Shown here one piece after another: positions 1 to 64,000 of a stretch of 64,000 nt of DNA; the first letter of the stretch is position 1; each line of letters starts with the position of its first letter. Source of the stretch: an uncultured beta proteobacterium (GTDB taxonomy: Bacteria; Pseudomonadota; Gammaproteobacteria; Burkholderiales; Burkholderiaceae_C). The stretch is from assembly GCA_903838565.1 (NCBI GenBank), contig CAILZB010000058.1, positions 1 through 64,000 on the forward strand, read 5' to 3'. The notes below the pieces were generated by a model. That model saw only the letters and a program-made list of their open reading frames with translations. It was not told the DNA's origin and made no database searches. The position numbers and the translations under genes are program-made.

Positions 1-318
1 ACGCGTCTCTGAACCAAAAACGAGCCAGTCGCCGGGGAAAAATTTGACCTCATACACACCCCGGCGGGCACGCGTGGTCAGGGCAAAGAGCCGGTCCGGC
101 GCCGGTTGCTCGGCCGCCAGAAAGGCTGGCCAATCGGCGTGGCGTTTGACTTGCGCGTACTCGTGGTAGTCCAGACCGGCGCGCTTGAGCTGCTTGTCGT
201 CCATGGAAAAACCCAGCGGTTCGATCAAATGCAGCTGGCAGCCGGTGTTGGCCGCGAGGCGGATGACGTTGCCGGTGTTGGGCGGAATTTCGGGCTGAAC
301 CAGGACGATGTGAAACAT
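1..318 (-). CDS. trmL: tRNA (cytidine(34)-2'-O)-methyltransferase, 5' part (cut by window edge)
   Basis: The minus-strand frame opens with ATG at 318 and runs off the left edge without a stop, giving 106 residues of a family that is usually about 155 long. The N-terminus [20 protein letters not shown] is the typical SPOUT-class TrmL opening, followed by an [14 protein letters not shown] segment. TrmL methylates the ribose of the wobble nucleotide 34 in some leucine tRNAs, using S-adenosylmethionine. The C-terminal knot that binds the cofactor lies outside the window. comF ends 41 bases upstream on the same strand, so the two are probably co-transcribed. Confidence 0.9.
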
Positions 319-359
319 GCTTCGATTCTGCCCGTGCGGAAGTGGGTGCGCTTTCATCT

Positions 360-1103
360 TCATTCAGGCGCATTGGTGCGCGCCAGCACGATGGCCGTGA
401 TGTGCGCCATCTGCGCCTGGCGCAGCGCGCTGGCCGCTGCATAGAGGGAGGCACCGCTGGTCATGACGTCGTCCACCAGCACCACGCGCCGGTCCCGCAG
501 AAGGTGGGCCAGCGCCGGTTCGAGCGCGAATGCACCCTGGACGTTGCGCAGTCGCTCGGCGCGTTTGAGCTCGCTTTGGGCGGCCGTGCTCCTGATGCGC
601 AGCAGCAGGTCGGCGCGCGCCTTGCCGGGGGCGAGATGGCGGGCCAACAGCAGCGCCTGGTTGAAGCCGCGCTCTTTCAGGCGCGCATCCGACAGCGGCA
701 GCGGCAGCACCCAGTCCGCCTGTTCCAGCGCCGGCTCGACCCAGGGCGTGCTGCGCAGCAGCGTGGCGAAGGTGGCGGCCCATCCGGTGTGGCCATGAAA
801 TTTGAAATCCGAAATGCAGTCCGACCAGGGGTAGGCGTAAGTCACTGCGGCCAGGCAGGCGTCCAGCGGCGGCGGATCTTTCAGGCAGGCGCCGCATTGC
901 TCCACGCCTGCGGGGACGGGGAGGGCGCAGCGCTGGCAGCGCGCCCGGGGTTGCGCAAAGCGGCTGACGCAGGCTTCACACAGGGGGCGAGAAGGCCAGG
1001 CGCGACACACGGCGCACTGGCTCGGAACATGGGCAAGGACCTGGTCGATCAGGCGGCGCAACATGGGGTCAATATACTCGCCAGTCCCCTGTTCACTCAT
1101 CAT
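360..1103 (-). CDS. comF: ComF family phosphoribosyltransferase-like protein
   Basis: Competence protein F homologue. The N-terminal third carries Cys pairs of a zinc-ribbon type (CAVC, CEAC, CQRC, CGAC). The C-terminal part is a PRTase fold with the PRPP-binding loop [13 protein letters not shown]. ComF proteins are linked to DNA uptake in naturally transformable species, but their enzymatic reaction is not established. I chose the ATG at 1103 (MMSEQG) because GGAG lies 5-6 bases upstream. A second Met at 1064 (MLRRLIDQ) is also plausible, and the frame stays open upstream to 1241. The start overlaps the start codon of the divergent methyltransferase gene by two bases. Confidence 0.88.
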
Positions 1104-2016
1104 GGCCGCTCCATCCAACACCACTCCCCCCACCATCGACCCGGTCGCCGCGGAGCGCTGGCGTCTGGCCGCCCCCGCTTCGTCGCCCTGGCTGCACGAG
1201 GAGGTGGCGCGGCGTATGGAGCAGCGCCTGCAGTGGATCAAGCTGCAGCCTCAGGTCTGGTGCCATTGGGACGCCGTGCGCGGTGGCCTGCAAGGGCACG
1301 AGCTGGTGCGCCAGCATTACCCCAAGGCCACGGTCTATGTTCACGAGTCCTCGCCGCAGCGCTCTGCTGCCGCGCAGCAGGCCCTGCGTGCGCCGGGCTG
1401 GCATCCTTCGCGCTGGCTGGCGCCGGCCCAGCACTTCCAGGCGCCGCCAGATGCCGGGGTCGAGATGCTCTGGGCCAACATGGCGCTGCATCAGAGCGCG
1501 CAGCCGATGGAGCTGTTGGCGCAGTGGCATCAGGCACTGGCCACCGACGGATTCCTGATGTTTTCCTGCCTGGGCCCCGACACCGTGCGCGAGCTGCGCG
1601 AGCTCTACCGCTCCCTGGGCTGGCCTGCCAGTGGCCACGAATTCACCGACATGCACGATTGGGGTGACATGCTGATGCAGGCCGGTTTCGCCGAGCCGGT
1701 GATGGACATGGAGCGCATCGTGCTGACCTATGACAGCCCGCAGCGCTTGCTGGCGGAGCTGCGAACGCTCGGGCGCAACCTGCATCCGGCGCGTTTCGCC
1801 GGCCTGCGCGGGCGCGGCTGGCAGCAGCAGCTGGAGCGCGCGCTGGCGCGTAAGCTGGGCCGCGACGAGCACGGCGGTCGGCTGGCCTTGACCTTTGAGG
1901 TGGTCTACGGCCATGCGCTCAAACCGGCGCCGCGACTGCCGGTCAAGGATCAGACCCGCGTGTCGCTGCAGCAGATGCGCGAAGCGCTGGCGCGGGGGAA
2001 AACAGGCCGCGCATGA
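1102..2016 (+). CDS. BioC-like SAM-dependent methyltransferase (malonyl-ACP methyltransferase family)
   Basis: The protein is 304 residues from the ATG at 1102. The middle and C-terminal parts resemble BioC: a WANMALHQ segment, then a hydrophobic strand FLMFSCLGPDTVRELRELY, then a FTDMHDWGDML helix. BioC methylates malonyl-ACP to prime pimelate synthesis for biotin. The glycine-rich SAM-binding motif I, normally like LDLGCGTG, is replaced near residue 58 by a VWCHWDAVRGG stretch, so catalysis is uncertain. No other biotin gene is in the window. An in-frame ATG at 1063 would add 13 residues inside comF. No strong ribosome-binding site precedes either start. Confidence 0.72.
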   Translation: MAAPSNTTPPTIDPVAAERWRLAAPASSPWLHEEVARRMEQRLQWIKLQPQVWCHWDAVRGGLQGHELVRQHYPKATVYVHESSPQRSAAAQQALRAPGWHPSRWLAPAQHFQAPPDAGVEMLWANMALHQSAQPMELLAQWHQALATDGFLMFSCLGPDTVRELRELYRSLGWPASGHEFTDMHDWGDMLMQAGFAEPVMDMERIVLTYDSPQRLLAELRTLGRNLHPARFAGLRGRGWQQQLERALARKLGRDEHGGRLALTFEVVYGHALKPAPRLPVKDQTRVSLQQMREALARGKTGRA

Positions 2017-2128
2017 GAGGTCCCGGCGGCACCGGTAGAATTCCCGGTTTTTCGCGCCTTGGTTTGCCAGGGCGTGCAGCGCAGGCGTGGCTCGGGTTGC
2101 GAGCCCGTCAACAACGACAGGAAAAGCT

Positions 2129-2362
2129 ATGTCCGAGGTTTTGCAGGGACTGCGCGGCGCGCTGATGATCGTGTGTTTGATCATCTTTGCGCTGGTCTTT
2201 GCGGTGATGTTGTATTCCGCATGGAAACACCACCGTCACGGTGTGGCTGAGCAAAGCAATTTCCACGGTTCGGTGGCGGTGGAGATCTGCTGGGCCCTGG
2301 CGCCGGTGGTGATCGTGGTGCTGCTGGTTTGGCCCAGCGCACGGATCATCTGGAGTGGGTGA
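2129..2362 (+). CDS. Short cytochrome oxidase subunit II-like transmembrane protein
   Basis: This 77-residue protein starts at the ATG at 2129, with AGGA 7-10 bases upstream. It has two hydrophobic segments, roughly residues 8-30 (MIVCLIIFALVFAVMLYSAW) and 52-70. The pattern of a first helix ending in YSAWKHHR, then E-C-W-ALAP and a second helix ending in WPSAR, looks like the two-helix anchor of CoxB with no copper domain. It sits 136 bases before coxB on the same strand, so a role in oxidase assembly or as an accessory subunit is likely but inferred. A small hairpin (GGCTCG/CGAGCC, 2089-2105) lies just upstream of the gene. Confidence 0.72.
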   Translation: MSEVLQGLRGALMIVCLIIFALVFAVMLYSAWKHHRHGVAEQSNFHGSVAVEICWALAPVVIVVLLVWPSARIIWSG

Positions 2363-2498
2363 GTCGTGGCCTGAAGTGATTCGGGGAACGATTGAGGGTT
2401 ATTCGGGTTTTGCCGGGTCAGTTCGGCAGGACGAGCCGCTAAACTACCGTCCCTGGTGACGGTGTGCCAGCGATCTGCAATAAAAAGGACAGTGATTT

Positions 2499-3644
2499 AT
2501 GCGAGGCTTGAACAAATTGGGCTTGGGAAGTGTGGCGGCCCTGGGGTCGGCCGCTGCGCTGGCCAACTATTCCTGGAATTTCCCGGAACCGGTGACGCCG
2601 ATTGCCCGCGAAACGCTGCACGTGCACAACCTGTTCATGGTGATCGCGCTCACGCTGTTTTTCGCGGTGCTGGCGATCATGCTGTATTCCTTCTGGGCGC
2701 ACCGCAAGTCGCGCGGCCAGCAGGCGGCAGATTTTGTCGGGCCGAAATCGAACAAACAATGGTTCTGGGTGCTGCTGCCCTTTGCCTGCCTGTTGATCCT
2801 GGACTATGGCGTCTTTGGCATCCCTGCCTACCACGCGGTCCACATGTACGAGGACACCCGCACCGACGCCGATCTGGTGGTCAAGGTCACGGGCAGTCAG
2901 TGGCTGTGGCAGTACGAGTACCCATCCGAGGGCGTCAAGTTCAACAGCCGCTTGATCACGCCGCGCGAGCAGATCGACAACCAGCAGCCCAAGGGCGAAA
3001 ACTACCTGCTCGAAGTGGACAACCCACTGGTGCTGCCGGTGGGCAAGAAGGTGCGCTTCATCACCACCTCCAACGACGTGATCCACAGCTGGTGGGTGCC
3101 GGCGTTCGGCGTCAAGCGCGACGCGGTACCGGGTTTCCTGCGCGAATTCTGGGCCACGATCGACAAGCCCGGCATCTACCGCGGCCAGTGTTCCGAGCTC
3201 TGCGGCAAGGAGCACGGCTACATGCCGGTGGTGGTGAAGGTGGTGTCGCAGGAGGAATTCAAGGCCTGGCTGGCCGAGAAGAAGGGCGGCGTCGCCACGG
3301 CCGCCGTGGACGACGGCAAACCGCTGTCGCTGGACGACATGAAGGCCAAGGGCGAGAAGATTTACGCCACGACCTGCGTCGCCTGCCATCAGGCCACGGG
3401 CATGGGCATTCCCGGCGCCTTCCCGGCGCTCAACGGATCCAAGGTAGCCACCGGACCGGTGGATATCCATATCAAGACGGTGCTCAATGGCGGTCGCCCG
3501 GGCACGGCCATGGTCGCTTTCGGCAAGCAGTTGAGCAACGCCGACATCGCTGCGGTCGTGACCTACGAACGCAACGCCTGGGGCAACAAGACCGGCGATG
3601 TGGTGCAAAGCGCCCAGGTCGCCGCACTCAAGGGCGCGCCCTGA
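2499..3644 (+). CDS. coxB: Cytochrome c oxidase subunit II with C-terminal cytochrome c domain
   Basis: Subunit II of a proton-pumping aa3-type oxidase (381 residues). Two N-terminal membrane helices (about 46-66 and 88-108) precede a periplasmic CuA cupredoxin domain with ligands visible as His196, Cys231, Glu233, Cys235, His239 and Met242. Past residue 280 there is a fused class I cytochrome c domain with C293-V-A-C296-H297 and a probable axial Met338. The enzyme therefore belongs to the caa3-like group that brings its own electron-entry heme. The N-terminal hydrophobic stretch (GLGSVAALGSAAALA) may be a signal peptide. AAAGGA lies about 10 bases before the ATG. coxA follows after 113 bases. 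Confidence 0.97.
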   Translation: MRGLNKLGLGSVAALGSAAALANYSWNFPEPVTPIARETLHVHNLFMVIALTLFFAVLAIMLYSFWAHRKSRGQQAADFVGPKSNKQWFWVLLPFACLLILDYGVFGIPAYHAVHMYEDTRTDADLVVKVTGSQWLWQYEYPSEGVKFNSRLITPREQIDNQQPKGENYLLEVDNPLVLPVGKKVRFITTSNDVIHSWWVPAFGVKRDAVPGFLREFWATIDKPGIYRGQCSELCGKEHGYMPVVVKVVSQEEFKAWLAEKKGGVATAAVDDGKPLSLDDMKAKGEKIYATTCVACHQATGMGIPGAFPALNGSKVATGPVDIHIKTVLNGGRPGTAMVAFGKQLSNADIAAVVTYERNAWGNKTGDVVQSAQVAALKGAP

Positions 3645-3681
3645 GTTGTCTGGAGCGGCCCGTTACAAGCTAATCAGTTGA

Positions 3682-3720
3682 GGACAGAGCTTGCTCGCTG
3701 CGCGTAGCGACGGTCTGTCC
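3682..3720. other. Hairpin in the coxB-coxA gap
   Basis: GGACAGA (3682-3688) pairs with TCTGTCC (3714-3720), and CGCT (3696-3699) pairs with AGCG (3706-3709) inside it. No T-run follows, so this looks more like an intercistronic RNA structure than a terminator. The segment just 5' (AGCTAATCAGTTGA, 3668-3681) recurs with one mismatch before coxC at 6083-6096. Confidence 0.45.
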
Positions 3721-3757
3721 CCCAAGTTCTCAGTTATTCAGAAATAAGGAGTTGCCC

Positions 3758-5362
3758 ATGGCACACGATCTGGCACACGACCTGCCCCATGCCGGCGAGC
3801 ACGAAGCCCATTACGCCGGTGGCTGGATGAGGTGGATTGAAACCACCAACCACAAGGACATCGGTGTGATGTACCTGATCTTCGCGATCACCATGCTGCT
3901 GATCGGCGGATCCATGATTCTGGCGGTGCGCGCCGAGCTGTTTCAGCCCGGCCTGCAGTTCATGCAGCCCGAGTTCTTCAATCAGCTCATCACGCTGCAC
4001 GGCCTGATCATGGTGTTCGGCTTCGCCATGCCGGCGGCCACGGGCCTGGCCAACTACATGCTGCCTATGGTGCTGGGCGCGCCCGACATGGCGCTGCCGC
4101 GGCTGAACAACTGGGGTTTCTGGATCCTGCCGCCCGCGGCCATCATGCTGGTGCTGCCGTTCTTCCTGGGCCTGGCAGGCGTCGGTCCCGGTGCCGTCGA
4201 TACTGGCTGGACCATGTACGCGCCGCTGTCCGTGCAAAGCGGCTGGGGCATGGACTTCGCGATCTTCGCGGTGCACATGCTGGGCGTGTCCTCGATCCTG
4301 GGTTCGATCAACGTGATCGTGACCATCCTGAACATGCGCGCCCCCGGCATGACGCTGTTCAAGATGCCGCTGTTCGCGCACGGCTTCCTGATGACGGCGA
4401 TCCTGCTCATCACCATCATGCCGGTGCTCGCCGGCGGCGTGACCATGGTGCTGATGGATCGGCACTTCGGCACCCATTTCTTCAACGCTGCGGGTGGCGG
4501 CGACCCGGTGCTGTGGCAACACATCTTCTGGTTCATGGGGCACCCCGAGGTGTATGTGCTGTTCCTGCCGATCGCCGGCGCCATTCCGCACGTGCTGTCG
4601 GCGTTTTCGCGCAAGCCCACCTACGGCTACCGCGCCCAGGTGTACGCGATGTGGGGCATCGCCATCCTGGCGGTGGTGGTGTGGGCGCACCACATGTTCA
4701 CCAGCGGCATGTCGGTCGGTGGCCAGCTTTATTTCATGTACAGCACGATGCTGATTTCGCTGCCGCTGGCAGTGCTGTTCTTCTGCTGGATCGCCACGCT
4801 GTGGCGCGGCTCGATGTCGTTCGAGACGCCGATGCTGTTTGCCATCGGTTTCATCGTGCTGTTCGGCTGGGGTGGCTTGACCGGCCTGGTGCTGGCCGAT
4901 GCGGCTGCCGATCCGCAGTACCACAACGCCTACTTCCTGGTGGCGCATTTCCACTACGCGCTCTACCCCACGACGGTGCTGGGCGCGATGGCGGCGGTGT
5001 ACTACTGGTTGCCCAAGTGGACCGGCCACATGCTGGACGAGCGCCTGGGCAAGCTGCACTTCTGGGTGGCGATCGTCGGCTTCAACCTGACCTTCATTCC
5101 GCAGTTTCTGGTCGGCCTGGCCGGCATGCCGCGTCGCATTCCCGACTATCCGCTGATGTTCACCGAGTGGAACCAGCTGTCCACCGTGGGTGCCTTCATC
5201 CTGGGCGCGTCGCACCTGATCTTCATCTACAACGTGATCAAGTGCGTGCGCGGCGGCGAGAAGGCACAGGCCAGGGCCTGGGAAGGTGCGACCGGACTGG
5301 AATGGACGGTGCCCTCACCCGCGCCGTATCACACGTTCGAAACGCAGCCCACGATTGAGTGA
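3758..5362 (+). CDS. coxA: Cytochrome c oxidase subunit I
   Basis: Catalytic heme-copper subunit (534 residues, about 12 membrane helices) that reduces O2 to water and pumps protons. Visible ligands are His81 (heme a), His262 and Tyr266 of the HPEVY motif (CuB and the His-Tyr crosslink), His311 and His312 (CuB), His397 (heme a3) and His399 (heme a). The ATG at 3758 is preferred over an in-frame TTG at 3752, because AAGGAG at 3746-3751 is six bases upstream of the ATG. The N-terminus is rich in His and Glu. It lies between coxB and a small assembly ORF in the same operon. Confidence 0.98.
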   Translation: MAHDLAHDLPHAGEHEAHYAGGWMRWIETTNHKDIGVMYLIFAITMLLIGGSMILAVRAELFQPGLQFMQPEFFNQLITLHGLIMVFGFAMPAATGLANYMLPMVLGAPDMALPRLNNWGFWILPPAAIMLVLPFFLGLAGVGPGAVDTGWTMYAPLSVQSGWGMDFAIFAVHMLGVSSILGSINVIVTILNMRAPGMTLFKMPLFAHGFLMTAILLITIMPVLAGGVTMVLMDRHFGTHFFNAAGGGDPVLWQHIFWFMGHPEVYVLFLPIAGAIPHVLSAFSRKPTYGYRAQVYAMWGIAILAVVVWAHHMFTSGMSVGGQLYFMYSTMLISLPLAVLFFCWIATLWRGSMSFETPMLFAIGFIVLFGWGGLTGLVLADAAADPQYHNAYFLVAHFHYALYPTTVLGAMAAVYYWLPKWTGHMLDERLGKLHFWVAIVGFNLTFIPQFLVGLAGMPRRIPDYPLMFTEWNQLSTVGAFILGASHLIFIYNVIKCVRGGEKAQARAWEGATGLEWTVPSPAPYHTFETQPTIE

Positions 5363-5383
5363 CGATTCAGCAAGGGACGCAGC

Positions 5384-5530
5384 ATGAGCCTGCCTGATTC
5401 AGACAAGAAGAATGCCGACAGCGAGGAGTGGGCCAGCCGCGGCGCCTCCAACGTGCGCCTGGGGCTGATCCTGGGCGCCGTGGTGCTGGCGCTGTTTTTG
5501 ATTGCGATATGGAAGTACCGGCCGCTTTGA
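5384..5530 (+). CDS. Small single-helix cytochrome oxidase assembly protein
   Basis: A 48-residue ORF with a polar N-terminus (MSLPDSDKKNADSEEW) and one membrane helix (about residues 25-44, LGLILGAVVLALFLIAIW) ending in KYRPL. AAGGGA lies about 7-12 bases before the ATG. Proteins of this size and shape at this place are annotated in related bacteria as cytochrome oxidase small assembly proteins; that link is from memory, not a search. Its last 22 bases overlap the start of ctaG in another frame, so the two are probably translationally coupled. Confidence 0.7.
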   Translation: MSLPDSDKKNADSEEWASRGASNVRLGLILGAVVLALFLIAIWKYRPL

Positions 5531-6078
5531 CGCCGCAGGCGGCGCTGGTCCGCCAGCGGGACAACCGGCGCCTGGCGTTTCGCCTGGGGCTGGTGGCGTT
5601 GTTCTTTGTCGGCTTTGGCTTTGCCATGGTCCCGATGTACGACGTGATCTGCAAGCTGACCGGGATCAACGGCCGCACGAACGCGACCGCAATCGTGCTC
5701 GACAAGAACACGCAGGTCGATACCTCGCGCTGGGTGAATGTGGAATTCCTGAGCCATTCCATGCCCGGTGTCGGGCTGGAATTCGCGCCCGAGCAGTTCA
5801 CCATGCGCGTGCATCCGGGCGCCGTGATCCACACCAGCTATCTGGCAAAGAACCTGAGCGACCGGGTGTTCGTGGGGCAGGCGGTGCCGAGCATCACGCC
5901 CGCGGTGGCGGCGGCGCATTTTCAGAAGATCGAGTGTTTTTGCTTCACTCAGCAGGAATTCAAGCCGCACGAGCAGCGCAGCATGCCGGTGGTTTTTGTG
6001 GTGAGTCCGGAGCTGGATCAGGATCTGGGAACCATCACGCTGTCCTACACCTTCTTTGAGGCGGTGAAGGCGGGTTAG
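5509..6078 (+). CDS. ctaG: Cytochrome c oxidase assembly protein CtaG (Cox11)
   Basis: Copper chaperone that delivers Cu to the CuB site of subunit I (189 residues from the ATG at 5509). One N-terminal membrane helix (about 22-44, ending in the conserved MVPMYDVICKLTG) anchors a periplasmic domain with the copper-binding pair C143-F-C145 in KIECFCF. The conserved MPVVFVV and TLSYTFF strands are present. The frame is open further upstream to 5428, but homologues start near MEVPAAL. The gene overlaps the small upstream ORF by 22 bases and precedes coxC by 40 bases. Confidence 0.95.
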   Translation: MEVPAALTPQAALVRQRDNRRLAFRLGLVALFFVGFGFAMVPMYDVICKLTGINGRTNATAIVLDKNTQVDTSRWVNVEFLSHSMPGVGLEFAPEQFTMRVHPGAVIHTSYLAKNLSDRVFVGQAVPSITPAVAAAHFQKIECFCFTQQEFKPHEQRSMPVVFVVSPELDQDLGTITLSYTFFEAVKAG

Positions 6079-6118
6079 TGCGAGCTAATGAGTTGAAAGA
6101 ATTGAAAAGGAAAGAACC

Positions 6119-6982
6119 ATGAGTACGACATCCACCCCCGTAGCCAAGGGCCACTACTTCGTTCCGGCGGCCAGCCACTACTCGACCTTTTTGTCGTGGG
6201 GCATTTTTCTGCTGGCAGCGGGCTTTGTGTTTCGCCTGAACGGCGTTCCGCCCGGCCTGTGGAGCATGCTGATCGGCGCCGCGCTCATCCTGTACGTGAT
6301 CGTGGGCTGGTTCGGCGAGGTGATCCGCGAAAGCCTGGGCGGCCTGTACACCCAATGGGAAGACCGCTCCTACCGCATCGGCATGGTCTGGTTCATCTTT
6401 TCCGAAGTCATGTTCTTTGCCTGCTTCTTCGGCGTTCTCTACTACATCCGTCGCATCGCGTTGCCCGAGCTCGGTGGCTACGACGCGGCCTATACGCCCT
6501 GGGCCGGCTTCACCGGTGCCTGGCCCAGCAGCGGACCTGTGGGCGACAAGTTCCTGCCGATGCATGCCTGGGGCATCCCGGCGCTGAACACCTTCCTGCT
6601 GCTCTCGTCCGGCGTGACGCTGACCTGGGCGCACTGGGGACTGATCAAGAACAAGCGCTCGCAGCTCAATCTCGGTCTGGCGTTGACCGTCGCGCTGGGT
6701 CTGACCTTCATGGGCTTTCAGGCTTTTGAATACATCCACGCCTATCACGAGATGGGCCTGACACTGGGCGCCGGCGTCTATGGCGCGACCTTCTTTATCC
6801 TTACCGGCTTCCACGGTCTGCACGTGACGCTGGGCAGCATCATGCTGATGGTCATGCTGGGCCGCGGCATGAAGGGCCACTTCTCCGAGCACAACCACTT
6901 CGCCTTCGAGGCCGTGGCCTGGTACTGGCACTTCGTGGACGTGGTCTGGCTGGTGCTGTTCCTGTTCGTCTACATCCTGTAG
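6119..6982 (+). CDS. coxC: Cytochrome c oxidase subunit III
   Basis: The 287-residue protein has seven hydrophobic segments and the family landmarks FSEVMFFACFF, TFLLLSSGVT, GFQAFEYIHA, FFILTGFHGLHVTLGS and WYWHFVDVVWLVLF. Subunit III stabilises the oxidase core and supports proton uptake. The start MSTTSTPVAKGHYF is preceded by AAAGGAAAG. It ends the first plus-strand run; the small minus-strand DUF2909 gene separates it from surf1. Confidence 0.97.
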   Translation: MSTTSTPVAKGHYFVPAASHYSTFLSWGIFLLAAGFVFRLNGVPPGLWSMLIGAALILYVIVGWFGEVIRESLGGLYTQWEDRSYRIGMVWFIFSEVMFFACFFGVLYYIRRIALPELGGYDAAYTPWAGFTGAWPSSGPVGDKFLPMHAWGIPALNTFLLLSSGVTLTWAHWGLIKNKRSQLNLGLALTVALGLTFMGFQAFEYIHAYHEMGLTLGAGVYGATFFILTGFHGLHVTLGSIMLMVMLGRGMKGHFSEHNHFAFEAVAWYWHFVDVVWLVLFLFVYIL

Positions 6983-7013
6983 GCGCCTGCTTCTCTGCTC
7001 ACCCGGCGCGGAT

Positions 7014-7226
7014 CTATTTCGCGCCCGGTGCTGGCAGGAAGCCGAAATAGAAGCCGGCCAGCAGCATCAGGAAGAGCCCCATCGAGAGGGCGATGCGCAC
7101 GGTCAGCGCCTTCACCACGCGTTCGCGCTTGGCCTGGTCGTCGTTGCGCAGCAGCATGGCCAGCGCGCTGAACAGGCTGATGACGATCAAAGCCAGTAGC
7201 GCGAGGACGAGAATTTTTGTCAGCAT
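7014..7226 (-). CDS. Twin transmembrane protein (DUF2909 family)
   Basis: This 70-residue minus-strand protein has two hydrophobic segments (about 4-25 and 45-65) separated by a charged loop, NDDQAKRERVVKAL. It ends in PAPGAK. The arrangement matches the DUF2909 twin-transmembrane family found in oxidase clusters of beta- and gammaproteobacteria. Its function is unknown; a role in oxidase assembly is suggested only by position. It is transcribed against coxC and divergently from surf1, with 50 bases between the two starts. Confidence 0.8.
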   Translation of the reverse strand: MLTKILVLALLALIVISLFSALAMLLRNDDQAKRERVVKALTVRIALSMGLFLMLLAGFYFGFLPAPGAK

Positions 7227-7276
7227 GGTGCCCCCTGAAGATGTGTTGCATCATTATCCGTTTTTGATTCAGGCCC

Positions 7277-8008
7277 ATGCAACCACTGCGCTTCCAACCC
7301 CGACTGATTCCCACGCTCGCCACGCTGTGCCTGATGGCGCTGTTCGTGTATCTTGGGCTGTGGCAGGCGGGCAAGGGCGAACGACTGCTGGCGCAGCGCA
7401 CGCTGTACGCGGCGCGTGCGCAGTTGGGGCCGACGCGCATCGGCGCCGCAGCGGTGGACGCGCTGGCGCTGCGCGACGCTCCGCTCGCGGTGCGCGGTCG
7501 TTACGAGCCCGAGCGGGGTTTCTTCATCGACAACCGGCAGGAAAATGGTCAGCCCGGCCTGCACGTCGTGACGCCTTTGAGAATCGAGGGCAGCGAGACC
7601 CGGATCCTGGTGAATCGCGGCTGGGTCGCATGGCCCCACGGGCGCAAGGTCCTGCCGCAGGTGGCAACGCCCGACGGCGTGGTCGAGGTCAGTGGCATCG
7701 CAAGCGTGCCGGTGGTGAAGAATTTCCTGCTGATGCCCGAGCACGCCGAGGCGAGGACGCAACTCTGGATGCAGATGGACCTGAAGCGCTTTGCGCAGCT
7801 GGTGCCGTATGCGGTGCAGCCGGTGGTGCTGCTGCAAAGCGGCGCCGACGTGCAGGACGGATTGATCCGGAACTGGCAGGCACCCGAGGACCGGGTGTCG
7901 ATGCACCAGAGCTACGCGCTGCAGTGGTTCGGCATGGCGGCGGCGCTGCTGGTGTTCTACGGCGTTGCCAGCACGCGCGCGCGCGTGGGCAGTTCAGCCA
8001 AAACATGA
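7277..8008 (+). CDS. SURF1 family cytochrome oxidase assembly protein
   Basis: The 243-residue protein has membrane helices near residues 13-30 and 218-236 around a periplasmic domain, the usual SURF1 topology. Conserved segments are LGLWQAGKGER, VRGRYEP, PGLHVVTPLRI, ILVNRGWV and the C-terminal SYALQWFGMAAALLVFY. SURF1 proteins help heme A insertion into subunit I. It lies within the oxidase cluster, 18 bases before the Sco-like gene. Confidence 0.93.
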   Translation: MQPLRFQPRLIPTLATLCLMALFVYLGLWQAGKGERLLAQRTLYAARAQLGPTRIGAAAVDALALRDAPLAVRGRYEPERGFFIDNRQENGQPGLHVVTPLRIEGSETRILVNRGWVAWPHGRKVLPQVATPDGVVEVSGIASVPVVKNFLLMPEHAEARTQLWMQMDLKRFAQLVPYAVQPVVLLQSGADVQDGLIRNWQAPEDRVSMHQSYALQWFGMAAALLVFYGVASTRARVGSSAKT

Positions 8009-8026
8009 TTTCTACAGGCGTCAAAA

Positions 8027-8734
8027 TTGTCCAATAACCCGATACCCAGCCAACCTCCGTCCGCGCCAGAGTCAGCCGCTGCGCTGGAACTGATGGTGCA
8101 CTCCCTGCCCACGGCGCAGCAGGCGGCAGCAGCGCCCGAGCGCATCCACGGCCGCTGGAAGATGCTGGCCATCATGCTTGTGTGTTCGCTGCCGGTGATT
8201 GCCGCCTACTTTGCCTACTACGTGGTGCGCCCGCAGGGGCGTGCCGGCTTTGGCGAGCTGATCGCCCCCGTGCGTGCCGTGCCCAACCAGGTTGGCCTCA
8301 CGTTGGATGGCGCATCCAAACCGCTGTCGGGGCTCAAGGGGCACTGGTTGCTGGTGGTGGTGGCGGGTGGTGCCTGTCCCGACGAATGCCAGCGACGCTT
8401 GCTGCTCACGCGCCAGCTGCGCGCCACGCTGGGCCACGACAAGGAGCGCGTGGACTGGGTCTGGCTGATCAGTGACCAGGCGCGAGTGGACCAAGCGCTG
8501 CTGCAGGGCATGCAGGACGCGGTGGTGCTGCGCGTGGATCCGGCGACGCTGGACCAGTGGCTGGCGGCGCCGAGCGGCCACACGTTGGCACAATACCTGT
8601 TCGTGGTGGATCCGCTGGGCAATGCCATGCTGCGTTTCCCTGCGCAGTTCAACGCCGCCGGCGCCTCCAAGGTGCGGCGCGACCTGGATCCCTTGCTGCG
8701 CGCTTCGGCCTCCTGGGGTCAGCAGAACCCATGA
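8027..8734 (+). CDS. Membrane-anchored Sco-like thioredoxin-fold protein (function unknown)
   Basis: A 235-residue protein: polar N-terminus, one membrane helix at about 45-67, then a periplasmic domain. The domain reads like a diverged Sco/thioredoxin fold: a strand WLLVVVAGGACPDECQRR with C117 and C121 (Sco has CxxxC), then a VDWVWLISD strand and YLFVVDPLGNAMLRF. The Asp-His-Ser copper-ligand histidine of Sco is not evident. Its place between surf1 and ctaA is common in this group. A copper or thiol role is inferred. The proposed start is TTG at 8027; the first in-frame ATG (residue 23) is the alternative. It overlaps ctaA by four bases (ATGA). Confidence 0.75.
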   Translation: MSNNPIPSQPPSAPESAAALELMVHSLPTAQQAAAAPERIHGRWKMLAIMLVCSLPVIAAYFAYYVVRPQGRAGFGELIAPVRAVPNQVGLTLDGASKPLSGLKGHWLLVVVAGGACPDECQRRLLLTRQLRATLGHDKERVDWVWLISDQARVDQALLQGMQDAVVLRVDPATLDQWLAAPSGHTLAQYLFVVDPLGNAMLRFPAQFNAAGASKVRRDLDPLLRASASWGQQNP

Positions 8735-9855
8735 TGCCGGCCCAAGCCCTCTACGACCTGTCTCCGCTGCTGCGCGTGCTGCTTCTGGGAGCGGCGCTGG
8801 CGCTGTTGCCGCTGCTCTGGGTGTTCAAGCGAAACCGCTCTTCGACCCGGCGCCTGCAGGCGCTGACGGTGTTGACGCTGTTCCTGAGCTTTGACCTGGT
8901 GATGTTTGGCGCCTTCACCCGTTTGACCGACTCGGGGCTGGGGTGCCCGGACTGGCCCGGCTGCTATGGCCAGTCGTCGCCGCTGGAAGCCAGCACGCAG
9001 ATTTCGGCCGCGCAATCAGTCATGCCCAGCGGGCCGGTGACGCACGGCAAGGCCTGGATCGAAATGCTGCACCGCTACCTCGCCACGGCTGTGGGCGGTC
9101 TCATCATCGTGTTGACAGCGTGGCAATGGCGTCGTCGCAAACAGCTTGCGCAGGTACAGTTCCTGAGTCCATGGTGGGCTACGGCGACGCTGGTCTGGGT
9201 CTGCGTCCAGGGCGCGTTCGGTGCGCTGACGGTGACGATGAAACTCTTTCCCGCGATCGTGAGTTTGCACCTGTTGGGCGGCCTGGTCCTGCTGGGCTTG
9301 CTGGCGCTGCAGGCGACGCGCCTGTCGCAGGCGCAGGCAGACGCTGGGCCAGCGCTGACGGGCGGTCTGCGTCGTTTCACCTGGGCCGTTCTGGCGCTGA
9401 TGGCCTTTCAGGCGGCGTTGGGCGCGTGGGTCAGCACCAACTACGCGGTGCTGGCCTGTGCCGAATTTCCTCAATGCCAGGACGCATGGTGGCCGCTGAT
9501 GGACTTTGGCGCCGGCTTTCACCTGTGGCGCGAGCTGGGCATGACGGTGGACGGCAAATTCCTGGGCTTTGAAGCCCTGACCGCGATCCACATGGCGCAC
9601 CGCGTCTTCGCCCTGGTCGTGTTCGCCGCGCTGGCTGCCTTGTGCTGGCGGCTGTGGCGCTGTGCTGCGCTGCGTGAGCCGTCGCGCTGGCTGCTGGGGC
9701 TGACGCTGGCGCAGTTCGCCACCGGCTTGAGCAACGTGGTGCTGGGCTGGCCGCTGGCGGCGGCGGTGCTACACACCGGGGGCGCGGCCGCCTTGGTGGT
9801 GGTGCTGGTCTGGTCCCTTTGCGCCAGTCGCTCGTCGCACGAGGTGCAGGCATGA
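8731..9855 (+). CDS. ctaA: Heme A synthase (COX15/CtaA family)
   Basis: Integral membrane enzyme (374 residues, about eight helices) that oxidises the C8 methyl of heme O to a formyl group to make heme A for the aa3 oxidase. Family landmarks are [22 protein letters not shown] near the N-terminus and heme-ligand histidines in [23 protein letters not shown] and VLHTGGA. Two Cys ([10 protein letters not shown]) sit in the second half. I took the ATG at 8731, which overlaps the previous stop as ATGA. The stop overlaps the ctaB start in the same way. Confidence 0.95.
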
Positions 9856-10733
9856 GGCACGGCATCACGATCTTCAAACAGTACTACGCGCTGGCCAAAC
9901 CGCGTGTGATCCAGCTGATTGTTTTTTGCGCGCTGATCGGCATGGTGCTGGCCGTGCCTGGCGTTCCGAGCTGGGCCCAGGCGCGGCTGGCGGCGCTGGC
10001 GTGTCTGGGCATCTGGCTCGTGGCCGGCGCGGCCGCAGCCTTCAATTGCCTGGTGGAAAAAGGCATCGACGCGAAGATGCGCCGCACCGCCTGGCGCCCC
10101 ACGGCCAAGGGCGAGCTCAGCGACTGGCAGGCGCTGAGCTTTTCGATGCTGCTGTGTGCGGCCGGCTCGGCCCTGCTTTACTTCTGCGTGAATCCGCTCA
10201 CCATGTGGCTCACCTTCGCCACCTTCGTCGGCTATGCCGTGGTCTACACCGTGATCCTCAAGCCGCTGACGCCCCAGAACATCGTGATCGGCGGCGCTTC
10301 GGGCGCGATGCCGCCGGTGCTGGGCTGGGCTGCGATGACGGGCAGCGTCGGCCCCGAAGCGATGATCCTGTTCCTCATCATTTTCCTGTGGACGCCGCCG
10401 CACTTCTGGGCGCTGGCGCTGTACCGCGTGGAGGACTACCGCAAGTCGGGCCTGCCGATGCTGCCGGTGACGCATGGCAATGAATTCACGCGGCTGCAAG
10501 TCTTCCTGTACACGCTGCTGCTGTTTGCCGCCTGCCTGATGCCCTTTGTTTACGGCATGAGTTCGTGGCTCTACCTGCTGGCCGCAGCCGTGCTGAGCCT
10601 GGGCTTTTGTGCCCACGGCTATTGGCTGTGGCAGGAGTATTCGGACGCCCTGGCGCGGCGCACATTCCGGTTTTCATTGATCCACCTGAGTGCGCTCTTT
10701 GCCGCGCTGCTACTGGACCACTATCTGCTTTGA
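9852..10733 (+). CDS. ctaB: Protoheme IX farnesyltransferase (heme O synthase)
   Basis: UbiA-type prenyltransferase (293 residues, about nine helices) that adds farnesyl diphosphate to heme B to make heme O, the substrate of the upstream ctaA product. Visible landmarks are [12 protein letters not shown] at the N-terminus, the [22 protein letters not shown] region corresponding to the first Asp-rich motif, and [28 protein letters not shown]. The start [12 protein letters not shown] overlaps the ctaA stop (ATGA). sco follows after seven bases. Confidence 0.97.
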
Positions 10734-10740
10734 GGACACC

Positions 10741-11352
10741 ATGAAATCACTGATCGCCCTGGCGCCGTTCGCGCGCCGAACCTGCCTGGCGCTGGCGGCC
10801 GGCGTGCTGCTGGCCGTGGCGGGCTGCGCCGAGGACAAGCCCAAATTCAACGCCATCGACATCACCGGCGCCGAGTACGCGCGCGACTTCCAGCTCACGG
10901 ACCACAACGGCCAGCCGCGCAGCCTGAAGGATTTCAAGGGCAAGGTCGTGGTGCTGTTCTTTGGCTATACCCAGTGCCCCGACGTGTGCCCCACGTCCAT
11001 GGCCGAACTGGCCGAAGTGAAGAAACTGCTCGGGTCCCAGGGCGAGCGCCTGCAGGGCCTGTTCGTCACGCTGGATCCGGAGCGCGACAAGCCCGAGATG
11101 CTCAAGGCCTACATGACGAACTTCGACCCGGGTTTTCTGGCCCTGTACACATCGGTGGACAAGCTGCCCGAGGTGGCGAAGGAGTTCAAGATCTACTACA
11201 AGAAGGTCGACGGCCCCACGCCCACCAGCTACACGCTGGACCACTCCGCCGGCAGCTACGTCTTTGATCCCGAGGGGCACGTGCGGCTGTATGTGCGCTA
11301 TGGCAGCGGCGCCCCCGCCCTCGCGGCGGACATCAAGCAGTTGTTGAAGTAG
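10741..11352 (+). CDS. SCO1/SenC family copper chaperone lipoprotein
   Basis: The 203-residue protein begins with a lipoprotein signal ending in LAVAGC29. The thioredoxin-like domain has the copper site C79-P-D-V-C83 and His168 in TLDHSAG, plus the LDPERDKPEMLKAY segment typical of SCO proteins. SCO proteins deliver copper to the CuA centre of subunit II or reduce its cysteines. It is the last gene of the oxidase block, with GAGGA before the ATG. Confidence 0.95.
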   Translation: MKSLIALAPFARRTCLALAAGVLLAVAGCAEDKPKFNAIDITGAEYARDFQLTDHNGQPRSLKDFKGKVVVLFFGYTQCPDVCPTSMAELAEVKKLLGSQGERLQGLFVTLDPERDKPEMLKAYMTNFDPGFLALYTSVDKLPEVAKEFKIYYKKVDGPTPTSYTLDHSAGSYVFDPEGHVRLYVRYGSGAPALAADIKQLLK

Positions 11353-11354
11353 CG

Positions 11355-11375
11355 CGGGGCGTCCAAGCCGCCCCG
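11355..11375. terminator. Possible hairpin between convergent sco and rpoH
   Basis: CGGGGC (11355-11360) can pair with GCCCCG (11370-11375) in the 34-base gap between the convergent genes. The stem is short and no T-run follows, so this is a weak call. Confidence 0.25.
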
Positions 11376-11386
11376 GCGCGGCAAAC

Positions 11387-12328
11387 TCAGGCGTATTGCG
11401 CCAGCGTCTTCTTCATCTTCTTCATGGCCGCGACTTCGATCTGGCGGATGCGCTCGGCGCTCACGCCGTAGACGGCCGCCAGTTCGTGCAACGTCATGCC
11501 GCCCGAGCCGTTGTCGTTCACCTTGAGCCAGCGCTCCTGCACGATGGTGCGGCTGCGCTCGTCGAGTTGCTCCAGCGCCATGGCGATGCCGTCGCTGGCG
11601 AGGATGTCGCGCTGGTGCGACTCGATCACGGCCGTGGGTTCGTGCCTGGCGTCGGCCAGATAGGCGATCGGCCCATAGCCGTCCTCGCCGTCCTCGTTCG
11701 GCCCGGGGTCGAGCATCACGTCGCCGCCGGACAAGCGCGTCTCCATCTCGATCACGTCCTCGCGCTTGACCTTCAGGTCGCGCGCCATGGACTCGATCTC
11801 GGCTTCATTCAAGGTGTCGCGGTGCGTCGCCTCGTTGCCTGCAGCCGCCTCGGCCTTGAAGCCCTGCTTCATGGAGCGCAGATTGAAGAACAGCTTGCGC
11901 TGGGACTTGGTCGTCGCGACCTTGACCATGCGCCAGTTCTTCAGGATGTATTCGTGGATTTCGGCCTTGATCCAGTGCAGCGCGTAGCTCACCAGACGCA
12001 CGCCGTGGTCCGGGTCGAAGCGCCGCACGGCCTTCATCAGACCGACATTACCTTCCTGGATCAGGTCGCCGTGGGGCAGGCCGTAGCCGAGGTATTGCCG
12101 GGCCACGGACACGACCAGGCGCAGGTGGGACAGCACCAGCTTTCCGGCGGCCTCCACGTCGTTGTCGTTGCGCATCTTGCGGGCGAACTCCTGCTCCTGC
12201 TCCAGCGTCAGCATGGGCAGGCGATTCACGGCGGAAATATAGGCATCCAGATTGCCCAGCGGCGGCACCAGCGCCCAAGGGTTGGCCACGCTGAGTGCGG
12301 AAGTCGATGCGCCAGAGAGGGAAGTCAT
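11387..12328 (-). CDS. rpoH: RNA polymerase sigma-32 factor (heat shock)
   Basis: Alternative sigma factor of the heat-shock regulon (313 residues). Region 2 contains DLIQEGNVGLMKAVRRFDP and ALHWIKAEIHEYILKNWR. The RpoH box is visible as QRKLFFNLR (143-151). Region 4 ends in LHELAAVYGVSAERIRQIE. The ATG at 12328 (MTSLSG) is chosen because AAGGAG lies seven bases upstream; the frame is open to 12358. The CIRCE operator 40 bases upstream points to repression by HrcA, linking the two heat-shock systems. It is convergent with sco. Confidence 0.96.
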   Translation of the reverse strand: MTSLSGASTSALSVANPWALVPPLGNLDAYISAVNRLPMLTLEQEQEFARKMRNDNDVEAAGKLVLSHLRLVVSVARQYLGYGLPHGDLIQEGNVGLMKAVRRFDPDHGVRLVSYALHWIKAEIHEYILKNWRMVKVATTKSQRKLFFNLRSMKQGFKAEAAAGNEATHRDTLNEAEIESMARDLKVKREDVIEMETRLSGGDVMLDPGPNEDGEDGYGPIAYLADARHEPTAVIESHQRDILASDGIAMALEQLDERSRTIVQERWLKVNDNGSGGMTLHELAAVYGVSAERIRQIEVAAMKKMKKTLAQYA

Positions 12329-12367
12329 GCCAGAACTCCTTAGATCAGTTGAGGACAAGATGTGATG

Positions 12368-12394
12368 TTAGCACTCTATTTAATAGAGTGCTAA
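12368..12394. promoter_or_regulatory. CIRCE operator (HrcA-binding site) upstream of rpoH
   Basis: The sequence is TTAGCACTC (12368-12376), nine spacer bases, then GAGTGCTAA (12386-12394). This is an exact match to the consensus CIRCE inverted repeat bound by HrcA. The spacer is AT-only (TATTTAATA) and may overlap a -10 element. It lies 40 bases from the rpoH start, in the 215-base gap between rpoH and the divergent H-NS-like gene, so it could affect both. Confidence 0.92.
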
Positions 12395-12453
12395 CGACAT
12401 GTTGAAGCGGGCTGCTTGAGCGCCATGGGCAGCAGCTGGTTTCTCATGTCAGG

Positions 12454-12469
12454 ATTGATAATTATCAAT
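12454..12469. promoter_or_regulatory. AT-rich 16-bp perfect palindrome before the H-NS-like gene
   Basis: ATTGATAATTATCAAT is self-complementary, and TTTATC follows directly. It resembles the GATAAT-type units of Fur boxes but does not fit the full 19-bp consensus. It ends 74 bases before the ATG of the H-NS-like gene and lies in an unusually AT-rich stretch (about 12450-12545). Confidence 0.4.
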
Positions 12470-12543
12470 TTATCGACAATTAGCCGAAACCCAAAGTAAT
12501 TGGTAGAATCCCGCCTTCATAAACAACTTTTGAAAGTATTGCC

Positions 12544-13101
12544 ATGTTGAAATATCTTTCATCCAGCGAACAATCGCGGTTTTCCGATCTGCAGGGAAAA
12601 TTGGCCCAATTGATGATCAGCGCTGCCGAACAGCAGGAACTGTCGACACTGGTGAGCAAGGCGCAAAAGGCCGCAGCGGAACGCGGCAAGGCGATTGAAT
12701 CCGTGCGGCAATTGATCGCCGACAATGCCATCGATATTCAATCGGTGTTTTCGGCCGACGTCATTCAGCGCGCTGCAGCCGGGGCCTCCGGTCCGCGTAC
12801 CCGTGTCGCCAAGGTCAAAGGCCAGCCCAAGGTCGCCAAACCAAGCACGCGAAGTGAGCAAGTGCTTATTCAGGTGAAGCTGGATAAAAGCGCGGGCGCT
12901 CCCAGCCGTTACAAAAAGGGCCAAAAGCTGGGTAAAGTCGTGTCGCGCAATTTCAAGCAATTGGATTCCGGCGGCCATCTGGTGGAAAACCTGCTGAAAT
13001 ATGCGACGCCGCTGGGCAAGACCTATTTCTCCACGCCCGAAGGCAAGGCCGAGCTCGAAGCATTCGCACAATTTGTGCGCAAGACACCGGCTAATTCCTG
13101 A
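12544..13101 (+). CDS. H-NS-like DNA-binding protein candidate with an atypical C-terminus
   Basis: A 185-residue basic protein. The N-terminal 80 residues are predicted to be helical, and KAIESVRQLIADNAIDIQSV (about 50-69) resembles the linker of betaproteobacterial H-NS proteins. The C-terminal half is Lys-rich (SRYKKGQKLGKVVSRNFKQL) and lacks the usual YRDGNTWSGRGRRP-type AT-hook core. The gene uses more A/T codons than its neighbours. It stands alone between divergent rpoH and the convergent ABC transporter, behind an AT-rich leader. A nucleoid-associated or regulatory role is inference; no confident family assignment is possible by eye. Confidence 0.6.
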   Translation: MLKYLSSSEQSRFSDLQGKLAQLMISAAEQQELSTLVSKAQKAAAERGKAIESVRQLIADNAIDIQSVFSADVIQRAAAGASGPRTRVAKVKGQPKVAKPSTRSEQVLIQVKLDKSAGAPSRYKKGQKLGKVVSRNFKQLDSGGHLVENLLKYATPLGKTYFSTPEGKAELEAFAQFVRKTPANS

Positions 13102-13121
13102 GGTTTTTCCGCGCGGTCCAG

Positions 13122-13925
13122 CTATTGCGACATCAGGCGCCGCGCGCCATGGCTCAGCGCGTCCACCAGCGCCACCAGCGTGATCATCGCGATCAGCACC
13201 GAGCTGGTTTCGCCCATCTGGAATAACCCCATGTGGAAGGCCAGCATCTGGCCCAAGCCTCCCGCGCCGACCACGCCCAGCACGGCGGCGGCGCGGATAT
13301 TGTTCTCCCAGCGGTACAGCGTGTAGCTCAGCAGCTGCGGCAGCAGTTGCGGCAGCGTGGCGTAGAGGAACACCCGCAGTTCGTCCACGCCGCGCAGCCG
13401 CAGCGCAAAAGCGGGCTCCCCGCTGGAGTTTTCTATGGCCTCGGCGAACAGGCGCCCGAGCACGCCCGTGGTGTGCAGTGCCAGCGCCAGCGTGCCGGCG
13501 AAAGGCCCCAGGCCGGCGGCGATCAGCAGCAGCGCCGCCCACACCAGTTCCGGGATGCTGCGCAGGGCGTTCAGCGCCAGGCGCGTGAGCGCGCGCCAGC
13601 GCGCCGGGTCATACGCGTGGGTCTTGCTCGCGGGCAGCGCCAGCACCAGCCCCAGCAGCGCCGCGATGAGCGTTCCCAGCGCCGACATCGCCAGCGTCTC
13701 CAGCGCGGCGGGCAGCAGGCGGGCGAGAAATGCCGGCTCCAGATTGGGTGGAAAGAGTTCGCCCAGGAAGCGGGCCATCTTGCGCAGCGCGTCGGGCGCG
13801 AGGAACTTGGCCCACTGCAGATCCAGGGTCCAGAAGCTCAGGAACACCAGCAAACCCACGCCGGCGACAAACCAGCTCGCCTGGGTGCGGGCGCGCAACA
13901 GCGGCGATGGGGTCATGCGATTCAT
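13122..13925 (-). CDS. PhnE-type ABC transporter permease (second permease)
   Basis: The 267-residue membrane protein has about six helices and the binding-protein-dependent permease loop (LRGVDELRVFLYATLPQLLPQ, then RWENNIRAAAVLGVVGAGG). It belongs to the PhnE/PtxC type. Its ATG overlaps the stop of the upstream permease (ATGA), so the two would form a heterodimeric channel. It is the last gene of a four-gene minus-strand operon. Substrate assignment rests on the selD neighbour; see the substrate-binding protein entry. Confidence 0.88.
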   Translation of the reverse strand: MNRMTPSPLLRARTQASWFVAGVGLLVFLSFWTLDLQWAKFLAPDALRKMARFLGELFPPNLEPAFLARLLPAALETLAMSALGTLIAALLGLVLALPASKTHAYDPARWRALTRLALNALRSIPELVWAALLLIAAGLGPFAGTLALALHTTGVLGRLFAEAIENSSGEPAFALRLRGVDELRVFLYATLPQLLPQLLSYTLYRWENNIRAAAVLGVVGAGGLGQMLAFHMGLFQMGETSSVLIAMITLVALVDALSHGARRLMSQ

Positions 13926-14758
13926 CCCAGCGCGCGGCGCAGTCGGGCGCTCACGTCATCGGCGAACCACACCAGCGCCATGAACACCAACAGCATGGTC
14001 GAGACCTCGGAGCCGTTGAACATCTTCAGGGACGAGTCCATGGTCTGTCCCAGGCCGCCGGCACCGACGAAGCCGAGCACCGCCGAAGAGCGGATCGCGC
14101 ACTCCCAGCGGTACACGGTGTAGCTCGTGAGCTCGGCTGCGCTTTGCGGCAGCAGGCCGTAGCAGAAGGCCTGCAGGCGGCCGCTGCCGTTGCGCAGCAG
14201 GCTGGTGGTGACGTGGGCGTCCGAGCTCTCCAGAATCTCGGCGTAGACCTTGCCCAGCATGCCGCCATAGGTCAGCGCGATCGCAAGCACGCCGGCGGTC
14301 GGCCCCAGCCCCACGACGCGCACGAACACAAGCGCCCAGATCAGCTCGGGCACGCTGCGCAGCACGACCATGAGCCAGCGCAGACCCTGGCGCAGGCTGT
14401 TCGGCAGCGGCGCCATGCGCCCACCCAGGGCCGATATCGAAAGCACCCGCACGCTGGCCAGCGCCAGCGGAACTGCCAGCAGCAGCGCCAGCGTGATTCC
14501 GGCGGTCGCCATCGCCACCGTGCGCCAGGTCTCGCGCGCCACCACAGCCAAGAAGTCGGGCTCGACTTTGGGCGGCACAAAGGCGGCCAGAAAGTTGAGC
14601 GTGGGGCCCAGGCTCTCAGGTGCCCACAGAACCCAGGGCTTGAACTCGCTCGCCACCAGCATCGGCCACAGCAGCATCAAGGCGGCCACAGTCCAGAAGA
14701 CGCGGCCCCGCCACGCCGGGTCACGCCTTGCGGGAGCCAATGGGCTGGTTGCGCTCAT
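13922..14758 (-). CDS. PhnE-type ABC transporter permease (first permease)
   Basis: The 278-residue permease starts at the ATG at 14758 (MSATSPLAPARR). The frame is open further upstream, but that part overlaps the ATPase gene. It has six probable helices, a long periplasmic segment after the first, and the permease loop LRNGSGRLQAFCYGLLPQSA followed by RWECAIRSSAVLGFVGAGG. It is paralogous to the following permease. It lies 13 bases after the ATPase gene. Confidence 0.88.
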   Translation of the reverse strand: MSATSPLAPARRDPAWRGRVFWTVAALMLLWPMLVASEFKPWVLWAPESLGPTLNFLAAFVPPKVEPDFLAVVARETWRTVAMATAGITLALLLAVPLALASVRVLSISALGGRMAPLPNSLRQGLRWLMVVLRSVPELIWALVFVRVVGLGPTAGVLAIALTYGGMLGKVYAEILESSDAHVTTSLLRNGSGRLQAFCYGLLPQSAAELTSYTVYRWECAIRSSAVLGFVGAGGLGQTMDSSLKMFNGSEVSTMLLVFMALVWFADDVSARLRRALG

Positions 14759-14771
14759 GCGTGGCAGCACG

Positions 14772-15599
14772 TCAGCGGCACTGCATCGCCACCGCCTGTG
14801 GCGGCGACTCGAAGGCGGCAACCGCGACGGGCGCGGTGAGCTCGTCCAGGTGCTGCGCGTAGAGTGTGCGCAGGCGCTCGGGCGTGACCTCGATTGCGGG
14901 CAAATCGAAGGCGAGTTCGCCGTCGCGCAGGCCGATGATGCGGGGGAAATGCGCCAGCGCCATGTCCACATGGTGCAGCGTGGTCACCAGACTGGCGCCG
15001 CATTCGCGTGCCGCCAGCGTCAAGGCAGCGATGGCCTGATGCGCGCGCGTCGGATCCAGCGCCGACAGCGGTTCGTCCACCAAAATCAGCGAAGCTTGCG
15101 CCAGCAGCACGCGCGCCAGGCCAACGCGCTGGCGCTCGCCGCCCGAGAGTCGATCGACGCGCCCGAACAGCTTGTCCGCCAGGTCAAAGCGCTCCAGCGC
15201 GGCTTCGGCCTGGGCGATGCCAGTCGGGTAGACCAGACTGCGCAGGCTTTGCCAAAGGCCGATGTGCGGCAGTCGGGCGGCCAGCACCGCGGTGACGACG
15301 CGCTGGCGCGGCGGCAGCGGCGGCACCTGGGGCGCCAGGAACAGCGAGCCGCGCAGGTGATGCAGGCGAGCGCGCTTCAGCGTCCACGGGTCTTTGTCGT
15401 CCAGGCGCAGGTGGCCGCTGGACGGCGGCAGCGCGCAGGCCAGCAAATGCAGCAGGGTCGTTTTGCCAGCACCCGAGGGGCCGATCACCGCCACCTGTTC
15501 GCCCTGTGCAATGTGCAGGCTTAAGCCACGCAAAGCCGCAGGCGCAGCATCGCGCGCCGCCGGATGGCGCGCGCAACAGTCGTGCAGATCGATCTTCAT
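14772..15599 (-). CDS. PhnC-type ABC transporter ATP-binding protein
   Basis: The 275-residue ATPase has Walker A GPSGAGKTT (40-48), a Q-loop near 91 (APQVPPLPPRQRV), signature LSGGERQR (151-158), Walker B LILVDEP (171-177) and the switch His in TTLHHVD. The C-terminal 40 residues, after FDLPAIEV, extend beyond the core. It energises import by the two adjacent PhnE-like permeases. No C-P lyase genes are nearby, which argues against a plain phosphonate-use operon. Confidence 0.92.
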   Translation of the reverse strand: MKIDLHDCCARHPAARDAAPAALRGLSLHIAQGEQVAVIGPSGAGKTTLLHLLACALPPSSGHLRLDDKDPWTLKRARLHHLRGSLFLAPQVPPLPPRQRVVTAVLAARLPHIGLWQSLRSLVYPTGIAQAEAALERFDLADKLFGRVDRLSGGERQRVGLARVLLAQASLILVDEPLSALDPTRAHQAIAALTLAARECGASLVTTLHHVDMALAHFPRIIGLRDGELAFDLPAIEVTPERLRTLYAQHLDELTAPVAVAAFESPPQAVAMQCR

Positions 15600-15628
15600 G
15601 GGAACAGCAATGGCATCGCGCGAAGGTC

Positions 15629-15657
15629 TGAGCTGCTATTCTTTTCGCAGCAGCTCA
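15629..15657 (-). other. Intercistronic hairpin after the binding-protein gene
   Basis: TGAGCTGCT (15629-15637) pairs perfectly with AGCAGCTCA (15649-15657) around an 11-base loop, in the 82-base gap between the binding-protein and ATPase genes. No U-run follows. Such hairpins often stabilise the binding-protein message so that it is made in excess over the permease. Confidence 0.5.
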
Positions 15658-15681
15658 AGCCGTCGCCGAATCGTCGGGCAA

Positions 15682-16548
15682 CTACTTCAGCAAGCCCGCG
15701 CTGCGCGCTGCGGCCTCGATGCCCTTGTAGTTGTCCGCTTGCGTGGGAATGAAACGGGCGGTGCGCTGCAGGTCCAGAATTTCCTTGCCTTCGGGCGTGC
15801 TGCTGTTCAGGTCCAGGAAGGCCTTGACGAGCTTCTCGCGCAGGGCGGCCGGCATGTCCGCGTGCACGGTCCAGTTGTAGTCGTAGTAGGGCGGCGTGGT
15901 GTAGAAGACATGCACCTTGCTGGTGTCGACCTTCTTGTCGGCGACAAACTTCTCCCACACCGATATGTTGAGCGCGCCCGCATCCACTTTGCCTGCGGCC
16001 ACCGCGGCGATGGTTGCGTCGTGAGCGCCCGAATAGGCCACGCGCTTGAAGTCCTTGTCCGGATCGATCTTGGCCTGCAGCAGGTAGGCGCGCGGCATCA
16101 AATGGCCCGAGGTGCTGGACTGCGAGCCGAAACTTACGTTCTTGCCCTTGAGGTCGGCCAGGCTCTTGATGTCCGGCTGGGTGGTGATGAAGACTGACCT
16201 GAATTTCGCATCTTCCTCGCGCTGCACCAGCGGCACGGCCTTGCCGCCCGAGCGCACGTTCGCCTGCACGAAAGTGAAGCCGCCAAACCAGGCCATGTCC
16301 ACCTGCTTGTTCGCCAGCGCCTCCACCGACGCCGCGTAATCGGTCACGGGCGTGAACTCCACCTTCATGCCCAGTCGCGCTTCCAGGTACTTCACCAGCG
16401 GCGCGGCCTTGCGCGCCAGTTCGGTCGGTGACTCGTCAGGGATGGCGGTGATCTTGAACACCTGCTGTGCGTGGCTGGCAGCGCCGAACAACAGGCTGGC
16501 GCAGGCCAGCAGCAGGGCGAAGCGGCGACGGATGGAATGACGGAACAT
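15682..16548 (-). CDS. PhnD-type periplasmic binding protein, probable selenium-oxyanion transporter
   Basis: The 288-residue protein has a Sec signal peptide (RRRFALLLACASLLFGAASHAQ) and a PhnD fold (ITAIPDESPTELARKAAPLV, YAASVEALANKQVDMAWFGG, VSFGSQSSTSGHLMPRAYLL, VAYSGAHDATIAAVAAGKVD). The ATG at 16548 follows CAGGA. It leads the four-gene ABC operon and is divergent from selD with 116 bases between. Binding proteins of this type next to selD are described as putative selenate transporters (TIGRFAM-type annotation, from memory). The true ligand could still be phosphonate, phosphite or another oxyanion. Confidence 0.82.
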   Translation of the reverse strand: MFRHSIRRRFALLLACASLLFGAASHAQQVFKITAIPDESPTELARKAAPLVKYLEARLGMKVEFTPVTDYAASVEALANKQVDMAWFGGFTFVQANVRSGGKAVPLVQREEDAKFRSVFITTQPDIKSLADLKGKNVSFGSQSSTSGHLMPRAYLLQAKIDPDKDFKRVAYSGAHDATIAAVAAGKVDAGALNISVWEKFVADKKVDTSKVHVFYTTPPYYDYNWTVHADMPAALREKLVKAFLDLNSSTPEGKEILDLQRTARFIPTQADNYKGIEAAARSAGLLK

Positions 16549-16664
16549 GAAATATCCTGAAAGGTGATTTGTGTGAGGCGCAATTAGAACCGAATTGGCA
16601 GCGCGCCTGGTGGACCTGAGACAATCGACCCCGCCCCCGCACCGCACCATCGAAAGCGCCCAAC

Positions 16665-17741
16665 ATGACCACGCCAGCCACCACGCCCACCGCGCAACCG
16701 CGCCTGACATCGCTCTCGCATGGCGGCGGCTGCGGCTGCAAGATCGCGCCGGGTGTGCTGTCCGAAATCCTGCGTGGCAGCAGCGCCATGGTCATGCCGC
16801 CCGAACTGCTGGTGGGCATCGAGACTGCGGACGACGCCGCGGTCTACAAGCTCAACGAAGAGCAGGCGCTGATCGCCACCACCGACTTCTTCATGCCCAT
16901 CGTCGACGACCCGTTCGACTTCGGCCGCATCGCCGCCACCAACGCCATCTCCGACGTCTACGCCATGGGCGGCACGCCCATCATGGCGTTGGCCCTGGTG
17001 GGCATGCCCATCAGCGTGCTCTCCATCGAGACCATAGGCAAGATCCTGGACGGCGGCCAATCGGTGTGCCGCGCGGCCGGCATACCGATTGCGGGCGGCC
17101 ACACCATCGATTCGGTCGAGCCCATCTACGGCCTGGTAGCGCTGGGCCTGGTGCATCCCAAGCGCGTGAAGCGCAACGCCGATGCCAGGGTCGGCGACCG
17201 CCTGATCCTGGGCAAGCCGCTGGGCGTTGGCATTCTGTCGGCGGCGTTGAAGAAGGAAAAACTCAGCGCCGCAGGCTACGCGCAGATGATCGCCGTCACG
17301 ACCCAGCTCAACACGCCGGGACCCGATCTGGCGGCGCTGGAGGGTGTGCACGCGCTCACCGATGTGACAGGCTTTGGACTGGCCGGACACACGCTGGAAC
17401 TGGCGCGCGGCGCACACAGCGCCGTACGCATTGACTGGTCACGCGTGCCGCTGATTGAGGGCGTGCGCGAGCTCGCAGTGCAGGGCATGGTGACCGGTGC
17501 ATCGGGCCGCAATTGGGCCGCCTACGGCTGCGACGTGCGCCTGTCCGAAAGCCTGGACGCGACCGATCAGGCGCTGCTGAGCGACCCGCAAACCAGCGGC
17601 GGTTTGCTCGTGACCTGCGCGCCGGAAGCAGTGCACGATGTGCTGGCGATCTTTGCGCGCCATGGCTTTGCAGGTGCAGCCGAAATCGGCGAAGTCGTGG
17701 CGTTGGAACAGGGGCAGTCGCCGCATCTCGCGGTGGCATGA
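16665..17741 (+). CDS. selD: Selenide, water dikinase (selenophosphate synthetase)
   Basis: SelD makes selenophosphate from selenide and ATP, the Se donor for selenocysteine and 2-selenouridine. The 358-residue protein has the N-terminal active-site loop SHGGGCGCK, with Cys23 at the position of the catalytic Cys/Sec and Lys26. It also has the ATP/Mg motifs DDAAVY, TTDFFMPIVDDPFDFGRIAA, AGGHTID, LTDVTGFGLAGH and LLSDPQTSGGLL. The enzyme is the Cys form, with no in-frame TGA. selA, selB and selU are not in the window. It is divergent from the probable Se-uptake operon. Confidence 0.97.
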   Translation: MTTPATTPTAQPRLTSLSHGGGCGCKIAPGVLSEILRGSSAMVMPPELLVGIETADDAAVYKLNEEQALIATTDFFMPIVDDPFDFGRIAATNAISDVYAMGGTPIMALALVGMPISVLSIETIGKILDGGQSVCRAAGIPIAGGHTIDSVEPIYGLVALGLVHPKRVKRNADARVGDRLILGKPLGVGILSAALKKEKLSAAGYAQMIAVTTQLNTPGPDLAALEGVHALTDVTGFGLAGHTLELARGAHSAVRIDWSRVPLIEGVRELAVQGMVTGASGRNWAAYGCDVRLSESLDATDQALLSDPQTSGGLLVTCAPEAVHDVLAIFARHGFAGAAEIGEVVALEQGQSPHLAVA

Positions 17742-17923
17742 ACCGGCCGCAGCCTCAGCTCAGGAGCAAATATGGCTGGAGTTTTTTCACGGGCCACAGG
17801 CGGTTGAGCAGCAGTCTGGCCAGGAGGGCGACAGCATCTTCGCCGTAGCTGTTGCTGAGCCCCTCCGCTACACTGGGTCCGAAGTCCCGCCGCGCACGAC
17901 GGCCGACAACCCGGACCCATCCC

Positions 17924-19108
17924 ATGACACGAAACAAAGCTTCCCTTCCTCCGACGGCGCGAACGATCGCCAGGCCGGGCAGCGAAACCGCGGAAGACTG
18001 CATCCTGGTGCTGCAAGGTGGTGGCGCGCTGGGCGCCTACCAGGCCGGCGTGTTTGAGGCGCTGTGCAAGAACTACCCCGATCCCGCGTGGGTGGCGGGT
18101 ATCTCCATCGGTGCCATCAACGCCGCACTGATTGCCGGCAACGCGCCGCAGGTGCGGGTTGCCAAGCTGCGCGAGTTTTGGGAACTGGTCAGCTCGGCCG
18201 TGCCGCTGGCATCGACCCCGATCCATGTCTCTGCGCGCGAAGGCCTGAACGAAGCCAGCGCGACCCAGGTCATGATGTTTGGCGTGCCCGGTTTCTTTGT
18301 TCCGCGGTTTCCGCCGGCGCCGTTCCAGCGGCGCGGAACGCGCGAGGCGATCAGTTTTTACGATACGAAGCCGCTTCGCGCAACGCTGGAGCGGCTGGTG
18401 GATTTCGACTTGCTCAACTCGGGCGCCGTGCGCGTGTCCGTGGGCGCGGTCAATGTGCGCACCGGCAACTTCGAATACTTTGACTCGACCCGCCAGCGCA
18501 TCGATGCGCGTCACATCATGGCCAGTGGTGCCTTGCCGCCGGGCTTTGCGCCAGTCGAAATCGACGGCGAGCATTACTGGGACGGAGGACTGGTCTCCAA
18601 CACGCCGCTGCAATACGTGCTGGACCAGCCGGGACACCGCAGGCGCGTGGTGTTCCAGGTGGACCTGTTCGCCGCTCGCGGCGCCTATCCCGAGACGCTG
18701 GCCGAGGTGACCGAGCGCGAAAAAGACATCCGATTTTCCAGCCGCACGCGCCTGAACACCACGGTCGAACTGGACCGGCAAGTGATTGCGCAGGCGGCGC
18801 GCCGCCTGCTGGCCAAGCTGCCCGCTGCATTGCGCGACGACCCCGACGCGCTGGCGCTGGCGCAACTGCGCTGTGACGCGGGCGTGGACGTGGTGCATCT
18901 GATCTATCGCAGCAAACACTACGAGAGCCATTCCAAGGACTACGAGTTCTCGCGGGTGTCGATGCAGGAGCATTGGGACTCGGGCCGCGCCGACATGGCG
19001 CACACGCTGCACGACCCGCGGTGGCGTGAGCGCCGCCCCGGGGGCGACGGTGTGCACGTCTATGATTTGACTTCCGACAGTCCGACTTCCGTCGAACGCA
19101 CGCCCTGA
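17924..19108 (+). CDS. Patatin-like phospholipase family protein
   Basis: Serine-Asp dyad lipid acyl hydrolase family (394 residues from the ATG at 17924). The oxyanion hole GGGALGAYQAG is at 32-42. The nucleophile elbow G59-I-S61-I-G63 and the second catalytic residue Asp220 in YWDGGLVSNTP are present. The C-terminal 120 residues (REKDIRFSSRTRLNT...HSKDYEFSR) form the extra domain often seen in this subgroup. No signal peptide is seen, so it is probably cytoplasmic or membrane-associated. The substrate is unknown. It stands alone, 182 bases after selD. Confidence 0.92.
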   Translation: MTRNKASLPPTARTIARPGSETAEDCILVLQGGGALGAYQAGVFEALCKNYPDPAWVAGISIGAINAALIAGNAPQVRVAKLREFWELVSSAVPLASTPIHVSAREGLNEASATQVMMFGVPGFFVPRFPPAPFQRRGTREAISFYDTKPLRATLERLVDFDLLNSGAVRVSVGAVNVRTGNFEYFDSTRQRIDARHIMASGALPPGFAPVEIDGEHYWDGGLVSNTPLQYVLDQPGHRRRVVFQVDLFAARGAYPETLAEVTEREKDIRFSSRTRLNTTVELDRQVIAQAARRLLAKLPAALRDDPDALALAQLRCDAGVDVVHLIYRSKHYESHSKDYEFSRVSMQEHWDSGRADMAHTLHDPRWRERRPGGDGVHVYDLTSDSPTSVERTP

Positions 19109-19163
19109 ACAGAGGACCGTGGACGCGGCCTCAACCACGGCGCTGGATGAGGCAGTGGGCTCC

Positions 19164-19191
19164 GGGCAGGACCTCCCGGGCGGACCTGCCC
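19164..19191. terminator. Possible bidirectional hairpin between convergent lipase and aroD
   Basis: GGGCAGG (19164-19170) pairs with CCTGCCC (19185-19191) around a GC-rich 14-base loop that contains CCCGGG. It lies in the 113-base gap between convergent genes. There is no clear T-run, so the terminator role is tentative. Confidence 0.35.
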
Positions 19192-19221
19192 AGTGCCCTT
19201 TCACATGAACGGGTGATGCGG

Positions 19222-20007
19222 CTAGCTCTTCGGCTTGAGTGAGCGCCGCACGATTTCCAGCACCGCGTTCATGTCCTCAATCGGCACCTGTCCCGGTGCC
19301 GAGGCGGCAGCGCCGATCGCAAAGCTCATGGCCGAGCCAAAGGTCCAGCCAAAAAGCCGGGTCAGCGAGCCGTAACCGCCCATGGACATGCTTACCAGCG
19401 GGATGTCCAGTTGCTGGCTGGACTCCAGCGTCGCAGACAGCAGCGTGAGCACATCCTCCAGGCGCTGCGGCATGACGGCCACCTTGGCAACATCGGCGCC
19501 CAGCGCCTGTGCCTGGGCAAAGCGTTGGCACAGCTGTTCATGGCTGGGCGTGGCCTGAAAGTTGTGAAACGAGAGCACCAGTTGTATGCCGCTGGCGCTG
19601 GCTTGCGAGCGCACCTGCGCGATGTGTGCCGGGTCGTTGGCCATCTCGAAGTCGATCAGCTCCGCGGCGCGCCTGGCCATGACGGCGCCATACAGCGCCA
19701 GCACGCCGTCCTCGTCCAGCGCGATCTTTTCGCCGCCTTCGCGGATGGAGCGCCGCGTGAACAGCACCGGGATGCCGCCGGCGGCCTGGCGTATGTCCAG
19801 TGCCAGCGCAACCACTGCTGCGCTGTCGGCGATGCCCTGGAATAAGTCGACCCGCCATTCCAGCAGGTCGGGCTTCTTGGCAATGACAGCTTGCACCTCA
19901 TCGAGCACGGACTCCCTGGTGCGCCCCACCAGGGGCGTGCAGATGAGGGGCAACTTGGCATTGCCGGTGTTTTGCCCCGGCAGGACGATGGGCTTGGCGG
20001 CGTACAT
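19222..20007 (-). CDS. aroD: Type I 3-dehydroquinate dehydratase
   Basis: Class I (Schiff-base) enzyme of the shikimate pathway that converts 3-dehydroquinate to 3-dehydroshikimate. It is 261 residues, the usual length is about 250. The catalytic His148 (VLSFHNF) and Schiff-base Lys175 (DVAKVAVMP) are visible, with LLEWRVDLF and the C-terminal SMGGYGSLTRLFGWTFGSAMSFA. Many Burkholderiales carry a type II enzyme (AroQ), so this may be a second, catabolic or acquired dehydratase. No quinate genes are adjacent. Confidence 0.95.
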   Translation of the reverse strand: MYAAKPIVLPGQNTGNAKLPLICTPLVGRTRESVLDEVQAVIAKKPDLLEWRVDLFQGIADSAAVVALALDIRQAAGGIPVLFTRRSIREGGEKIALDEDGVLALYGAVMARRAAELIDFEMANDPAHIAQVRSQASASGIQLVLSFHNFQATPSHEQLCQRFAQAQALGADVAKVAVMPQRLEDVLTLLSATLESSQQLDIPLVSMSMGGYGSLTRLFGWTFGSAMSFAIGAAASAPGQVPIEDMNAVLEIVRRSLKPKS

Positions 20008-20151
20008 GGGTTTCTCCTTGGGTCAGCGGGACTGGGCTGCGGCGATGGCAGCACACAGCGCAACTCTACCCGGGATATCTGCTCCGTCATGGCGAGTCTG
20101 CTGAATCCGGGCGCGGCAGGCCCCGGGTAACCGCGGCCTGCCGCGCCCGGG

Positions 20152-21045
20152 TCACTGCCACTGCGGCCCCGCGCCGATCTGCTGGGAAGGCGCTTGCATG
20201 CCGCGCGCTGACGATGCTTGCGGCACCTCGTCGGCCCAGACCTCGAAGCGCTGCAGCGTGTTGGGTCCGAAGGCGGTGGTCAGGGCGACATCACAGGCGT
20301 CGCGGCCGCGCGCCATCAGCACCCGGCCCACGCGCGCCGTGTTGTTGCGCGCATCGAAGGTGTACCACTGGTCGCCGAGATAGGCCTCGAACCAGCCGGC
20401 AAAGTCCATCGGCCCGGGCACTGCCGGAATGCGGATGTCGCCAAGATAGCCGGTGCAGTAACGCGCCGGAATATTCATGCAACGGCACAGCGCGATGGCC
20501 AGGTGAGCAAAGTCGCGGCAGACGCCGCGGCGCTCGCTGTAGCTTTCCCAGGCGGTGCGGGTGCGCCTTGCGTGCTGGTAGCCGAACTCGATATGGGTGT
20601 GGACAAAATCACAAATCGCCTGCACGCGGCCCCAGCCCTGCGGCCCGTTGCCAAATTGCTGCCAGGCCAGGGTGCACAGCTGGTCTGTTTCGCAATAGCG
20701 GCTGCCCAGCAGATAGACCAGGGTGTCGGCCGGCAATTGCTGCACCGGCACCTGTTGTGCCCAGGGCGCATAGGCATCTGGCTGGCCATGGTCAAACAGC
20801 AGCGCGTCGGTGTGCAGCACCAGCGAACCGGCCGGTGCAACGATGCGGCAGCAGTCGTTGCCGAACAGGTCCTGATAGCTGGCCACCGGAATCACCGGCC
20901 ACGTCAGCAAGTGGTCGCCCAGCGTCACGTCGGCACCGCGCGAGGCGTGAATGTGAAGCATCAGCAGCATGGGGGTGGGCTGCGGGCAGTTGAATTCGAT
21001 TTCAAAGCCGACCTGAAGCTGAAGTGTGGGAGCGGGAAGGTTCAT
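20152..21045 (-). CDS. Transglutaminase-like family protein
   Basis: The 297-residue protein combines an N-terminal beta-rich domain (residues 1-110) with a transglutaminase/protease core. The likely nucleophile is Cys176 in RRGVCRDFAHLAIALCR, and Asp231 is in YTFDARNN. The region where relatives have His or Ser (DFxAWFEAYL) reads D-F-A216-G217-W-F-E-A-Y-L, so the catalytic His is not obvious. No signal peptide is present. Members are mostly uncharacterised and may be cysteine peptidases. It follows the collagen-like lipoprotein gene on the same strand after 139 bases. Confidence 0.85.
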   Translation of the reverse strand: MNLPAPTLQLQVGFEIEFNCPQPTPMLLMLHIHASRGADVTLGDHLLTWPVIPVASYQDLFGNDCCRIVAPAGSLVLHTDALLFDHGQPDAYAPWAQQVPVQQLPADTLVYLLGSRYCETDQLCTLAWQQFGNGPQGWGRVQAICDFVHTHIEFGYQHARRTRTAWESYSERRGVCRDFAHLAIALCRCMNIPARYCTGYLGDIRIPAVPGPMDFAGWFEAYLGDQWYTFDARNNTARVGRVLMARGRDACDVALTTAFGPNTLQRFEVWADEVPQASSARGMQAPSQQIGAGPQWQ

Positions 21046-21077
21046 GGTGGGTGCTCGTTCATGGAGGAGGGCAATGA

Positions 21078-21538
<461 letters not shown>

Positions 21539-21922
21539 GAAGACTCCTTGGAGGATGGAACAAATCGCACGCCCGTGTCGCCAGGGAGCTGATTGCGAGG
21601 AAGCGTCGAAAGTACGCTTTGTGCGCCTGCCGGTCTGTGCGCTGCCACGCATTCAGGCGCCGCCGTGCGGCGCCTGCAGCCAAACGGCGAATCAGCTCAC
21701 CACGCACGTCATGGACGCAGCAGGCCAACCGGTGCCCATCGCGATCGCGGATCAGGAAACCGGCCATCAGAATCGCCCTACCCTGCTCATCCTTTCCTGA
21801 CATGGAAATCGGCAGCTTCCGATGGTGCCGGCGCGCTGTCTGTGGGAGCATCAAGCCATGCTCACGCATATCTTCATCGTTCACGCCGCCGCGCGGGTTC
21901 GTCGTAGCTGCAAAGGTCCAAG
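21539..21922. other. Intergenic region between the lipoprotein and the chemoreceptor (no gene seen)
   Basis: These 384 bases separate two divergently transcribed genes. A perfect hairpin, CAGGCGCCG (21654-21662) with CGGCGCCTG (21668-21676), lies in the middle. Frames on both strands lack family features and ribosome-binding sites. I looked for a sigma-28 promoter before the chemoreceptor gene and did not find a convincing one. Confidence 0.5.
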
Positions 21923-23659
21923 ATGAAACTTGAAAACATATCCGTCGCTCGCAAGCTCTGGTTGCTGGCGCTCTTCATCATTGCGGCGCTGACCGCGGCG
22001 GCGGTCTATGGACAGCGCACGTCGGCGTTCTACCAGCGCGAAGCCCTCGAGAAGATCCAGCTGCATCAGGACCGCATCGTCGATGCGGTCAAATGGGGCG
22101 GGGTGATCGCGGCCAATGTGCAGCGCATCCTGGCGCTGTCGACCTCCATGGACCCGGCCATTGGCGAGGCATTCACGCAGAGCAACAAGGACGGAATCGT
22201 CGAGAGCGGCGCCATGCAAAAGGCCATCGTGGCACACGCGACCTCGGACGACGACAAGAAGGCGCTGGCCGTGGTCGGCGAGCGCCGCGCGGTGGTGCTG
22301 GCCATCGTCAAGAACCTGACCGACCTCAAGGCCGCCGGCGATGCCGCTGGCATGGGCAAGGTGAGCAAGGAGCAGTTCCAGCCGGCCATCGCCAGCTACC
22401 TGCAATCACTCGACGGCTTCGTCGCAACGCAGGAGCGTGCGCGTGATCTGGCCCGGGAGCAGGCGCAAACGCAGGCGAACCGCGCCGAATGGATGAGCTA
22501 CGGCGTGATGGCCGGCGTGGTGCTGCTGAGCCTGTGGCTGGTGCTGACGTTGACGCGCTCCATCGTTGAGCCGCTGAATCAGACCCTGGCAGTGGCGCGC
22601 AGCATCGCCCAGGGCGACCTGTCGCAGAGTCTTTCGAGCCAGCGCAAGGACGAGTTCGGCGTGCTCATGCGGGCCGTGGACGAGATGAACTCGCGCCTGC
22701 GCCACCTGGTCGGACAAGTGCTCACGGGCTCCGAGTCGGTCGCAACCGCGTCGGCCGAAATCGCCCAGGGCAATCAAGACCTTTCCTCGCGCACCGAAAG
22801 CCAGGCCAGCGCGCTGGAACAAACCGCCGCCTCCATGGAGGAACTCGGCTCCACCGTGCAACAGAACGCCGACAATGCGCGCCAGGCGAATCAACTGGCC
22901 CAAAGCGCCAGCAGCGTGGCAATCCAGGGCGGCGAAGTGGTGTCCCGGGTGGTGGTCACCATGAAGGGCATCAGCGAAGCCTCCAATCGGATATCGGACA
23001 TCATCGGCGTGATCGATGGCATCGCTTTTCAGACGAATATTCTGGCGCTGAATGCAGCGGTGGAAGCGGCGCGCGCCGGCGAACAGGGCCGGGGCTTTGC
23101 CGTGGTGGCGACCGAAGTGCGCAGCCTGGCAGGACGCAGCGCCGCCGCCGCCAAGGAGATCAAATCCCTCATTTCCGTCAGCGTGGAACGCGTGGAACAG
23201 GGCACGCAGCTGGTGGATCAAGCGGGCAGCACGATGCACGAAGTGGTCAGTGCCATCCGCCGTGTGTCCGACATCATGGGCGAGATCAGCGCTGCGAGCA
23301 ATGAACAAAGCCTGGGCGTGAGCCAAGTGGGCGAGGCCGTCACCAGCCTGGACCAGACGACACAGCAAAACGCGGCCCTGGTCGAGCAGATGGCCGCCGC
23401 CGCCAGCAGCCTCAACGCCCAGGCGGGCGAACTGGTGCAGGCGGTTTCAGTGTTCAAACTGGCACAAGGACAGGGCGCGGCTTTGGCCGGTCGCACGCCT
23501 GCACGCAGCACGCCTGCCAAGCCGCAACGCACGGCCATGGCGCCTTTCAAGCTCGCATCGGCGAGCAGAGCGTCGACACCGGTGGCGCCACCGCGGCGCG
23601 TTGCCAGCCTTGCCGCGCCCGTGGCCCACGAGGGCGGCGGCAGCTGGGAGAGTTTTTGA
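21923..23659 (+). CDS. Methyl-accepting chemotaxis protein
   Basis: Transmembrane chemoreceptor (578 residues). TM1 is near 11-29, a four-helix-bundle sensor domain spans about 30-190, and TM2 is near 193-213. It is followed by a HAMP domain (RSIVEPLNQTLAVARSIAQGDLS). The signalling hairpin has the conserved tip IIGVIDGIAFQTNILALNAA and EAARAGEQGRGFAVVA. A 60-residue Ala/Pro/Arg linker leads to the C-terminal GSWESF, similar to the NWETF/NWESF pentapeptide that tethers CheR and CheB. The ligand is unknown. No che gene is adjacent; cheY and cheZ lie about 39 kb away. Confidence 0.95.
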   Translation: MKLENISVARKLWLLALFIIAALTAAAVYGQRTSAFYQREALEKIQLHQDRIVDAVKWGGVIAANVQRILALSTSMDPAIGEAFTQSNKDGIVESGAMQKAIVAHATSDDDKKALAVVGERRAVVLAIVKNLTDLKAAGDAAGMGKVSKEQFQPAIASYLQSLDGFVATQERARDLAREQAQTQANRAEWMSYGVMAGVVLLSLWLVLTLTRSIVEPLNQTLAVARSIAQGDLSQSLSSQRKDEFGVLMRAVDEMNSRLRHLVGQVLTGSESVATASAEIAQGNQDLSSRTESQASALEQTAASMEELGSTVQQNADNARQANQLAQSASSVAIQGGEVVSRVVVTMKGISEASNRISDIIGVIDGIAFQTNILALNAAVEAARAGEQGRGFAVVATEVRSLAGRSAAAAKEIKSLISVSVERVEQGTQLVDQAGSTMHEVVSAIRRVSDIMGEISAASNEQSLGVSQVGEAVTSLDQTTQQNAALVEQMAAAASSLNAQAGELVQAVSVFKLAQGQGAALAGRTPARSTPAKPQRTAMAPFKLASASRASTPVAPPRRVASLAAPVAHEGGGSWESF

Positions 23660-23787
23660 TGGCCGCGGTGCGGCTATCGGAGCGCTGACGGGGTTCTTCT
23701 CGCTCGGCGATGGCCTGCACGGTCGCAATTCGCGCTGTCTTGGCCCTGCTACCGACAAGCCGAAGAAGGCCAGCGCGCTGCAGTACC

Positions 23788-24188
23788 TCAAGACCATTCG
23801 CGCCGGTTGCTCAGCACCCAGCGTTCCTGCGACGCCTTGAGGTGTGAGGGCGTGGCATTCTGTGCCTCCAGCACGTCACGGCTTTCCAGCGGCCGCAGGA
23901 TAGCCTCATGTTTCTGCAGCGCCTGGGCCCAGGTCTGGCTGTCTTCCGAGCGCAGGCTCAACTGCGACGAGATCGGGCGATGGCGGCGCGCATCTCGTCC
24001 ACCGAGTGCCGCAGCGCCAGCAGCGCATCCGCGGTAGCACGGGCGCAGGCCAGCGTGACCACCGAGCCCTCCAGCGCGGAACGCGCCTGCATCAGCTCGA
24101 TCGGGCTTTCGCCCATGGCAGCGGTCGCATGCGCGTTTCGCTCCTGGGACTGCGACACGTAGCCGCCGATGACCGCGGCGCGCTGCAT
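23788..24188 (-). pseudogene. Remnant of a GntR-family (FCD domain) transcriptional regulator
   Basis: The minus strand holds two pieces of an FCD ligand-binding domain in different frames. The first (about 24188-23958) reads SPIELMQARSALEGSVVTLA, then ALLALRHSVDEMRAAIA. The second (about 23975-23788) reads WAQALQKHEAILRPLESRD, then HLKASQERW. The DNA-binding helix-turn-helix is missing at the 5' side, and about 60 residues of the domain core are missing between the pieces. The stretch is therefore a decayed, frameshifted gene. The original regulon cannot be told. Confidence 0.55.
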
Positions 24189-24372
24189 TGCGGCTTGGAC
24201 TGATAGCTAACGCAACACATTCACAACCTCTGCTAAGTCCTTCATTCGAAAGGAAATTTCCCGCCATATAACATCCGTAATCGCTTCTAAGTCATTGATT
24301 TCATTGAAAAATTTGTCATTCAGCCACTTGCGCTCAGCGTTTTTCCTGCTAAAGTGCAAAAAAATGCAATTT

Positions 24373-24387
24373 AGTGGTGAAAAGTGG
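24373..24387 (+). promoter_or_regulatory. Probable MraZ-binding repeats upstream of mraZ
   Basis: AGTGG (24373-24377) and AGTGG (24383-24387) are direct repeats with a 10-base period, the spacing of MraZ boxes (G-rich pentamers separated by five bases). They lie 46-60 bases before the GTG start. A possible promoter (TTGCGC, 16 bases, TAAAGT) sits just upstream, at about 24328-24355. Autorepression of the dcw operon by MraZ would fit. The 24189-24372 stretch is otherwise AT-rich and shows no gene. Confidence 0.5.
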
Positions 24388-24432
24388 TTTTCATTGCTGT
24401 CGTGATGATTTCTTTCGCAAGGGTGACAGACG

Positions 24433-24861
24433 GTGTTTCAAGGTGCTTCATCTCTGAGTCTGGATGGCAAGGGTCGGCTTTCAGTGCCGACCCGGCATCG
24501 TGACGTCCTGAGCGCCAACGCCGCGGGCCAGCTGACGCTGACCAAGCACCCGCACGGCTGCCTGATGCTGTTCCCCCGGCCCGAGTGGGAAAAGTTTCGT
24601 GAACGCATCGCCAGCCTGCCGATGTCGGCCCAGTGGTGGAAGCGCATTTTCCTCGGCAATGCCATGGACGTGGAGATGGACGCCACCGGGCGCGTGCTGA
24701 TTTCGCCCGAGCTGCGCGCCGCCGCGTTGATCTCCAAGGATGCGGTGTTGCTGGGCATGGGCAACCACTTCGAGCTGTGGGACAAGGCGACCTATGACGC
24801 CCAGGAGGCCAAGGCGATGCTGGGCGATCTGCCCGACGTCTTGCAGGACTTTTCCTTCTAA
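24433..24861 (+). CDS. mraZ: Transcriptional regulator MraZ
   Basis: First gene of the dcw cluster (142 residues). It has two SpoVT/AbrB-type half-domains, marked by [16 protein letters not shown] at the N-terminus and [14 protein letters not shown] in the middle, which assemble into a DNA-binding ring. The start is GTG (24433), reading M-F-Q-G-A-S as in homologues. MraZ represses its own promoter by binding repeats just upstream. rsmH follows after eight bases. Confidence 0.96.
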
Positions 24862-24869
24862 GGGCGGCG

Positions 24870-25817
24870 GTGCAAACCTCATGGCAACACACCACCGTCT
24901 TGTTGAACGAAGCGGTGCAGGCGCTGTTCGGCAATGCGGATGCGCAAGGCGACGCTCAAGGGCCGGTCGGCACCTATGTGGATGCGACCTTTGGCCGAGG
25001 CGGTCATTCGCAGCTGATCCTTTCCGGCCTGTCGCCGCAGGGCCGACTCATCGCCTTCGACAAGGACCCCGAGGCTGTTCGCGCAGCGCAGGCCATCACG
25101 GACCCGCGTTTTTCCATCCGGCACCAGGGCTTCAAGGACCTGGGCGAGTTGCCCGATGCCAGCGTGGCCGGCGTGCTGCTGGACCTGGGCATCAGTTCAC
25201 CGCAGATCGACAACCCGCAGCGCGGTTTCAGCTTTCGCTTCGAGGGTCCGCTGGACATGCGCATGGACACGACACGCGGCGAGAGCGTGGCGCAGTGGCT
25301 CGCGCATGCCGAAATTCAACAGATGGTGGAGGTGATTCGTGACTATGGAGAAGAACGGTTTGCTGTTCCGATTGCAAAAGCGATTGCTGCTCGCAGACAG
25401 GAGCGGGGCCCAATTTCATCCACCACCGAGTTGGCCGAGCTCGTGGCTGGCACGGTCAAAACCCGCGAGCCGGGCCAGAACCCTGCAACGCGCACATTTC
25501 AGGCTCTTCGGATTTTCATCAATGCCGAGCTTGAAGAGCTGCAACAGGCTCTAGACGCCAGCCTGAAAGTTCTGCAACCCGGAGGACGACTGGTGGTCAT
25601 CAGTTTTCATTCGCTCGAAGACCGCATCGTGAAGCAGTTCATCGCCAAGCATGCGCGCGAGGAAGTGGACAAGCGCCAGCCCAACTGGATGCTGCCTCCC
25701 ACGCAGCAGATGAAATTGCTCTCGCTGGGGCGCGTCAAGCCCAGCGCGCAGGAAGTGGCGTCCAACCCGCGCTCGCGCAGCGCGACGATGCGCGTGGCGC
25801 AGAGGACCGAAGCATGA
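24870..25817 (+). CDS. rsmH: 16S rRNA (cytosine(1402)-N4)-methyltransferase
   Basis: RsmH (MraW) methylates N4 of C1402 in the ribosomal P site (315 residues). Motifs seen are [24 protein letters not shown] (SAM motif I), [28 protein letters not shown] and [15 protein letters not shown]. The start is GTG at 24870, within eight bases of the mraZ stop. ftsL follows after 58 bases. Confidence 0.97.
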
Positions 25818-25875
25818 GCGCCGCCGCGCCGGGCCCCGGGACGAGCGTGAGCGAGACACGCAAGGGAGTGCAGCC

Positions 25876-26181
25876 ATGACCCGGCTCAATCTGGTGCTGC
25901 TGCTGGCGGTGCTGGCCAGCGCCCTGTATCTGGTGCACACCCAGTACGAGTCGCGCCGGCTGTTTGTCGAGGTCGACAAGGCGAACGCACAGGCGCGGGC
26001 GCTGGAGTCGGAGCACGATCGGCTGGAGTCGGAAAAGCGCGCCCAGGCCACGCCGCTGCGCGTGGAAAAGCTGGCGCGCGACGCCTTGCACATGCATTCG
26101 GTGAACCCGGCTTTGACGCTGTACGTGAACGCTCCGGCGGGCGTGGAACCCGCGCCAAAGGCGACTGGAGCGCCACGGTGA
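25876..26181 (+). CDS. ftsL: Cell division protein FtsL
   Basis: The 101-residue bitopic protein has a short cytoplasmic N-terminus, a membrane helix (about 4-21, LNLVLLLAVLASALYLVH), and a periplasmic leucine-zipper-like coiled coil (YESRRLFVEVDKANAQARAL and on). FtsL forms a trimer with FtsB and FtsQ in the divisome. The stop overlaps the GTG start of ftsI as GTGA. Confidence 0.93.
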   Translation: MTRLNLVLLLAVLASALYLVHTQYESRRLFVEVDKANAQARALESEHDRLESEKRAQATPLRVEKLARDALHMHSVNPALTLYVNAPAGVEPAPKATGAPR

Positions 26182-27920
26182 GCCGCAGCATCCGTTATCA
26201 CTCGAGCCCGCTGTTGGCGAGCAAGACGCCGGTGTGGCGCAGCAAGTTCATCGTGGCGGCGATCGCCATAGGCTTCATCGGCCTGGCCGCGCGTGCCGCC
26301 TATGTGCAGGTGATCGACAACCAGTTCTTCCAGCACCAGGGCGAAGTCCGTTTCGGGCGCACGCTGGACTTGCCGGCGAACCGCGGCCGCATTCTCGACC
26401 GCAACGGTCTGATCCTGGCGTCGAGCGTGCCGTCTCCCAGCATCTGGGCGATCCCCGAGGACGTGGAGCGCGAGGGCGACAACCTGGCGCAACTGGCCAA
26501 GCTACTGGACTTGCCGCTGGCGGAGTTGAACAAGAAGCTCGAGAACGAAGACAAGACCTTTGTCTGGCTCAAGCGCCAGGTGGACGACGCCGTGGGCAAG
26601 CAGATTGCCACCCTCGGCATCAAGGGCGTGTACCAGCGCATGGAGTACAAGCGCCAGTACCCCGAAGGCGAGGCCGCCGCCCACGTGGTGGGATTCACCA
26701 ACGTCGAAGACCAGGGCCAGGAAGGCGTCGAGCTGGCATTCAACAAGGAACTCGCCGGGCACGCCGGCTCGCGTCGCGTCATCAAGGACCGCATGGGGCG
26801 CGTGGTGGAGGATGTGGGCGATACCCTGGCGCCCGCGGACGGCCCCGACCTGACGCTGAGCGTGGACAGCCGGGTGCAGTTCTTCGCCTACCAGAAACTG
26901 CGCGACGCGGTCATGCTGAACAAGGCCAAGGCGGGCAGCGTGGTGGTGCTGGACGCGGTCACGGGCGAAGTGCTGGCGCTGGCGAATTACCCCAGCTATG
27001 TGCCGGACAAGCGGCGCAATCTGAACGGCGAGCAGTTGCGCAACCGCGCGCTCACCGACACCTTCGAGCCGGGCTCGGTGATGAAACCCTTCACCATCGG
27101 CCTGGGGCTGGAAACCGGACGCGTCACGCCCAACACGCTGATCGACACCGGTCCCGGCAAGCTCACGCTGCACGGCGCGACCATTTCCGATTCGCACCCC
27201 AACGGTGTGCTCACGGTCGAAGGCGTGATCCAGAAGTCCAGCAACATCGGAACCACCAAGATCGCGATGCAGATGCAGCCGCGCGAAATGTGGGAAATCT
27301 TTTCGGCGGCGGGCTTTGGGCAGAAGCCGCAGATCAGTTTTCCGGGCGCGGTCTCGGGCCGCCTGCGGCCCTACAAGACCTGGCGCCCGATCGAACAGGC
27401 CACCATGTCCTACGGCTACGGCCTTTCGGCGTCGCTGTTCCAGATGGCGCACTCGTACACCGTGTTTTCGCACGACGGCGAGATCATCCCGGTGACCCTG
27501 CTGAAGAACGCGGAGCCGGCCGTGGGCGTGCGCGTGCTGTCGCAGCGCACCGCCGGCCAGGTGCGGCACATGCTGCAATTGGCGGCCGGCCCGGGCGGCA
27601 CCGGACCCAAGGCGCAGACCATCGGCTATTCGGTGGGCGGCAAGTCGGGCACGGCGTACAAGCTCATCGGCAAGAGCTATGGCAGCGACAAGAACCACAA
27701 ATACCGCGCCTGGTTTGTCGGCATGGCGCCGATCGAGCAGCCGCGCATCATCGTGGCCGTGATGGTAGACGAGCCCAGCGCCGGCCAGTACTTTGGCGGC
27801 GCCGTCGCGGCGCCCGTGTTCAGCGAAGTGGTGCAGCAGACCCTGCGCATGATGGGCGTGCAGCCCGACATGGACGTCAAGCCCCAAATCGTCGCCAACG
27901 CGGTCGAGGAGTCGTTCTGA
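26178..27920 (+). CDS. ftsI: Septal peptidoglycan transpeptidase FtsI (PBP3)
   Basis: Class B penicillin-binding protein (580 residues) that crosslinks septal peptidoglycan. It has an N-terminal membrane anchor (about 23-44), the pedestal domain with RGRILDRNGLILASS, and the transpeptidase domain. The active-site motifs are S300-V-M-K303, S354-S-N356 and K489-S-G-T492. It starts with GTG, overlapping the ftsL stop, and ends one base into the murE start codon. Confidence 0.98.
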   Translation: MSRSIRYHSSPLLASKTPVWRSKFIVAAIAIGFIGLAARAAYVQVIDNQFFQHQGEVRFGRTLDLPANRGRILDRNGLILASSVPSPSIWAIPEDVEREGDNLAQLAKLLDLPLAELNKKLENEDKTFVWLKRQVDDAVGKQIATLGIKGVYQRMEYKRQYPEGEAAAHVVGFTNVEDQGQEGVELAFNKELAGHAGSRRVIKDRMGRVVEDVGDTLAPADGPDLTLSVDSRVQFFAYQKLRDAVMLNKAKAGSVVVLDAVTGEVLALANYPSYVPDKRRNLNGEQLRNRALTDTFEPGSVMKPFTIGLGLETGRVTPNTLIDTGPGKLTLHGATISDSHPNGVLTVEGVIQKSSNIGTTKIAMQMQPREMWEIFSAAGFGQKPQISFPGAVSGRLRPYKTWRPIEQATMSYGYGLSASLFQMAHSYTVFSHDGEIIPVTLLKNAEPAVGVRVLSQRTAGQVRHMLQLAAGPGGTGPKAQTIGYSVGGKSGTAYKLIGKSYGSDKNHKYRAWFVGMAPIEQPRIIVAVMVDEPSAGQYFGGAVAAPVFSEVVQQTLRMMGVQPDMDVKPQIVANAVEESF

Positions 27921-29434
27921 TGCGAATCCTGCACACGCCCGAGCAAGCCGCGCAGTGGCTGCACAGCCGCGTCAGCGGCGAGTTGCGCACCGACAGCCGC
28001 CAGCTCAAGGCGGGCGACGGCTTCATCGCCTGGCCGGGTGCGGCCAGCGACGGCCGCCAGTACGTGGGCGCGGCGCTGGCTGCGGGCGCCGCGGCCTGTC
28101 TGGTCGAGCAGTCCGGTGTCGAGCGCTTCAACTTGGAGGGCGAAGCGATCTGCGCCTACCCCGGGCTCAAGGCCGATGCCGGCGCCATCGCCACCGAATA
28201 TTACGTCCACCCCAGCCGCGCCCTGGACGTGCTGGCCGTGACCGGCACCAATGGCAAGACCTCGACCACCTGGTGGCTGGCGCAGGCGCTGTCCCACCTG
28301 GCCGGAAGGGGTCGCGCCGGCTGCGGTCTGATCGGCACGCTGGGCGTGGGCGTGCCACCGTCTTCGGACGCGCTCGCCGACCCGTTGGCAGGCCTGGAAT
28401 CCACCGGCCTGACCACCCCTGACCCGGTGCTGCTGCAGCGGCAACTGCGCCGCTTTGTGGACCAGGGTCTGAAGGCCTGTGCAATCGAGGCCTCGTCCAT
28501 CGGCCTGGTTGAGCATCGGCTGGACGGAACGCGCATTCGCGTGGCGCTATTCACCAACTTCACCCAGGACCACCTCGACTACCACGGCGACATGGCGTCC
28601 TACTGGCGGGCCAAGGCGGCGCTGTTTGCCTGGCCTGGCCTGCAGGCCGCGGTGGTGAATGTGGACGACGAGCAGGGCGATGCTTTGGCCCAGACGCTGG
28701 GCGACCGCGGGCTGGATCTGTGGACTGTGTCCAGACAAAAACCGGCGCGCTTGCGCGCGCTGGACCTGGGCTATGACGCGCAGGGACTGCGCTTCACGCT
28801 GGCCGAGGGCGACGAGCGACAGCTCTTGCAGACCGCGCTGATCGGAGACTTCAACGTCTCCAATTTGCTGGGCGTGATCGCCGCGCTGCGCAGCCTGGGC
28901 ACGAGCCTGCAAGATGCGGTGCAGGCGTGCCGCCATCTGAGTCCGGTGCCGGGCCGCATGGACTGCCTGTCGTCGCCGGGCAAGCCGCTGGTGGTGGTGG
29001 ACTACGCGCATACGCCGGACGCACTGGACAAGGCGCTGACGGCGCTGCGCCCGCTGACGCAGCAGCGCGGCGGCCAGCTGTGGTGCGTGTTTGGCTGCGG
29101 CGGCGACCGCGACACGGCCAAGCGCCCGATGATGGCGGCCGTGGCGGAAAAAAATGCAGACAGCGTGGTGGTCACCAGTGACAACCCGCGCAGCGAAAAG
29201 CCCGAGGCCATCATCGCGCAGATCCTGCTGGGTCTGGGCCACAGCGCCGCCGTGCAGGTGCAGGCCGACCGGGCTCTGGCGATACGCCAGACGCTGGAGC
29301 AGGCGCAGGCCAACGACGTGGTGCTGATCGCCGGCAAGGGCCACGAAAGCACGCAGGAAGTGGCGGGAATCAAGCACCCGTTCTCCGACAAGGCGCAGGC
29401 CCTGGCCGCGCTCGCATCGAGGGCTTCGGCATGA
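27920..29434 (+). CDS. murE: UDP-MurNAc-tripeptide synthetase (meso-DAP-adding)
   Basis: Cytoplasmic Mur ligase (504 residues) that adds meso-diaminopimelate to UDP-MurNAc-L-Ala-D-Glu. It has the ATP-binding loop [28 protein letters not shown], and the VVDYAHTPDAL and GCGGDRDTAKRPMM segments. The DNPR motif (SDNPRSEKPEAII) marks meso-DAP rather than lysine specificity. The ATG shares one base with the ftsI stop, and its own stop overlaps the murF ATG. Confidence 0.98.
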   Translation: MRILHTPEQAAQWLHSRVSGELRTDSRQLKAGDGFIAWPGAASDGRQYVGAALAAGAAACLVEQSGVERFNLEGEAICAYPGLKADAGAIATEYYVHPSRALDVLAVTGTNGKTSTTWWLAQALSHLAGRGRAGCGLIGTLGVGVPPSSDALADPLAGLESTGLTTPDPVLLQRQLRRFVDQGLKACAIEASSIGLVEHRLDGTRIRVALFTNFTQDHLDYHGDMASYWRAKAALFAWPGLQAAVVNVDDEQGDALAQTLGDRGLDLWTVSRQKPARLRALDLGYDAQGLRFTLAEGDERQLLQTALIGDFNVSNLLGVIAALRSLGTSLQDAVQACRHLSPVPGRMDCLSSPGKPLVVVDYAHTPDALDKALTALRPLTQQRGGQLWCVFGCGGDRDTAKRPMMAAVAEKNADSVVVTSDNPRSEKPEAIIAQILLGLGHSAAVQVQADRALAIRQTLEQAQANDVVLIAGKGHESTQEVAGIKHPFSDKAQALAALASRASA

Positions 29435-30816
29435 TGACGCTGCAGCAGGCGCAAGCCTGGATCCCCGGCGCGCAGTTGGTGGGCGACGGCGCGACGGCGC
29501 TGCAGCGCGTGCACACCGACACGCGCACGCTGCAACGCGGCGACCTGTTTGTGGCGCTCAAGGGCGAGCGCTTCGATGCGAATGACTTCCTTGCCGCAGC
29601 CAGGGAAAAAGGCGCAGCCGCGGTGCTGTGTCACGCCAAGGCGCTGACGCAGTTGCAGCAGCTGGGCCTCCCTGGCCTGGTCGTAGCGGATACGCTGCTC
29701 GCGCTGGGGCAACTGGCCAGCGGCTGGCGCGCACAGTTCACGCTGCCGCTGATCGCGGTCACGGGCTCCAACGGCAAGACCACGGTGACGCAGATGATCG
29801 CCTCGATCCTGCGCGCCGCTGCGGGCGATGCAACGCTGGCGACGGCGGGCAACTTCAACAACGACATCGGCGTGCCGCTGACGCTGCTGCGCCTGCGTGC
29901 GCAGCACCAACTGGCCGTCGTGGAGTTGGGCATGAACCACCCCGGCGAAATCGCTTCGTTGGCGGCAATGGCGCGACCCACGGTGGCGCTGGTGAACAAC
30001 GCGCAGCGCGAGCACCAGGAGTTCATGGCCACGGTGCAGGCTGTGGCGCAAGAGAACGGCGCCGTCATCTCCGCACTCGACGCCACTGGCGTGGCCGTTT
30101 TTCCGGCGGACGACGCTTTCACGACGCTTTGGCAAACGCTGGCCGGGTCCCGCAAGGTGCTGCTCTTTGCCTTGGCCCAGGCCGACGTGTGCTGCCTTGA
30201 TTCCGCCTGGGCGCAGGGCGCCTGGCAAGTCACAGCGCGCACACCGGCGGGCGACCTGGGCTACGCGCTGCGGGTCGCGGGCCGGCACAACCTGAAGAAT
30301 TCGCTCGCCGCTGCCGCCTGCGCGCTGGCCGCGGGCGTGCCGCTGGCCGCCATCGCGCAGGGACTGAATGCCTTCGAACCGGTGAAGGGACGCAGCCGCG
30401 CGCTGAACGTGCGCATCCAGAACCGCAGCCTGACGCTGATCGACGACGCCTACAACGCGAACCCCGACTCGGTGCGCGCCGCGATCGAGCTGCTGGCCGA
30501 ATTGCCGGGCCCGCGACTGCTGGTGCTGGGCGACATGGGCGAGGTCGGCACCCAGGGGCCGCAGTTCCACGCCGAGGTCGGCGACTACGCGCGCCAGCTC
30601 GGCATCGATGCCGTGTTCACGCTCGGGGCGTTGGCGCGTCACGCCGGCGCGCGTCATTTCGACAGCGTGGAGGCGCTGGTTGCGGCGGTGCTTGAGCTCT
30701 TGCCGCTGACACAAAGCGTGCTCGTCAAGGGCTCGCGCTTCATGAAGATGGAACGCGTGGTCGCGGCCATCCAGGCCTCGGAACACATTCATCAGGAGGC
30801 ATCCCATGCTGCTTAG
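29431..30816 (+). CDS. murF: UDP-MurNAc-tripeptide--D-Ala-D-Ala ligase
   Basis: Mur ligase (461 residues) that adds the D-Ala-D-Ala dipeptide to complete the UDP-MurNAc-pentapeptide. It has the ATP loop [13 protein letters not shown], the [13 protein letters not shown] and [11 protein letters not shown] motifs, then [16 protein letters not shown] and [17 protein letters not shown]. It begins in an ATGA overlap with murE and overlaps mraY by 11 bases. Confidence 0.98.
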
Positions 30817-31984
30817 TCTGGCCCAATGGCTGCAGACGCTCTCGCCCGACTACGGTTTCTTCCGGGTGTTCCAGTACCTCACGTTTCGCGCCGTCATGGC
30901 TGCGCTCACAGCCTTGCTGATCGGCCTGTTCGCCGGGCCGGCGGTGATCCGGCATCTGACCTCGCTCAAGATCGGCCAGCCGATCCGCGGCTACGGCATG
31001 GCCTCGCACCAGAGCAAGAGCGGCACACCCACCATGGGCGGCGTGCTGGTGCTGCTGGCCATCGCGATTTCCACGCTGCTGTGGGTCGATCTGACGAACC
31101 GCTTCGTCTGGATCGTGTTGATCGTGACCCTGGGTTTTGGCGCCATCGGCTGGGTCGATGACTGGCGCAAGGTGGTGCACAAGGACCCCGAAGGCATGCG
31201 CTCGCGCGAGAAGTATTTCTGGCAATCGGTGGTCGGCCTGCTGGCCGCGCTCTACCTGGTGTTCAGCATTTCGGAAAACTCCAATATGCGCGTGCTGGAG
31301 CTGTTCTTCCGCTGGGTGCAATCGGGCTTTGACGTGAACCTGCCGCCCAAGGCAGGGCTCTTCGTTCCCTTCTTCAAGGAGGTGAACTATCCGCTGGGCG
31401 TGCTGGGTTTCGTGATCCTGTCGTACCTGGTGATCGTGGGGTCGAGCAACGCGGTGAACCTCACCGATGGTCTGGACGGCCTGGCCATCATGCCGGTGGC
31501 GATGGTGGGCGGCTCGCTCGGTCTTTTCGCCTACGTCACAGGCAGCGCCGTGTACTCCAAATACCTGTTCATGCCGCACATCACCGGCTCGGGCGAGCTG
31601 CTGGTCTTTTGCATGGCCATGGCCGGCGCCAGTCTGGCGTTCCTGTGGTTCAACACGCATCCGGCGCAGGTGTTCATGGGCGACGTGGGTGCGCTGGCGT
31701 TGGGCGCGGCGCTGGGCACCGTCGCGGTGATCGTGCGCCAGGAAATCGTGCTGTTCGTGATGGGCGGCGTGTTCGTGGCCGAGGCGCTGTCGGTGATGGT
31801 GCAGGTGGGCTGGTTCAAGTACACCAAAAGGAAATACGGCGAGGGCCGGCGCATCCTGAAGATGGCGCCGCTGCATCACCATTTCGAAAAAATCGGCTGG
31901 GCCGAAACGCAGGTGGTCGTGCGTTTCTGGATCATCACGATCCTGTTGTGCCTGGTCGGCCTGTCCACGCTGAAACTGCGCTGA
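30806..31984 (+). CDS. mraY: Phospho-MurNAc-pentapeptide translocase MraY
   Basis: Integral membrane enzyme (392 residues, about ten helices) that moves phospho-MurNAc-pentapeptide onto undecaprenyl phosphate to make lipid I. Signature segments are [25 protein letters not shown] (Asp-Asp), [13 protein letters not shown] and the His-rich [20 protein letters not shown] at 30795-30800 precedes the ATG inside the murF end. Confidence 0.98.
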
Positions 31985-31988
31985 CGGC

Positions 31989-33590
31989 ATGAACAACCTC
32001 AACGGTCAGCACGTCTTGATTCTGGGCCTGGGCCACTCCGGCCTGGCGATGGCGCGCTGGTGCGACCGCTGCGGCGCCAGGGTGACGGTGGCCGACACGC
32101 GCGCACAGCCGCCCCAGCTCGAGGCCCTGCAGCGTGAACTGCCCGATGCGCGCTTTGTGCACGGCGCGCTGGACGCGTCGCTGCTGCTGGGAAGCGACGT
32201 GCGCGCGCTGTTCAAGAGTCCGGGGCTGGCGCCGGCCGAGGTGGCGGGCGTGGTGTCTGCGGCCCGCGAACAGGGCCTGTGGGTGGGCGGCGAATTGAGC
32301 CTGTTTGCGCAAGCCTTGGCGGATCTGAAGGAATCGAATTCCTACAGCCCGCAGGTGCTGGCGGTGACCGGGACGAATGGCAAGACCACGGTCACTGCGC
32401 TCACCGCCCAACTGGTGGAGCGCGCCGGCAAAAGCGTGGTGGCCGCGGGCAACATCGGCCCCACGCTGCTGGACACGCTCCGAGAGAAGCTCGACGCCGC
32501 CCGCCTTAAACCTGACCCTCTCCCAGAGGGTGAAAACGGCCCTCAAGGCGAGCCTCTCGAAAATACCTTGCCCGAAGTCTGGGTGCTGGAGCTTTCGAGT
32601 TTTCAGCTCGACGACGCCAGCAGCTTTGAGCCGACCGCGGCGACGGTGCTCAACATCAGTCAGGACCATCTGGACTGGCACGGCAGCATGGACGCCTACG
32701 TCGCGGCCAAGGCCAGGGTGTTTGGCAAGCAGGGTCTGATGCTGCTCAATCGCGACGAGCCCCTGGTCATGGCGATGCTGGAAGCCCCGGTCGCGGTGGC
32801 CGCGAGTGGCAGGGGTCGCCCGGTGCGCCTGCAGCAGCGCAGTTGGGCCAGCTTTGGTGCCGACATGCCTCAGCGGCCTGGCGACTTCGGCATCGAAGTG
32901 GTCAACGGCATGGCCTGGCTGGTGCGCGCCATGGAGGCCGATGAAACGATCAAGGTCAAACGGGGGGGAGAGCAGCCCGAACTGCACATCCAGCGCCTGA
33001 TGCCGGCCGACGCGCTGCGCATTCGCGGCCGCCACAACGCGGTCAACGCGCTGGCGGCGCTGGCGTTGGCCACGGCAGCCGGTTGCGGCCTGGCGGCCAC
33101 GCTGCACGGCCTGCGCGAATACCGCGGCGAGCCGCATCGGGTGCAGCCCGTAGGCATGCTGGCCGAGGTGGAGTACTTCGATGACAGCAAGGGAACGAAC
33201 GTGGGCGCCACGGTCGCCGCGCTCGCCGGCCTGGGCGCAGACCGGCGCGTGGTTGTGATTTTGGGCGGCGAGGGCAAGGGCCAGGACTTCGCGCCATTGG
33301 CGGCACCAGTCGCGCAATACGGCCGCGCCGTGGTGTTGATCGGCCGCGACGCACCGCTGATCCGCGCCGCGCTGGAATCCACCGGCGTGCCGCTGTTGCA
33401 GGCCGAGTCGATGGCGCGGGCGGTGCAGATGGCGCAGCAGAGCGCACAGACGGGCGACGCGGTGTTGCTGTCGCCCGCGTGCGCCAGCTTTGACATGTTC
33501 AACAACTACGAGCACCGGGCGCAGGTGTTCGTGCAGGCGCTGCAGGAACTGGCAACGGAATCGGGCGCGGTATGGGAGGCGCAGGAATGA
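31989..33590 (+). CDS. murD: UDP-MurNAc-L-alanine--D-glutamate ligase, with an insertion
   Basis: MurD adds D-glutamate to UDP-MurNAc-L-Ala. The ATP loop [11 protein letters not shown] (126-136), [47 protein letters not shown] and [12 protein letters not shown] are all present. At 533 residues it is about 95 longer than the E. coli enzyme. One insertion at about 167-194 is Pro/Glu/Gly-rich and contains a DNA hairpin (32515-32531). Another extra stretch lies near residues 278-320. It overlaps ftsW as ATGA. Confidence 0.96.
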
Positions 33591-34831
33591 GTGCTGCCCT
33601 GTCCCGTCTGTCGCTCTGGTTTGGCGCTGCAGCGCGCGCCAAGCCATTGCCGGTGCGTGGCATGAACGGCTTGCGCGCTCCGCTTTCGGCGACACAGGGT
33701 GCGGGCGTGGACCAGGCCTTGGTGTGGGTCACCGTGGCCCTGCTGGCCTGGGGCTTGGTGATGGTGTATTCGGCGTCGATCGCTATCCCCGACAACCCCA
33801 GGTTCTCCAAGTACGCGCACAACTATTTTCTGCTGCGGCATCTGCTGTTTCTGGCCATGGCCTTTGTTGCCGCGCTGCTCACCTTCCAGGTGCCGATGTC
33901 GGTCTGGGAGAAGGTCGCTCCCTGGCTGTTCGTGGCGTCGCTGGTGCTGCTGGCGGCCGTGCTGTTGCCCTTCGTCGGCAAGGCCGTGAATGGTGCGCGG
34001 CGCTGGATCGGATTGGGATTCATGAGCTTTCAGCCGTCCGAACTGGCCAAGTTTGCGGTGCTGCTGTACGCGGCCAACTACATGGTGCGCAAGATGGAAG
34101 TGAAGGAGAACTTCATGCGCGCCGTGGCGCCGATGGGTACGGCCGTGGCCGTGATCGGCGTGCTGCTGCTGGCCGAACCCGACATGGGCGCCTTCATGGT
34201 GATCGCCGTGATCGCCATGGGCATTCTCTTTTTGGGCGGCGTGAACGCGCGCATGTTCTTCCTTATCACCGCCGTGCTGCTGGTGGCCTTCGGCTTGATG
34301 ATTGCCCTGTCGGACTGGCGGCGCGAACGGATCTTTGCCTACCTCGATCCCTGGAGTGAAAAGCATGCCCTGGGCAAGGGCTACCAACTGTCGCACTCGC
34401 TCATCGCCATCGGCCGTGGCGAAATTTTCGGCGTGGGGCTGGGCGGCAGTGTGGAAAAGCTGAACTGGCTGCCCGAGGCGCACACCGACTTCCTGCTGGC
34501 CGTGATCGGCGAGGAGTTCGGCTTGATCGGCGTGCTGTGCGTGATCGGCCTGTTCCTGTGGATGACGCGTCGCATCATGCACATCGGGCGTCAGGCGATC
34601 GCGCTGGACCGCGTTTTTTCCGGCTTGGTGGCGCAAGGCGTGGGCATCTGGATCGGCTTTCAGTCCTTCATCAACATGGGCGTGAACCTCGGCGCCCTGC
34701 CCACCAAGGGCCTGACCCTGCCGCTCATGAGCTACGGCGGCTCCGCCATCCTGCTCAACCTCATCTCCCTCGCCGTGGTCCTGCGCGTGGACCTGGAAAA
34801 CAAGAAACTGATGCACGGAGGGCGATTGTGA
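33587..34831 (+). CDS. ftsW: Septal peptidoglycan glycosyltransferase FtsW
   Basis: SEDS-family polymerase (414 residues from the ATG at 33587; about ten helices) that works with FtsI at the septum. Landmarks are [68 protein letters not shown] and [15 protein letters not shown]. The start overlaps the murD stop (ATGA) and follows CAGGA. A start 15 bases earlier is possible. Confidence 0.97.
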
Positions 34832-34904
34832 GTTTCTTGTTTCTGCAAAATAAGAACAGCGCGCCAGCGCTGAGGATGCGGTATGCAACCCTCATGCACG
34901 GAGG
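34811..34904 (+). repeat. Short direct repeat flanking the ftsW-murG gap
   Basis: ATGCACGGAGG occurs at 34811-34821 (end of ftsW) and again at 34894-34904, just before the murG ATG at 34911, where GGAGG acts as its ribosome-binding site. The copies start 83 bases apart. The 79-base gap thus looks like a duplication or insertion that rebuilt the murG initiation region. Confidence 0.5.
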
Positions 34905-34910
34905 CCGTGT

Positions 34911-35990
34911 ATGAACCAGAAATGTGCTCTGGTGATGGCTGGCGGAACCGGAGGCCACATCTTCCCGGGCCTGGCCGTGGCTGAAGCCTTGCGCGAGCGC
35001 GGCTGGCGCGTGCATTGGCTCGGCGGCAAGGGCGGCTTGAACGCACCCAGCATGGAAAGCCAGCTCGTTCCCCAACGCGGTTTTGCGTTTGAAGGCGTCG
35101 ATTTTTCCGGTGTGCGCGGCAAGGGTCTGCGCACCCTGATACTGTTGCCGCTGCGCCTGCTCAAGGCGTTCTGGCAAAGCCTGGCGGTGCTGCGGCGCGT
35201 GCGGCCCGACGTGGTCGTTGGCCTGGGCGGCTACATCACTTTTCCGGCGGGACTCACGGCCGCGCTGACTGGCAGGCCGCTGCTGCTGCACGAGCAGAAT
35301 TCGGTGGCTGGCATGGCGAACAAGCTGCTGTCGCTGGTGGCCCGGCGCGTGTTCACCGCCTTCCCCGACGCGTTGAAGAAAGCCCAATGGATCGGCAACC
35401 CGCTGCGCAGCGCCTTCATGCAGCAGGCCGATCCGCAGGCGCGCTTTGCCGCACGCACCGGTCCGCTGAAATTGCTGGTGGTGGGCGGCAGCCTGGGGGC
35501 ACGCGCTCTGAACGAGATTGTTCCCAAGGCGCTGGCGCTGTTGCCGCCAACGCAGCGTCCCACTGTGCTGCATCAGAGCGGTGCCAAGCAGATCGACGAG
35601 CTGCGCGCAAACTATGCCGCCGCCGGCGTCACGGCCGAACTCACGCCCTTCATTGACGACACGGCAACCGCCTTTGCCGACGCGGACATCATCATCTGCC
35701 GCGCCGGCGCGAGCACCGTCACCGAGATTGCGGCCACCGGGGCCGCGGCCATCTTTGTTCCCTTTCCCGCTGCAGTGGACGACCATCAGACCACGAACGC
35801 GCAGTTCCTGGTGCGCTCGGGCGGCGGCTGGCTCATGCCGCAAGCGACGTTGACGGCGCAGTCGCTGGCGCACACGCTGTCCGGCTTGACGCGCGCCGAG
35901 CTTTTGCAAAAAGCGCAGCAGGCCAAAGCGCTGCAAAAGTTGGGCGCAACCGCTGCGGTGGTGCAGGCCTGCGAGGAGCTGGCCGAATGA
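34911..35990 (+). CDS. murG: UDP-GlcNAc--lipid I N-acetylglucosaminyltransferase
   Basis: Membrane-associated GT-B glycosyltransferase (359 residues) that converts lipid I to lipid II. It has the N-terminal Gly-rich loop [47 protein letters not shown], the second Gly-rich loop [13 protein letters not shown], and the nucleotide-binding [15 protein letters not shown]. The ribosome-binding site GGAGG lies seven bases before the ATG. It overlaps murC as ATGA. Confidence 0.98.
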
Positions 35991-37429
35991 AACACGCCGC
36001 TCGCCACATCCACTTTGTCGGCATCGGCGGCGCCGGCATGTCGGGCATCGCCGAGGTACTGCTCAACCTGGGCTATGCCGTTTCGGGCTCGGACCAGTCC
36101 GACAGCGCGACGCTGCAGCGCCTGGCTTCACTGGGCATCAAGACCAGCGTCGGTCACGCAGCGCCGCAGGTGGCCGGTGCGGATGTGGTGGTGACGTCGA
36201 CGGCGGTGCACGCCGACAACCCCGAGGTGCTGGCTGCGCGAGAGCAGGGCATTCCGGTGGTCGCGCGCTCGCTCATGCTGGCCGAGTTGATGCGTCATCG
36301 CAGGGGCATTGCCATCGCCGGAACGCACGGCAAGACCACCACCACCAGCCTGGTCGCCAGTGTGCTGGCCGACGGCGGCCTGGACCCGAGCTTTGTCATC
36401 GGCGGGCGCCTGAACAGCGCAGGAGCGAATGCGCGGCTAGGGCAGGGCGACACCATCGTGGTCGAAGCCGACGAGTCGGACGCTTCGTTCCTGAACCTGC
36501 TGCCGGTGCTGGCGGTGGTGACCAACATCGACGCCGACCACATGGAAACCTATGGCCACGACTTCGGGCAACTCAAAGCCGCGTTCGTGAGTTTCCTCAA
36601 TCGTATGCCGTTCTATGGCACGGCGGTGCTGTGCACCGACGATGCGGCGGTGCGCGAGATCGTGCCGAAGGTCAACTGCCGGGTCGTCAGCTATGGCTTC
36701 GACGAAGACGCGCAGCTTCGCGCCGTCGACGTTCAGGCGGTCGGCACGCAGATGAAGTTCACGGTGCAACGGCGGGCCACGGCACGCGGCGCAGCGTTGC
36801 CGGATCTGCCTGTGCTGCTGAATCTGGCGGGCCGCCACAACGTGCTCAACGCGCTGGCCGCGATCGGCATTGCCCAGACACTCGGCGTCGGCGATGCGGC
36901 CGTGCAGACGGCATTGGCAAGTTTCCAGGGCGTGGGGCGACGCTTCCAGAGCCATGGCGAAGTGAGCGCCGCATCCGGAGGCACCTTCACGCTGATCGAG
37001 GACTACGGTCATCACCCGGTGGAGATGGTGGCGACGCTGGCCGCCGCGCGCGGCGCCTTTGCGGGGCGGCGCCTGCTGCTGGCGTTTCAGCCCCATCGCT
37101 ACACCCGCACGCGCGACTGTTTCGACGACTTCGTCAAGGTCCTGGGCCAGGCCGATCTGGTGCTTTTGTCCGAGGTTTACGCGGCGGGCGAGGCGCCCAT
37201 CGCCGGCGCCGACGGCCGCTCGCTGGCGCAAGCCGTGCGCGCGGCGGGTGCCGTGGAGCCGGTGTTCGTTGACGATATCGCGGCCATGGCGAGCGCGATT
37301 GCGCAGCACGCCCGCGCCGGTGATGTGGTGCTGTGCATGGGGGCGGGCTCCATCGGCTCCGTGCCTGCGCGCGTGCTGGAACTGATGCAGCCGGATGCCG
37401 CGCAAAAGTCTGAAGGAGTGTTGCAGTGA
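35987..37429 (+). CDS. murC: UDP-MurNAc--L-alanine ligase
   Basis: First Mur ligase (480 residues), which adds L-Ala to UDP-MurNAc. Motifs are [17 protein letters not shown] (nucleotide-sugar loop), [13 protein letters not shown] (ATP loop), [38 protein letters not shown] and [14 protein letters not shown]. It overlaps murG at its start and ddlB at its end (GTGA). Confidence 0.98.
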
Positions 37430-38406
37430 ATCCAGAGATTCAATCCATGGGAAAGGTCGCGGTGCTGATGGGCGGCCTGTCGGCGGAGCGCGAGATCTCG
37501 CTGCTGTCGGGCCGGGGCGTGCTGCAGGCGCTGCGCGACAGCGGCGTGGATGCGCACGCTTTCGATCCGGCGCAGCGCGATCTGAGCGAACTCAAGACGG
37601 AAGGCTTTTCACGCTGCTTCATCGCCTTGCATGGCCGATTCGGTGAAGACGGAACGGTGCAGGGCGCGCTCGAATGGCTGCGCATTCCCTACACCGGCTC
37701 GGGCGTGATGGCCTCCAGCATCGCCATGGACAAGGTCATGACCAAGCGCGTCTGGCAGTCGGTGGGATTGCCGACACCGCGCTATGTCGTTCTCAGCCCC
37801 GAACAGCAGCAGCGCGAGCAGGTCCGCGCCGTGCCCGATGAACTGGGTCTGCCGCTGATCGTGAAACCGCCGCGCGAAGGCTCTTCCATCGGAGTCAGCA
37901 AGGTTCTGGGGTATTCGCAGATGCAGGACGCGGTGTCGCTGTCGGCGCGCTACGACCCGGACGTGCTGTGCGAGGAATTCATCGCCGGCGAGGAAGTCAC
38001 CTGCCCGATCGTGGGTTCCGGGGCCGACGCGCACACGCTGCCGGTGGTGCGCATCAGCGCGCCCGAGGGCGCCTACGACTACCAGAACAAGTATTTCACC
38101 GACGTCGTCTCCTACCAGTGCCCCAGCGGCTTGCCGCAGGCCGAGGAACAGGAGATCTCGCGCATCGTGCTGGCTGCCTTCAAGGCCCTGGGTTGCCGCG
38201 GCTGGGCGCGCGCCGATCTGATGATTCGCGCCAGCGACCGCAAGCCGTTCCTGCTGGAGATGAACACCTCGCCCGGAATGACCAGCCATTCGTTGGTACC
38301 CATGTCGGCGCGCGCTGCCGGCATCAGCTACGAAGCGCTGTGCCTGTCGCTGCTCAAGCTTGCCAGCCTGGATTACCCCGGCGCGGCGCAAGGGGCAAAA
38401 GAATGA
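37426..38406 (+). CDS. ddlB: D-alanine--D-alanine ligase
   Basis: ATP-grasp ligase (326 residues) that makes the D-Ala-D-Ala dipeptide used by MurF. Motifs are [62 protein letters not shown] and [16 protein letters not shown]. The start is GTG at 37426, with AAGGAG (37413-37418) seven bases upstream. An in-frame ATG ([10 protein letters not shown]) at residue 8 is a weaker alternative. It overlaps ftsQ as ATGA. Confidence 0.97.
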
Positions 38407-39209
38407 GTCCTGCCATGCCCGCGCCGATGGACGTGAAGCTCATGAATGTGACTGCGAGCGCGCTGTTCCTGGTGTTCGCGGGCCTGGTGCTGGCGGCGCT
38501 GCTGGGTTGGGCCATGCGCCATCCGGTGTTTGCCATCCGCGGCATCACAGTGCAGGGCGAGGTCGCGCACACCAACGCCGTCACGCTGCGCGCCAACGTC
38601 ATGCCGCAGCTCTCGGGCAGCCTGTTCACGCTCGATCTGGCGCAGGCGCGCTCCGCCTTTGAAGCCCTGCCCTGGGTGCGCCGCGCGGTGGTCCGGCGCG
38701 AATTCCCGAATCGGCTGCGGGTGCAACTGCAGGAGCAGCACACGGCGGCCTTCTGGGGCGCGCAGGACGAGTCGCTGCTGGTGAACAACTTTGGCGAAGT
38801 GTTCGAGGCGAACGTCGGCGAGGTCGAGCAGGAGAACCTGCCGCGCCTGGTCGGGCCCGATGGTCAGGCCGCGCAGACGCTCAGGATGTACCGAGAACTC
38901 GCTCCCCGGTTTGCGGCGCTGGACGCGACGCTGGATCAACTGCAGCTCTCGGCCAGCGGTGGCTGGCGCGCCACGCTGGACACGGGTGCCGTGATCGAAC
39001 TGGGCAGCGGCACGGCGGCCGAACTCTCGGCCAGGGTGCAGCGTTTTGCGCTGACGCTGACGCAGGTGGCGAGCCGCTACGGGCGCCACGTCGATGCCCT
39101 GGAATCGGCCGACCTGCGTTATGCAGAAGGTTATGCGCTGCGGCTGCAGGGTGTCTCCACCTTGGCTGCGGCCACTTCAAAAACAAGCAATCCACAGACC
39201 CACAGGTGA
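38403..39209 (+). CDS. ftsQ: Cell division protein FtsQ
   Basis: The 268-residue bitopic divisome protein has a membrane helix at about 17-38. The periplasmic POTRA domain ([20 protein letters not shown]) and the beta domain ([42 protein letters not shown]) follow. It links FtsBL to the rest of the divisome. The start lies in an ATGA overlap with ddlB. The C-terminal tail ([15 protein letters not shown]) is likely disordered. ftsA follows after four bases. Confidence 0.95.
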
Positions 39210-39213
39210 ACGC

Positions 39214-40443
39214 ATGGCAAAAGAATACAAAGACCTGGTCGTAGGACTGGACATCGGAACCGCCAAAGTGATGGTGGTCGTGGCCGAGGTGCTGCTCACA
39301 GGCGAGCTCAAGCTCGCCGGCCTGGGCATCGCGCCCAGCACCGGCCTGAAACGCGGCGTGGTGGTGAACATTGACGCCACCGTGCAGAGCATCCAGATGG
39401 CGCTCAAGGAAGCCGAACTGATGGCGGACTGCAAGATCACGCGCGTCTACACCGGCATCACCGGCAGCCACATCCGCGGCATCAACTCCAGCGGCATGGT
39501 GGCGATCAAGGACCGCGAGGTCAGTGCCACCGACGTGGCGCGCGTGCTCGAGACCGCCAAGGCCATCAACATCTCCACGGATCAGCGCGTGCTGCTGGTG
39601 GAGCCGCAGGAATTCGTGATCGACGGGCAGGACGTGAAGGAGCCCATCGGCATGAGCGGCATCCGGCTCGAAGCCAAGGTGCACATCGTGACCGGCGCCC
39701 AGACCGCGGCCGAGAACATCCTCAAGTGCGTGCGCCGCTGCGGCCTGGAAGTCGATCAGCTGATGCTCAATCCGCTGGCGTCCAGTCTGGCGGTGCTGAC
39801 CGACGACGAGCGCGAACTCGGCGTGGCGCTGGTCGACATCGGTGCCGGCACCACCGACGTGGCGATCTTCACCAACGGCGCGATTCGCCATACCTCGGTG
39901 ATCCCGATTGCCGGAGACCTGATCACCAGCGACATCGCCATGGCGCTGCGCACACCGACGCGCGACGCCGAAGAGATCAAGGTCGAGAGCGGTTACGCGA
40001 AGCAGCTGTTGACCGACCCCGACACTCAGGTCGAAGTGCCGGGTCTGGGCGACCGCGGTCCGCGCATGCTGAGCCGCCAGGTGCTCGCCGGCGTGATCGA
40101 GCCGCGGGTGGAGGAGATCTACTCGCTGGTGCAGCAGGTGATACGCGAGTCGGGCTACGAAGAGGTGCTGTCTTCGGGCATCGTCATCACCGGCGGCAGC
40201 GCCGTCATGCCGGGCATGGTGGAGCTGGGTGAAGACATCTTCTTGAAGCCCGTGCGTCGGGGTATCCCCAAGTATTCGGGCGCACTCTCCGACATGGTGG
40301 CTCAGCCCCGCGCCGCGACCGTGATGGGCATGCTGGAGGAGGCGCGCATGGCGCGCTTTCGCGGCCTGAAGGTGGCGCAAAAGAATGGCTCGATGCAGAC
40401 CGCCATGGGTCGCGTCAAGGACTGGTTTGTAGGCAACTTTTGA
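39214..40443 (+). CDS. ftsA: Cell division protein FtsA
   Basis: Actin-like ATPase (409 residues) that tethers FtsZ to the membrane. Landmarks are LVVGLDIGTAKVMVVV (phosphate 1), EPQEFVIDGQ, the 1C subdomain, ALVDIGAGTTDVAIF (phosphate 2), and IVITGGSAVMPGMVELGE (adenosine). The C-terminal MGRVKDWFVGNF is the amphipathic membrane-targeting helix. I chose the ATG at 39214 over the longer open frame, which lies inside ftsQ. A 168-base gap before ftsZ may hold a separate ftsZ promoter. Confidence 0.98.
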   Translation: MAKEYKDLVVGLDIGTAKVMVVVAEVLLTGELKLAGLGIAPSTGLKRGVVVNIDATVQSIQMALKEAELMADCKITRVYTGITGSHIRGINSSGMVAIKDREVSATDVARVLETAKAINISTDQRVLLVEPQEFVIDGQDVKEPIGMSGIRLEAKVHIVTGAQTAAENILKCVRRCGLEVDQLMLNPLASSLAVLTDDERELGVALVDIGAGTTDVAIFTNGAIRHTSVIPIAGDLITSDIAMALRTPTRDAEEIKVESGYAKQLLTDPDTQVEVPGLGDRGPRMLSRQVLAGVIEPRVEEIYSLVQQVIRESGYEEVLSSGIVITGGSAVMPGMVELGEDIFLKPVRRGIPKYSGALSDMVAQPRAATVMGMLEEARMARFRGLKVAQKNGSMQTAMGRVKDWFVGNF

Positions 40444-40611
40444 TGGGAATCGACATGAATCCATGCTGCATTTCGAGCGACCCCATCGTGACGATGAGCG
40501 CGCGTGCGTCAGGTCAACACTGGCGATGGCGGTGCACCGATCCGCCCTCATGAAGACGCGACAAGAACACATGAACAAACAATTTTGGCAACTGCAATTC
40601 AGGAGAAAAAT

Positions 40612-41844
40612 ATGAGCATCGAAATGATCGAAGTCGAGGAATTCAATTTGGGCACGCAGATCAAGGTGATCGGTGTCGGCGGCGGCGGCGGCAATGCGGT
40701 GGAGCACATGATCGGCTGCGCCGTGCAGGGCGTGGAGTTTGTCTGCGCCAACACCGATGCGCAGGCGCTGAGCCGCAGCGCCGCGCACAAGACGGTGCAG
40801 CTGGGCGTGACGGGCCTGGGCGCGGGCAGCAAGCCCGACAAGGGACGCGACGCAGCGCAGGCGGCGGAGCAGGATATCCGCGCGGCCATCGACGGCGCGC
40901 ACATGCTCTTCATCACCGCTGGCATGGGCGGCGGCACCGGCACCGGCGCGGCACCGGTGATTGCGCGCATCGCCAAGGAGATGGGCATCCTCACCGTAGG
41001 CGTGGTGACCAAGCCCTTCGACTGGGAAGGTGGCCGGCGCATGAGCAATGCCGACGCGGGTCTGGCCGAACTCGAAGCGAATGTCGATTCGCTGATCGTG
41101 GTGCTGAACGAGAAACTGCTCGAAGTGCTGGGCGACGACATCACCCAGGACGAGGCTTTTGCCCATGCCAATGACGTGCTGAAGAATGCCGTCGGCGGTA
41201 TCGCGGAAATCATCAATGTTCCTGGTCTGGTGAACGTCGACTTCGAAGACGTGCGTACCGTCATGGGCGAACCCGGCAAGGCGATGATGGGAACCGCCGT
41301 GGCCGCCGGCCCGGATCGCGCCCGCATCGCATCCGAGCAGGCCGTGGCCTGCCCGCTGCTCGAAGGCATCGACCTCTCGGGAGCCAAGGGTGTGCTGGTG
41401 CTGGTGAGCACGGCCAAGGGTTCGCTCAAGTTGAGCGAGTCCAAGCTGGCGATGAACACCATCCGCGCCTACGCCTCGCCCGATGCGCACGTGATTTACG
41501 GCACCGCGCACGATGACAGCCTGGGCGAGCAGATCCGCGTCACGGTCGTGGCAACGGGCCTGTCCCGCCAGGGCATGCGCCGCACGGCCCCGCCGCTGCA
41601 GGTGCTGCGCACCGGCACCGACAACGTGCCGTTTCATGTGCCCACGCTGAACTCGGTCGTCACTGGCAGCGGTGCGCAAGCCTCGGCCCCCACGGGTGCG
41701 GCGTCGCCCGACTACGGCAGCATGTCCGTGCCCAGCGTCTGGCGCACGAATCGCACGCAGGCCGCAGCCAAGGTCGACGCCCTGTCATCGGGCGGCATGG
41801 ACGACTTCGAGATCCCGGCGTTTTTGCGCAAACAGGCGGATTGA
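40612..41844 (+). CDS. ftsZ: Cell division protein FtsZ
   Basis: Tubulin-like GTPase (410 residues) that forms the Z ring. The GTP-binding loop GVGGGGGNAVEHM, the tubulin signature GMGGGTGTGAAPVIA and the T7 segment ITQDEAFAHANDVLKNAVGG are present. A variable linker leads to the C-terminal peptide DDFEIPAFLRKQAD, which binds FtsA and ZipA. AGGAG six bases before the ATG at 40612 decides the start. It is the last gene of the dcw cluster here. Confidence 0.98.
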   Translation: MSIEMIEVEEFNLGTQIKVIGVGGGGGNAVEHMIGCAVQGVEFVCANTDAQALSRSAAHKTVQLGVTGLGAGSKPDKGRDAAQAAEQDIRAAIDGAHMLFITAGMGGGTGTGAAPVIARIAKEMGILTVGVVTKPFDWEGGRRMSNADAGLAELEANVDSLIVVLNEKLLEVLGDDITQDEAFAHANDVLKNAVGGIAEIINVPGLVNVDFEDVRTVMGEPGKAMMGTAVAAGPDRARIASEQAVACPLLEGIDLSGAKGVLVLVSTAKGSLKLSESKLAMNTIRAYASPDAHVIYGTAHDDSLGEQIRVTVVATGLSRQGMRRTAPPLQVLRTGTDNVPFHVPTLNSVVTGSGAQASAPTGAASPDYGSMSVPSVWRTNRTQAAAKVDALSSGGMDDFEIPAFLRKQAD

Positions 41845-41851
41845 GTCTTGT

Positions 41852-41881
41852 CTGCGCATCCGGCACTGGCTGGATGCGCAG
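41852..41881 (+). terminator. Hairpin after ftsZ
   Basis: CTGCGCATCC (41852-41861) pairs perfectly with GGATGCGCAG (41872-41881) around a 10-base loop, seven bases after the ftsZ stop and before the convergent HDOD gene. No T-run follows, but the 10-bp stem and position suit the end of the dcw transcript. Confidence 0.55.
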
Positions 41882-41920
41882 GTCGGGTCAGCCTCGGGGG
41901 CGCAACCCGATACCTTCGGC

Positions 41921-43198
41921 CTAGCTGCCGAACGTGCGGGCGCGGCTGCGTCGGCGCCGCTCGCCGAACTCGCCGCTGGCGGGCACGACGTAGAGCGAAG
42001 CCAGCAGGCGCAGCAATACGCGGTTCACTTCCTCGATGTCCATTTCGTGCTGCTCGCACAGCAGGCGCGTCTGGATCGTGTCTTCGTGTTCCATCGCCGT
42101 GGCGATCGCCAGGCTCGGCTCATACGGGCCGGTGTGCGCCACCGTGGCTTCGAATATCCGTTCCGACAGGGGCAGGGTCTGCACCGCGGTCCCCAGCGGT
42201 TCGCCCAGCAGCATGTCGAGCTGCGAGAACAGGCCGCACAGGTAAACCTCGCGCTGCAGTTCGTGCTCTTCGCCTGCGTCCAGCAGGGTTTCCATCAGTC
42301 GGGCGCGCAGCACGATCGCCGTCGTGATCGGCTTCAGGTCGGCGTCGTCCATGGCCGACGGCAGCTGCTGCTCGAGCCAGCGTTCGAGCGAGGTGTAGCC
42401 GATCATCATGAGCGCGCGCCGCAGCGAATCGATGCCCGACTGCAGGCCCAGCGTGGGCGAATTGGCGTGCGCCAGAAAGCGGTAGACCAGCACCGGGTCC
42501 TGGCTCATGATCTGCTCGATCACCTCCATGGATTCGTCGGCGCGAACGATGCGCAGCACCTTGGCGACGAGTTCGCGCGAGGGCTCCAGCGTCTGATGCC
42601 GGTAGCAGTGCAGCACATCGTCCGCAGGCCAGCCGCAAAGCGCCTGGGCGTGGCGCTGGTCCAGGCAATGGTGCATCAGCGTGCGGCTGGCGACGCCTTC
42701 GTACAGCTGCTCGGCCAGCACCGGGCTGTGCTGCGGCGTGGTCCCGGGCTCCAGCGACTGGGCGCACACGCGCACCGCCTGCACTGCGTCCTCTGGGGAG
42801 AGCGTCAGCAGGCATTTCTCGAAACACGCGGCCACTTCGGGGTCGGGCAATTGGGCCGAGTTGCCGCGCCACACCAGGAACAGTCCCCGTTCGTGCGCCG
42901 CAAAGACGGCCTGCAGCGTCACCAGGTCATCGAGCCATTCGCTCTTGACCTCGATCCACGGCGCCTTGGCAGGCGCGTGCTCCAGCAGTTCGTGCAGCAG
43001 GCTGGGCGTCTGCGGCGAGAGCAGCAGCGGTGGCGAGTGCGGCGTCCACATTTCTTCCAGCGTGCGCAGCAGATGGCGCGCGTCCACCGGGTGCACCGGG
43101 TCGACCTCGATGAACAGCTGCACACCCGCGAGCTCGCGCAGCCGGTTCCACATGGGCCTGTAGCCCAGCACGATGGTGCCAAGAACCGACTTGGTCAT
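41921..43198 (-). CDS. HDOD domain protein with a degenerate EAL-like N-terminus
   Basis: The 425-residue protein begins with an EAL-like region (about 1-190) lacking the E-A/V-L and metal ligands. A HDOD domain follows from about 205 (ELVAKVLRIVRADESMEVIEQIMSQDPVLVYRFL, then LGLQSGIDSLRRALMMIGYTSLERWL). This EAL-HDOD layout matches the CdgJ/YuxH group, which does not cut c-di-GMP but affects motility or signalling. It starts six bases after the flgL stop, so it is the terminal gene of the flg operon. A role in motility control is likely but inferred. The C-terminus is Arg-rich (GERRRRSRARTFGS). Confidence 0.82.
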   Translation of the reverse strand: MTKSVLGTIVLGYRPMWNRLRELAGVQLFIEVDPVHPVDARHLLRTLEEMWTPHSPPLLLSPQTPSLLHELLEHAPAKAPWIEVKSEWLDDLVTLQAVFAAHERGLFLVWRGNSAQLPDPEVAACFEKCLLTLSPEDAVQAVRVCAQSLEPGTTPQHSPVLAEQLYEGVASRTLMHHCLDQRHAQALCGWPADDVLHCYRHQTLEPSRELVAKVLRIVRADESMEVIEQIMSQDPVLVYRFLAHANSPTLGLQSGIDSLRRALMMIGYTSLERWLEQQLPSAMDDADLKPITTAIVLRARLMETLLDAGEEHELQREVYLCGLFSQLDMLLGEPLGTAVQTLPLSERIFEATVAHTGPYEPSLAIATAMEHEDTIQTRLLCEQHEMDIEEVNRVLLRLLASLYVVPASGEFGERRRRSRARTFGS

Positions 43199-43204
43199 GT
43201 TGGA

Positions 43205-44434
43205 TCAACCGATGTAATTGAACAATGAAAGTTTCTGGATTTGGGCGTAGGACTGCAGCGCGGCACTGAAGCCGGTTTGCTGATTCTGGAAGTCCGAAAT
43301 GGCTTGTACCATATTCACGTCCTGGGCACTGGACCGGTCGGCTTCGGCCTGGGTGGCGCCGGCAGTCTGCGCCGCGCCAATGGTGTCGGAGCGGTTCATC
43401 AGGTCGCCCGCCAGTCCGCGCGCAGCCTGCAGGCGGTTGATGCCCAGGTCGATGTTCGCCAGCGCCTGGCCCACGGCCTGGCTGGCCACCAGACTGCTGG
43501 GCGCGGAGCCGATGTCGGCGATGGCCTTGTCCATGACGCCAAAGATGCTGGTGTTGGCCTGAATGTTCAGGGTGTCGAGAGACTGCGGCGTGCCGGTGAC
43601 GGTGAGTGACAGTCCGTCAAACGTGATAGGCGTGCCCGAGGTGAAATTGGCCGGGGCGCTGGTGACGGCAGCGGCAGGTGGCGTGGTCTGGGTCACCGTG
43701 TACTGCATCGTGCCCAGCAGGGCGTTCGCCTGGAACTGGATCTGGTAGCTGCTGTTGGGCGTGGGCACCGTCGTCGGCGGCGACTGCAGCGTGACAGCGC
43801 CGGTGGACGTGAGACCGGCGTTGGTCGAATAGCTCACGTTGAAGCTTGCGTCCTGCCCCGGCTTGAACATGAAGGCCTTGTCGCCGTCGAGCGCAGCAGG
43901 GATCGAGACGGAGGTGCTCGAGGTCTGACCGGCGATGCCGTTGAAGGTGTAGGTGCCGGGCGAGGAACTTTGCTGCACGAAGGGCGCGAGCGCGCTGCCC
44001 AGCGCGCCGAACAGCGGGTTGCCGTTGGCGTCGGTGGTGTTGGAGAGGGAAAAGACCTGGTCGCGCAGGCTCGTGAGCTGCTGCGCCACCGTCTGCCGAT
44101 CGGCGGGAGACAGGGTCGCATTGCCTGCGCTCACGACCAACTGGCGGAACGACTGCAGCGCGTCCACGGCGCTGCCCAGCGTGGACTCGGCCGAGGTGAT
44201 GGCGTCCTTTTGCAGGCCCAGCGCCTTCTGGTCGGATTGGATGCGCGCAAGGCGCGTGATGGCCCGTTCCGCCTGCGCCGCTCCGACGGGATCGTCGGCC
44301 GGATGGGCGTTCTTCAGACCCGAGGTGAGGCTTTGCTGCAGCGTCGACAGGGACACTTGGCGATCGTTCAGGTTGGCGACCGAATTGGTGTAGCTGTTGG
44401 CTGTTCCCAGCCGCAAGAATGAGTTGATGGTCAT
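43205..44434 (-). CDS. flgL: Flagellar hook-filament junction protein FlgL
   Basis: HAP3, 409 residues. It has a conserved flagellin-like N-terminal helix pair (TANSYTNSVANLNDRQVSLSTLQQSLTSGLK, shown in pieces) and a C-terminal helix (DVNMVQAISDFQNQQTGFSA, ending LSLFNYIG). The middle is a variable domain rich in Thr and Ser. FlgL joins the hook-associated FlgK to the filament. GGGAG six bases before the ATG at 44434 decides the start. Confidence 0.95.
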   Translation of the reverse strand: MTINSFLRLGTANSYTNSVANLNDRQVSLSTLQQSLTSGLKNAHPADDPVGAAQAERAITRLARIQSDQKALGLQKDAITSAESTLGSAVDALQSFRQLVVSAGNATLSPADRQTVAQQLTSLRDQVFSLSNTTDANGNPLFGALGSALAPFVQQSSSPGTYTFNGIAGQTSSTSVSIPAALDGDKAFMFKPGQDASFNVSYSTNAGLTSTGAVTLQSPPTTVPTPNSSYQIQFQANALLGTMQYTVTQTTPPAAAVTSAPANFTSGTPITFDGLSLTVTGTPQSLDTLNIQANTSIFGVMDKAIADIGSAPSSLVASQAVGQALANIDLGINRLQAARGLAGDLMNRSDTIGAAQTAGATQAEADRSSAQDVNMVQAISDFQNQQTGFSAALQSYAQIQKLSLFNYIG

Positions 44435-44454
44435 GGTGTGCTCCCGGCTGCTGC

Positions 44455-46632
44455 TCAAGCGCCCAGGCTCTGAAGCAGGCTGGTGAAAATCGTCTGCCCG
44501 ATCTGCAGCACCTTGGCAGACGCCTGATAGGCCTGCTGGAACTGCAGCAGCTTGGCCGCCTCCTCGTCCAGGTTCACGCCCGAGACCGCGGCCTTGTTCA
44601 TCTGCGCATTGGTCGCGATCGCCTTCGAAGTGGAGGCGGCAAAGCCGGCGGTTTGTGCCAGCACCCCGACCTGCGATATCGCCGCAGCGTAGCCGTCGGT
44701 CAGCGGCGCACCGTCGAACAAGGTCGTGTCGCGCAGGTTCACCAGTGCGGTGGCGTTGCCCGAATTGGTGGACAGGTAATTCTTCGGTGAGGGCCCCATC
44801 GAGAGCGTGTCGCCCGTCACCGGTGCGCCGCTGACCGTCATGGTCCAGCCGTTGTAGCTGATGGTCGCCCCTGGCGTATAGGGAACGGATACGGGATTGC
44901 CGGTCCCGGTCCCGACCACGTCGAAGGTGCCGGCAAGCGCGTTGAAGGTCAGCGTCACGGGTTTGAGCAGATTCGCGTTCGGCGTCTGCACCTGCGTGCT
45001 GGTCACGACCAGCGTGCCGGTGTTGCTGGCGCCCGCGCTGGACTGTACGTTGATGGTGGGCCCCACGGTGATCGTGTCGCCCGTTTTCGGCAGGCCCGTG
45101 AGCGTCATGCTCCAGCCGTTGTAGCTGATCGGCTGGCCCGGCGTGTAGGGCACGTTCACCGGGTTGCCGGTGCCCGTGCCCACGACGTTGAAGGTGCCAG
45201 TGGCCGCGTTGAAGGTGAGCTGGACGGACTGGGTCAGGTTGGCATTCGGGGACTGTGCCTTCAGGTTGGCCACCGCCAGACCGCCCGCATTGGTGGTGGC
45301 GACGCTGGCCACGACCGGACTGGCCACGGCCAGGTCGGCGGGCGAGGTGAAGGAGGTGTCGATCTGACCGGCGGCTGTGGAAAAGGGCTTGAGCAGGAAG
45401 CGGTCACCGGCCACGGCGCCAGCGCTGGCGCTCAAGGTCAGCCCGTCGACCTGAACCGGAGGCGTGGCGAAATCAAAGGCCGTCACCTTGCCGTCGGACA
45501 GGCGCGTGATGTTGCCCGCGGTGCCGCTGGTGTAGGTCATCTGGTAGTCGGACACGGCAAAGGCGGTCGGGTCGCTCACGCTCAGGCTGATGTTTGCCGT
45601 TCCTCCATTGGTGGCGGCCGGCAAACCGGACGGCACGGCGGGTAGCTGGAACAGATTTCCACCGGGGTTGCCTTTCATGTCCAGCCCGAGTTGGTGCTGG
45701 GTGTTGACGACGCTGCCGATGGCCAGCGCCATGCGGCCCAGCAGGTTGCGACCCTGGGCCAGGTCCTTGTTCAGGAAGGTCATCAGCCCCTTGAGGCTGC
45801 CGCCGCCCAGATTGGTCTCGTCCATGGGGGCGCTCAGGCCGCCGGTCTTGATGGTCAGGGTATTGCTGCTGAAGTCGCCGGGATAGGTGCCGGGTGTCAG
45901 CGTCAGCGGGTTGGCGGTCGTGCCCTGCACCAGGGCCTGGCTGCCGGCCAGAAACACCGCGACGGTTCCGTCCGAATTCGGTATCGACGTGGTCTGCACG
46001 TACTGGTTGAGCTGGGTGATGAGCTGGTCGCGCTGGTCCAGCAAATCGTTCGGGCTCTGGCCAGTGCCGGTGCTGCGCGAAATCTTGTCATTGGCCGCAG
46101 CGATCTGTGTGGCCAGGCTGTTGATGGCCGTGACCGATTGCGCCAGCTGCGTCTGCACGCCCGACTGCAGCGCGTCCAGGCTGGCTGAACTGGACCGAAA
46201 CTGGGTCGCCATCTGGTTTGCATTGGCCAGCGCCACGGTGCGCGCCGTCAGATCGGTGGGTGCGCTGGCGACCGCCGAAAAGCTGTTGAGCATGGTGCTC
46301 ACGGCAGCCCCCAGGCCGTTGCTGCCTCCAGTAAAGATGTTTTCCAGCTGTGTCAGCTGGCTCGAGACCGTGTCGTCGGCCGCCTGCTGCGCCGCCGCCA
46401 GATTGGCCTGGGTATCGAGAAAGGCGCTGTAGTCGCGCATCACCGTCGTCACCGCCACGCCTTTGCCGACGTAGCCTGAGCCGCTGTTCTGTCCCTGCAC
46501 CTGCTGCAGCACCACGGTTTGGCGTGAATACCCTGGGGTGTTCACGTTGGCGATGTTGTTGCCCGCCGTTTGCAGCGCAGCCTGGTTCGCCAGCAGTGCG
46601 CTGGTGCCGACGTTGAGCAGGCCCACGCTCAT
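44455..46632 (-). CDS. flgK: Flagellar hook-associated protein FlgK with internal duplicated domain
   Basis: HAP1, 725 residues, longer than the roughly 550 of E. coli. The conserved N-terminus (LNVGTSALLANQAALQTAGNNIANVNTPGYSRQ) and C-terminus (SGVNLDEEAAKLLQFQQAYQASAKVLQ), shown here only as short landmarks, form the D0/D1 core. The extra length includes two homologous modules, residues 461-526 and 550-614, each with P-N-A-N-L, FNVVGTGTGNPV or FDVVGTGTGNPV, VPYTPG, ISYNGW and GDT. It overlaps flgJ by four bases. Confidence 0.95.
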   Translation of the reverse strand: MSVGLLNVGTSALLANQAALQTAGNNIANVNTPGYSRQTVVLQQVQGQNSGSGYVGKGVAVTTVMRDYSAFLDTQANLAAAQQAADDTVSSQLTQLENIFTGGSNGLGAAVSTMLNSFSAVASAPTDLTARTVALANANQMATQFRSSSASLDALQSGVQTQLAQSVTAINSLATQIAAANDKISRSTGTGQSPNDLLDQRDQLITQLNQYVQTTSIPNSDGTVAVFLAGSQALVQGTTANPLTLTPGTYPGDFSSNTLTIKTGGLSAPMDETNLGGGSLKGLMTFLNKDLAQGRNLLGRMALAIGSVVNTQHQLGLDMKGNPGGNLFQLPAVPSGLPAATNGGTANISLSVSDPTAFAVSDYQMTYTSGTAGNITRLSDGKVTAFDFATPPVQVDGLTLSASAGAVAGDRFLLKPFSTAAGQIDTSFTSPADLAVASPVVASVATTNAGGLAVANLKAQSPNANLTQSVQLTFNAATGTFNVVGTGTGNPVNVPYTPGQPISYNGWSMTLTGLPKTGDTITVGPTINVQSSAGASNTGTLVVTSTQVQTPNANLLKPVTLTFNALAGTFDVVGTGTGNPVSVPYTPGATISYNGWTMTVSGAPVTGDTLSMGPSPKNYLSTNSGNATALVNLRDTTLFDGAPLTDGYAAAISQVGVLAQTAGFAASTSKAIATNAQMNKAAVSGVNLDEEAAKLLQFQQAYQASAKVLQIGQTIFTSLLQSLGA
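44791..45252 (-). repeat. Two-copy coding duplication in flgK
   Basis: The copies lie at 45055-45252 and 44791-44985 and encode modules of about 65 residues separated by 23. They differ at many synonymous sites, so the duplication is old and the protein sequence has been kept. The repeats are surface-exposed insert domains rather than the polymerisation core. Confidence 0.75.
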
Positions 46633-47495
46633 GCCTGTGCCCTCTGCAGGCGCAGCGTGCTATTGATGGCCTGACTCAATTTGGCTGCATAGGATGGATC
46701 GGTGGCGTAGCCGGCGCGCTGCAGTCCGCTGGCGTAGGCGGTGACGGATCCGGTCTGCTGTCTTGCCTGCGCATAGCGCGGGCTGTTGTTGATCATCTTG
46801 GCGTAGTCCTGAAACGACGCTTCGTACGAGTCGTAGGCGCGAAACCGGGCCACGGTTTTTTGCGGCTGGCCATTGACGTATTCGGTGGTCGTGACCTCGG
46901 CCACCTTGCCGCTCCAGCCCGCTCCCGCCTTGATGCCGAACAGGTTGAACGAGGTGGAGCCGTCCGGCAGGCGGATTTCGTGTTGCCCCCAGGCGCTTTC
47001 GTGCCCGGCCTGGCCGATCATGAAGCCTGCGGGGATGCCGCTGCTTTGCTCCACCTTGGCCGCCACCGCGCTCATGCGCTGCACAAAGCCACTCTGGCTC
47101 ACGCTCGCCGCCGCACCCGGCACAGGAGGCAGCGTCACAGGTGCAAGCGGCAGCTTGGTGATTGTGCCCGGGCTTGCAGGCTGGGCCGCGCCCATCTGCT
47201 GCGAAAGCTGGCGTTCAATGGCTGCCGACAGACCGCCGGGTTTGCCCGACATCTGCACCGCCAGTTGCTGGTCCAGCAGGTCGGCGCCGAGGTCGCCCTG
47301 GGGGCCGTCGAGCATGCCCGACTTCTGGGTCGCGTCGCGCATGCTCTTGATGAGCTCGCGCATGAACAACGACTCGAATTGTTTGGCGGCTTCCTTGATC
47401 GACGCGGGGGTGGCCTGGCCGGCCTGCAGCTTGAGCGCGTTGAGCGATTTCGCATCCGCGGCGAGTGCGTTGGAAGAAACGGGGGCGATGCTCAT
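46629..47495 (-). CDS. flgJ: Flagellar peptidoglycan hydrolase FlgJ
   Basis: Dual-domain protein (288 residues). The N-terminal rod-capping domain (about 30-100, AAKQFESLFMRELIKSMR and the DLLDQQLAVQMS segment) precedes a Pro-rich linker. The C-terminal glucosaminidase-type domain (about 135-285) has a probable catalytic Glu166 in MIGQAGHESAWG. It opens the peptidoglycan for the rod. It shares one base with flgI and overlaps flgK by four. Confidence 0.95.
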   Translation of the reverse strand: MSIAPVSSNALAADAKSLNALKLQAGQATPASIKEAAKQFESLFMRELIKSMRDATQKSGMLDGPQGDLGADLLDQQLAVQMSGKPGGLSAAIERQLSQQMGAAQPASPGTITKLPLAPVTLPPVPGAAASVSQSGFVQRMSAVAAKVEQSSGIPAGFMIGQAGHESAWGQHEIRLPDGSTSFNLFGIKAGAGWSGKVAEVTTTEYVNGQPQKTVARFRAYDSYEASFQDYAKMINNSPRYAQARQQTGSVTAYASGLQRAGYATDPSYAAKLSQAINSTLRLQRAQA

Positions 47496-48640
47496 CAGAT
47501 CACCTCCAGCTCCGCATGGAGCGCGCCGGCGGCCTTGATCGCCTGCAGTATCGCCAGCAGGTCCTGCGGGGTTGCGCCCAGCGAGTTCAGCGCCCGCACC
47601 ACGTCCGTGAGCTGGGTCGAAGGCGGCACCTGGATCAGCATGCCGGGTTCGCTCTTGATCTGGATGTCGGCCTTTTCCGTGACCTTGGTCGTGCCGCCCG
47701 TGGACAGCGCATTGGGCTGGCTCACCGACGAGGTGGAGCTGATGCTGATCGACAGGTTGCCGTGGGCGACCGCGCAGGGCCCCAGTGTCACGGCCTGGTT
47801 CAGCACGATGGAGCCGGTGCGCGCGTTGATCACGACCCTGGCGGCCGGGATGGAGCGCTCCAGCGGCAGCTCTTCCAGCTGCGCGATGAAGGTGATGCGC
47901 GCGTCGGCCTCGGTCGGCGCCTTGACCTGAACCGTGCGCCCGTCCAGCGCCTTCGCCAGGCCTTCGCCCATTTGCGCGTTGATCACCTGTGCCACCTGGC
48001 GCGCGGTCTGGAAATCCGAGGCGCTCAGGTTCAGGTTGATGCTGTCGCCCTGCAGCAGCGGCGAGGGCACGGCGCGCTCCACCTGCGCGCCGCCGGGGAT
48101 GCGCCCGGCGTCCAGATGGTTCACCGTCACCTTGGAGCCGCCGGCCGATGCGCCGGCGCCGGCCACGACCAGGTTGCCCTGGGCCAGCGCATAGACTTCG
48201 CCGTCAGCGCCGCGCAGCGGTGTGGTGATGAGCATGCCGCCCTTGATCGATTTGGCGTTGCCCATGGAAGACACATTCACGTCGATGGTCTGTCCCGGCT
48301 GCGCAAATGCGGGCAGCTGCGCCGTCACCAGCACCGCCGCCACGTTCTTGATCTGCAACTGCGACGCCGCCGCTGCCGGCAGCGTGATGCCCATTTGCTG
48401 CAGGTAGTTCGCCAGACCCTGGGTGGTGTAGGCCATCTGTGTGGTCTGGTCGCCGGTGCCGTCCAGACCCACGACCAGGCCAAAGCCGGTCAGTTGGTTG
48501 CTGCGCACGCCTTGCACGCTGGCGACTTCCTTGATGCGCAAGCCCTGTGCGCTCGCCGGCTGCACCATGCCCACAATCAAGCCCACGGCCAGGAGCCAGA
48601 GGCGCAGGCGACGCGTGGGGGAGGAGGACGGGGAGTTCAT
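47495..48640 (-). CDS. flgI: Flagellar P-ring protein FlgI
   Basis: Periplasmic P-ring subunit (381 residues) with a signal peptide ending near Ala31 (VGMVQPASAQ). Family landmarks are GLRIKEVASVQGVRSNQL, GYGLVVGLDGTGDQ-like GFGLVVGLDGTGDQT, LANYLQQMGI, KNVAAVLVTAQLPAF and GTIVLNQ-like GSIVLNQAVTLGPCAVAHG. It forms the bushing around the rod in the peptidoglycan layer together with the FlgH L-ring. Confidence 0.97.
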   Translation of the reverse strand: MNSPSSSPTRRLRLWLLAVGLIVGMVQPASAQGLRIKEVASVQGVRSNQLTGFGLVVGLDGTGDQTTQMAYTTQGLANYLQQMGITLPAAAASQLQIKNVAAVLVTAQLPAFAQPGQTIDVNVSSMGNAKSIKGGMLITTPLRGADGEVYALAQGNLVVAGAGASAGGSKVTVNHLDAGRIPGGAQVERAVPSPLLQGDSINLNLSASDFQTARQVAQVINAQMGEGLAKALDGRTVQVKAPTEADARITFIAQLEELPLERSIPAARVVINARTGSIVLNQAVTLGPCAVAHGNLSISISSTSSVSQPNALSTGGTTKVTEKADIQIKSEPGMLIQVPPSTQLTDVVRALNSLGATPQDLLAILQAIKAAGALHAELEVI

Positions 48641-48698
48641 GGTGTTGACACGGGGTCGCTGGCGTGAAGGTGGGGGCTGGAGTTGATTGTGGAGCCGG

Positions 48699-49433
48699 CT
48701 AGAACGGCAGAACCGTCAAAAAGAAGCGCGACAACCAGCCAATTGTCTGGGCCTCTTCCTGAGCGCCGCGACCCTTGGATTCGATGCGCACGTTGGCGAC
48801 CTGGCTCGAATTGACGATGCTGCCCGGCTGCACCAGGCGCGGATCGACGGTGCCGGAGAAGCGCAGCACGTCCACGTTCTGGTTCACGCCAATCTGCTTG
48901 TCGCCCACCACCACCAGGTGCCCGTTGGGCAGCACTTCCACTACCACGGTGGTGATGGTTCCGGTGAAGGTGTTGGTGCTCTGCGTGCCGCCCTTGCCGG
49001 AGAAGCTGTTGCCCGATTTGGCGCCCACCCCCAGCTTGGCCAGGTCGTTGGCGCCCAGCAGCGGGAAGGCGGAAATGCTGGCGGAGTTGGCGGCCGAGCG
49101 ATCGATGGTGGAGAGCGAGGTCTGGCTGGCCGTGACGTTTTCCACGATCTGTATCGTCACCGTGTCCCCGACCAGGCTGGCGCGGATGTCCTCGAAGCCC
49201 GAGCGGAAGGTGGCCGTACGGAACAGGCTGCCGGTGGCCGGCGCCGGGGCCCTTGCGGCGGCTGCGGCAGCCGCAAGAACCGCGGGACGCGTTGCTGCCG
49301 ATTCCGCGAAGTCGACCGTGGGCGGCTGGGGCAGGTGCGAGCAAGCGCCGCACAGGGTCACCAGCAGGGCTGCGGCCCAGCGTGCCAGGCCCGGATGAGC
49401 GCGGTGGGCGGTGTGTGCACGAGCGGTTTTCAT
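48699..49433 (-). CDS. flgH: Flagellar L-ring lipoprotein FlgH
   Basis: Outer-membrane L-ring subunit (244 residues). A lipoprotein signal ends at LCGAC31. The mature part begins with an unusual 50-residue Ala/Pro-rich segment before the conserved SLFRTATFRSGFEDIRASLVGDTVTIQI. NGKGGTQSTN-like SGKGGTQSTNTFTGTIT, LPNGHLVVVGDKQIGVN and FSGTVDPRLVQPGSIV follow. It sits between flgG and flgI in the operon. Confidence 0.96.
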   Translation of the reverse strand: MKTARAHTAHRAHPGLARWAAALLVTLCGACSHLPQPPTVDFAESAATRPAVLAAAAAAARAPAPATGSLFRTATFRSGFEDIRASLVGDTVTIQIVENVTASQTSLSTIDRSAANSASISAFPLLGANDLAKLGVGAKSGNSFSGKGGTQSTNTFTGTITTVVVEVLPNGHLVVVGDKQIGVNQNVDVLRFSGTVDPRLVQPGSIVNSSQVANVRIESKGRGAQEEAQTIGWLSRFFLTVLPF

Positions 49434-49477
49434 GATGCGCGTCCTGTGGCGGGTTGGATGGGGTGAACGAAATCGCG

Positions 49478-50260
49478 TCAGAGTTGTCCGAGCTTTTGCA
49501 GCATCTGATCCGAGGTCTGAATCGCCTTGGAATTCATCTCGTAGGCGCGCTGGGTCTGGATCATGGTGACCAGTTCCTGCACCACGTTGACGTTGGAGGT
49601 TTCGACGAAGCCCTGCATCATCGTCCCCAGGCCGTTGGTGCCGGCGGTACCGCTGGCGGGCTGACCGGAAGCGGCCGTTTCGGTATAGAGGTTCTGACCC
49701 ATGGGCTGCAGGCCGGCCGGGTTGATGAAGTTGGCCAGCGCGATGGTTCCCACCGACTGCGGCGTGACGCTTCCCGGCACCGTGACGCTCACGGTGCCGT
49801 CGGTGCTGATGGTGACGCTTTGCGCGGTCGCCGGAATGGTGATGCCGTTGGCCACGGGCAGGCCGCTGGAGGTCACGAGCCGACCCTGCGAGTCCACCTG
49901 GAACGAACCGTCGCGCGTGTACGCCAGCGTGCCGTCGGTCTGCGTGACCTGGAAGAAGCCGTTGCCCTTGATCGCCACGTCCAGGTTGTTGCCGGACTGC
50001 GCCGGCGTGCCCTGCGCAAACGAGCGCGTCGTGGACACGACGCGCACGCCCAGACCCAGGTGCAGGCCCGTGGGCAACTGCGACTGTTCGGTGGCATTGG
50101 CGCCCACCTGGCGCAGGTTCTGGTACATCAGGTCTTCAAACACCGCGGTGCCGCGCTTGAAGCCGTTGGTGGAGACGTTGGCCAGATTGTTGGAGATGAC
50201 GTCGAGCTGGGTTTGCTGCGCCTCCATGCCGGTCTTGGATATCCACAGGGAGTTGATCAT
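49478..50260 (-). CDS. flgG: Flagellar distal rod protein FlgG
   Basis: Distal rod subunit (260 residues). The conserved N-terminus ([20 protein letters not shown], then [17 protein letters not shown]) and C-terminus ([31 protein letters not shown]) are both present, with [20 protein letters not shown] in the centre. It forms the part of the rod that passes through the P and L rings. Confidence 0.97.
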
Positions 50261-50304
50261 GGTGCTGCCTTTGAGGTTTGCGCTGTTGCTGACGACGCTG
50301 GAGA

Positions 50305-51045
50305 TCAGCCTTGCAGGCTGAGCAACTGGGTCGCGGATTTGTCGTTCGACTCGGCGCTTTGCATGAGGCGCATCTGAGCCTCGTACTGGCGCGCGCCCTG
50401 GATCATCTGGACCATGGTCTCGATCGAATTCACGTTCGAGCCTTCCAGCGCACCGGTCTGCAGCTTGGCGGTCGCGTCGGTCGGCAAGGGGTTGCCGGAG
50501 GTGGAGCGAAACAGGCCGTCGTCGCCGCGCTTGAGCGGGTCTTCGGCGCCGGGCGTGGCCATCTTGACGCGGCCCAGGCTGGCCGAGGGCTGATTCCCGA
50601 CCTTGGCCGTCACGGTGCCGTCCGTTCCCAGCGTGAGCGAGGCGCCAGGCGGAATGGCGATGGGCGAGCCCGAGTCGGACAGCACCGGCAGGCCGTTGGC
50701 CGTCACCAGGTTGCCTTCGGGCGATACCTCAAAGGCGCCGTTGCGGGTATAGGCCTCGGTTCCGTCCAGGGCTTGTACGCCAAACCAGGCGTTGCCCTGC
50801 GCCATCGCGTCCAGGTTGCGTCCGGTGTACTGGATCGGGCCGGCCGTGTCCTTGAAGCCCGCCGTGGCGGTCAGTGCAAACACGCGGGTGCTGGCGCCGT
50901 CGCCGCGCAGCGGGACCGAGCGGAAGGTGGCGATCTCGGCGCGAAAGCCGTTGGTCGATGCATTCGCCAGGTTGTTGGCAATGACCGCCTGGCGCTGCTC
51001 GGCAGCGTTCGCTCCCGTCATCGCGGTGTAGATCAGGTGGTCCAT
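50305..51045 (-). CDS. flgF: Flagellar rod protein FlgF
   Basis: Proximal rod subunit (246 residues). It begins with [19 protein letters not shown] and the [17 protein letters not shown] motif. [22 protein letters not shown] lies in the middle, and it ends with [29 protein letters not shown]. It is paralogous to the neighbouring flgG and flgE. Confidence 0.96.
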
Positions 51046-51066
51046 GGCGCAGCTCCTGTTTCAGCG

Positions 51067-52362
51067 TTAACGCAGGTTCACCAGCGTGGACATCACCTGA
51101 TCCTGGGTCTTGATGGTCTGGGCGTTGGCCTGGTAGGAGCGCTGCGCCGTCATCATGTCCACCAGCGCCTTGGTCAGGTCCACGTTGGAGTCCTCCAGTG
51201 CGCCAGAAGTCAGCGAGCCGAAGCTGCCGGTTCCGGGCGCGCCCGAAACGGGCGTGCCAGAAGACGGTGTGCCCACCCACATGCCGCCGCTCATGGGCGA
51301 CAGGCCCTGCACGTTGGCGAAGGTGGCGAGCTGGATCTGGCCTGCTGGCACCTGCTTGCCGTTGTCGTAGCTGCCCATGATGACGCCCGAGGCGTCGATG
51401 TTGATGCTCGTGAGCTTGCCCGGCTTCTGTCCGTTCTGGCTCAGCGTGGAGACGGCAAAGCTGGTCCCGAACTGGCTTACCTTGGACAGGTCCAGCGTCG
51501 GGGCCGGAGCCAGGGCGCCGTTGACCGACGACATGGCCAGCGTCTGCGGCGTCAGGTAGGGGTTGGCGATCACCGTCGCCACGGGCGGAGCGCCGAGCAT
51601 GCGCGTCACCGTTGCGGCCAGATTGCCGGTCGCCGGGTTGAACTCCATCGGCCCGGACGCCAGCGCCTGGGGCGTGCTGGTGCCGCCCACCAGATCGTTG
51701 GTGTAGGGCTGCCAGGTGTTGAGTCCGGTCTTGGTGAAGTACAGGCTCACCGGAATCGGCACGCCCTGGCCGTCATAGGCGGTCAGCGCCGTGCCGTAGG
51801 TGGCCAGCGGCGGCACCAGCGTGGGCGGAGATACCACGGCGCTGCCGGTGGAGGCGACGGCCGTGGCGTCCAGGTTCAGCGATGCGGTCACGGTCGTGGT
51901 GGCGACGGCCGGAATGCCGCTGCCCGTGGGCAGCGACAACGGGCCCAGGCTGCCGCCTGGCAGGATGGCTCCCGTGGTGGGATCGGGGCCGATGCCCAGC
52001 AACTTGGCGCCCGCGTTGGTGACGATGTTGCCGTTCACATCCTGCTTGAATGCGCCGTCGCGGGTGTAGGCCATGGAGCCGCTGGCCGTGGTGAGCTGGA
52101 AGAAGCCGCTGTTGTTGATGGCCACGTCCAGCGGGTTGCCGGTGGAGGAGATGTTGCCCTGGCTGAACTGCTGCGACACCGCTGCCACCGTGACCCCGAT
52201 GCCCGCGCCCGAGTTGCCGCCCAGCGAGGAGGCGTACAGGTCGGCGAATTCGGCGCGCGACGCCTTCATTCCGGTGGTGTTGGCGTTGGCGATGTTGTTG
52301 CCGATGACATCCAGATTTTGGCTGGATGCGCTCAAACCGGACAGGCCTTGTTGAAAACTCAT
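51067..52362 (-). CDS. flgE: Flagellar hook protein FlgE
   Basis: Hook subunit (431 residues). The N-terminus SFQQGLSGLSASSQNLDVIG and NNIANANTTGMKASRAEFAD, and the C-terminus DSNVDLTKALVDMMTAQRSY, QANAQTIKTQDQVMSTLVNL, form the conserved core. Between them are the variable hook domains (INNSGFFQLTTASGSMAYTR and a Thr/Val-rich region). flgD, which caps the growing hook, is directly upstream. Confidence 0.97.
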   Translation of the reverse strand: MSFQQGLSGLSASSQNLDVIGNNIANANTTGMKASRAEFADLYASSLGGNSGAGIGVTVAAVSQQFSQGNISSTGNPLDVAINNSGFFQLTTASGSMAYTRDGAFKQDVNGNIVTNAGAKLLGIGPDPTTGAILPGGSLGPLSLPTGSGIPAVATTTVTASLNLDATAVASTGSAVVSPPTLVPPLATYGTALTAYDGQGVPIPVSLYFTKTGLNTWQPYTNDLVGGTSTPQALASGPMEFNPATGNLAATVTRMLGAPPVATVIANPYLTPQTLAMSSVNGALAPAPTLDLSKVSQFGTSFAVSTLSQNGQKPGKLTSINIDASGVIMGSYDNGKQVPAGQIQLATFANVQGLSPMSGGMWVGTPSSGTPVSGAPGTGSFGSLTSGALEDSNVDLTKALVDMMTAQRSYQANAQTIKTQDQVMSTLVNLR

Positions 52363-52410
52363 GATGCTCTCCTGGGAGGGTTAAACCGTAGGCTGCTTGC
52401 AGAAACTGAA

Positions 52411-53076
52411 CTAGAGAATGGAGACGATGTCGCTGTAGGCGACCGGGCTGGACTGTCCAAGCAGACCCAGACTAAGCCCGTTGGCGCTGGGGTTGGCGGA
52501 GACGACCGTGGCCTGCATCAGCGGCGTGGCTACGACGGCCTGGCCGGCAGCGGTGGCCGTGATCTTGAAGCTCAGATCGGTCCGTCCGGCATAGCTGCCC
52601 GCGTCCCAGGAGAATGGAACCTGGCCCGCACTCTGCGGCCCCAGCTTGATCGTGTCCAGCACCTGCCCGCCGGCGGTCGTGACGCTGATCGACACCGCGT
52701 CGGCGTTGCTCGACAGATTGACGGCGCCCTTGCCCACGCCCGCGTTGAGCGCCAGGTTGGAGCCATTCACGATCACGTCGTGGCCCACGATGGAGGCGCC
52801 CTGCAGCGCCTGCATTGCGGAAAACTGCGTGGACATGCTCTGCACCGTGGCGTTGAGCTTGTCGATGCCGCTGACCATGTTGAGCTGCGCCATCTGCGTC
52901 GTCATCTGGGCGTTGTCCATCGGGTTCATCGGGTCCTGGCTGTTGAGCTGCGCCACCAGAAGCTTGAGAAAGTTGGCTTGCGTGGCGGCCGGACTGCTGC
53001 CGCTGCTGGCCGCGCTGGCAACGGCGTTGGCGGTGGACTGCGCGCTGCTGGTGGAGTTGACGGAGGTGATGGACAT
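52411..53076 (-). CDS. flgD: Flagellar hook capping protein FlgD
   Basis: Hook-assembly scaffold (221 residues). The conserved N-terminal region ATQANFLKLLVAQLNSQDPM, NPMDNAQMTTQMAQLNMVSG is followed by the FlgD Ig-like and tudor-like domains (GSNLALNAGVGKGAVNL, VPFSWDAGSYAGRTDLSFKI). It guides FlgE polymerisation and is released when the hook is done. Confidence 0.95.
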   Translation of the reverse strand: MSITSVNSTSSAQSTANAVASAASSGSSPAATQANFLKLLVAQLNSQDPMNPMDNAQMTTQMAQLNMVSGIDKLNATVQSMSTQFSAMQALQGASIVGHDVIVNGSNLALNAGVGKGAVNLSSNADAVSISVTTAGGQVLDTIKLGPQSAGQVPFSWDAGSYAGRTDLSFKITATAAGQAVVATPLMQATVVSANPSANGLSLGLLGQSSPVAYSDIVSIL

Positions 53077-53094
53077 GGTGTTCTTTCAATGAGC

Positions 53095-53499
53095 CTATTG
53101 GCCGATTTGCAGGGTCTTGAGCAGCAGCGACTTGGCGGTGTTCATGACCTCGACGTTGTTCTGGTAGGAGCGCGAGGCGGAGATCATGTTGACCATTTCT
53201 TCCACCGAATTCACGTTCGAATGCGTCACATAGCCTTGCGCATCGGCGTTCGGGTTGCTCGGGTCGAGGATCTTCTGTCCCGGAACCTGGCTCTCGTTGA
53301 TGCCGTTGACGCGCACGCCGGCAGAGGCGTCGGAGCCCATGAGCGCGGTCTGGAACACGACCTGGCGCGCCTTGTAGGCCTGGCCGTCGGGGCCGGCGAC
53401 GGCGTCGACGTTGGCCAGGTTGCTTGCGACCACGTTGAGGCGCTGTGCCTGGGCGCTGATGGCGCTGCCCGAGACGTTGAAGATGGAAAACATGGACAT
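53095..53499 (-). CDS. flgC: Flagellar proximal rod protein FlgC
   Basis: Small rod subunit (134 residues, the usual length). The N-terminus MSMFSIFNVSGSAISAQAQR, LNVVASNLANVDAVAGPDG and the C-terminus YVTHSNVNSVEEMVNMISAS, RSYQNNVEVMNTAKSLLLKT are typical of FlgC. Confidence 0.96.
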   Translation of the reverse strand: MSMFSIFNVSGSAISAQAQRLNVVASNLANVDAVAGPDGQAYKARQVVFQTALMGSDASAGVRVNGINESQVPGQKILDPSNPNADAQGYVTHSNVNSVEEMVNMISASRSYQNNVEVMNTAKSLLLKTLQIGQ

Positions 53500-53525
53500 G
53501 GCATTCTCCTAAGGTCCGGGCGGGC

Positions 53526-53957
53526 TCATTGCCCCTGGATGGCTGCCAGCAGGGTCTTGGCGTCGTTGTTGATGAAGCGCAGCGTGGCCTCGTAGCGCAC
53601 GGTGTTGTCGACAAAGCTGGCGCGTTCGCGGTCCAGGTCGACCGAGTTGTTGTCCATGCTGGGCTGGGTTTGCACCGTGTAGCCCAGTTGCCCGGCCGAG
53701 CCGAGCTGCAGCGTCGAGTTCGAAAGCGAACCCATGGGAATGTGGCCGGCCTGCGTAGTCGAGGGGCTCATACCCAGTGACAGACCGCTTTGCTGGGCCA
53801 TGGCGTTGCCCATGGCTTGCTTGAAGTTCAGGTCGCGCGCCACATAGCCAGGGGTGTCGGCGTTGGCGATGTTGCTGGCGATGATTTGCTGGCGCTGGGC
53901 ACGCAATACCAGTGCCTTGGCATGGAAATCCAGATCGGCAGTCATCTTGTTCAGCAT
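53526..53957 (-). CDS. flgB: Flagellar proximal rod protein FlgB
   Basis: First gene of the leftward flg operon (143 residues). It has the rod-protein motif QRQQIIASNIANADTPGYVA and the C-terminal VDLDRERASFVDNTVRYEAT. FlgB is thought to be the rod part nearest to the MS ring. Its start faces flgA across a 215-base divergent region. Confidence 0.96.
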   Translation of the reverse strand: MLNKMTADLDFHAKALVLRAQRQQIIASNIANADTPGYVARDLNFKQAMGNAMAQQSGLSLGMSPSTTQAGHIPMGSLSNSTLQLGSAGQLGYTVQTQPSMDNNSVDLDRERASFVDNTVRYEATLRFINNDAKTLLAAIQGQ

Positions 53958-54026
53958 GTCGCACCTCGCGTGTTCTTCAGTCCCTGATATCCGTGTGTCG
54001 CCGCTTTGGGGCGTGAACAGATTATT

Positions 54027-54045
54027 CGGAAAACTTTAATTTCCG
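54027..54045. promoter_or_regulatory. Inverted repeat in the flgB-flgA divergent region
   Basis: CGGAAA (54027-54032) and TTTCCG (54040-54045) are separated by seven bases, 70 bases from the flgB start and 128 from the flgA start. The minus strand of the spacer contains TAAAGTTT, a sigma-28-like -35, but no matching -10 was found. It is a candidate site for a flagellar master regulator. Confidence 0.35.
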
Positions 54046-54172
54046 ATGGCGCAATCAAGGGGGTGAAGCCCGCTTTGTTTGGCGCTTCAGTGCAGCACGA
54101 GCGGACTACAGTTTGGAGCGTGTACCAGTGCCTCCTCGGCACGACGCCACGCCACATTTCAGAAAGCCGATC

Positions 54173-54907
54173 ATGAAACGCACCGCACATTTCAAACCCC
54201 TGGCGCTGGTCTGCCTGGCGTGTGCCTGGCTGTTGTGCCTGGCCGCGTCGGCCTCGGCACAGGATCTGGTGGCCAACGCCGATGCGATGGCGCTCACGCA
54301 GCGCTGGCTCGACGCCGCCGTGCGTCAGCCAGCCAAGTCTGAATCTCCGCTGCGGCTGGAAGTGAACGTGGGCAATCTGGACTCCCGGTTGCGTCTGGCC
54401 CCCTGCGCCGAGATCGAACCCTATTTGCCGGTCAACACCAGCCTTTGGGGGAAGACGCGCGTGGGCTTGCGCTGTCTCAAGGGGACGAGCCGCTGGAATG
54501 TGTTCCTGCCAGTCACGGTCAAGGCGTTCGGTCCGGCCTGGGTGCTGCGCGGCGCAGTCGCTCCCGGCAGCACGATACGGGAGGAAGACGCCATGGCGGC
54601 CGAAGTGGATTGGGCCAGCGAGCCGTCTCCCATCATCCGGGACGCGGCCCAATGGGTCGGCAAAGTGGCGGCCTACTCGCTGTCGGCGGGGCAACCGCTG
54701 CGCCAGGCGATGATCCGGCCGGCCCAGGCCTTTGCTGCCGGCGCGTCGATTCGCGTGCTGGCGCAAGGGCAGGGATTCAGCATCAGCTCTGACGGTCAGG
54801 CCCTCAGTCCGGGCATCGTGGGCCAGTTGGCGCGGGTGAGAACCGAGGCTGGAAAGGTGGTTTCCGGCACGGTTCTGGATACCCATACAGTGGAAATCTC
54901 CTTGTAA
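54173..54907 (+). CDS. flgA: Flagellar P-ring assembly chaperone FlgA
   Basis: Periplasmic chaperone for P-ring formation (244 residues from the ATG at 54173). The signal peptide ends near Ala29 (LCLAASASAQ). The SAF-like C-terminal domain has VLRGAVAPGSTIREEDAMAA, SLSAGQPLRQAMIRPAQAFA, GASIRVLAQGQGFSIS and the family ending SGTVLDTHTVEISL. A TTG 60 bases upstream could extend the frame, but the added segment is not signal-like. Confidence 0.95.
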   Translation: MKRTAHFKPLALVCLACAWLLCLAASASAQDLVANADAMALTQRWLDAAVRQPAKSESPLRLEVNVGNLDSRLRLAPCAEIEPYLPVNTSLWGKTRVGLRCLKGTSRWNVFLPVTVKAFGPAWVLRGAVAPGSTIREEDAMAAEVDWASEPSPIIRDAAQWVGKVAAYSLSAGQPLRQAMIRPAQAFAAGASIRVLAQGQGFSISSDGQALSPGIVGQLARVRTEAGKVVSGTVLDTHTVEISL

Positions 54908-54929
54908 GGCCGAAATTTTCCAAAAGAGC

Positions 54930-54956
54930 TAAAGCTTGAACGCAATCCGTCGATAC
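54930..54956 (+). promoter_or_regulatory. Sigma-28 (FliA) promoter of flgM
   Basis: TAAAGCTT (54930-54937), 11 spacer bases, then GTCGATAC (54949-54956). The flagellar sigma-28 consensus is TAAAGTTT, N11, GCCGATAA, so 13 of 16 positions agree with exact spacing. It lies 41 bases before the flgM ATG and gives FliA control over its own anti-sigma gene. Confidence 0.8.
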
Positions 54957-54997
54957 AGTCTGCAAGAACGCCTCAATGGGCGAAATTGGAGAGTGTC

Positions 54998-55339
54998 ATG
55001 AAAGAAGTAAGCCGAATACCTGTTACTCCACCCCCCGTGGTGAGCAACGGCCAGCGCCCGGACAAGGCTGGAACGGTTGCGGACAACTCTCCAGACAAGA
55101 CACAGAAATCCGCCCCCGCGCCAGCAACGGCCAACTCGACGCCGACCAAGGTCACGATGACCGAGGTGGCCCACCAGATGGTGCAGTCACGCCAAGTCAG
55201 CGCGGCCGACGTCGATCAGAAGAAAGTGGACGCGGTGCGCAGCGCGATCGAAAAGAAAACCTTCAAGGTGAATGCCGAGGCGATTGCCGACAAGATGCTG
55301 TCCACCGCCGAGGAAATGCTGCAGAAAAGAACCCACTGA
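54998..55339 (+). CDS. flgM: Anti-sigma-28 factor FlgM
   Basis: Small, largely unfolded inhibitor of FliA that is exported when the hook is complete (113 residues from the ATG at 54998). The N-terminal 55 residues are Pro/Ser/Lys-rich. The conserved helices lie in the C-terminal half (VDQKKVDAVRSAIEKKTFKV, NAEAIADKMLSTAEEML). A TTG 12 bases upstream also opens the frame, but GGAGAG just before the ATG supports the later start. Confidence 0.92.
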   Translation: MKEVSRIPVTPPPVVSNGQRPDKAGTVADNSPDKTQKSAPAPATANSTPTKVTMTEVAHQMVQSRQVSAADVDQKKVDAVRSAIEKKTFKVNAEAIADKMLSTAEEMLQKRTH

Positions 55340-55354
55340 ACCGATCGAGCAACC

Positions 55355-55753
55355 ATGGCCGCACCTGTACCCCGCAAACCCTCCGAATTTGATGCGACGC
55401 TGACGCGGGTGGAGCAGGCCTTGGCCGAGGTGGGCGCGCATCTGGCCGACGGCCAGGCGGGCGAACTGGAAATGGCTTGCCAGACCCTGCAAGGCGCGAT
55501 GCTCGACTGCTCGCGCGTGGACCCGCGCTGGCTGCAGTCCGTGTCGTCCGACGCGACGTTGAAGGCGCGTTTGAAGGTGGTGCGCGCGGGCATCGCCCAG
55601 GTGCGCGAGAACATGGCGCGCCGGGCCGCTGCGGTGCAGCGCTCGCTGCAAATCCTGCTGCCGACTAACGGCGCTACCACCTACGGCCGCGGCCCTGCGG
55701 CCTACGGCGCCGGGCAGAAATCGCTCGCATCGTTTACATCTCTATCCGCTTAG
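55355..55753 (+). CDS. flgN: Probable FlgN-family export chaperone
   Basis: The 132-residue helical protein lies 15 bases after flgM, where flgN is expected. FlgN escorts FlgK and FlgL to the export gate. Sequence similarity is weak, as usual for this family: leading helices (DATLTRVEQALAEVGAHLAD) and a central LKVVRAGIAQVRENMARRAAA. The C-terminal 30 residues (GRGPAAYGAGQKSLASFTS) are low complexity. The call rests mainly on position and length. Confidence 0.75.
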   Translation: MAAPVPRKPSEFDATLTRVEQALAEVGAHLADGQAGELEMACQTLQGAMLDCSRVDPRWLQSVSSDATLKARLKVVRAGIAQVRENMARRAAAVQRSLQILLPTNGATTYGRGPAAYGAGQKSLASFTSLSA

Positions 55754-55875
55754 GTTGGGGGGTCGGGTCTTGCGCCGACTTGCGCGCCTTTGCCGGGGTT
55801 TCGTCGCGGCGGATGCGGTGGTCTTGTTCGATCCGGATTTGCACCCGAGGCATGCCGGGTCTCGCCCCGGCGGGC

Positions 55876-56372
55876 GACTCACTTTCTCTTGCTTCGCCAA
55901 GAAAAAGTAAGCAAAGAGAAGGCGAGCCGGATTCGTCGGCCCGCTGCGCGGGCGCACTGCGATGCTCGGCGCAGCCGGGGTCTGGCTAAACTCGCTTCGC
56001 TCAAACAGACGCCAGCCCTGATCCGGCTGCACCTGCGCTTCTCGTCTCCTCATAACGGCTTGGGAGCCAAAGACAAAATCCGAAATCCAGGACCCACAAG
56101 GACGCGCCATGGCGCGTCCTTGTAGGCTTTGCTTCAGGCTGTTGGACTTTGTATCCGGACTTCCCCCTCTGTATGCGCCGAGCAGTGCAGCAGAGAGCGG
56201 ATCAGGGCGGACGTTGTTTGAGCGAAGCGAGTTTAGGCCGACCCCGCTCGCTGCGATCAGCGCAGGTTGCCCGCAGCGAAGCGGAGGGACGCAGACAGCG
56301 GGGTCGCCTTTTCTTTGGTAACTTTCTTTTGGCGACGCAAAAGAAAGTTACTGCGCAGTCGGGCGCACATCC
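55876..56372. repeat. Large imperfect inverted repeat between flgN and fliA
   Basis: Two related segments face each other. Copy A (about 55876-56030, plus) contains TGGCTAAACTCGCTTCGCTC and an ACTTTCTCTTG / CAAGAAAAAGT hairpin. Copy B (about 56194-56372) carries the same blocks on the minus strand, with the perfect hairpin GTAACTTTCTTTTG (56318-56331) / CAAAAGAAAGTTAC (56338-56351). The centre is the 28-bp palindrome at 56096-56123. The surrounding gap, 55754-56471, has no convincing gene. Frames here resemble the spurious Arg/Ser-rich proteins often called in intergenic repeats. Confidence 0.75.
56096..56123. repeat. 28-bp perfect palindrome at the repeat centre
   Basis: The half-site ACAAGGACGCGCCA (56096-56109) is followed directly by its exact reverse complement (56110-56123). 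As RNA on either strand it would form a long hairpin, and it may end transcription of flgAMN or of fliA. No U-run is present on either side. Confidence 0.7.
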
Positions 56373-56471
56373 CGACAAAGCCTCGCGGGCTACGCGCACG
56401 TCACAACACATCATCGGTCAGCAGGACCATCTGCACCCCCAGCGGGTACGCCCTTCGCGCCAGAAGGGCTA

Positions 56472-57188
56472 TCAGTGATCCCGCATTTTCGCCCGCAGCC
56501 GCGCCACCGACTGGCTGTGCAGCTGGCATACGCGCGACTCGGTGATGTCGAGCACCTTGGCGATTTCCTTGAGATTCATGTCGTGCTCGTAGTACATGCT
56601 CATGATGTACTGCTCGCGTTCGGGCAGGCTCTGGATGGCTTTCACCAGCGACACACGGATGCGCTGGTCGCGCAGCAGCTGCATCGGATCGGCGCTCTCG
56701 TCGCCCGCGTAGCGGTCCAGAAAACCCTCTTCATCATCGCTGCCACGGGACATGTCTTCCAGGTACACGAGTTGCGTGCCGCGCACCTTGCCCAGCAGTG
56801 ACTGGTAGTCGTCCAGGCTCAGACCCAGTTGGGCGGCGATTTCGGATTCGATTGGACTGCGGCCCAGCACATGTTCGAGCTTGCGCACGGCCTGTTCGAT
56901 TTCCTTTTGGCTCTTGCGTCCGCCGCGCGACATCCAGTCGCCTTCGCGCAGTTCGTCGATCATGGCGCCGCGAATCCTCTGGGTGGCGAAGGTTTCAAAC
57001 TGCACCCCCTGGCTCACCTCATAGCGGCTCAGGGCTTCGGCCAGTCCGATCATGCCGACCTGGATCAGGTCGTCGACCTCGACGTTGGCGGGCAGCTTGG
57101 CGATCATGTGGTGCGCCAAGCGCCGCACCAGTGGCACGTATTGGCGCAGCGTGGCGTCACGATCCAGATGGCCGGTGGCGGTGTACAT
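56472..57188 (-). CDS. fliA: RNA polymerase sigma-28 factor for flagellar genes
   Basis: Class III flagellar sigma factor (238 residues). Region 2 contains VDDLIQVGMIGLAEALSRYE and FETFATQRIRGAMIDELREGDW. Region 3 follows with RKSQKEIEQAVRKLEHVLGR, and region 4 ends with MNLKEIAKVLDITESRVCQLHSQ. It is inhibited by FlgM, whose gene is 1.5 kb away. It is the last gene of the leftward flhB-flhA-flhF-fliA run, 45 bases after flhF. Confidence 0.97.
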   Translation of the reverse strand: MYTATGHLDRDATLRQYVPLVRRLAHHMIAKLPANVEVDDLIQVGMIGLAEALSRYEVSQGVQFETFATQRIRGAMIDELREGDWMSRGGRKSQKEIEQAVRKLEHVLGRSPIESEIAAQLGLSLDDYQSLLGKVRGTQLVYLEDMSRGSDDEEGFLDRYAGDESADPMQLLRDQRIRVSLVKAIQSLPEREQYIMSMYYEHDMNLKEIAKVLDITESRVCQLHSQSVARLRAKMRDH

Positions 57189-57233
57189 CAGTGACTCCGA
57201 ACAGGTTGCCGGGTTGGGCCTGTAAACGATTCA

Positions 57234-58631
57234 TTATGCATGGAGCACGCCTTGATGCTGCTGCATCGGAGCGGGTGAGAAGAAGAAATTCAGATCGTCG
57301 GGCTTGGGGTCGAAAGCCGACTTGCCGGTGGTCTGCATCGACATGCGCACCAGCTTGGCCGCATCCGCGCACTCCCAGTCTTCGGGGACGCGTTGACCGT
57401 TGGTCACGCCGCGCAGCGTCACCTGGTGCCGGATCAGCGCGTCCAGCGCCGGCCCCAGCTTCACCGCCTCGTCCACCTTGGAGAGCAGCACTTGCTGCTG
57501 CGCCGAGTCGCTCTTGAACGAGCTCAACACGTCGTCCAGCGTGTCGCCGTGGCTGCCGGCGTTGACGACCAGCAGGCGTTTGACGTGGGGCAGGTCCAGC
57601 ACATCGTCCACCATGTCGCGCTTGTGCGGGTCGCGCGGCGCTACACCGGCGGTGTCGATCAGGATCATCTTCTTGTTGGCCAGCAGATTGAGCAGGTCCT
57701 GCAGCGCGGCGCGGTCGTGCGCCTGGTGCGCGACCACCCCGAGCAGGCGTCCATAGCCGCGCAACTGTTCCAGCGCAGCCACGCGGTAAGTGTCCAGCGT
57801 GATCAGACCCACCGAGTTGGGGCCATGGCTGCGCACGCACAGCGCGGCCAGCTTGGCTGCGGTCGTGGTCTTGCCCACACCGGTGGCGCCCACAAGCGCG
57901 AAGATGCCGCCTTCTTCCTGCAGCTGAGCCTGACCCATGTCGGTCTTGAGGTTGCGCTCCAGCACATCCATGACCCAGCGCACCGCGTGCGCCGCGTCGA
58001 TGCTCTTGGGGAGGCGTTCCAGCACGCTGCGCGAGAGCGACGGCGAGTAGCCGGCGCGGATCATCTTGAGCATCAGGTTCGACTGGATCGGATCCTGGCG
58101 TGCCTGGCCCAGCCAGGACATGGTGTTGAAGCGCTCCTCGATCAGGTCCTTCATGTTCTGCAGTTCGTCCACGATGCCTTGCGAGCTCAGCGACAGCGTG
58201 GGCGGCACGGCGTGAGCTGCGCGCGGGCTCGGGGCAGCGACTGCCACCTGTGGCGTCGATTGAATCAGGTCGGCGTGCATGACCTTGGGCTTGGGCGCCG
58301 GGGCTGGCTGCGCGCGCGCTGGCGTGGCCGTGCGGGGTGCTGCGCCCATCTCTTCCTGGCGCCGGCGCAACATGCGCTCGCGCACATAGCTCTGGAACGA
58401 CAGCGTGCTCATGGCCAGCTCTTCCGTGTCTTGGCTGACGCCGTCCTTGGCTGCACCCGCGCTGGCCGGTGCGCGGGCGATGGTGGCCAGCGACTCCTCG
58501 GCCGTGGCCATCACTTCAACGCCGTTGCCCAGCGGGCGATTCGAGAGGATCAGCGTGCCGTCACCAAAAGCCTGGCGCGCCAGAATGAGCGCTTCGCGTG
58601 CGGTGGGGGCGTGGAATCGTTGGATGTTCAT
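57234..58631 (-). CDS. flhF: Flagellar SRP-like GTPase FlhF
   Basis: SRP-family GTPase (465 residues) that sets the site of polar flagella. An N-terminal B domain (about 1-145, Pro/Ala-rich near 100-145) precedes the N and G domains. The P-loop G248-A-T-G-V-G-K-T-T256, GLITLDTYRVAALEQLRGYG, ILIDTAGVAPRD (G3) and VLLSKVDEA (G4) are visible. flhG, its usual partner, is not found between flhF and fliA. It overlaps flhA as ATGA. Confidence 0.96.
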   Translation of the reverse strand: MNIQRFHAPTAREALILARQAFGDGTLILSNRPLGNGVEVMATAEESLATIARAPASAGAAKDGVSQDTEELAMSTLSFQSYVRERMLRRRQEEMGAAPRTATPARAQPAPAPKPKVMHADLIQSTPQVAVAAPSPRAAHAVPPTLSLSSQGIVDELQNMKDLIEERFNTMSWLGQARQDPIQSNLMLKMIRAGYSPSLSRSVLERLPKSIDAAHAVRWVMDVLERNLKTDMGQAQLQEEGGIFALVGATGVGKTTTAAKLAALCVRSHGPNSVGLITLDTYRVAALEQLRGYGRLLGVVAHQAHDRAALQDLLNLLANKKMILIDTAGVAPRDPHKRDMVDDVLDLPHVKRLLVVNAGSHGDTLDDVLSSFKSDSAQQQVLLSKVDEAVKLGPALDALIRHQVTLRGVTNGQRVPEDWECADAAKLVRMSMQTTGKSAFDPKPDDLNFFFSPAPMQQHQGVLHA

Positions 58632-60712
58632 GTCAATGCACCTCGGAGAATCGGACCAATACGGATCGTGTGGGTTTCAGGAATTTCGCTGTGCCCGAGC
58701 ACCTGCAGGCGGGGCGCCAGGCGGCGCACCAGCTTGGCGATGGCGTTGCGGATCGCGTCCGGCACCAGCAGGCAGGCCGGCACGCCGAGCTCTTCCTGCT
58801 GCTGCGCCATGGCTGCGGCGGATTTGCTCAGCATGTCGGCCATGGATGGGTCGAGCGCTGCGCCGGTGTTGCTGCCCAGGGCCTGCATCAGCAGGCGCTC
58901 AAAATTGGGTTCGATCGCGATCACGTTGAGCTCGCGCACCGGGCCGTAGATCTGCTGCACGATCGCGGGAGACAGGGCGATGCGGATGCGCCGCGCCAGC
59001 TCCACCGGGTCGGTCACCGTGCCCGCATGTTCTGCCAGGGACTCGACGATGGTGCGGATATCGCGGATGTGTACGCCTTCTTCCAGCAAGAGCTGCAGCA
59101 CCTTTTGAAAACTGCCGATGGAGACCATTTTCGGGACGACTTCCTCGATCAGTTTGGGGGCCAGCTTGGCGACGTGTTCCACCAGTTGCTGGGTCTCGGT
59201 GCGGCTGATCAATTTGGCCGCCTGCACCTGCATCAAGTGTGACAAATGCGTGGCCATCACGGTTTCCGAATCAACCACGGTAAACCCGGCCATTTGTGCT
59301 GCTTCCTTCTGGTTTTCGTCGATCCAGTGGGCTGGCAAACCGAACGCCGGATCGGTGGTGGCGGTGCCGATCAGCGGCGTCGAAATGCCGCCCGGGTTGA
59401 TCGCCAGGAACATGCCGGGGTAGGCCTCGCCTTCGCCCACCACCACGCCGCGCAGCGTGATGCGGTAGCTGCTGGGCTTGAGCTCCAAGTTGTCGCGCAC
59501 ATGCACGGCAGGCGGCAGGAAGCCGACCTCCTGGGCGAATTTCTTGCGCACGCCCTTGATGCGTGCCAGCAGGTCGCCCTGACGGTTCTTGTCCACCAGC
59601 GCAATCAGGCGATAACCCAGTTCCAGTCCGAGCAGGTCCACTGGCTGCAGATCGTCCCAGCTGGCCTCGCCGTCGTGCGCAGCCGCCTTGGGCGCTTCCA
59701 CCACAGGCTCGGGCGGCGGCGGGCGGTGCGCAATGGCCCAGGCGCCGTACGCCAGCGCAGCGCCCATCGTGAGGAACACCAGGTGCGGCATGCCGGGGAT
59801 GATGCCGAGCAGCGCCAGGATGCCGGCGGTCACGCCCAGCACCCGGGGCGAGGCAAACATCTGAGAGACGATCTGGCCGCCGATGTCGCGGTCCTTGCCC
59901 ACGCGCGACACCACCATGGCCGCGGCCACCGAGATCAGCAGGCCCGGAATCTGTGCCACCAGCGCGTCGCCCACGGCCAGCAGGATGTAGGTGTCGGCGG
60001 CCTTGCCCGCGGACAGGTCGTGCTGGAACATGCCGACCGCAAAGCCGCCCACGATGTTGATCACCAGGATCAGGATGCCGGCCACGGCGTCGCCGCGCAC
60101 GAACTTGGACGCGCCATCCATGGAGCCGAAGAAGTCGGCCTCTTCGGAGACCTCGGCGCGGCGGCGCTTGGCTTCCTTTTCGTCGATCAGGCCGGCGTTC
60201 AGGTCCGCGTCCACGGCCATCTGCTTGCCCGGCATCGCGTCCAGCGTGAAGCGCGCCGAGACTTCGGCGATGCGCTCCGAGCCCTTGGTCACGACGATGA
60301 AGTTGATCACCACCAGAATCGCAAACACGATCAGACCGACCGCGAAATTGCCGCCGATCAGGAAGTGGCCGAAGGCCTCGATCACCGCGCCGGCAGCGCC
60401 GGGCCCGCTGTGGCCTTCGAGCAGCACGATCCGGGTCGAAGCCACGTTCAGCGACAGGCGCATCAGCGTGGACAGCAGCAGCACCGAAGGGAAGGCGGCA
60501 AAGTCCAGCGGCTTGATCATGTAGGACGCGACCATCATCACCATCAGCGCGACCGCGATGTTGAAGGTGAAGAAGGTGTCGAGCAGCCAGGTCGGAATCG
60601 GCAGCACCATCATCGCCAGGATGGCCACGACCAGGATCGGTGCGGCCGCGCCGTTCACCAGCGCGGCGTTGCGCACCAGCCATTGCTGCAGCGAGGACGT
60701 TTGGCCGTTCAT
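58628..60712 (-). CDS. flhA: Flagellar type III export gate protein FlhA
   Basis: Export-gate subunit (694 residues). The N-terminal half has eight membrane helices with the FHIPEP-type conserved loop (MPGKQMAVDADLNAGLIDEK, then RRRAEVSEEADFFGSMDGAS). The C-terminal cytoplasmic domain (about 350-694) binds chaperone-substrate complexes (GYRLIALVDKNRQGDLLARI, INPGGISTPLIGT, LSHLMQVQAAKLISRTE). It is coupled by four-base overlaps to flhB upstream and flhF downstream. Confidence 0.98.
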   Translation of the reverse strand: MNGQTSSLQQWLVRNAALVNGAAAPILVVAILAMMVLPIPTWLLDTFFTFNIAVALMVMMVASYMIKPLDFAAFPSVLLLSTLMRLSLNVASTRIVLLEGHSGPGAAGAVIEAFGHFLIGGNFAVGLIVFAILVVINFIVVTKGSERIAEVSARFTLDAMPGKQMAVDADLNAGLIDEKEAKRRRAEVSEEADFFGSMDGASKFVRGDAVAGILILVINIVGGFAVGMFQHDLSAGKAADTYILLAVGDALVAQIPGLLISVAAAMVVSRVGKDRDIGGQIVSQMFASPRVLGVTAGILALLGIIPGMPHLVFLTMGAALAYGAWAIAHRPPPPEPVVEAPKAAAHDGEASWDDLQPVDLLGLELGYRLIALVDKNRQGDLLARIKGVRKKFAQEVGFLPPAVHVRDNLELKPSSYRITLRGVVVGEGEAYPGMFLAINPGGISTPLIGTATTDPAFGLPAHWIDENQKEAAQMAGFTVVDSETVMATHLSHLMQVQAAKLISRTETQQLVEHVAKLAPKLIEEVVPKMVSIGSFQKVLQLLLEEGVHIRDIRTIVESLAEHAGTVTDPVELARRIRIALSPAIVQQIYGPVRELNVIAIEPNFERLLMQALGSNTGAALDPSMADMLSKSAAAMAQQQEELGVPACLLVPDAIRNAIAKLVRRLAPRLQVLGHSEIPETHTIRIGPILRGALT

Positions 60713-61863
60713 GCTGGCACCGCCTCAGCCGCCAGTTTGGAGAAGGGGTCCATCTCCGGCGGAACGAAGGGCTCGGGCATCTGCTCGGGCATCGGGCCGT
60801 CGCCTTGCAGCGCGGTCTTGAGCTTGTACACATAGGCCAGCACCTGGGCCACGGCGGTGTACAGGTTGCCGGGGATTTCCTGGTTCAGTTCGGCGTGGGC
60901 GTACAGGGCGCGCGCCAGCATCGGCGACTGCAGCACCGGCACCTTGTTCGCCTTGGCCAGATCGCGGATCTTCAGCGCCAGCAGATCGGCGCCCTTGGAG
61001 ATGACCTGCGGCGCGCCCATCTTGTTCTCGTCGTACTTGAGCGCGACCGCGAAGTGCGTCGGGTTCATGACCACGAAATCGGCTTTGGGGACGGCGCCCA
61101 CGGAGTTGCGTTGCGCCAGTTCCTTTTGACGCGCGCGCAACCGGCCCTTCATCTGCGGGTTGCCTTCCGAATCCTTGTGCTCCTGTTTGATTTCCTGGTG
61201 CGACATGCGCATGCGTGAACTGAACATGAAGGCCTGCAAGGGCACGTCAACCGCGGCCACCGCGAACACCACCAGCAGCAGCAGGCTCACGCCGGCGCTC
61301 ACCCACCTGGCCAACTCGGGAATCGCCGCCACCGAGGGCTGCAGCACCAGTTGCGCGACTTCGTCCAGGTGAGACATGAAGAAGCTGCTCGCCACGGCCA
61401 CCAGGGCGACGGTCATGAGCACGAGCTTGAGCACCTGCGACACCTGTTCCTTGGAGAACAGACGGCCCAGGCCGGCGAGCGGATTGATTCGGCTGAAATC
61501 GGGGCCCAGGGGTTTCATGCTCATGACCCAGCCACCGGTGGCGACCGTGCTGATGATCACGGCCGGCAGGATGATGGCGGCAAAGGCGGCGGCCACGCCC
61601 AGGCCCACCAGCGTCACGTCGCGCAGCCGCACCAGCACGTCGCTGGTCTGGCCGACGATGCTGGCGTTGAACGTCAGTTGCTGGGACAGGGCCAGCTTGA
61701 GCTGGTCGAGCAGCGTGGGCGCCATCATCGACAGGGCGACGGCACCCGTACCCAGCACCGCCAGATTGCTCAGGTCACGCGAGCGCGTGACTTGGCCATC
61801 GTCGCGCGCTTTTTGCAGCTTGCGCTGCGTCGCGGGAAGGCTGCGGTCCTGACTGGAGTCCAT
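60709..61863 (-). CDS. flhB: Flagellar type III export switch protein FlhB
   Basis: Export-gate component that switches specificity from hook to filament substrates (384 residues). It has an N-terminal basic segment (ATQRKLQKARDDGQVTRSRD), four membrane helices, and a C-terminal cytoplasmic domain with the autocleavage motif N267-P-T-H270. The tail is Pro/Glu-rich. I chose the ATG at 61863; a GTG at 61887 would add eight residues. Neither start has a clear ribosome-binding site. Confidence 0.96.
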   Translation of the reverse strand: MDSSQDRSLPATQRKLQKARDDGQVTRSRDLSNLAVLGTGAVALSMMAPTLLDQLKLALSQQLTFNASIVGQTSDVLVRLRDVTLVGLGVAAAFAAIILPAVIISTVATGGWVMSMKPLGPDFSRINPLAGLGRLFSKEQVSQVLKLVLMTVALVAVASSFFMSHLDEVAQLVLQPSVAAIPELARWVSAGVSLLLLVVFAVAAVDVPLQAFMFSSRMRMSHQEIKQEHKDSEGNPQMKGRLRARQKELAQRNSVGAVPKADFVVMNPTHFAVALKYDENKMGAPQVISKGADLLALKIRDLAKANKVPVLQSPMLARALYAHAELNQEIPGNLYTAVAQVLAYVYKLKTALQGDGPMPEQMPEPFVPPEMDPFSKLAAEAVPA

Positions 61864-61955
61864 GTGGGGTGTACCGTTGAAGTTCACCCATTGTCTGCAA
61901 TGGCGCCGTTAACTAAAGCGCAAAAAGACGGCGTTTGTCCCGCTTATTGAGAAGC

Positions 61956-61973
61956 GGCGCAGGTCCCTGCGCC
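61956..61973 (-). terminator. Hairpin after cheZ
   Basis: GGCGCAGG and CCTGCGCC (61956-61973) form a compact stem 9 bases beyond the cheZ stop on the minus strand. A second small stem (GCTT/AAGC) and GTCTTTTTG follow within 40 bases. It could end or attenuate the motB-cheYZ transcript before flhB. Confidence 0.4.
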
Positions 61974-61982
61974 GAATGCAGA

Positions 61983-62606
61983 TCAGAAGCCCAAACTGGC
62001 GAGCAGATCATCCACTTGTGACTGGTCGGTGACGACATCCTGGTTGCCTTCGGGATTGACTACCGGGCCGTGCAGGTTCTTCGACGGTTCGGGCACCACG
62101 GGCGTCGCGGGCGCGGTCTGGATCAGCAGCCGCACCAGCTGCTCCTCGATGGTGGAGGTGAGCGCCACCACGCGCGTGATCACCTGTCCCGTGAGGTCGT
62201 GAAAGTCCTGGGCCATCATGATTTCGGTGAGGTGGGAGTCCACCTCCTGAGAGCTCTTCTGCACCGCGTGCACGAAGTTCAGCACGTGGCCCCGCGCCAC
62301 CGCACCCACCGGGTCCTTCACGATCAGGTCGGCGATGCGCTGCGCTTCCGCCGAAATCAGGTCGTGCTGCACCTTGGCAAGTTCCACCCGGTTCAGCACC
62401 TTTTCGGCGGCTTCACCGGTGAGTCGGGCGATATAGGACAAGCGACTCTTGGCGTCGGGGAGTTCTTCCACCGTGCCTTTGAGCGCGTCGGCGTAACCGA
62501 GCTCCTTGAGCGAGTCGTGCAATTGGCGCGTGAGGATGCCCAGCTTGTGGTGCACAGCCGCCGATGCCGTATCCGGAGCGCTGGTGGTCATGTCGGTGGT
62601 TTCCAT
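61983..62606 (-). CDS. cheZ: Chemotaxis protein phosphatase CheZ
   Basis: CheZ dephosphorylates CheY-P (207 residues; 214 in E. coli). A long helical hairpin carries the active-site segment M130-M-A-Q-D134-F-H-D-L-T-G-Q141, with Gln141 matching the catalytic Gln147 of E. coli and Asp134 also conserved. The C-terminal SQVDDLLASLGF is the CheY-binding helix. It lies seven bases after cheY. Confidence 0.96.
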   Translation of the reverse strand: METTDMTTSAPDTASAAVHHKLGILTRQLHDSLKELGYADALKGTVEELPDAKSRLSYIARLTGEAAEKVLNRVELAKVQHDLISAEAQRIADLIVKDPVGAVARGHVLNFVHAVQKSSQEVDSHLTEIMMAQDFHDLTGQVITRVVALTSTIEEQLVRLLIQTAPATPVVPEPSKNLHGPVVNPEGNQDVVTDQSQVDDLLASLGF

Positions 62607-62613
62607 GGTGAGA

Positions 62614-63000
62614 TCAGAGTCCCATCTTCTTCAGGATGGCGGCGACCTTTTCTTCCAGCGTGGCCTTGGTGAAGGGTTTCACGATGTAGCCCGCGGCGCC
62701 CCCCTGGGCGGCGGCGACGATGTCTTCCTTGCGCGCCTCGGCCGTGACCATCAGCACCGGAAGGTGTTTGAGTTTCTCGTCCTTCTTGATTTCTGCCAGC
62801 AGCTGAAAACCGTTCATGTTGGGCATGTTGATGTCCGACACGACGAAATCGAATCTCCCGTTGCGCAGCTTGTGCAGCGCCACCACGCCGTCCTCCGCCT
62901 CATCCGCATCGGCGTAGCCGCTTTCCTTGAGCAAATTGCGCACGATGCGTCGCATCGTGGAGAAGTCATCGACGATCAGAAAGCGAAGGTCGTTTGCCAT
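62614..63000 (-). CDS. cheY: Chemotaxis response regulator CheY
   Basis: Single receiver domain (128 residues). The acidic pocket Asp11/Asp12, phosphoacceptor Asp56 ([10 protein letters not shown]), Thr86 and Lys108 are all present, as in E. coli CheY (Asp57, Thr87, Lys109). Phosphorylated CheY binds the motor switch to change rotation. It forms a pair with cheZ. Confidence 0.97.
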
Positions 63001-63057
63001 GTTTGAAACTTTCGGTAAGGGGATAAGTGCGGATTCAGGGCAAGAGCTTAACGCAGT

Positions 63058-63990
63058 TCAATGTGCGCCCGGCGGCGCCACGGTTGCGGGCTCCGGGGCG
63101 TCCGGCATGGCGACTGGTTTGCTGCTGAGCAGGCGCTCCTCGGCCTCGCGCGTCATGATGGTGATGCTGATCCTGCGGTTGGCCGGGCTCTTGGGGTCGT
63201 TTTCGTCCAGCAGACTGGTCGCGGCCAGGCCGGCGACGCGCGCCAGCTTGTCGTCGGGCATGCCGGCGGCCACGAGTTCGCGTCGCGTCGCGTTGGCGCG
63301 GTCGGCGGACAACTCCCAGTTGCTGTAGCCACCATTGCCGCCGCTGTAGGGTGTGGCGTCGGTGTGACCGGCCAGGCTCACGCGGTTTTCCACGCCGTTC
63401 AGCGCTGCGCCGATTTCCCGCAGGATGTCGCGCATGTAGGACTTCACCGAGGCGCTGCCGCTGGCGAACATGGGCCGGTTCTGGTCGTCCACGATCTGGA
63501 TCAGCAAACCATCGGGCGTGACTTCCATGCGGATTTGCGAGCGGTACTCGTTGAGCTTGGGCGTGTCGGCGATCAGCTGTTCGATCTTGGCCTGGAGCGC
63601 GGACAGGCGCTTGGAGTCCTGTTTGGCGACCTCGGCCTTGGCGGCTTCGGCCACCTGCTTCTTCGTCGGCGCGGGCGCGCTGCCGGAAGGCTTTCCCTGA
63701 CCGGCGGAGCGACTCAAATCCGTGCCGCCGCCGGGCATCATGCTGGTGCTGTTGCCGGCGCCGCTGCCGCCGGAGAGCGCCACCTTCAAGGGTGAATTGA
63801 AGTAGTCGGAGAGCCCCTTGAGGTCGCCCTGTGCGGTCGAGCCCAGCAGCCACATCAGCAGGAAGAACGCCATCATCGCCGTGACAAAGTCGGCGTAGGC
63901 GATCTTCCAGGCGCCGCCGTGCACGGCGTGGCCGCCCTTCTTGATGCGCTTGATGATGATCGGCTGGAGTTTCTTCCCTTCAGTGGCCAT
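63058..63990 (-). CDS. motB: Flagellar motor stator protein MotB
   Basis: Stator subunit (310 residues) that anchors MotA to peptidoglycan and carries protons. The N-terminus has KKGGHAVHGGAWKIAYADFV with the proton-binding Asp34 at the start of the single membrane helix. A linker of about 90 residues leads to the OmpA-like domain (SLAGHTDATPYSGGNGGYSN, WELSADRANATRREL). The C-terminus is Pro-rich. motA is expected just beyond the right edge; only ten bases remain there. Confidence 0.97.
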   Translation of the reverse strand: MATEGKKLQPIIIKRIKKGGHAVHGGAWKIAYADFVTAMMAFFLLMWLLGSTAQGDLKGLSDYFNSPLKVALSGGSGAGNSTSMMPGGGTDLSRSAGQGKPSGSAPAPTKKQVAEAAKAEVAKQDSKRLSALQAKIEQLIADTPKLNEYRSQIRMEVTPDGLLIQIVDDQNRPMFASGSASVKSYMRDILREIGAALNGVENRVSLAGHTDATPYSGGNGGYSNWELSADRANATRRELVAAGMPDDKLARVAGLAATSLLDENDPKSPANRRISITIMTREAEERLLSSKPVAMPDAPEPATVAPPGAH

Positions 63991-64000
63991 GATGCAGACT

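Follow-up and report, generated by a model that had tools for sequence, protein, structure and literature searches.

The DNA analysed here (the window) is a stretch of 64,000 nt, on contig C58 of a Comamonadaceae-like genome, in which two flagellar genes converge on a 718-nt island that folds back on itself, and the question this locus raises is what such an island is and what its fold might serve. To the left lies a flgN-like gene (55355–55753, plus strand), an ORF with tblastn orthologues that stops within a few bases of the island; its product matches no Pfam family, and we call it FlgN-like because of the synteny with fliA. To the right lies fliA (56472–57188, minus strand), an ORF matching Pfam Sigma70_r2, r3 and r4, with FliA relatives in Rhodoferax, Acidovorax and uncultured beta-proteobacteria. 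The initial annotation had placed the island between convergent flagellar genes and had described it as two diverged arms, each with its own hairpin, facing each other around a perfect 28-bp palindrome, and all of this was confirmed. The 28-mer at 56096–56123 (P) is a perfect palindrome. The left and right arms match in inverted orientation at 76% identity over about 150 bases, far from a chance alignment (blastn, E = 2.9e-22), and contain inverted repeats of 60 nt (80%) and 36 nt (72%); an inner arm stretch (55948–56007, plus strand) is 80% complementary to 56215–56274. The hairpin of the right arm (56318–56351) is perfect and that of the left arm (55882–55907) has one mismatch. The predicted fold energy of the whole island is −384.9 kcal/mol, compared with −300.2 ± 7.7 kcal/mol in 20 shuffles, none of which was as stable (z = −11.0).

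Comparison with other copies divides the island into modules. Hairpin A (GTCGGGTCTTGCGCCGAC, 55762–55779, plus strand), recognized by module comparison, stands at the left end; with 1–3 mismatches it is found inverted at both ends of two copies (L025 and L054) and at one end of others. Hairpin B (GCCGGGTCTCGCCCCGGC, 55854–55871, plus strand) emerged from a palindrome scan and the same comparison. Profile matches (nhmmer, converted coordinates) place the left arm at 55853–56062 on the plus strand and the right arm, inverted, at 56160–56377 on the minus strand. The extent of 55754–56471 proposed initially holds in part: about 55758–56399 is family-like, whereas bases 56400–56436 had no match in any of the 15 loci compared and 56437–56471 is flank outside the element, 56437–56469 being 97% common with the nearest relative, which lacks the arms. 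Two ORFs in the island (55742–56110, minus, and 56149–56478, plus) were rejected as genes, as they have no NCBIfam match and overlap the inverted arms, and a tRNA origin was rejected because the window contains no tRNA. An Rfam search of window positions 55700–56500 gave nothing above the gathering cut-off (best 24.7 bits compared with 50), and a phage collection gave no match to the element.

The unit is not unique. Its left half matches 24 places in its own genome and its right half 18, self-matches included. Besides the window, copies lie on 12 contigs of this genome, ten of these near a contig end, so that some matches are probably halves of one unassembled copy; contigs C71 and C78, for instance, match the two sides of a single site in the related genome G004 (flanks compared by eye). 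Ten contigs (C51, C63, C65, C71, C78, C85, C90, C104, C128 and C139) end in or near the element, which makes it a likely cause of assembly fragmentation. Among 40 sampled genomes, 18, including the source genome, contain matches. Full copies follow one order, namely hairpin A, hairpin B, hairpin C with an adjoining strand that we call R3, an arm of about 200 nt, P, and then the same modules inverted, with variation in the outer modules and arms of about 200–300 nt overall. Left and right arms are mostly closer to their own kind elsewhere (82–98%, blastn pieces) than to each other (76%). The arms read plus then minus in 38 of 39 two-arm clusters, plus plus in one and never minus then plus; many of these clusters had been chosen from listings already in plus-then-minus order, and among seven chosen from singly listed arms six read plus then minus and one plus plus. 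Single-arm copies that end at P also occur, P closing the single arm in several copies where a second arm is absent within the bases shown. Ends vary and are often missing, as is the right end in the window, modules are shuffled between copies, and, judging by eye from the flanks, several sites keep an orthologous copy in more than one genome of the genus. One two-arm copy lies in a Variovorax replicon (L243, Variovorax paradoxus CP063167.1:173527-174205), flanked by a convergent gene for an ABC transporter and by a regulator gene, which adjoins a HigB annotated at only 84 bp; a fragment lies in a Comamonas plasmid. What lies between the two flagellar genes is a single copy of a non-coding palindromic repeat with two arms, dispersed in Comamonadaceae and their relatives. 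Among the matches listed in the open-access literature, no title or abstract opening pointed to a paper on this repeat family or on third-strand covariation.

Orthologous sites differ in what they hold. In the closest relative (97% FliA identity; L082 and genome G004) the flgN–fliA gap spans 58 bases, and its single hairpin reads as hairpin A of the window in reverse complement. A second relative (G002) retains 144 bases of a degraded arm (70%), G003 and the L083 locus have neither the element nor a VapBC-like pair, and a further relative (L184, G001:C33) has, instead of the repeat, a VapB-like gene (below the Pfam cut-off) paired with a PIN-domain gene, so that the gap looks like an insertion hot spot. 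Among 80 fliA loci of relatives, at many of which a neighbouring flgN was not identifiable by similarity, only L082 matched the element at E ≤ 1e-3, through the end hairpin and flank. Another site, C81, is flanked by genes for an EamA transporter and an RskA_C-domain protein, and G000, G001, G002 and G004 carry element sequence in it; G003 has about 60 bases there, with a short hairpin containing the TCTTGCGCC/GGCGCAAGA common to element ends. Filled, partial and empty orthologous sites indicate that sites change state. Because end-like hairpins occur at two of the three emptied sites, deletion and insertion are not separable, and these hairpins could be scars or older targets; the end hairpin at L082 would fit a deletion between short repeats inside two inverted ends. 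The proposal of a pair of mobile non-coding repeats was thus the best of the options in the initial annotation and is partly supported: the units are dispersed, non-coding and usually a facing pair, and mobility is what the presence and absence of copies suggests.

A search for a mobilizing enzyme turned up nine Y1_Tnp loci in five genomes of the genus, with only short, weak element matches (best E = 5.6e-4 over 37 nt) and no element copy flanking any of the nine, and hence no RAYT link. Neither a transposase for the element nor a target duplication, looked for at the flgN–fliA and C81 sites, was found. Each of the five genomes encodes a Y1_Tnp protein of about 240–255 amino acids (L175, L176, L178, L179 and L180), with genes bracketed by 25–27-nt inverted repeats (96–100%), some 820–850 bases apart; this is possibly a RAYT with its own REP.

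The surprise lies in hairpin C and the strand beside it; the initial annotation had noted a hairpin in each arm and had missed this third strand. On one strand, a pyrimidine strand Y (for example, CTTTCTTTTG) is followed by a loop, a purine strand R (CAAAAGAAAG), about 5 nt, R3 (AAAGAAAA) and, in most cases, GGCGA. R3 reads as R backwards and is neither its complement nor its copy. In the right arm of the window (pattern match 56304–56347, minus strand), the putative triplex hairpin consists of Y at 56338–56347 and R at 56322–56331, and R3 at 56309–56316 is a perfect mirror of R. The left arm (pattern match 55882–55925, plus strand) has a different stem class, with Y (CTTTCTCTTG) at 55882–55891, R (CAAGAAAAAG, one base off the family form CAAGAGAAAG) at 55898–55907 and R3 (AAAGAGAA) at 55913–55920, which mirrors the family form of R and matches the window's own R at 7 of 8 positions. 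Across the family, the stem CTTTTCTTTG/CAAAGAAAAG goes with R3 AAAAGAAA, CTTTCTCTTG/CAAGAGAAAG with AAAGAGAA, and CTTTTCTTG/CAAGAAAAG with AAAAGAA. The putative triplex stem measures 7–10 nt, the first loop 4–6 nt and the second mostly 5 nt. The stem itself covaries: 39 distinct hairpin C stems are 88.8% paired (G–T allowed), compared with a mean of 70.9% and a maximum of 75.3% in 2000 partner-strand shuffles, and both-sided changes at 11 of 14 pairs amount to compensatory change.

The mirror relation was scored in two sets of arms. The first comprised 66 arms, of which three were unparsed and seven lacked R3 according to the parser; the other 56 give 23 distinct R/R3 pairs. They scored 158 as mirrors, where permutations averaged 123 and none of 5000 was as high, and 153 as direct copies, where the average was 136 and 15 of 5000 were as high. 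With a free register, 22 informative pairs split into 11 mirror, 3 tied and 8 direct (39, 6 and 11 arms, respectively); this scoring is less clean and does not decide single pairs, in part owing to the invariant GG at the end of R3, and we rely on the fixed-register count. A pattern search that left R3 free matched 61 of 299 genomes of the family, some of them only through a hairpin read from the other strand, whereas a reversed control pattern matched none. Of the 150 matches listed from this search, 17 without R3 geometry (other-strand hairpins) were dropped and two had a symmetric R. In fixed register, the mirror suits all 131 informative arms among the matches listed (33 genomes) better than a direct copy does, with agreement at 8 of 8 positions in 118. 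Counted separately by stem class, the full mirror holds in 31/31, 17/19, 16/18 and 12/12 arms; four asymmetric classes each keep the mirror. A genome of another family has 14 of 14 arms mirrored (by eye), and a class-wide search matched 6 of 185 genomes, four of the matches (in G350, G363 and G433) being a hairpin without R3 on that strand. A few copies look intermediate, among them the window's left arm, where R has changed and Y and R3 have not, and one in G279, where R and R3 have the other form and Y does not. On a quick tree of 87 arms built without hairpin C, the stem class changes at least 31 times, a count made without a shuffled control. Gene conversion of a patch of about 35 nt (hairpin plus R3) could keep the mirror without repeated selection, which makes the number of independent class origins uncertain; the asymmetric classes may have arisen independently as few as three or four times.

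Because a mirror relation within one strand is inexplicable by Watson–Crick pairing, we turn to an intrastrand triplex. A purine third strand lying antiparallel to R (class II) can explain the mirror, and the opposite strand could form a pyrimidine version. Purine-motif triplexes are reported to be unable to form in RNA and pyrimidine ones able (Holder et al. 2015, PMC4666352, in the excerpted text), which makes DNA the likelier level. In our judgement the best explanation, and a probable one given the covariation, is that the element is a non-autonomous BIME/REPIN-like repeat that would act as single-stranded DNA with an intrastrand triplex.

The genes around the copies bear on this choice. 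In a junction survey of 54 clusters, at loci chosen regardless of gene orientation, a simple GC-frame gene caller placed 26 at convergent junctions, 26 at co-directional ones and 1 at a divergent one, with 1 left unassigned. The single divergent call overlaps an arm and is doubtful, the Variovorax copy L243 was called co-directional but is convergent in the deposited annotation, and L235 and L236 were counted twice because their arms enclose a gene. A circular chromosome has as many divergent as convergent junctions, and copies therefore avoid divergent sites. Those between co-directional genes include one in a branched-chain amino-acid ABC transporter operon and one immediately ahead of a TgpA-like gene, positions that speak against a strong terminator. 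Five terminator-like sites emerged from a consensus scan of 55600–56600, where shuffles gave 1.0 ± 0.8; four lie in the island, and none at P or hairpin C. The excess favours the double terminator considered initially, the positions and the copies inside an operon count against it, and a terminator role stands as a possibility. At L054 (G004:C18, near 1157), hairpin A directly abuts the ATG of the TgpA-like ORF, leaving no ordinary ribosome-binding site if this ATG is the start.

Facing arms enclose single genes at four loci (L203, L204 and L209 in genome G006, and L227 in genome G018). One enclosed gene encodes an SLFN_AlbA_2/HATPase_c_4 protein, which also scores 62 bits against a PADLOC pAgo model; another encodes a TonB C-terminal protein, and the products of the other two gave no match. 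At L203, L209 and L227, P is kept in one of the two arms; at L204 P is missing from the first arm, and of the second there is a fragment. Integron-like ends were considered for these gene-enclosing copies and rejected, as core motifs are present and form no convincing pair.

The strongest competitor is a transcribed structured RNA or 3′ UTR element, serving as an mRNA stabilizer, an attenuator or a bidirectional terminator, in which the mirror would reflect a pyrimidine-type RNA triplex on the opposite strand. The strong predicted RNA fold, the compensatory stems, the copies at gene 3′ ends and the surplus of terminator-like sites all suit it, yet no such site lies at P or hairpin C, copies occur inside operons, all Rfam families score below their cut-offs and the pyrimidine form of a triplex needs protonated C. 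The mirror symmetry does permit a Y.RY triplex on the other strand, possible in RNA according to Holder et al. (PMC4666352), whose excerpted text also reports that purine-motif triplexes do not form in RNA. We consider this reading unlikely.

A lower probability still attaches to the view that these are old, decaying repeats, spread only by recombination or gene conversion and devoid of present function, with a mirror inherited from a few founders. Orthologous copies that persist at several sites within the genus (flanks compared by eye), shuffled modules and the small number of asymmetric stem classes are what decay would leave; a mirror kept in four asymmetric stem classes, compensated stems and the avoidance of divergent gene junctions are not. 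Least probable of the three is a classical foldback MITE of a DDE transposon, moved by cut-and-paste through terminal inverted repeats: inverted hairpin A at both ends of L025 and L054, filled and empty sites, and the lack of recognized coding sequence would agree with it, but the ends vary and are often missing (including the window's right end), no target duplication was seen at two sites and single-arm copies end at P.

Under the preferred reading, a single-stranded repeat with a DNA triplex, the following course can be proposed. Exposed as a single strand, for instance on the lagging-strand template, the element would fold into one hairpin per arm, and each hairpin would take up R3 as a third strand, giving an intrastrand triplex like that of BoxC/PIT. 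Facing arms would then behave like a large BIME or REPIN. The structure might serve the copying or moving of the element, through an enzyme or through template switching during replication, and might also make the element prone to collapse to an end hairpin. Selection would purge copies from promoters, so that those at convergent and co-directional gene ends would remain. From the comparisons above we infer triplex formation, mobility and a mobilizing enzyme. More tentatively, selection may keep the triplex DNA fold because it is used to copy, move or protect a mobile palindrome, whose facing arms in some genera would enclose single genes; we regard this as a possibility somewhat short of even.

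Several known systems resemble the element. Bacterial MITEs are short, non-coding, inverted at their ends and dispersed, and so is this family, with inverted end hairpins in two copies, whereas fixed ends and, at two sites, target duplication were not found here. The intergenic repeats of Pseudomonas fluorescens are dispersed, 50–352 bp long, in some cases with inverted repeats, and show a tail-repeat-tail bias (Silby et al. 2009, PMC2718517); the excerpted text of that paper mentions no triplex feature, in a comparison made by description. REPs measure 20–40 bp, many with GTAG or CGTC tags, and, together with BIMEs and REPINs, share with our family non-coding palindromic units, composites of alternating orientation and a presumed non-autonomous nature (PMC2817692, PMC3116915 and PMC3733652, in part). 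By contrast, arms here are about 200–300 nt, no tag is conserved (a GTAG adjoining the window's P is not preserved in most other copies, by eye) and no RAYT is linked in this genus. Since size, tag and, in this genus, RAYT linkage all differ, we do not file the element under REP, BIME or REPIN.

Triplex-capable bacterial repeats have been known since BoxC. The nearly symmetric Escherichia coli consensus says little about whether the third strand is maintained in cells; in the present family R is asymmetric, so that mirror and direct copies can be distinguished. The in-cell relevance of intrastrand triplexes thereby becomes a comparative test with many natural variants, which also supply defined oligonucleotides with natural controls. 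The BoxC/PIT/TM_ECO repeats of E. coli are intergenic and consist of a pyrimidine strand, a loop, a purine strand, a loop and a second purine strand; five close inverted pairs are described, always one type with the other, and the excerpted text reports neither promoter nor terminator activity for them, nor any effect in vivo (Holder et al., PMC4666352). The search of Holder et al. (PMC4666352) allowed stems of 6–15 nt and loops of 1–6 nt, with Y-loop-R-loop-R3 on one strand. Our family has this order, stem and loop sizes within these settings, an R3 that mirrors R and inverted pairs of two types. TM_ECO is G/C-rich, with a nearly symmetric 37-nt consensus (CCCTCNCCC...GGGNGAGGG; PMC4666352, in part) that the copies here do not match; judging from this printed consensus, a mirror could hardly be told from a direct copy. 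The stems of the present family mix A and G (T/C paired with A/G, by eye), are asymmetric and sit within long arms that also carry hairpins A and B and P. The hairpin would thus work like those of BoxC/PIT, from which the family departs in its long modular arms, its asymmetric stems of mixed A and G and the covariation of its third strand.
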